Below, piece by piece: positions 1 to 22,716 of a DNA stretch of 22,716 nt. Source of the stretch: Moraxellaceae bacterium (GTDB lineage: Bacteria; Pseudomonadota; Gammaproteobacteria; Pseudomonadales; Ketobacteraceae); assembly GCA_002402125.1 (NCBI GenBank), contig NVVG01000002.1, positions 28,942 through 51,657 on the forward strand. The letters run 5' to 3'. The first letter of the stretch is position 1. Every line of letters starts with the position of its first letter. The notes under the pieces were generated by a model that was not told where the DNA came from, made no database searches, and was given only the letters and a program-made list of their open reading frames with translations. The translations under genes and the position numbers were made by a program.

Positions 1-92
1 GTATCCCTTGCTGGGTCAAATTGAACGGCTTCCAACAAACGTTGGAAGCTCGCAAAGCAACCTTGGATGTCACCAATGGCGTAGGTACTCAT
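1..92 (-). CDS. apaH: ApaH, symmetrical diadenosine tetraphosphatase (N-terminal fragment)
   Basis: The gene runs off the left edge, so only the first 30 codons are visible. They begin [20 protein letters not shown]. The GDxxGC-type motif at residues 7-12 is the first metal-binding block of the calcineurin-like phosphoesterases, and the MSTYxIGDxxGC opening is characteristic of ApaH. ApaH hydrolyses Ap4A to two ADP and so limits alarmone-like dinucleotides and Np4A RNA caps in the cytoplasm. The ATG (90-92 on the plus strand) follows the rsmA stop by 13 bases, so it is the last visible gene of the lptD-surA-pdxA-rsmA unit. In E. coli and Pseudomonas apaG separates rsmA from apaH; here it is absent. 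Identity rests on the N-terminus only. Confidence 0.85.
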
Positions 93-105
93 AACGAATG
101 GCTAC

Positions 106-930
106 TCACGACTGCTCGTCCAGCAGGTTCGTTAACGCCACCCAATGCTCAAGTGCAATGGTCTCAGGCCGTTGTCCCGGGTTGATGCCTACGGATTCCA
201 TTTGTTCAACGCTGGCAATGTCCCTGAGGCCGTTACGAATAGTTTTACGTCGCATATTAAACGCAGCGGTGACAATCTTGCCCATTAGCTTAGGATTACT
301 GGTAACGTGAGGCTTTTTTTCATGGGGTACTAGGCGCACAATCGCCGAGTCGACCTTCGGCGGCGGGTTAAATGCCCCAGGACCGACGATAAATAAACCC
401 TCTACTTGGCAGGTGTACTGCACCATGATGCTGAGGCGACCGTAGGCTTTATCACCAACATCGGCGCTGAGGCGATCAACCACTTCTTTTTGCAGCATAA
501 AATGCATATCTTGAATCTGCTCAGCGTGTCCCAAGAGTTTGAAGATGAGCGGGGTGGAGATGTTATAGGGCAAATTGCCGACGACACGTAACCGCTGCTT
601 GTCTGGGTTGGGCTGTGGCAACAGGCTAGGATAGTCAAAAGTTAATGCATCCGCCTGATGAATAGTGAGCTTGCCACTGGCACCAAATTGTACAGTCAGC
701 CGTGGAATTAGATCTCTATCCAGCTCGATAACTTGCAATTTATCGACGTTAGGTAAAATTTGCCCGGTTAACGCACCTAATCCAGGCCCAATTTCTACAA
801 GGCAATCTTTAGCTTGTGGCGCGATCGCGCCGACAATATTGTCGATCACGTGGGGATCGTGCAGAAAGTTCTGACCAAAGCGTTTACGGGCACGGTGTTG
901 ATCAGGTTGTTTTGGCGTTCTTGCGGCCAT
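106..930 (-). CDS. rsmA: RsmA (KsgA), 16S rRNA m6(2)A1518/A1519 dimethyltransferase
   Basis: This SAM-dependent enzyme dimethylates two adjacent adenines in the 3'-terminal hairpin of 16S rRNA and acts as a late checkpoint of 30S assembly. At 274 aa it has the normal family length. Visible motifs are the basic RKRFGQNFL start (15-23), the SAM-binding EIGPGLGALT (46-55), the acidic ribose-binding ELDRDL (69-74), the catalytic NLPYNIS (119-125) and FNPPPKVDSA (187-196). The C-terminal rRNA-binding part contains FNMRRKTIRNGL. The ATG at 930 has only a weak upstream AGAG. It lies downstream of pdxA across a 230-base gap filled by a large palindrome, and 13 bases before apaH. Loss of KsgA function is the classic route to kasugamycin resistance. 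Confidence 0.97.
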   Translation of the reverse strand: MAARTPKQPDQHRARKRFGQNFLHDPHVIDNIVGAIAPQAKDCLVEIGPGLGALTGQILPNVDKLQVIELDRDLIPRLTVQFGASGKLTIHQADALTFDYPSLLPQPNPDKQRLRVVGNLPYNISTPLIFKLLGHAEQIQDMHFMLQKEVVDRLSADVGDKAYGRLSIMVQYTCQVEGLFIVGPGAFNPPPKVDSAIVRLVPHEKKPHVTSNPKLMGKIVTAAFNMRRKTIRNGLRDIASVEQMESVGINPGQRPETIALEHWVALTNLLDEQS

Positions 931-956
931 GGATAATTACTCTATTGGTTTTGTAG

Positions 957-1156
957 CTATTCAGCGGAACCCTGTGAGCGTGCAGAATTTGGAATGTTAT
1001 TTCAGAAAACGCCGTGAATACATCCATGTACCCAATGCACTCGCGTTGCTCGCGGGGCAGGCTCTAGGCGTAACTTCGGCATCCTTGCCTCAGATATTTC
1101 TGAAATAACATTCCAAACTCTGCACTTATCGCTAGTTTCCAAGTTCTGCCGAATAG
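957..1156. repeat. 200-bp imperfect palindrome (MITE/REP-like) between pdxA and rsmA
   Basis: A 29-base arm at 980-1008 (starts GTGCAGAATTTGGAATG) is the reverse complement of 1097-1125 with one mismatch. An outer pair, CTATTCAGCGGAAC (957-970) and GTTCTGCCGAATAG (1143-1156), matches at 12 of 14 positions. The 88-base interior (1009-1096) carries GCCGTGAATACATCCATGTA. It has no ORF that fits a gene. The element occupies almost the whole pdxA-rsmA gap and would form a long hairpin in the operon mRNA. I see no convincing target-site duplication: the flanks share only TTGT. It resembles the non-coding palindromic intergenic repeats that occur in many copies in related genomes, but copy number cannot be judged from one window. 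Confidence 0.85.
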
Positions 1157-1160
1157 TTGT

Positions 1161-2171
1161 TTAGTCTTTTTTTAAGTGCGCGCATTTGCTTGCAACCATA
1201 CGGGCAGCATAATCCAAGGCAGTTGCTAGGCTACCGGAGGAGGCTTTGCCGGTGGCGGCAAGATCTAATGCGGTTCCGTGATCCACCGAGGTGCGAATAA
1301 TGGGTAACCCAAGGGTTACGTTTACCGCGTTGCCAAAGCCTTTGTATTTTAGCACGGGTAAGCCCTGGTCATGGTACATCGCAAGCACGGCATCGGCTTG
1401 ATCTAAATATTTCGGGGTAAACAGTGTGTCGGCTGGTAATGGTCCAGTCAGGTTTAACCCTTGCTTGCGCAATTGAGCCAGCGTCGGCTCAATAACCTCT
1501 ATTTCCTCCTTACCAAGGTGGCCGCCTTCTCCCGCATGAGGATTTAATCCACAGACGAGAATGTTGGGCTCGTTGATCCCAAATTTGCTAGTCAGATCGG
1601 CGTTAACGATGTGCAGCACGTCGTGTAATAGCTCTGGCGTTATACTGTCAGCGACATCTCGAAGCGGCAGGTGAGTGGTGGCTAAGGTGACCCGCAAACC
1701 TTCGGTGGCTAACATCATGACGACTTGTTTGGTGTCTGTTCTTGCGGCTAAATACTCGGTGTGTCCAGAAAAAACGATACCCGCGTCATTAATTACGGAT
1801 TTTTGTACGGGGCCCGTGATCATCGCATCGAGCTCCCCGCTTAAGCAGCCATCGATGGCAATATCGAGGGTGTCGAGAACATACGCTGCGTTGGCGATAT
1901 CGAGTTCCCCTGGGGTGACAGGGGCCCTGAGAGTCACGGGAATAACGGTGATTTCCCCGGCTTTGGATGGTGATATTTGATCGGCATCTGTTGCTTTGCA
2001 GAACGACTTAATCGTTAGCGGCAACCCCAGAGTGTTGGCTCGCTGTTGCAATAATTCAGGGTCACAGATGGCTATCAGCTCATAAGCTTGATCCTGCTGG
2101 GCAATAGCCACCGTTAAGTCTGGGCCAATGCCGGCGGGCTCTCCGGGGGTGATTGCTAAACGAGCGGTCAT
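1161..2171 (-). CDS. pdxA: PdxA, 4-hydroxythreonine-4-phosphate dehydrogenase
   Basis: PdxA oxidises 4-phosphohydroxy-L-threonine with NAD; the product decarboxylates to 3-amino-1-hydroxyacetone phosphate, which PdxJ uses in DXP-dependent pyridoxal phosphate synthesis. Numbered from the ATG (336 aa), motifs are [13 protein letters not shown] near the N-terminus, SGHTEYLA (~135), TTHLPL (~165), LNPHAGEGG (~209) and MYHDQG (~265). The three histidines in the last three motifs are the family's divalent-metal ligands. [16 protein letters not shown] near the end is also diagnostic. A TTG two codons upstream (2177) is in frame. I chose the ATG at 2171 because homologues start close to the ITPGEP block, but the Shine-Dalgarno evidence does not decide. 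It begins about 12 bases after the surA stop, so the two are co-transcribed. Confidence 0.96.
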
Positions 2172-2183
2172 TGCCAATGCACT

Positions 2184-3506
2184 CTAGAGACGAAGGTCGA
2201 CATAGGCATTTTGGCGCAGCTCTCTCAACCAGGTGACCAATTCCTCGTCAAACTTGCGCTTGTGGAGCATTTGCCGCGCGCGATTTGCGCGAAACTCTTC
2301 GCTCATATCTTGATTGCGGCGACCCAGTACTTCCAAAATATGCCAGCCGAATTTGGTCTGAAAGAGTTGGCTGAGGGTTTTTTCTTCCAGATCTGTCATG
2401 GTGGTTTCAAACTCTTTTACCATGGTGCCGGGGCTGAACCAGCCGAGCTCACCACCATCGAGGGCGCTGCCGGAGTCATCAGAGTAGGTTTTGGCCATGG
2501 TTTCAAAGCTTTCTTTACCCGCGATAATGGTTGCTCGAATTTCTTCTAATTGTTTTTTCGCATCGATTAAGCTTCTGATTTTATTGGGCTTAATGAGTAT
2601 GTGTCGAGCTTTGGTTTGAGTGATTAAATGCTCGGAACCACCACGCACATCCAGTATTTTGATGATGTGAAAACCGCTGGGGCTTTTAATGGGCTCTGAG
2701 AAGTCGCCTTTTTTCATATCCAGCACGGTATCGGCAAACAGCGTGGGAAGTTGTGCGGCCTTTCTCCATCCTAGGTCGCCACCTTCGAGTGCTTTTTGGC
2801 CACCGGAATAGGCTACTGCCAGCTGGGCAAACTTAGCACCACTCTTCAGTTGGCGGTAAACCATGTCGGCTTTCTCTTCTGCTAATGTCAGTGCTTGCTG
2901 GTTGGTACTTTGGCCGGCACTGATGAGAATGTGTCCAAGATGATAATCGGGTGCCAAATTGGTCTTTCCCAAGTCCGAGGCAAGGAAGTTATCAACATCT
3001 TGATCGGTGATTTCGATACGGTTGCTGACACGTCGTTGACGAAGCTGAGTCAGGGTCATTTCGCGGCGGATCTGCTCCCGTAGGGCTTTATATGACAAGC
3101 CTTCCTCGGCCAAGGCATTGCGGAATCCTTCCGGTGTCATGTTATTTTGACGGGCGATATTGCGGATGGTGTTGTTGATGTCATTGTCGTTTAGCCGGAT
3201 GCCACCACGCTCCGCCAATTGTATTTGAATGCTTTCAAGCACCATGCGCTCCAACACTTGCGCTTTCATGGTGTCTTCTGGAGGCAAAGCAGTATTTTGT
3301 TTTTTAAGCTGAGACTTGATGGTATCGATACGCTCAGTTAATTCTGAGTCCATAATAATGCTGTCATCAACCACGGCAACGATGCGGTCCAATGGGGTGG
3401 CGTCGGCGCCGGCAATGGTAGGGTAAGCGATGCTAGATATCACTAGTGCGCCGAAGATTGCGATAGAGGTTTGGGTCAATTGTTTTATCGTTGTCATACT
3501 AAGCAT
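2184..3506 (-). CDS. surA: SurA, periplasmic chaperone and peptidyl-prolyl isomerase
   Basis: SurA escorts unfolded outer-membrane proteins, LptD among them, across the periplasm to the BAM complex. The 440-aa product has a signal peptide (about residues 1-36, hydrophobic SIAIFGALVISSIAYPTIAG, likely cut near GADA), a SurA N-terminal chaperone domain (37-180), a first parvulin domain (about 187-287, with GGDLGW and FHIIK) and a second parvulin domain (about 298-396, with ARHIL, GGELGW and FGWHILEV). A short C-terminal helix then closes onto the N-terminal domain. The length matches the family. A second in-frame ATG at 3497 would shorten it by three residues and give an equally good signal peptide. 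It starts 21 bases after lptD ends, so client and chaperone are co-expressed, as in E. coli and Pseudomonas. Confidence 0.97.
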   Translation of the reverse strand: MLSMTTIKQLTQTSIAIFGALVISSIAYPTIAGADATPLDRIVAVVDDSIIMDSELTERIDTIKSQLKKQNTALPPEDTMKAQVLERMVLESIQIQLAERGGIRLNDNDINNTIRNIARQNNMTPEGFRNALAEEGLSYKALREQIRREMTLTQLRQRRVSNRIEITDQDVDNFLASDLGKTNLAPDYHLGHILISAGQSTNQQALTLAEEKADMVYRQLKSGAKFAQLAVAYSGGQKALEGGDLGWRKAAQLPTLFADTVLDMKKGDFSEPIKSPSGFHIIKILDVRGGSEHLITQTKARHILIKPNKIRSLIDAKKQLEEIRATIIAGKESFETMAKTYSDDSGSALDGGELGWFSPGTMVKEFETTMTDLEEKTLSQLFQTKFGWHILEVLGRRNQDMSEEFRANRARQMLHKRKFDEELVTWLRELRQNAYVDLRL

Positions 3507-3527
3507 AAATTTGGACTATTGTAGTTA

Positions 3528-6152
3528 TTAAAATTGATGTGCAAGGGCCTTTCGGCGCTGCGCGTAACCAGAAATGGCTTTATCTAAAATGCTCTCTAGG
3601 GTGCTACCTATGCCGCTTAGGCCTTTAAGTTGGAACTGAATGAAGGTGCCCTGGCGAGTAATCAGATCATCATCGTCACCTTCTTTTAAGAAGACTCTTC
3701 TCACCAATTGTACTGACCAGCAACAGCTATCATATGTTATGCCACCCAAAGCTTCAAAAGTTCGTTTTTCTTTTATGTCGTGTAACCATCGTGAAGCAAT
3801 GCTCCAGTTTGGATTTAATGTCCAGGCGAAGGAAAAGTCTACTTGTTCTAGGGTGTTTTCGAATTCCGCCCCGGTGTCGCCGCCTTGTTGGCGATAGGAC
3901 ACGTTAAATAATTGATGATGTTGGTTTCTATAACTGAGTTGGACATCGGTTTGGTGGGTATTGTTGCGTTGTTGGTCCCATTGTACTTCAGAATAAAGCG
4001 TAAGTTCATCGTTATAGGACCATGCTAGCTGACCGACCATAACAGATGTTGCTTCGGTGTCAGGGGCAGTGGTTGGGGTGAGTTGGGTTACTCGGTCCTT
4101 TAAATAGAAACTTTGTCCCAAGCTAAGGCGAAGTAATTCACGGCCAGAGTCAGCAGCCAGGAAGCGGCTGGTTAATCCTAGGGATACTTGGCTGGCGTCA
4201 CCCACGCGGTCAAGCCCGGAAAAACGATTATTTCTGAACATTTGGTTGTAGCTGAATGACAATGCCGCAGAATCGAAGGCAGGAGCGTCGTCTTGGTCAA
4301 CTCGGGGGCTATATAAATAAAATAACCGTGGCTCCAGTGTTTGGGTAAGTGTTTGATTGTTGAATGATAATTGGCGCTCGAAGATCAGTCCGCTATCAAT
4401 CGAGGTGGTATAAGATTGAATGTTAGGGGACATTTCTTCAACGTTAGCGGCGAATAGGGCTGAATCACCATCGAGTTCATAGTGGGTGAAGTAACCCTGC
4501 AATGAGGGCTTCAGGTAACCCCAGGGGCGCATAAAATTATAGGTTACCCTCGGGCTCAGATGACTGCGTTGCGCCTCGTTGATGCCGACATTGCTTTCTT
4601 CTGGATGTTCGAAATGGGTAAATTCAGCCGCCAAATCCCATTCAATGGGTAAGTTGTTTGCGCCGATGGTGTTTTCGCTCATGTTGTAGCGACCACCGAA
4701 ACGTATCTGCGGCATTTTACGATAGGGCCTGTTGCTATCGGTGATCAGTGCATCAATGGTTTGGTAATCTTGCACCAGTATGCTGCTGTTCCAAAATTCA
4801 CTCTGGTACCCTAACAGCGCTTTTTGGTCGAGGTGGGTCTTGGCATTGGCATCGAGGGTGGTATCGAGGTCGATAAAATAATCATCGTCGGACACTTTGG
4901 TGTAATCAGCGTTGATAGACCAACCATTGTTGAAATTGCCGCGGTGTTTAAATAGCGACAGTTCGCGGTCAGTGTCCGTACGTTTGTCATCGGCTAAGTA
5001 GCTACTAGCAAATTGCCCCTCGCCAAAAGGCAAAAGATAGCGTAACTCCCCATCTAATAACTTGCCACGGGCGGTTAGGTTACGAAATGTGAGGGTGGCG
5101 TCAACGTTGGGCGCAATATTTAGGTATAAAGGAGCCGCCATGTCGGTGCCGTTATCGCCATCAAATCCAAAACTTGGAAATAGGAAGCCGGTTTGGCGTC
5201 GCTCATCGATCGGGAATATCATCCAGGGAAAATAGAATACAGGTACATCGTTCACTTTGAGGGTTGCGTGTTTGGCTGCGCCCCAGCCGTTAGTGTTGTT
5301 CAGTGAGATCTTCTGGGCTTCAAATAGCCATGCCGTAGATCCGGGCTCGCAGGTGGTATAACTGCCATCGCTGAGTATCAGGGTGTCTTCTTGCTCATTG
5401 TAAATACGCTTGGCTGCTCCACGGATATGGCTCGCGTGAACAACATACTGAGCGTTAGTAATGTCGAGATCCTTACTATTAAGACTGAATGTGGCTTTGT
5501 CGCCAGTGAGCAGCATGCCGTCTTGGCGAATGCGCACATTGCCTTCCATTAGGGTGGATTGTGTTTTTTGATTGAGCTCAATATGGTCGCTTTCCAATTG
5601 GCGGTTGCCCTGTTGAATGATGACGTCGCCATCAAAGATCGCCGTACCATCTGTATCGGCGCTATAGCGGTCGGCGGAGGCCTCGATTGGCGCCAACTCG
5701 GGGTTGGTAAAGGTCGAAGGGATGGTCGGGGCGAGATATAACCCATTACAACGGCCACCGAAGGAAGGGCGTTGGGCTGCAGGCCAAGAGGCGATTTCAT
5801 CGGCGCTTAACCAATCTAAATGTCGGTATGGTGCCGGGTTATCAACGGTGCTAATTTCAGTAATGACGGGTGAATCTGAGCTGTCGATTGCTGTTGGGGG
5901 TTCTGCGGCGGATAGCTCACCACAGACTGCTGTATTTAATCCAATAAAAAACGCCGCGTTGAGTCCAGCTGCGCTGATAAGCTTTCGAAACCAATTGTGT
6001 TGGCTGGCATTAGTCGTCCTCGTCGGGCGGCAGCAAGCTGAGACGAGAGCGCAGCTTGTGTTGCCCTCGACGCTGTAAGCATTGTTGCTGGCGTCCTTGC
6101 CAGCTTTGCTACATGCTTCGCCGATACTGGTTATGTTTCGAATTTGGCCCAT
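3528..6152 (-). CDS. lptD: LptD, outer-membrane LPS translocon protein
   Basis: LptD is the beta-barrel that, plugged by LptE, inserts lipopolysaccharide into the outer leaflet. From the ATG it is 874 aa. An OstA/LptA-like beta-jellyroll spans about 155-270 (FDGDVIIQQGNRQLESD, GNVRIRQDG, LTGDKA). The barrel (about 300-800) contains the conserved FYFPWMIFPIDERRQTGFLFP. Conserved cysteines are Cys135 (GRC), Cys268 (TTCEP) and the adjacent pair Cys810-811 (SCCWSV), matching the two interdomain disulfides of E. coli LptD. The ATG has AGGAA just upstream; a GTG at 6176 is in frame but less likely. The hydrophobic export signal starts only at about residue 53 (NWFRKLISAAGLNAAFFIGL), so there is an unusual Cys-rich N-terminal extension with no closer ATG, GTG or TTG start. 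Confidence 0.95.
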   Translation of the reverse strand: MGQIRNITSIGEACSKAGKDASNNAYSVEGNTSCALVSACCRPTRTTNASQHNWFRKLISAAGLNAAFFIGLNTAVCGELSAAEPPTAIDSSDSPVITEISTVDNPAPYRHLDWLSADEIASWPAAQRPSFGGRCNGLYLAPTIPSTFTNPELAPIEASADRYSADTDGTAIFDGDVIIQQGNRQLESDHIELNQKTQSTLMEGNVRIRQDGMLLTGDKATFSLNSKDLDITNAQYVVHASHIRGAAKRIYNEQEDTLILSDGSYTTCEPGSTAWLFEAQKISLNNTNGWGAAKHATLKVNDVPVFYFPWMIFPIDERRQTGFLFPSFGFDGDNGTDMAAPLYLNIAPNVDATLTFRNLTARGKLLDGELRYLLPFGEGQFASSYLADDKRTDTDRELSLFKHRGNFNNGWSINADYTKVSDDDYFIDLDTTLDANAKTHLDQKALLGYQSEFWNSSILVQDYQTIDALITDSNRPYRKMPQIRFGGRYNMSENTIGANNLPIEWDLAAEFTHFEHPEESNVGINEAQRSHLSPRVTYNFMRPWGYLKPSLQGYFTHYELDGDSALFAANVEEMSPNIQSYTTSIDSGLIFERQLSFNNQTLTQTLEPRLFYLYSPRVDQDDAPAFDSAALSFSYNQMFRNNRFSGLDRVGDASQVSLGLTSRFLAADSGRELLRLSLGQSFYLKDRVTQLTPTTAPDTEATSVMVGQLAWSYNDELTLYSEVQWDQQRNNTHQTDVQLSYRNQHHQLFNVSYRQQGGDTGAEFENTLEQVDFSFAWTLNPNWSIASRWLHDIKEKRTFEALGGITYDSCCWSVQLVRRVFLKEGDDDDLITRQGTFIQFQLKGLSGIGSTLESILDKAISGYAQRRKALAHQF

Positions 6153-6283
6153 AAATTCCTGAAAATATAGTGTCACCTAACTTTGAGAGCATGATACTGT
6201 ATAACGCTTTTAGACACCCCAAAAAGTTGCGAATTTCTGTGCTCATGAGCGTGGGCCTGGATGAGGAGTCATGCTGTTTTATT
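6153..6283. promoter_or_regulatory. Divergent promoter region, lptD / amgK
   Basis: These 131 bases separate the chosen starts of the divergent lptD and amgK and must hold both promoters. The centre contains GATACTGTATAACG (6191-6204), whose two strands read TATAAC and TTATAC, each a passable -10. I found no good TTGACA at the right spacing on either strand and no convincing sigma-E motif (GGAACTT with a TCTGA-like -10) for lptD, which E. coli does have. The assignment is positional. Confidence 0.4.
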
Positions 6284-7345
6284 ATGGATCAACGAAGAGA
6301 CCAATTAACCCAATGGGTAAGAGATAGGTTACAGGCTAACGTATCTCAAACGCATTTACCGACATCACTTGAGATGGTGTCAGGCGATGCGAGCTTTAGA
6401 CGGTATTTTCGCGCTAGATTTGATGCTGCGGACAACCAATCGGTGACTGTTATCGCAGTGGATGCTCCGCCAGATAAGGAAAATAATCACTCTTTTGTAG
6501 ATGTTGCTAAGACTCTGGGGGCTTTTGGAGTAAGGGTGCCAGAAGTGTATGCGGTGGACTTTGAACAAGGGTTTATGTTGCTGTCAGACTTGGGCGATAG
6601 TGTTTTGTTGCCAATGTTAACCGAGGCTAACGTGGCTGAATATTATCAGCAGGCATTATCCGGTTTATTGCCAATCCAACGCAGTTGTTTCGAAAAACCT
6701 TTGCCGCCTTATGATCGCTCGTTATTAATGACCGAAATGGCCTTGTTTTCCGATTGGTTGTTGGAGCGCCACCTTGGCTTGGTGCTCACTGAGGCAGATC
6801 GTTTTATGCTAAAACATGCCTACTCGTATTTAGCCGGTGAGGCACTGGCACAGCCTCAGGTTACGGTGCATCGGGATTATCATTCACGCAATCTCATGTG
6901 TCTGAGCGATGGTGCATTGGGTGTTATCGACTTTCAGGACGCGGTGCATGGGCCGATTACCTATGACGCTGTTTCGTTGTTAAAAGATTGTTACTGTAAG
7001 TGGCCAGCGGCACAGGTGAGGGAGTGGGCATTGGGTTTTTATGAGTTACTAAAAACCGAGCCAGAGCACGCGGGAGTGATTGGTGATATTGATGCTGAAC
7101 AATATATGCAGTGGTTTAATTTGATGGCAGCCCAGAGGCATTTAAAAGCAGCGGGTATTTTTGCCCGATTGTGTTATCGGGATGGTAAGCAAAGCTATCT
7201 GGATGATGTCCCACGTACCCTGAGTTATTTGGTTGAAGAAACGCGAGGGGTTGATACCTTGGCAAACTTACACGGCTTTCTGATGGATGTGGTTGTACCT
7301 GCATTAATAAATAGACAACCTTCCGCCAACGAGTTTTTTCAATGA
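6284..7345 (+). CDS. amgK: AmgK-type anomeric MurNAc/GlcNAc kinase (aminoglycoside phosphotransferase fold)
   Basis: AmgK phosphorylates the anomeric carbon of MurNAc and GlcNAc to give the alpha-1-phosphates. It is the kinase step of the Pseudomonas cell-wall recycling bypass that feeds MurU. From the ATG at 6284 the protein is 353 aa. It shows SGDASFRRYFR (33-43), a hallmark of this subfamily, the kinase catalytic loop VHRDYHSRNL (195-204, with Asp198 and Asn203) and the metal-binding IDFQDA (215-220, Asp216). An ORF extends upstream to 6170 with in-frame ATGs at 6191 and 6245, but it would overlap lptD. Homologues begin shortly before the SDASFRR block, so I took 6284 although no good Shine-Dalgarno sequence sits there. 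The stop overlaps the murU start (ATGA), implying translational coupling. The neighbouring murU makes this function much more likely than aminoglycoside resistance. Confidence 0.9.
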   Translation: MDQRRDQLTQWVRDRLQANVSQTHLPTSLEMVSGDASFRRYFRARFDAADNQSVTVIAVDAPPDKENNHSFVDVAKTLGAFGVRVPEVYAVDFEQGFMLLSDLGDSVLLPMLTEANVAEYYQQALSGLLPIQRSCFEKPLPPYDRSLLMTEMALFSDWLLERHLGLVLTEADRFMLKHAYSYLAGEALAQPQVTVHRDYHSRNLMCLSDGALGVIDFQDAVHGPITYDAVSLLKDCYCKWPAAQVREWALGFYELLKTEPEHAGVIGDIDAEQYMQWFNLMAAQRHLKAAGIFARLCYRDGKQSYLDDVPRTLSYLVEETRGVDTLANLHGFLMDVVVPALINRQPSANEFFQ

Positions 7346-8070
7346 AGGCAATGTTGTTAGCGGCGGGACGTGGTGAAAGAATGGGAGCATTGAGTGCCCA
7401 TTGCCCTAAACCCTTACTAAAGGTTGCGGGCAAACCATTGATCGAACACCAGATTGAACGACTGGTAGCGGCGGGTTTTTCCGAAATCGTGATCAATGTG
7501 TGTTATTTAGCAGATCAAATTATTGATTATTTGGCGGATGGCAGTCGCTGGGGGGCGGTGATTCAGTACTCCAAAGAAAGCGAATGTTTGGAAACTGGCG
7601 GGGGCATCTATCAGGCATTGCCGCTATTGAGTCATGGTGGGGAGGGTAGTGAAACGGATGATGAGCCATTTTTAGTGGTAAATGGTGATGTGTGGACGGA
7701 TTTTCCGTTAGCTAATTTGGCTTCTGGTTTGCGGGAATCAGATCAACAGGCTCACCTTGTGTTAGTGCCAAACCCGAGCCACAATATGAACGGGGATTTT
7801 TGTTTTGTTGCTCAGGACGATTTTCAAAAGAATGTTCAAGTTCGGGCTGTTACCGTAAAGGCAGGTGCTACCGGCAGGCAAAGCTACACATTTTCCGGAA
7901 TGTCGGTTTTGCGCCCCGGCTTATTTGCTGGCTACACCCACGGAAAATTTGCTCTGGCACCGTTATTAACGGCGGCAATGGCCCAGCAGAAAGTGGTTGG
8001 TGAGATATATGCGGGTGCCTGGGTGGATGTAGGAACGCCAGAGCGATTGGATTTTGTAAATAAACATTAA
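7342..8070 (+). CDS. murU: MurU, N-acetylmuramate-1-phosphate uridylyltransferase
   Basis: MurU uses UTP to convert MurNAc-1-phosphate to UDP-MurNAc, bypassing de novo MurA/MurB synthesis. In Pseudomonas this salvage route underlies intrinsic fosfomycin tolerance. The 242-aa protein is a single nucleotidyltransferase domain of GlmU N-terminal type. It has the signature MLLAAGRGERMG (4-15) with PKPLL (22-26), the ETGGG base-recognition loop (84-88), the metal-binding NGDVW (114-118, Asp116) and AWVDVGTPERL (226-236) near the end. It lacks the left-handed beta-helix of GlmU, as expected for MurU. The start overlaps the amgK stop by four bases, and djlA follows after 26 bases. Other sugar-1-phosphate nucleotidyltransferases share these motifs, but the pairing with amgK favours MurU. 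Confidence 0.92.
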   Translation: MKAMLLAAGRGERMGALSAHCPKPLLKVAGKPLIEHQIERLVAAGFSEIVINVCYLADQIIDYLADGSRWGAVIQYSKESECLETGGGIYQALPLLSHGGEGSETDDEPFLVVNGDVWTDFPLANLASGLRESDQQAHLVLVPNPSHNMNGDFCFVAQDDFQKNVQVRAVTVKAGATGRQSYTFSGMSVLRPGLFAGYTHGKFALAPLLTAAMAQQKVVGEIYAGAWVDVGTPERLDFVNKH

Positions 8071-8096
8071 GGCGATACTTGCTAGGGGACTATTGA

Positions 8097-8936
8097 ATGC
8101 AGTTGATTTGGCTAGGGCCATTGATTGGTCTGGTTGTAGGTTATTTTCTGGCGGGAGGGGGTGTTGTTGGTGTCGTTGGCGCCGGCTTTGGTGGAGTGCT
8201 TGGGCGTCAGTTCGATATGATGGTGCAGTTGAGCAATGGCCTGTATCACGCAGCACACAAGAAATCAGAGATACGAGAGAGCGATATTCAAGAAGCCTTT
8301 TTTAATGCCACCTTTACCTGTTTAGGCCGAGTGGCAAAATGTGATGGCGTTATTAGCCAAGCTGAAATTAATTGGGCAATGAAGGTGATGGACCAAATGG
8401 GATTGTCGCCCGAGAGAAAGCATGATGCGGTCGCATTATTTGAGAAAGGTAAAGCCATTGGTTATGACATTACGGCTGATCTAAAGCGATTACAAAAAGC
8501 TTGTGGCCGACGTTCAACACTACCTCATATATTCATGGAAATGCTGGTGCAACAGGCGTTAGTTGATAGCACCTTGGCTCGAAAAGAATGGGCAACCTTG
8601 ACCCATATTGCATCCACCATACAATTTTCGGTGCAGAATCTTGAGCGCTTGGTCAGGAGCATGCAAGCCTACCAGGAATTCAAGGGTGACAAATCAAAGG
8701 GTGATGATTCATCAGGACATTTGTTATTGAAAGCCTACGGTGTGCTAGGAGTGCCTCCGAATGTGAGCAAAGCGGATTTGAAAAAGGCTTATCGTAGACA
8801 AATGAATCAGCATCACCCAGACAAAATGATAGCTCGTGGTTTACCAGAAGAGATGCTCGCCATTGCCACTAGCAAGGCACAAGTTATTCGAGAAGCCTAC
8901 GAAATGATTCTGCAGCAGCAAAGCACTGCCCAATAA
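8097..8936 (+). CDS. djlA: DjlA, membrane-anchored DnaJ-like co-chaperone
   Basis: DjlA is a type III J-domain protein that stimulates DnaK ATPase at the inner membrane; in E. coli it influences the Rcs envelope stress pathway. The 279-aa product has one N-terminal transmembrane segment (about 2-35) unusually rich in glycine (GLVVGYFLAGGG, GVVGAGFGG), matching the glycine-rich dimerising anchor known for DjlA. A TerB-like helical domain follows (about 66-185, with RVAKCDGVIS). After a charged linker (KGDKSKGDDSSG) comes a C-terminal J domain (213-277) with the essential HPD at 240-242 (NQHHPDK). The order anchor, TerB, J domain is that of DjlA. A good Shine-Dalgarno AGGGGA lies seven bases before the ATG. 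It is third in the amgK-murU unit, and its 3' end faces the next gene across 34 bases. Confidence 0.95.
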   Translation: MQLIWLGPLIGLVVGYFLAGGGVVGVVGAGFGGVLGRQFDMMVQLSNGLYHAAHKKSEIRESDIQEAFFNATFTCLGRVAKCDGVISQAEINWAMKVMDQMGLSPERKHDAVALFEKGKAIGYDITADLKRLQKACGRRSTLPHIFMEMLVQQALVDSTLARKEWATLTHIASTIQFSVQNLERLVRSMQAYQEFKGDKSKGDDSSGHLLLKAYGVLGVPPNVSKADLKKAYRRQMNQHHPDKMIARGLPEEMLAIATSKAQVIREAYEMILQQQSTAQ

Positions 8937-8970
8937 GCTATCCAATAAACTACAGCGTAATAAGGCGTGG

Positions 8971-10185
8971 TTAGTTAGCGGCTGCGGTTTTTATATTGAG
9001 ATTTATCCAGCCCCGAACCATCGCAACAATGTCGCCAGCATGCTGGTTGATATCGGTTGCTGTTCCGCTGACAATTCGCTGCCGGAAAGAAGGGTGACGG
9101 GTCTTTTTGGCTATACGGCTACGCTTATAAGCAGGGCTGCGCTGGTTTGTGGCGGGCACTATATCCAAAATTGGCATTCTAAGATCGGCAGCATCGCGCT
9201 CAATAGACATGTCGTCGAACAGGGTTTGGGTTGCCGCATTGATCATGACCAACCCGTACACATCAAATAGCGGTAAATTCTTGGCTTTGTTGGCCGCCCA
9301 GTTGGCGGACAGTCCGACTGCAATGATAATGGTAGGGGTGGGGTTTCGAGCTTTAAGTGTTGCTAATCCTTCCCGGATACGCTGTTCTACGATGGCTGGA
9401 ATCTGTTCGTTGGTATATTCAATTGACGGGATAGGTTCTTCCTCGAGCGCTGCGTTGTTAATGGATTCACTGGCATCAATCGCTTTGCTAGCACTTTCCA
9501 TACTGTTGGCGTCATCCTCTGTCACTGTCTGCTGAGATTTATCCTGCTCTTTTGCAGCGTCTTCCCGGTTAGTGTCATCTGGATTGTCATCTGAGTTGTC
9601 ATCTGAGTTGTCATCTGAGTTGTCATCTGAGTTTGATGCAGGAGTTGTGGGTTGAGTCTCAATTGTGGCCGCTACCGGGGTTGGGGCCAGGGTTCTTTTG
9701 GGAATCGGTTGGTCTTCCTCAAAATAAGGTATGGAGATCGAGAGAGTTGACCATCCATGGGCGGGCAATGTTGTGCGTAAAACGTGGACTATGCCGGGCC
9801 AATCGGGGTGTTGTTGGTTGTCATGTAATATTAGCACGTTGCCCGTTGGTGAACCGCTAAAGTCATTGAGAAAAAGCCCCAGATATTGATCTGTGCCCTC
9901 TGCTAGCCAGATGATTTCGGAGTCATCATCGTCGTGTGATTCTAACGCCTGCGCCAGCGAGCGATTGGCTAAAAGCTCGCTTCTTTCGGGTTTTTTCTTG
10001 AGTTCAACAGGTGGTGCGGCGTCGGCAGCGGCGTCCGCTGCATCTGGCGGTGGCGGCGCCATCTCGGTAGCTACGGGTGTGCTGGTTTCTGCCACAGAAA
10101 CTGGCGTTGTCAGTACGATCATTACGCCTTGTACTAGCAAAGCTATCAAAGCGACATTAAATGTGCGAAAGCGTCTACAAATCAT
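8971..10185 (-). CDS. DUF3530 family exported alpha/beta-hydrolase-like protein
   Basis: The 404-aa protein starts with a signal peptide (about 1-32, basic MICRRFR then ALIALLVQGVMIVLTTPVSV), so it should be exported to the periplasm. A proline/alanine-rich stretch (43-60) follows. VLILHDNQQHPDWPGI and the following LPAHGWSTLSISIP are the recognisable DUF3530 core, resembling the start of an alpha/beta-hydrolase sheet. IIIAVGLSANWAANKA (about 300) occupies the nucleophile-elbow position, with GLSAN rather than a full GxSxG. Between these halves lies a roughly 100-residue acidic low-complexity insert with four or five SDDN repeats encoded by a 12-bp tandem array. I know of no established function for this family. 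It stands alone, convergent with djlA and divergent from rpe. Confidence 0.75.
   Translation of the reverse strand: MICRRFRTFNVALIALLVQGVMIVLTTPVSVAETSTPVATEMAPPPPDAADAAADAAPPVELKKKPERSELLANRSLAQALESHDDDDSEIIWLAEGTDQYLGLFLNDFSGSPTGNVLILHDNQQHPDWPGIVHVLRTTLPAHGWSTLSISIPYFEEDQPIPKRTLAPTPVAATIETQPTTPASNSDDNSDDNSDDNSDDNPDDTNREDAAKEQDKSQQTVTEDDANSMESASKAIDASESINNAALEEEPIPSIEYTNEQIPAIVEQRIREGLATLKARNPTPTIIIAVGLSANWAANKAKNLPLFDVYGLVMINAATQTLFDDMSIERDAADLRMPILDIVPATNQRSPAYKRSRIAKKTRHPSFRQRIVSGTATDINQHAGDIVAMVRGWINLNIKTAAAN
9572..9631. repeat. 12-bp in-frame tandem repeat encoding SDDN units
   Basis: Four perfect copies of TTGTCATCTGAG occupy 9584-9595, 9596-9607, 9608-9619 and 9620-9631, preceded by one degenerate copy (GTGTCATCTGGA, 9572-9583). 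On the coding strand they encode consecutive Ser-Asp-Asp-Asn units of the DUF3530 protein. Because the unit is a multiple of three, slippage would change linker length without breaking the frame. The repeat sits in the acidic linker between the two halves of the predicted fold. Confidence 0.95.
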
Positions 10186-10263
10186 CTACAGAAGTATAGG
10201 TTTTATCGTGTACAATACACGTTTTATTCACCTAAAAAGACAGAAAAATAGGGCAACCCTTCT
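10186..10263. promoter_or_regulatory. Divergent promoter region with a CGTGTA-CAA-TACACG palindrome
   Basis: This 78-base gap must hold promoters for rpe (plus) and the DUF3530 gene (minus). A perfect inverted repeat CGTGTA/TACACG with a 3-base centre lies at 10207-10221. On the plus strand it contains TACAAT (10211-10216), a good -10 hexamer, but no TTGACA-like box sits 17 bases upstream. The palindrome could be an operator overlapping the -10, or simply symmetry of the -10 region. No regulator is assigned. Confidence 0.4.
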
Positions 10264-10938
10264 ATGGCCGACTACAAAATAGCTCCTTCCATTCTATCTG
10301 CAGATTTTGCGAACTTGGGACGTGATGTCGATCAAGTGCTAGCGGATGGGGCCGATATCGTGCATTTTGATGTAATGGATAATCACTATGTGCCCAATCT
10401 GACTATCGGCCCGATGGTGTGTAAAGCACTACGAAATCATGGTGTGACAGCTCCGATAGATGTGCATTTGATGGTTAGCCCGGTAGATAGAATGATTGGT
10501 GAGTTTATCGATGCCGGCGCTAGCTATATCACCTTTCATCCGGATGCTAGTGTTCATGTCGATCGTAGTTTACAAATGATTAAGGATGCCGGCTGTAAAG
10601 CAGGTTTAGTGTTTAATCCGGCCACCCCGTTGCACTATTTAGAGCATGTCATGGACAAGATGGATATGATTTTGCTGATGTCGGTAAACCCTGGTTTTGG
10701 TGGCCAGGCATTTATCCCAGGAACACTGGCAAAACTGACTCAGGTACGACAGTTAATCGATGCTAGCGGTTTGGATATTCGGTTGGAAGTTGATGGTGGT
10801 GTCGGGGTAAAAAATATCCGTGAAATCGCTGCGGCAGGGGCCGATACCTTTGTTGCAGGATCGGCAATTTTTGGCGCAGACAATTACAAACAAGTGATAG
10901 ATGATATGCGAGCTGAACTTGCTCAAGTATCCCTGTAA
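10264..10938 (+). CDS. rpe: Rpe, ribulose-5-phosphate 3-epimerase
   Basis: Rpe interconverts D-ribulose 5-phosphate and D-xylulose 5-phosphate in the pentose phosphate pathway. The 224-aa TIM barrel is complete. It has [10 protein letters not shown] (6-15), HFDVMD (34-39, with metal ligand His34 and acid/base Asp36), DVHLMV (66-71, His68), [10 protein letters not shown] (139-148, phosphate binding) and LEVDGGV (174-180, catalytic Asp177). All expected active-site residues are present and the length is standard. It precedes gph and trpE in the order rpe-gph-trpE that I recall from P. aeruginosa. In other gammaproteobacteria rpe and gph are often paired too, linking pentose phosphate and phosphoglycolate metabolism. 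Confidence 0.97.
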
Positions 10939-10950
10939 TAAAGCATACTT

Positions 10951-11025
10951 GTCATAAAAGTGTCGTGGTCATAAAAAGTATCAATGTCAAAAAGTAGAAT
11001 TGCCAAAAAGCAGAATTGCCAAAAT
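10951..11025. repeat. Degenerate 16-18-bp tandem array between rpe and gph
   Basis: The gap holds five decaying copies of a unit of the form GTCAtAAAAAGTAgaatT. They start at 10951, 10968, 10986, 11002 and 11018. The third and fourth (GTCAAAAAGTAGAATT and GCCAAAAAGCAGAATT) are most alike; a 16-base window of the pair starting at 10989 and 11005 matches at 15 of 16 positions. The last copy is truncated. The array is A-rich, lies in the rpe-gph transcript and ends about 25 bases before the gph ribosome binding site. No hairpin or ORF explains it. Confidence 0.7.
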
Positions 11026-11061
11026 AAACATCTCCGATAGGATGGTTGAGAGGAGCCAATA

Positions 11062-11766
11062 GTGAGCATAGTATTTCAATCATTATTTTCTTGTACGCCA
11101 GAATTAGTCGTTATGGACTTGGATGGCACGCTGGTAGATAGCGTGCCGGATCTTGCCAAAGCCATCGATCAGATGTTGAGTCAACTTGGCCGTCAGCCTG
11201 CGGGAGAGCAAAATATTCGCCGTTGGGTAGGCGAAGGCGCCGAGCAATTGGTTCGGCGAGCGTTAGCAAAAGATGGTTCGGATGCACAGGCAGCTAAGGT
11301 TTCTGAAACCTTGCTGGCGAATGCCATGTCCTGCTTTTTCCAAAATTATACGCTGTGTAATGGCAGTCATAGCCTGCTTTACCCCGCGGTGATAGATACG
11401 TTAAAGGCGCTTAAGAATAAGGCTATCCCGATGGCGTTGGTTACCAATAAGCCAGCGCAATTTACCGCCCCATTATTGGCACAGTTTGGCTTGGACCCTT
11501 ATTTCGACGTTGTGGTCAGCGGCGATAGCCTCGAACATAAGAAACCACACCCTGAGCCATTGTTATATGCGGCGATGCGGTTACAGGCCAATCCAATCAA
11601 TTGTGTGATGGTTGGGGATTCTCGTAGTGACGTGGAGGCGGCTCGAGCTGCTTTTTTTAAAGTGGTCTGTGTCGATTATGGATATAATCACGGTGAACCC
11701 ATTAGCCAGTGCAACCCCGATTGTTTGATTGAGTCATTGGACGAATTGGTTCAGGGGTGGCTTTAG
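11062..11766 (+). CDS. gph: Gph, phosphoglycolate phosphatase (HAD superfamily)
   Basis: Gph dephosphorylates 2-phosphoglycolate, which arises from repair of 3'-phosphoglycolate DNA ends and oxidative side reactions. The 234-aa HAD protein has motif I MDLDGTLVDS (18-27; nucleophile Asp19, acid/base Asp21), a helical cap (about 35-105), motif II VTNK (127-130), motif III lysine in KKPHPEP (160-166) and motif IV VGDSRSD (184-190). The start is GTG, supported by a near-ideal AGGAG six bases upstream (11051-11055). It sits between rpe and trpE as in Pseudomonas. Related HAD phosphatases share this architecture, so specificity is inferred from similarity and context. Confidence 0.93.
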   Translation: MSIVFQSLFSCTPELVVMDLDGTLVDSVPDLAKAIDQMLSQLGRQPAGEQNIRRWVGEGAEQLVRRALAKDGSDAQAAKVSETLLANAMSCFFQNYTLCNGSHSLLYPAVIDTLKALKNKAIPMALVTNKPAQFTAPLLAQFGLDPYFDVVVSGDSLEHKKPHPEPLLYAAMRLQANPINCVMVGDSRSDVEAARAAFFKVVCVDYGYNHGEPISQCNPDCLIESLDELVQGWL

Positions 11767-11811
11767 CACGCCGAATTCTGCCGGCATTCTTTGCGCCCAC
11801 TCTGTAATGGC

Positions 11812-11840
11812 TTGAGACATGCCCAAAAGTAGTGTACCTT
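11812..11840 (+). promoter_or_regulatory. Candidate sigma-70 promoter for trpE
   Basis: TTGAGA (11812-11817), a 17-base spacer and TACCTT (11835-11840) give a fair -35 and a weak -10. Transcription would begin near 11847. That puts the candidate Trp leader peptide and all the hairpins described below inside the transcript. No TrpR-type operator is evident. Confidence 0.35.
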
Positions 11841-11875
11841 TTAAGTTCTTGTATTTGATTTTGGATATTATTACC

Positions 11876-11941
11876 GTGATTGCTAAGGTTTATATAGCAA
11901 ATTTCTCCCCCTCCCTATCATCACCTCGTTGGCGATGGTGA
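11876..11941 (+). CDS. Candidate trp leader peptide ending Arg-Trp-Arg-Trp
   Basis: A short frame starting with GTG encodes 21 residues, the last being SLSSPRWRW followed by TGA (11939-11941). Two Trp codons (11930-11932 and 11936-11938) in the last three sense codons, about 115 bases before trpE, are what a ribosome-stalling leader for tryptophan looks like. The Trp codons lie inside a stable hairpin, as in classical attenuators. The start is uncertain: a weak GGA lies 10 bases upstream of the GTG, and an in-frame ATG at 11819 would give 40 residues but lies upstream of the transcription start inferred here. Attenuation of trpE is known in Pseudomonas putida, so precedent exists. I have not shown that this frame is translated. 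Confidence 0.45.
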   Translation: MIAKVYIANFSPSLSSPRWRW

Positions 11942-12022
11942 TTTCCTATTGTCTATCGGTTTAGTCTACAAGGCTAAACGTCTATACTTCCTTACTTTGA
12001 TGTTATTGTAGTCCGTAAGGAA
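11920..12022 (+). ncRNA. trpE leader RNA with three hairpins and complementary loops
   Basis: Three hairpins stand in a row. The first, ATCACC-TCG / CGA-T-GGTGAT (11920-11942), is a 9-bp stem with one bulge and a TTGG loop, and covers both leader Trp codons. The second, GTTTAG/CTAAAC (11959-11979), has a 9-base loop TCTACAAGG. The third, TTCCTTAC/GTAAGGAA (11988-12022), is an 8-bp perfect stem with a 19-base loop. Loop two contains CTACAA (11966-11971) and loop three TTGTAG (12006-12011), which are perfectly complementary. No T-run follows any stem, so a standard intrinsic terminator is not seen. This may be an RNA switch controlling trpE in response to leader translation; function is inferred. 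Confidence 0.4.
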
Positions 12023-12056
12023 ATCGCAAAATCATATAGCATAACAGGACAGAACC

Positions 12057-13559
12057 ATGTCTCCGGAACAGTTTAAAACGCTGGCTGCGCAGGGATATAA
12101 CCGAATACCGGTCATGCGCGAAGTACTAGCAGATTTAGAAACACCCTTAAGCACCTATTTAAAATTGGCAGATGGACCACATTCCTATCTCTTTGAATCC
12201 GTTCAAGGCGGTGAAAAATGGGGGCGCTATTCTATCATTGGGTTGCCCTGTGAGCGTGTGCTGAAGGTGTTTGATCACCAAGTTGTGATTGAAGATAACG
12301 GCCAGAGGGTTGAAGAACACCAGGTTGACGATCCATTGGAATTTGTCGAGCAATTTCAGGCGCGTTATCGGGTGCCCGAAGTGGCAGGGTTACCGCGTTT
12401 TAATGGTGGGCTAGTGGGCTACTTTGGTTACGACATTGTACGTTATATCGAAAGCCGACTTGATATCGAAGCCAAGGTCGACCCTATTGGTACGCCCGAT
12501 ATTATGTTGATGGTATCTGATGAAATTGTGGTGTTTGATAATTTGCAGGCCTCGCTGTTTGTTATTGTGCACGCAAATCCGGAAGATAATGATGCTTACC
12601 AGAAGGCGCAACATCGCCTCGATAGCATTATTGGTGAATTGAAAAAGCCGTTAACGACAGCCGAACCCATTACCCAAAGCCCTATTAAAGAAAGTGATTT
12701 TATATCGGGCTTTAACCAGCAAGAATTTGAACAGGCGGTTGAAAATATAAAAGAGTATGTGCTTGCGGGCGATACCATGCAGGTGGTGATATCGCAGCGC
12801 ATGACGGTACCTTTTGAGCTGCCACCGTTGCAACTCTATCGTGCACTACGTTGCCTGAATCCATCACCTTATATGTATTTTATGAATATGGGTGATTTCC
12901 ATATTGTGGGATCATCACCGGAAATATTGGCGCGGGTCGAGCAGGGCGTGGTGACGGTTAGACCGATTGCAGGCACGCGTCGCCGGGGTAAAAACCTGGA
13001 GGATGATATTGCCATGGAAAAAGAATTGTTGGCAGATCCCAAGGAAATTGCCGAGCATCTTATGTTAATTGATCTGGGGCGCAACGATGTGGGCCGGATT
13101 GCCGATATAGGATCTGTCGAACTGACGGAAAATATGTTGGTAGAGCGCTATTCTCACGTGATGCATATCGTATCCAATGTCGAAGGTAAGTTAAAAGAAG
13201 GCAAAGGGCCGATCGATGTGTTACGAGCCACATTCCCTGCCGGTACCTTAAGTGGAGCGCCAAAAATCAGGGCGATGGAGATTATTCACGACATTGAACC
13301 AGTAAAACGTGGAATTTATGGTGGTGCCGTGGGGTATTTGTCTTGGCATGGTGATATGGACACGGCTATCGCGATTCGTACGGCGGTGATTAAAGATAAC
13401 CAATTGCATATTCAAGCAGGTGCGGGTGTGGTTGCAGATTCTGTTCCTCGATTGGAATGGAAAGAAACCAACAACAAAGCGCGGGCAATATTCTCGGCGG
13501 CGGCATTAGCGGCAAATGGTTTGTCGCAACTGCCATCTGGCACTGATTTAAAAGAGTAG
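12057..13559 (+). CDS. trpE: TrpE, anthranilate synthase component I
   Basis: TrpE makes anthranilate from chorismate with ammonia supplied by TrpG, the first committed step of tryptophan synthesis. The 500-aa protein has the N-terminal regulatory domain with [20 protein letters not shown] (43-62), the region that binds feedback-inhibitory tryptophan. The chorismate-binding domain (about 220-490) contains [10 protein letters not shown] (303-312), [13 protein letters not shown] (337-349), [18 protein letters not shown] (393-410) and [20 protein letters not shown] (455-474). All the usual catalytic blocks are present. A Shine-Dalgarno AGGA lies seven bases before the ATG. TrpG starts six bases after the stop, so the two subunits are tightly co-expressed. 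In P. aeruginosa these two genes are far apart, with R/F-pyocin genes between them; here they are contiguous. Confidence 0.97.
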
Positions 13560-13565
13560 AAGCAC

Positions 13566-14144
13566 ATGTTATTAATGATCGATAATTATGACTCATTTAC
13601 CTATAACGTGGTGCAGTACCTGGGTGAACTAGGGGCGGATGTACACGTATATAGAAATGATGAAATTACACTGGAAGAAATTGAAGCGCTAAACCCATCA
13701 AAGTTAGTGATATCTCCAGGTCCATGCACGCCAAATGAGGCAGGAATTTCGGTGGCCGCAATAAAACACTTTGCGGGGAAAATACCTATTTTAGGTGTCT
13801 GTTTGGGTCATCAAAGTATTGCCAGTGTGTTTGGCGGTGAAGTGGTTCGAGCCGAACAGGTAATGCATGGTAAGACGTCGCCGATTTTTCATAAAGACGA
13901 AGGGGTGTTTAAAGGCTTGAAGATTCCCTTTGAGGCGACGCGTTACCATTCGTTGGTAGTTAAGCGAGAAGCATTGCCGGATTGTTTGGAAATGACCGCA
14001 TGGACACAGAGACAAGATGGTAGTGTGGAAAATATAATGGGACTGCGTCATCGAGAGTTTCAAATTGAAGGTGTGCAGTTTCATCCAGAGTCAATTTTGA
14101 CAGAGCATGGTCATGATCTGTTTAAAAACTTTTTGGATTTATAA
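13566..14144 (+). CDS. trpG: TrpG, anthranilate synthase glutamine amidotransferase subunit
   Basis: TrpG hydrolyses glutamine and channels ammonia to TrpE. The 192-aa class I amidotransferase starts [14 protein letters not shown], typical of the family. The nucleophile elbow is GVCLGHQS (77-84, Cys79), and the rest of the triad is in QFHPES (171-176, His173 and Glu175). The oxyanion region [11 protein letters not shown] (50-60) is also present. In many bacteria this subunit also serves PabB for folate synthesis; no pabB is in view. It follows trpE by six bases but is cut off from trpD by a flagellin-like gene on the opposite strand. The convergent gap (14145-14188) shows no clear terminator. 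Confidence 0.97.
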
Positions 14145-14188
14145 ATAATTGATTATGATTCACAAGGATGTGAAAACTGTTGGTTGAC

Positions 14189-15823
14189 TCAGCGTAAAAA
14201 AAATAACACTGTCGACGGGCTAGCGTTGGCTTGGGCTTGGATTGCAGTATCAATACTTTGTTGCATGAGTTTTTTAGAGAAGTTGGCAAATTGCGAGGCG
14301 GTGGTTCTATCGATAGTATTTCCAAAGGACGGAGTGCTATTTTCTCTTGGCTGCTGATAAATGCTGCCAAACTTCGTTAAACTAGATTCGAATTCAGCGT
14401 GCAAGTTGGACAGTTTATTGTTGAAAGTACGCAATTGCTTCATGGCTTGGTTGATATTGTTTAGGGCGTTTTCAGAATCAGCGCTTGTTTTTAGGTTGGT
14501 ATCCGCAATGGTGTTGCTGGTGAATTGGTTATCTAGAGTGCTATCCAGTGAGAAATCGTCAAACCCCGTCAGTGATTTGCTGCTACCAAAAAAACTCAGA
14601 TTATTATTGGCGGATAGAGTAACTCGACCACTGATACGCAAATCTGCAAAGCCTTGGCTAAAGCGGGATTGACCGCCACCAAAAATAAGGTTGTTGGTTT
14701 CCGCGGTTGTGGTGTTAATAATAATGTCTCTACCATCAACGGCTTCCAGAGTCAGTTCACCAGTGACAATATCCGTTGTGGCTTTAACACCAGTAAGCGC
14801 ACTAATGGCATTGATAGCATGTATTAACGTGCCTGCCGTATCCTTTTTTAGAAAAGTCACGCGATCTACATTGATACCATTTATCGCAAGATCGCCGCGA
14901 TCTATGCTGCCAGAGCCAATGTTGATATTGGTAGAGCGGTTTACAGTACCGGAAAAATCCCCATTGCTTACATCGCCAGCGCCGAAGGTGGTGGTTGCCG
15001 ATGCGAAAATATTGCGTAGGCTTGGAGTGCCTGACTCACGCAACGTGTTAATTCTAGCGGCCAACTGTTTGGCGCCACCAGAGCCAAAATCCTTGTGGGT
15101 GGAATCTGTTAACGAACGGGTGCGGGCAATGTTCTTCAGCAATGCCCCCAAACGTTGATCAGCAATGTTAATGGTTTCATTGATATTATGCCCTTCAACG
15201 AGAATAGAGAAATCGCTAATGATGTTGGTGCGAGCGTTACCTTCTTGTACGCCCTGATTGCCAATCACGCTATTTTGAAGTTGGATACGGTCGCCGGTAG
15301 ATTGTTTGAATCCTGGATGTATACCTAAAGATGCGGATCTGGCATCAAAGCCTTGAATGCTCTTTTGTGTTGGTTCGGTGAAGCTCAGTTGAAAGGAGAT
15401 GCGCTCAATACTGCCATCCAGTAAATTCTGCCCGTCCAGTGCTGCCGTGTTGGCGATGTCATCAATCAGTGAGACCAATACCTTGGCTTCTTCGTTGAGG
15501 GTTTCTCGCGTTTCTGCTGACGTATTGTCGCTAGCAGAACGGATAGCGAGGGCTTTTAGTTGTTCTAGGGCATTGCCTGTTTGCTGTAAAAAACGTTCCG
15601 TGGTTGTGGTAAAGGTATTTGCCGGATGAGCAGGGAAGGTGCTAGTGCTGGCGGCGGGGTTGGTTAACCCAGCAATGGGTTGATTGGAATCCACGCGCAA
15701 CTCGTTGCTTGCTTTGTCTGCAAGCTGCCGGGGGCTAAATTGAGTGGTTGGCGAGTTAATGTTGCTGCTTGTTGTTCCAACATACCCGCGAACATTTGAA
15801 CCTGTCGGCGAAATTGGTGGCAT
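14189..15823 (-). CDS. Orphan divergent flagellin-like protein inside the trp cluster
   Basis: The 544-aa product is flagellin-like at both ends. Residues 78-138 (ALEQLKALAIRSASDNTS ... LDGQNLLDGS) match the D1 helices and the FNG-KLLDG-type turn of flagellin N-domains. DLAINGINVD (311-320) to about 370 fits the Flagellin_IN hook motif. NALNNINQAMKQLRTFNN (452-469) and the end NFSKKLMQQSIDTAIQAQAN through VLFFLR match the flagellin C-domain. There is no cysteine and no tryptophan in the whole protein, as in most flagellins. The canonical start (xINTNxxSLxAQ ... RLSSGLRINSAxDDAAG) is reduced to something like KASNELRVDSNQPIAGL with an added proline-rich stretch. An AAGGTGA ribosome site supports the ATG. 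No flagellar gene adjoins it. FlgL is an alternative, but the C-terminus is more like FliC. Confidence 0.8.
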   Translation of the reverse strand: MPPISPTGSNVRGYVGTTSSNINSPTTQFSPRQLADKASNELRVDSNQPIAGLTNPAASTSTFPAHPANTFTTTTERFLQQTGNALEQLKALAIRSASDNTSAETRETLNEEAKVLVSLIDDIANTAALDGQNLLDGSIERISFQLSFTEPTQKSIQGFDARSASLGIHPGFKQSTGDRIQLQNSVIGNQGVQEGNARTNIISDFSILVEGHNINETINIADQRLGALLKNIARTRSLTDSTHKDFGSGGAKQLAARINTLRESGTPSLRNIFASATTTFGAGDVSNGDFSGTVNRSTNINIGSGSIDRGDLAINGINVDRVTFLKKDTAGTLIHAINAISALTGVKATTDIVTGELTLEAVDGRDIIINTTTAETNNLIFGGGQSRFSQGFADLRISGRVTLSANNNLSFFGSSKSLTGFDDFSLDSTLDNQFTSNTIADTNLKTSADSENALNNINQAMKQLRTFNNKLSNLHAEFESSLTKFGSIYQQPRENSTPSFGNTIDRTTASQFANFSKKLMQQSIDTAIQAQANASPSTVLFFLR

Positions 15824-15836
15824 AGGTGAATCACCT
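15824..15836 (-). promoter_or_regulatory. Palindrome enclosing the flagellin-like gene's ribosome binding site
   Basis: AGGTGAATCACCT is a perfect palindrome around one central base, immediately before the ATG. On the coding strand its AGGTGA half is the Shine-Dalgarno sequence. In RNA it could form a 5-bp stem with a 3-base loop that hides the ribosome site, or it could bind a dimeric regulator at the DNA level. Either role is inference from symmetry. Confidence 0.4.
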
Positions 15837-15859
15837 TTTTTACAACATACCTAATTACC

Positions 15860-15887
15860 ACGTTAGCACAGCTCAGGAATTGGTCAA
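15860..15887 (-). promoter_or_regulatory. Candidate sigma-70 promoter for the flagellin-like gene
   Basis: On the minus strand TTGACC (15887-15882), a 16-base spacer and TAACGT (15865-15860) form a plausible but weak promoter about 37 bases before the ATG. I looked for the flagellar sigma-28 pattern (TAAA, 15 bases, GCCGATAA) and for sigma-54 (GG and GC 10 bases apart) and found neither. That is unusual for a flagellin gene. Confidence 0.3.
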
Positions 15888-16046
15888 ATTTTAATCTAAT
15901 GTGGGATTTTTAGGTGTTTTTTCCTGGTTTTTCACGAACTTAGGCTATTTTTGCGGTTAATTGTGGATAGGTTGTGGTTGCTAGGTCGTTGTGGTGCTGA
16001 GGTTTTACTTACGCAAAAATGCTATTTCCGTTCCGCTCCATCTCAA

Positions 16047-16055
16047 TGCTACAAT
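16047..16055 (+). promoter_or_regulatory. Extended -10 promoter for trpDC
   Basis: TGCTACAAT is a TGn-extended -10 (TACAAT, 16050-16055). No good -35 is visible, which extended -10 promoters tolerate. Transcription would start near 16062, giving an untranslated leader of about 28 bases. That is too short for an attenuator, so trpDC seems to have its own simple promoter after being separated from trpEG. Confidence 0.5.
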
Positions 16056-16089
16056 CGCGTCTATCGATAACCCAGCACCGGAGTGATGG

Positions 16090-17124
16090 ATGGATATTAA
16101 ACAAGCGTTACAGAAAGTCATCGAAAGTCAGGATCTTACTGAAGCTGAGATGGGCGAAGTTATGCAGCAAATCATGACCGGCCAAGCGACAGATTCGCAA
16201 ATTGGCGGTTTTCTGATTGGGCTACGCATGAAAGGTGAAACTGTCGATGAGATTACCGGTGCTGCGAGCGTGATGCGCAAGCTGGCGAAACCGGTAAGCA
16301 TCAATCGGGATCATTTAGTAGATACCTGCGGTACCGGTGGTGATGGCGCCAACACCTTTAATATCTCTACTACTTGTGCCTTCGTGGTGGCCGCAGCAGG
16401 TGGTTTTGTGGCAAAGCATGGCAATCGTTCTGTTTCTAGTACCAGTGGCAGTGCTGACGTGCTGGAAGCGGCGGGCGTGAAGCTGGATATCACCCCAGAG
16501 CAGGTGGCTAATTGCGTGGAAGCTATTGGTGTGGGTTTTATGTTTGCGCCCATGCACCATAGTGCAATGAAACATGCTATCGGCCCGCGTAAAGAGATGG
16601 CGGTACGTACCATCTTTAATATCCTTGGCCCACTAACCAATCCCGCCGGAGCCGATAGTCAGGTAATGGGGGTGTATAGCAAACAGTGGGTTCGACCGGT
16701 TGCTGATGTGTTACTGCGCTTAGGCAGCCGACATGTGATGGTGGTGCATGCCGCCGATGGCTTAGATGAAATTAGTATCGCAGCCGAAACCTTTGTTGCA
16801 GAAGTCAAAAACGGTGAGGTTTCTGAATATACCATCACACCGGAGCAATTTGGTTTGTCGCGTTCGCCATTGTCCTCCATTGCCGCCGACGGCGTGCAAG
16901 ATAGCCTGAGAATTCTAAACACCGTGCTGGCCAATGAGGCAGGGCCTGCGGCAGATATCGTGGCATTAAATGCTGGTGCGGCTATCTATGTGGCGGGTAT
17001 CGCGGATAACCTGGCGCAAGGGATCGAAATGGCTCAAGATGCCATTGGCAGTGGTGTAGCGAAAGACAAATTGACAGAATTAGTGAACATGTCGGAAGTA
17101 TTTCGACTAGAGGCAGAGGCTTGA
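16090..17124 (+). CDS. trpD: TrpD, anthranilate phosphoribosyltransferase
   Basis: TrpD joins anthranilate to PRPP to form phosphoribosylanthranilate. The 344-aa protein is a stand-alone enzyme, not fused to TrpG as in E. coli. It has the helical N-terminal domain with [14 protein letters not shown] (38-51), the PRPP-binding DTCGTGGDG (78-86), the KHGNRSVSS loop (109-117), the anthranilate-binding [14 protein letters not shown] (156-169) and the metal-binding DGLDEIS near the middle of the C-terminal half. GGAG lies six bases before the ATG. The stop overlaps the trpC start (TGATG), so the two are translationally coupled. In Pseudomonas the order is trpG-trpD-trpC; here the flagellin-like gene and about 2 kb lie between trpG and trpD. 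Confidence 0.97.
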
Positions 17125-17924
17125 TGGTGAGCAATACCCCCACGGTGTTAAAAAAAATTATTGCGCGTAAATATGAAGAGATTACAGAGCGACGTTCTCA
17201 GGTTTCAGAGCAAGAATTATTAATCCAGGCGAAGACTGCTGATCAGCCGCGAGGTTTTGTCGATGCGATGTCTGTAAAATTAGCCGCCGGACAGTCCGCG
17301 ATTATCGCCGAGGTGAAAAAAGCCTCCCCCAGTAAAGGCGTTATCCGCGAACATTTTGTACCGGCGGAAATTGCTGTTTCCTATGAATCTGCCGGCGCGG
17401 CTTGCATGAGCGTGTTGACGGATCGAGATTTTTTCCAAGGCCATGAAGATTACCTGCTAGCAGCCAGAGCAGCTTGTGGTTTGCCGGTTATTAGGAAAGA
17501 TTTTTTGGTGGACACTTATCAAGTGGTGGAAGCGCGCGCCTTGGCGTCAGACTGTATATTGTTAATTGTTGCCGCATTAAACGATGAGCAGATGGCTGAG
17601 CTTGCGGCCTGTTCGCAAGAGTTGGGTATGGATGTGTTGATTGAAGTGCACAATGAGCAAGAACTTGAGCGGGCATTACGTTTGGATACCAAGTTGGTAG
17701 GTGTTAATAATCGAGATTTACATACCTTTAGTACGGATCTTGATACCACCGTTAGATTGCTGGATATGATGCCGAGCGATCGTATCGTAGTTACAGAAAG
17801 TGGTATTCATACTAAAGCAGACGTAGAAAAAATGCGCCAACATGGTGTGAATAGCTTTTTGGTAGGTGAGGCATTTATGCGTGCAGAGGTGCCGGGAGAC
17901 GCCTTGAAAGCGATGTTTTTCTAA
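17124..17924 (+). CDS. trpC: TrpC, indole-3-glycerol phosphate synthase
   Basis: TrpC decarboxylates and closes CdRP to indole-3-glycerol phosphate. It is monofunctional (266 aa); the TrpF isomerase domain fused in E. coli is absent. Blocks seen are [11 protein letters not shown] (62-72, substrate-binding Lys), [10 protein letters not shown] (about 97-106), IRKDF (123-127, catalytic Lys), GVNNRDL (193-199), TESGI (224-228) and VGEAFMR. I use the ATG at 17124, which overlaps the trpD stop as TGATG; a TTG one codon upstream (17121) is in frame but less likely. A strong terminator begins about ten bases after the stop. Confidence 0.97.
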
Positions 17925-17934
17925 CGTCAGATTC

Positions 17935-17971
17935 AAATAAAAAAGGCCAGCAAAGCTGGCCTTTTTTATTT
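17935..17971. terminator. Bidirectional rho-independent terminator between trpC and crp
   Basis: A perfect 17-bp inverted repeat (17935-17951 and 17955-17971) with an AAA loop consists of a GGCCAGC/GCTGGCC core flanked by six A and six T residues. On either strand it reads as a GC stem followed by a U-run, so it can stop trpDC transcription from the left and crp transcription from the right. Confidence 0.95.
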
Positions 17972-18015
17972 GATATTGGTTCTGCTTAACTTACATAAGC
18001 GTACATTAACTTGGC

Positions 18016-18648
18016 TTAACGGGTACCAAAGACCACCATGGTTTTGCCCTTAACAGATACAAGCCCCTGTATCTCCAGATTTTTTAGGACGCGACCCACC
18101 ATCTCGCGAGAGCATCCAACGATACGCCCAATTTCCTGGCGAGTAATTTTAATTTGCATGCCGTCAGGGTGGGTCATCGCTTCGGGTTGTTTGCATAAGT
18201 CGATAAGCGTGCGAGCGACTCTTCCGGTCACATCAAGGAATGCCAGGTCGCCGACTTTGCGGGTGGTTGCCCTGAGTCGACCGGCTATTTGAGCGCTCAC
18301 GGCAAATAGGATGTCTGCATCTTCGGCAGAGAGTTCTTTAAACTTGGAATAGCTAATCTCTGCAACTTCACACTCAGTTTTTGCTTTAATCCACGCGCTG
18401 CGGCCGGCGTCTTTATCAAAAAGGCCCATTTCGCCAAAGAAATCACCCTCGTTGAGGTAAGCCATGATCATTTCTCGTCCGTCATCATCTTCAATGATGA
18501 CAGTGACCGAGCCTTTGACAATATAATAAAGCGCATCGGACTCATCACCGGCGTAGATCAAGGTGCTTTTAGCGGGATATTTCCGGCGGTGACACTGGGC
18601 TAAGAAACCGTCAATATCCGCGATTAAACTGTTATTGGGGATGGTCAT
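18016..18648 (-). CDS. crp: CRP/Vfr family cyclic AMP-responsive regulator
   Basis: This is a global transcription factor that dimerises, binds cAMP and contacts TGTGA-N6-TCACA-type sites; the Pseudomonas orthologue Vfr controls virulence and motility. The 210-aa length equals CRP. The cAMP pocket is [16 protein letters not shown] (71-86) with Glu73, Arg83 and Ser84. The dimer helix carries RLRATTRKV (124-132) with Thr128 at the second cAMP contact. The helix-turn-helix is [20 protein letters not shown] (168-187), whose CSREMVGR recognition helix keeps the Arg, Glu and Arg that contact DNA in E. coli CRP. DNA specificity should therefore be CRP-like. It is convergent with trpC and divergent from an OsmC-like gene, the vfr context in P. 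aeruginosa and the crp-yhfA context in E. coli. Confidence 0.95.
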
Positions 18649-19062
18649 TGTTTGGCCTTTGTTATTTTTTGGAGACTCTTGCTACGACTAACTACCCATC
18701 TAAAGAGCATTAAGGCGTAATCATATTTGTCGTCCTATGAAATTATGCCTATGGGTTGATTATGGATGTAAAAAGGCTAAGTCGCTACTTTAATTAGTAA
18801 AACTACCCGACAAAGAGCAACGCGCGAGCTTAGGAGGACTCTTTATTGATCTTTTACCGTCGCCAGTGGTTAAAATAGGTCGAAAAAGGAAGATTAGCGT
18901 AAAAACAGCGGTTAGAATATTGTAGCAAGACAAAGTAGTCACTTGGCTGGATAACTTTAGATCACAAATGAGTGAGATTATGCTATCTTGCGGCCGAATA
19001 TCTCAAGGGCCAAATATCTCAAGGGCCATTTCGCGGATGGATAGTGAAGGAAGAGTATAGCG
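18649..19062. other. 414-base intergenic region between crp and the OsmC-like gene
   Basis: No gene of normal size fits here. The right end holds a plausible promoter for the OsmC-like gene, TTTAGA (18956-18961), 17 bases, TATGCT (18979-18984). It overlaps a single CRP half-site, AGATCACA, at about 18959-18966; the partner half is not recognisable. A 16-bp duplication follows (18997-19028). A perfect AGGAGG (18832-18837) precedes a 10-codon TTG frame by eight bases. The crp promoter must lie in the left part, but I found no strong hexamers. The length suits two regulated divergent promoters. Confidence 0.5.
18997..19028. repeat. Perfect 16-bp tandem duplication in the OsmC-like gene's leader
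   Basis: AATATCTCAAGGGCCA occurs twice in direct contact (18997-19012 and 19013-19028). It lies between the candidate transcription start (near 18991) and the ribosome site, so it should be in the 5' untranslated RNA. Exact identity of the copies suggests a recent duplication. Confidence 0.95.
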
Positions 19063-19479
19063 ATGAAAGCAACAGTTAAGTGGGCAGGTGAAGTAAAGTT
19101 TGAAGCAACCTCAGGGTCTGGGCATACCGTTATTATGGATGGGCCTCCAGACCATGGTGGTACTAACCAAGGGGTGCGCCCAATGGAGATGTTACTGCTG
19201 GGGGTGGGTGGTTGTGCATCATTTGATGTGATCCATATTCTTAAAAAATCCCGTCAAGATGTTACTGGCTGTGTCGCCGAGCTACAGGCGGATCGCGTGG
19301 ATGAAGTGCCAGCAGTGTTTTCCAAGATACACTTACATTTCTTGGTGAGTGGCAATAACTTGAAAGAGAGTCAGGTTAAGCGGGCGGTGGCATTATCGGC
19401 AGAGAAGTATTGCTCGGCATCGATCATGCTGAGCAAAGGTGGCGTCGAGATCGGTCATAGCTATGAGATTGTCGAGTAA
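19063..19479 (+). CDS. OsmC/Ohr family protein, YhfA-like
   Basis: The 138-aa product is a one-domain OsmC fold. The conserved redox cysteines are Cys51 (GVGGCASFDV) and Cys117 (EKYCSASIM). MKATVKWAGEVKFEA and GVRPMEMLLLGVGGC are typical of the YhfA branch rather than of OsmC or Ohr, whose members reduce organic hydroperoxides. YhfA sits next to crp in E. coli, and an equivalent gene lies between vfr and speD in P. aeruginosa, matching this position. A strong AAGGAAGAG precedes the ATG. The physiological substrate of the YhfA branch is not established; a peroxidase role is inferred from the paired cysteines. Confidence 0.88.
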   Translation: MKATVKWAGEVKFEATSGSGHTVIMDGPPDHGGTNQGVRPMEMLLLGVGGCASFDVIHILKKSRQDVTGCVAELQADRVDEVPAVFSKIHLHFLVSGNNLKESQVKRAVALSAEKYCSASIMLSKGGVEIGHSYEIVE

Positions 19480-19507
19480 GAATCATTAACTGTTATAGAA
19501 AAGAAAT

Positions 19508-20320
19508 ATGAGCAGGCGAAAACCGTCCCCTAAAATTAAGCTGCATGGTTTTAATAATTTAACCAAAACCCTGAGTTTTAATATTTATGATATTAGCTAT
19601 GCTGCTACTCCGGCCCACGTTGGTGAATACAGGGAGTATGTGGACGAGCTATATAATGCGGAGCGGTTGACAGAGATATTGAGTAAGGTGACGGACATCA
19701 TTGGTGCCAATATTCTTCATATTGCGCGTCAGGATTATGAGCCCGAGGGGGCGAGTGTCACTATGCTGATCGCCGAGCACCCGGTTCCTCCTGACGAAAG
19801 CCAAACTACGGAAGAGCCCGGTCCTTTACCGGATGCTATTGTAGCGCATCTCGATAAGAGTCACGTGACGGTACATACCTATCCAGAAAGTCACCCAAGT
19901 AATGATATCGGTATTAGTACCTTTCGAGTGGATATAGATGTATCTACCTGCGGATTGATATCCCCATTAAAGGCCTTGAATTATCTTATTCATAGCTTTG
20001 ATTCGGATATCGTCACGGTGGATTATCGGGTGCGAGGTTTTACCCGTGATGTGGATGGTATAAAGCACTATATCGACCATGAAATTAACTCCATCCAAAA
20101 CTACCTGTCTGATGATACTTTAGAGCAGTATGAAGTGATTGATGTGAATGTATATCAAGAGAATATATTCCATTCCAAGATGTTGCTGAAAAACTTCGCA
20201 TTGTCAGATTACTTATTTGGGGCGGGAGAGAAAGACCTGTCGGAGGCTGAAAAGGAAGAAATTACCCACAAGTTACGCCGCGAGATGTTAGAGATTTTTT
20301 ATGGTCGTAATATCGAATAG
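19508..20320 (+). CDS. speD: SpeD, S-adenosylmethionine decarboxylase proenzyme
   Basis: SpeD makes decarboxylated SAM, the aminopropyl donor for spermidine. The 270-aa chain is of the E. coli-type class 1A family. It is expected to cleave itself between Lys117 and Ser118 in [17 protein letters not shown] (114-130), turning Ser118 into the pyruvoyl cofactor of the alpha chain. [20 protein letters not shown] (145-164) carries Cys148, the likely proton donor, and [13 protein letters not shown] follows. No spermidine synthase (speE) is in view. It starts 28 bases after the OsmC-like gene and is probably co-transcribed with it. The same pair follows vfr in P. aeruginosa. Confidence 0.97.
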
Positions 20321-20371
20321 TGCCAATTAGCAGTGTGTTTTTTTGTTGGATGTTTTTAGGACGGGCGTATT

Positions 20372-20397
20372 TAAGTTAGGGCTCTAAGTTAGGGCTC
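20372..20397. repeat. 13-bp tandem duplication covering the end of the histidine phosphatase gene
   Basis: TAAGTTAGGGCTC is repeated in direct contact (20372-20384 and 20385-20397), with a partial third copy TAAGTGAG after it. On the minus strand the duplication spans the last codons (Leu-Glu-Pro) and the TAA stop of the phosphatase gene. An extra copy therefore lies downstream of the stop. Confidence 0.9.
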
Positions 20398-21027
20398 TAA
20401 GTGAGACGTACAGTTAAATTCGAATAGCTTGACGTCAGGTCCAAGATGCAGCTCTGTAATGCCGGTATTATCAAAAAAATACCGGTCCCATTGATAAGGA
20501 TCGTTATGTAGCAGGTTAGCAAGTATCAATGCCATTGCCGCGCCGTGACTGACCACTACGATAGTTTCTCCCACATGTTTTTCCGCCAGTTGGGTGATAC
20601 TGGTCACGGTGCGTTGGCTAACCTGATGCATTGATTCGCCATCCTTGGGGGAAAAGTGTCGATCTTGTTTGAGGCGTTCAAAAAAATTGTGCTGTTCCAT
20701 TAAGACCTGGAAGGACTCGCCTTCCCAAACACCAATGCCGTATTCTTTGAGGCCATCAATAGGTTGAATGCCCATTGTAAATGCATCCCCTATTGCTTGT
20801 GCCGTATGACGAGTGCGTTCAAGTGGGCTACAGTATATGGCGGATACCTGGGGGTGTTGGTGTTTTAGCCGGCTGCCGGCGCGTTGAGCCTGGTCTTTAC
20901 CTAGCGGTGTTAAACCACTATCCGTCCAACCGTGCCACTTTTTATCGATGTTTGCCTGAATCTGGCCGTGGCGCACGAGCAGTACGCGTGTATATGAGGG
21001 GCTTAGGACCGGCGACTGAGTTGGCAT
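20389..21027 (-). CDS. Histidine phosphatase family protein (phosphoglycerate mutase-like)
   Basis: From the ATG at 21027 the protein has 212 aa and forms a branch 1 histidine phosphatase domain. It has LLVRHGQ (16-22) with nucleophile His20 and Arg19, YCSPLERTRHTAQ (65-77) with a phosphate-pocket Arg, EGES (102-105) and VVVSHGAAM (157-165) with the second catalytic His161. WHGWTDSGLTPLGKDQA (31-47) is the usual block after RHG. The substrate cannot be read from sequence. An upstream ATG at 21117 is in frame, but it would overlap the preceding gene by 38 bases and add 30 residues before the domain. The ATG at 21027 has AAGGAT upstream at a rather long spacing. It follows the exported hypothetical gene by 52 bases and probably shares its transcript. 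There is no signal peptide, so it is cytoplasmic. Confidence 0.85.
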   Translation of the reverse strand: MPTQSPVLSPSYTRVLLVRHGQIQANIDKKWHGWTDSGLTPLGKDQAQRAGSRLKHQHPQVSAIYCSPLERTRHTAQAIGDAFTMGIQPIDGLKEYGIGVWEGESFQVLMEQHNFFERLKQDRHFSPKDGESMHQVSQRTVTSITQLAEKHVGETIVVVSHGAAMALILANLLHNDPYQWDRYFFDNTGITELHLGPDVKLFEFNCTSHLEP

Positions 21028-21079
21028 GTTTGAAGGATCCTTTGTTGAATTTTTTGCCGTGGCTTGCGGTTCAGCGACG

Positions 21080-22414
21080 CTATTGTTTTGGTCCCTGCAC
21101 AAGATTAAATGCATCACGGATCGGTTGACTGGCTATTGCGGGCGTGTCTTTGATTCTGGCGGCAAATTCTTGTGGTGATATTCCACCAATCGAGTCGGTA
21201 AAATATGCGCTAAAGCGAAATTTAAACACGTCGTTGATGGGGATTTGATGTATTTTATAGCCAATGTTGGGTCCTTGCCCAGCAAAACGCTCAGGTGTTT
21301 CTTCTAGCGTTAGATTGTCTATGTAATGAAGGCTTATGGGCGCCTTGAAATTGCTGGGAACATGTAGTTCGGTATGAATGTCAAAACCCGCATTGGTGCT
21401 TAGCCAAATCCAACTTTTTCCATTGGTAACTAAATTACTGGAAAGTAGTTGTTCTGCTATAGACATTTGGCCATCAACTTTGGTCGGGATTGTTGGATTA
21501 AATGTGGTGAGTACGTCGCTACCCAGTAAGTTGTTGCCATCGATTGAGATGGTTGCTCGTGGGTTGTGTAAGAACGCCGCAAGGATGGCGGGTACATTAA
21601 TATCGACATCAATGTTAAATTGTTGTGGCAAAATATTAAAACGGATATCAAGGAATAGTACCGGGATCCTAGCAAATAGAAATTGGCTTTTGGCCAAGAT
21701 GATGGTGCGAATAGGACCTTGTTTAACCGCCGTTACTTGCGTTTTGATATCGCTATTGTCGAATGCGATGGAGGCGACATCAAAAACAACACCAGCTTCT
21801 ATACGAATCTTTAATGTATCCAATAAACTGCTTTGTTGATTGCCTTGGTAGGTTGCATAGGTGAAATCATTCCAGCTTAGGAGATCATTTGGGTTGGTAT
21901 GTAGAGAGAAATACTGTGATCGTATGATACCGGTGGTTTGATCGTATAACGTCAGTGGCAAGTGGTGTAGTGCTCTTAATTGGTCTGTCACATAGAGGTA
22001 GCGAACATCCTCTGTTTGGCTACTAAGAATTTGAATCTCGGCAATAATTTGAGTGAAGCCGGAATCGACAGAGTCCAATCGCTGACCGGTATCGGCATAG
22101 CGGAAAAATAACGAGTCATGAGGGTCAACAATGTTTTCTTGGCCTAACAACCGTACGCCGGATTCTTTAAACCAGCTGCGTCCCTCTACATCAAAATCTT
22201 CCAGTTGGTGAGGTACTGGGGTGAGCATGCCATTCTTAACGGACAGCACCGATAGGTCGGCAAATGATTTTCCGATCAACTCCGCGAGTTCAATGGCTTT
22301 TATCTCGATAACTTGTTGCGCTTCTACATGGAACCTATTCTTAGGGGCGGCAGTGGCAGCGAACGGCAGCATGGCACATATAAAAATGAGGCATGGCAAT
22401 GTCATTCTGATCAA
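21080..22414 (-). CDS. Exported protein of unknown function, 444 aa
   Basis: I do not recognise this family. The N-terminus is a clear signal peptide (MIRMTLPCLIFICAMLPFAA, likely cut after ATA at about 22). The remainder looks like a beta-rich periplasmic or surface protein with many alternating hydrophobic strands, for example VLFLDIRFNILPQQFNIDVD (about 255-275), and no further membrane helix. It has no lipobox and no obvious catalytic motif. The start is TTG at 22414, with AAGGAA seven bases upstream; this start also supplies the Arg needed in the signal peptide's n-region. The in-frame ATG three codons later (22405) is too far from that site and would lack the Arg. Its own extended -10 promoter lies at 22490-22498. 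A histidine phosphatase gene follows on the same strand. Confidence 0.8.
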   Translation of the reverse strand: MIRMTLPCLIFICAMLPFAATAAPKNRFHVEAQQVIEIKAIELAELIGKSFADLSVLSVKNGMLTPVPHQLEDFDVEGRSWFKESGVRLLGQENIVDPHDSLFFRYADTGQRLDSVDSGFTQIIAEIQILSSQTEDVRYLYVTDQLRALHHLPLTLYDQTTGIIRSQYFSLHTNPNDLLSWNDFTYATYQGNQQSSLLDTLKIRIEAGVVFDVASIAFDNSDIKTQVTAVKQGPIRTIILAKSQFLFARIPVLFLDIRFNILPQQFNIDVDINVPAILAAFLHNPRATISIDGNNLLGSDVLTTFNPTIPTKVDGQMSIAEQLLSSNLVTNGKSWIWLSTNAGFDIHTELHVPSNFKAPISLHYIDNLTLEETPERFAGQGPNIGYKIHQIPINDVFKFRFSAYFTDSIGGISPQEFAARIKDTPAIASQPIRDAFNLVQGPKQ

Positions 22415-22489
22415 GGTGCTTTCCTTTAGGTTGATGGGTAGCGCTAGCCCGAAATGGCTTATAACAGAAAATCGCTAATGGATCGGCGT

Positions 22490-22498
22490 ATTATAACA
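22490..22498 (-). promoter_or_regulatory. Extended -10 promoter for the exported hypothetical gene
   Basis: On the minus strand the bases read TGTTATAAT, a perfect TGn-extended -10 with consensus TATAAT. The predicted start near 22483 leaves about 70 bases of leader before the TTG. No TTGACA-like box is found 17 bases upstream. A weaker copy of the same TTATAACAG sequence lies at about 22460-22468. Confidence 0.55.
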
Positions 22499-22642
22499 GG
22501 ATTAGATCACAGGCTTGTTGTAACATTCAACACAATGGATTAGGTTGAATCGAGAAAACTCCCTAGAGCATTTTCGACTGGAAGTGCCAAATGATGACAA
22601 TCAGACTATGCTGGAAGAAATGGTTTAGGTGCGTGGAGTAGT

Positions 22643-22716
22643 ATGAGTAAGAAGGAACAGGCGCAGGAAACGCATTTGCACAGCGGTTTAGTGTTGTCCG
22701 GTGGCGGAGCTAGGGC
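22643..22716 (+). CDS. Patatin-like phospholipase (N-terminal fragment)
   Basis: Only 24 codons are visible before the window ends. The frame starts MSKKEQAQETHLHSGLVLSG and continues GGARA. The GLVLSGGGARA block is the oxyanion-hole motif that opens the patatin domain; the catalytic GxSxG would follow outside the window. Bacterial members related to E. coli RssA start in the same way. GGAG lies five bases before the ATG. It is divergent from the exported hypothetical gene, with 228 bases between them. Specificity cannot be judged from this fragment. Confidence 0.8.
   Translation, partial: MSKKEQAQETHLHSGLVLSGGGAR

Follow-up and report, generated by a model that had tools for sequence, protein, structure and literature searches.

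What does a flagellin-like gene do between trpG and trpD, away from any flagellar gene, and is it still a flagellin in the working sense? The window (the whole stretch of 22,716 nucleotides that was analysed) is part of contig C172 in a marine bacterium's assembly of 4.62 Mb, which is 87% complete. A preliminary description had placed a 544-codon gene on the minus strand between trpG and trpD, convergent with the former and divergent from the latter, and the open reading frame, which starts with ATG, bore this out (Table 1); the range given at that time, 14145-16089, is the entire trpG-trpD gap. The absence of flagellar genes alongside was likewise confirmed. None of the 19 other non-overlapping ORFs of the window matched a flagellar family, and 18 of them gave ordinary Pfam matches, including RrnaAD, PdxA, SurA, LptD, trpE, trpC, a Crp-type regulator, OsmC and AdoMet decarboxylase; the ORF at 21080-22414 had no Pfam match at 1e-5. 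Recent horizontal transfer of the gene was rejected, its GC and GC3 being near those of trpG and trpD. An assembly chimera was rejected as well, as the gene order was identical in five assemblies (in G003, across two contigs).

Table 1. Positions in the window of the flagellin-like gene, its parts and its neighbours
Feature	Position	Strand	Basis
trpG	13566..14144	+	Pfam GATase
Flagellin-like gene, 544 aa, N-terminal D0 lost	14189..15823	-	ORF, Pfam, alignment, predicted structure
C-terminal D0 helix region, residues 506-543	14195..14308	-	omega 0-0.016; predicted helices
D1 C-side helix, residues 447-494	14342..14485	-	predicted structure
Flagellin_IN motif, residues 312-361, outer domain	14741..14890	-	Pfam
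D1 N-side helices, residues 67-126 (Flagellin_N match 69-138)	15446..15625	-	Pfam, predicted structure
Codons 1-60, translated and disordered, a fast-evolving tail that replaces the D0-N helix and the start of D1	15644..15823	-	omega, coding signal, pLDDT
Divergent intergenic region, gene to trpD	15824..16089	.	lacks the GCCGATAA element of four orthologues
Weak sigma-70-like pair TTGACC-N16-TAACGT, 8/12	15860..15887	-	read by eye
trpD	16090..17124	+	Pfam Glycos_transf_3

Profile searches identified the protein as a flagellin relative. Flagellin_N matched with an E-value of 6.7e-10, limited to profile positions 68-137 of 139, so that the match was not full length and the first 67 positions were unmatched; the sister paralogue L040 matched positions 1-135. 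The Flagellin_IN-like motif described earlier was recovered as a Pfam match (1.4e-5), and the D1 fold implied by the flagellin-type helices was found. The claimed flagellin C-terminus stood in part: there was no Flagellin_C match at E up to 1 in the window protein, or at 0.1 in the orthologues L034, L035 and L036, but the pairwise alignment to a sister paralogue extended to residue 543. The NCBIfam flagellin model matched residues 211-543 with 71 bits, far below its 531-bit cut-off. The C-terminal homology is real despite the absent Flagellin_C match, as shown by alignment to paralogues and by that alone.

In the predicted structure, residues 1-63 had a pLDDT under 50 and the first helix began at residue 67, while the control model had a helix at 9-32, likewise at low confidence; C-terminal helices were predicted at 506-533 and 536-543, also with low confidence. 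The model and the alignments together show that the D0-N helix has been lost. The first residues of the product resembled an ordinary flagellin start, and the SRIxDxD stretch preceding the C-terminal helix was also altered. The protein shares with FliC (Flagellin_N, Flagellin_IN, Flagellin_C) the D1 fold, the Flagellin_IN outer domain, a C-terminal helix with a QAN motif and the lack of Cys, but differs in having neither a D0-N helix (67 Flagellin_N positions unmatched) nor a Flagellin_C match, and in being encoded in the trp locus, away from flagellar genes.

The gene was present between trpG and trpD in all five genomes examined from the window's genus (family Ketobacteraceae) and absent from this junction in the other 10 genomes examined from the family. 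Copies in the window, G001, G002 and G004 were whole, the latter three being 59-65% identical to the window protein; the G003 copy was split into two pieces at contig ends. That related species keep it intact, although the front helix that a flagellum filament normally needs is gone, suggests that it serves some purpose apart from making up the main filament. Across the order, 10 of 244 sampled genomes matched at 1e-30, all of the same family; in a set of 57 relatives, 35 matched at 1e-3. For the central flagellin domain, matches with 48-50% identity came from records of Desulfoluna and from a single Desulfobacterales MAG (L094, L096, L097, L100), and a transfer is one possible explanation of this likeness.

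Elsewhere in the family, the distance from trpG to trpD was at most about 91 nt in G005, G007, G008, G009 and G010, and mechanically called ORFs separated the two in G006, G011, G012 and G013, that of G013 overlapping the end of trpG; no trpG was found within 5.4 kb upstream of trpD in G014. By eye, the family gaps (L159-L163) held regulator-like, glycosyltransferase-like and small ORFs, and efflux-type ORFs adjoined trpD in G014. This varied content indicates that the junction was opened more than once, in agreement with the earlier proposal that the trp locus accepts insertions in this lineage. The proposed parallel with the R/F-pyocin site of P. aeruginosa, which had been cited in its favour, concerns trpE-trpG, a different junction.

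The same gap held a second gene in some species. A GH5-family gene lay between the flagellin-like gene and trpD in G002 and G004 (L034:4096-5535 and L036:10388-11827), with a Pfam Cellulase match at 1e-40, an NCBIfam endoglycoceramidase I score of 176 bits against a cut-off of 700 and a lipoprotein signal read by eye. In G001 and G003 all that was left of it were short colinear pieces (remnants L035:8742-8898 and L038:8006-8315), and no match to it was found in the window. Within one gap, the GH5 gene decayed and the flagellin-like gene stayed whole.

Selection was estimated as omega (YN00) for pairs with finite dS alone, dS being saturated in most pairs. For G001 and G002, whole-gene omega was 0.087, compared with 0.022 for trpG, 0.028 for trpD and 0.030 for fliC1 of the same pair; the gene is constrained, though less tightly than these three, with an omega three to four times theirs. 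Among the close trio G001, G002 and G003, regional values, which are rough owing to the short regions, were 0.32-0.58 for codons 1-60, 0.04-0.11 for codons 65-150, 0.13-0.21 for codons 151-300, 0.06-0.07 for codons 301-440, 0.05-0.09 for codons 441-505 and 0-0.016, the strongest constraint, for the C-terminal codons 506-544. In close species, purifying selection acts on all but the tail and above all on the C-terminal helix; when the window species was set against three others, this helix was only 54-59% identical. A lost D0-N helix in a protein whose remainder is constrained is the striking point of the gene and was absent from the preliminary description.

The reported lack of both Cys and Trp residues held for the window protein and was common to the five orthologues; 38 non-orphan flagellins in our tree total 1 Cys and 6 Trp. 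When the trp branch was simulated from a sister protein, the four leaves carried a mean of 18.6 Cys, with no Cys-free set in 500 runs and Trp-free sets in four of 500, figures that serve as a guide only because the substitution model was generic.

The gene is not the main flagellin of its genome. Contig C95 carries a tandem fliC pair, its first member cut by the contig end, and after it flaG and fliD; the genome also has FliS and FlhA. In G001, G003 and G004 the equivalent locus held a pair of fliC genes and then flaG-like and fliD-like ORFs, and continued through to fliS (ORFs named by eye from their first residues, FliS by match). Each of the five genomes had one FliS match. Two or three FlhA-family proteins were seen in each of G001, G002 and G004, which may point to a second flagellar or injection-type export system. 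In G008, an 803-aa flagellin with a doubled central region (L051:8080-10491) was encoded on a contig other than that of the flagellin pair.

The origin of the gene was addressed with a tree of 49 flagellins, eight rows of which came from outside the family; it included four of the five trp-locus copies, the two-piece G003 orthologue being left out. The trp-locus copies grouped with two other sets of non-cluster flagellins with support of 100/100. One set adjoined an iron-type alcohol dehydrogenase (G001, G003, G004), followed further on by aldehyde-dehydrogenase- and glutamine-synthetase-type genes in G001 and G004; the neighbour check in G003 covered the alcohol dehydrogenase. The other lay near a class II D/K/N-type tRNA synthetase (G007, G011, G012, G014; Pfam on the G014 copy), probably asnS. 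The stem branch of the trp set measured 1.35 changes per column, and its sister inside the orphan clade was supported by only 82/50. Both sets resemble the trp-locus copy in lying outside the flagellar cluster, but unlike it they keep the flagellin N-terminus: the two orphans tested, L040 and L041, gave full Flagellin_N and Flagellin_C matches. The second orphan flagellin of G003 (L061:1398-2204, 268 aa), with its outer domain lost and both ends kept, is the opposite of the trp-locus copy. The earlier notion of a relocated flagellin is therefore right in that an extra flagellin paralogue sits at the trp locus, but with D0-N lost and a place in the orphan clade it is not simply a working flagellin that moved.

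Upstream of four of the five orthologues, TAAR-N15-GCCGATAA was found, ending 14-15 nt before the ATG, with a perfect GCCGATAA (the sigma-28 -10), a partial -35 and the same spacing as before fliC2. No shuffle of 200 scored as high in any of these four; in the window species, where the GCCGATAA element was absent from the intergenic region, 175 of 200 did. The statement that no sigma-28 promoter accompanies the gene is accordingly true of the window species and limited to it, as the other four carry the element. The genus loci examined (197.5 kb, chosen because they bear flagellins) contained 12 occurrences of GCCGATAA, about 6 being expected, and nine of these had TAAR at N15: five before fliC2 and four before the flagellin-like gene. 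The five whole genomes yielded 45 pattern sites, and the reversed pattern gave 12; chance may therefore account for roughly one site in four. Among the 30 of these 45 with locus sequence, 19 had an ORF of at least 60 codons starting within 250 nt, several of which look by eye spurious or unrelated to flagella. A 106-117-aa protein was a recurring target, with the site 31-104 nt upstream. Another, found in four genomes (L174, L177, L193, L195), was a 470-479-aa protein whose start lay 61-89 nt after the sigma-28-like site; no Pfam match was found for its G000 copy. Site and start were 31-109 nt apart for fliC2 and these two proteins, compared with 14-15 nt for the flagellin-like gene, whose transcript from this element would be nearly leaderless, with the weak Shine-Dalgarno hardly on it. 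Scores above chance were obtained for none of the four asn-type (tRNA-synthetase) orphans, one of three GLN-type orphans (G004) and one of four cluster fliC1 genes (G001), the latter two each with 1 of 200 shuffles as high. The sigma-70-like pair of the window fell below the promoter scan threshold (9/12) and hence was not in the scan output; each of the other four species showed, by eye, a TGnTAAnnT-like stretch in the matching position, with AG for TG in G004.

With the sigma-28-like site so close and no third-position excess in codons 2-30, a later start (GTG or TTG at codons 42-45, codons 1-44 being leader) was considered. Protein-level similarity of codons 2-42 across the five species exceeded that of all 1000 column shuffles, and 992 of 1000 shuffles contained a stop. 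Codons 2-30 alone were weaker, with 27 of 1000 shuffles as high; for the close trio the corresponding numbers were 112 of 1000 for codons 2-30 and 15 of 1000 for codons 2-42. The later start was rejected because codons 2-42 are conserved at the protein level and the first residues are like a normal flagellin start; the N-terminal tail is translated.

We read the gene as a functional flagellin paralogue, conserved throughout the genus, in which D0-N and the first part of D1 are gone while the remaining D1, the outer domains and the C-terminal D0 helix are kept, and would put the probability of this reading, with expression and export included, at roughly 0.45. Most species of the genus would express it late, together with the sigma-28 flagellar regulon; FliS would bind the C-terminal helix and pass the protein to the flagellar export gate, and the disordered N-terminus would thread the export channel. 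Filament formation requires both terminal D0 helices of flagellin. Lacking D0-N, the protein would find no place in the filament core and would be released outside or become no more than an occasional or terminal subunit. The same estimate covers late expression, FliS-assisted export and the lack of normal polymerisation jointly. Several observations speak against it: the window species has no sigma-28 element, and elsewhere the element leaves a nearly leaderless transcript; the promoter counts came from loci picked for flagellins; the C-terminal helix is just 54-59% identical; whole-gene omega is well above that of trpG, trpD and fliC1; and the lost part corresponds to the N-terminal region in which the export signal of Salmonella flagellin resides. 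Among the roles suggested earlier (secretion substrate, adhesin, phage receptor), only export is supported here, and indirectly. We are doubtful of a fuller account, in which the genus made of a duplicate flagellin a conserved, late flagellar-class protein that lacks D0-N and is exported yet unable to polymerise, acting as a soluble or surface product or as a regulator titrating FliS, and made at the trp locus from a nearly leaderless sigma-28 transcript.

Three other explanations share most of the remaining probability, each being unlikely when taken singly. The product could stay in the cytoplasm and act on FliS as a decoy or feedback sensor, being a flagellin stump that is not exported and that rivals FliC for FliS through its C-terminal helix; in close species constraint is strongest on this helix and the N-terminus drifts, and a single FliS match occurs in each of the five genomes, but the outer domains, which a decoy does not need, are also constrained (omega 0.06-0.21), and continued exclusion of Cys better suits an exported protein. 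The kept D1 fold and the flagellar-type element in four species would fit a minor or terminal subunit that enters the filament rarely, for instance at its tip or near the junction, and perhaps halts or alters its growth; this seems improbable with D0-N and the adjoining part of D1 gone and the SRIxDxD stretch changed. A surface or secreted adhesin or polysaccharide binder, perhaps once acting with the GH5 lipoprotein, is no better favoured. It would resemble the alginate-binding cell-surface flagellin of Sphingomonas sp. A1 (PDB 2zbi, 3k8v, 3k8w); the missing ends of those structures are construct cuts (titles N20C20 and N20C45), ordinary flagellins match as well, and the flagellin-like gene remains where GH5 is decayed or not found (three of five species). 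A relic on its way to a pseudogene would explain the long stem branch and the relaxed N-terminus, but is very improbable and already largely refuted: the frame is open in all five species (in two pieces in one) with omega of about 0.09, while in two of those species it is the adjacent GH5 gene that has broken into fragments.

On our preferred reading, of a functional paralogue that is exported and does not polymerise normally, a flagellin under selection in five species without one D0 helix would mean that export and chaperone binding have been separated from polymerisation in nature. The gene would allow one to ask what the C-terminal helix can do by itself and which uses flagellins have outside motility.
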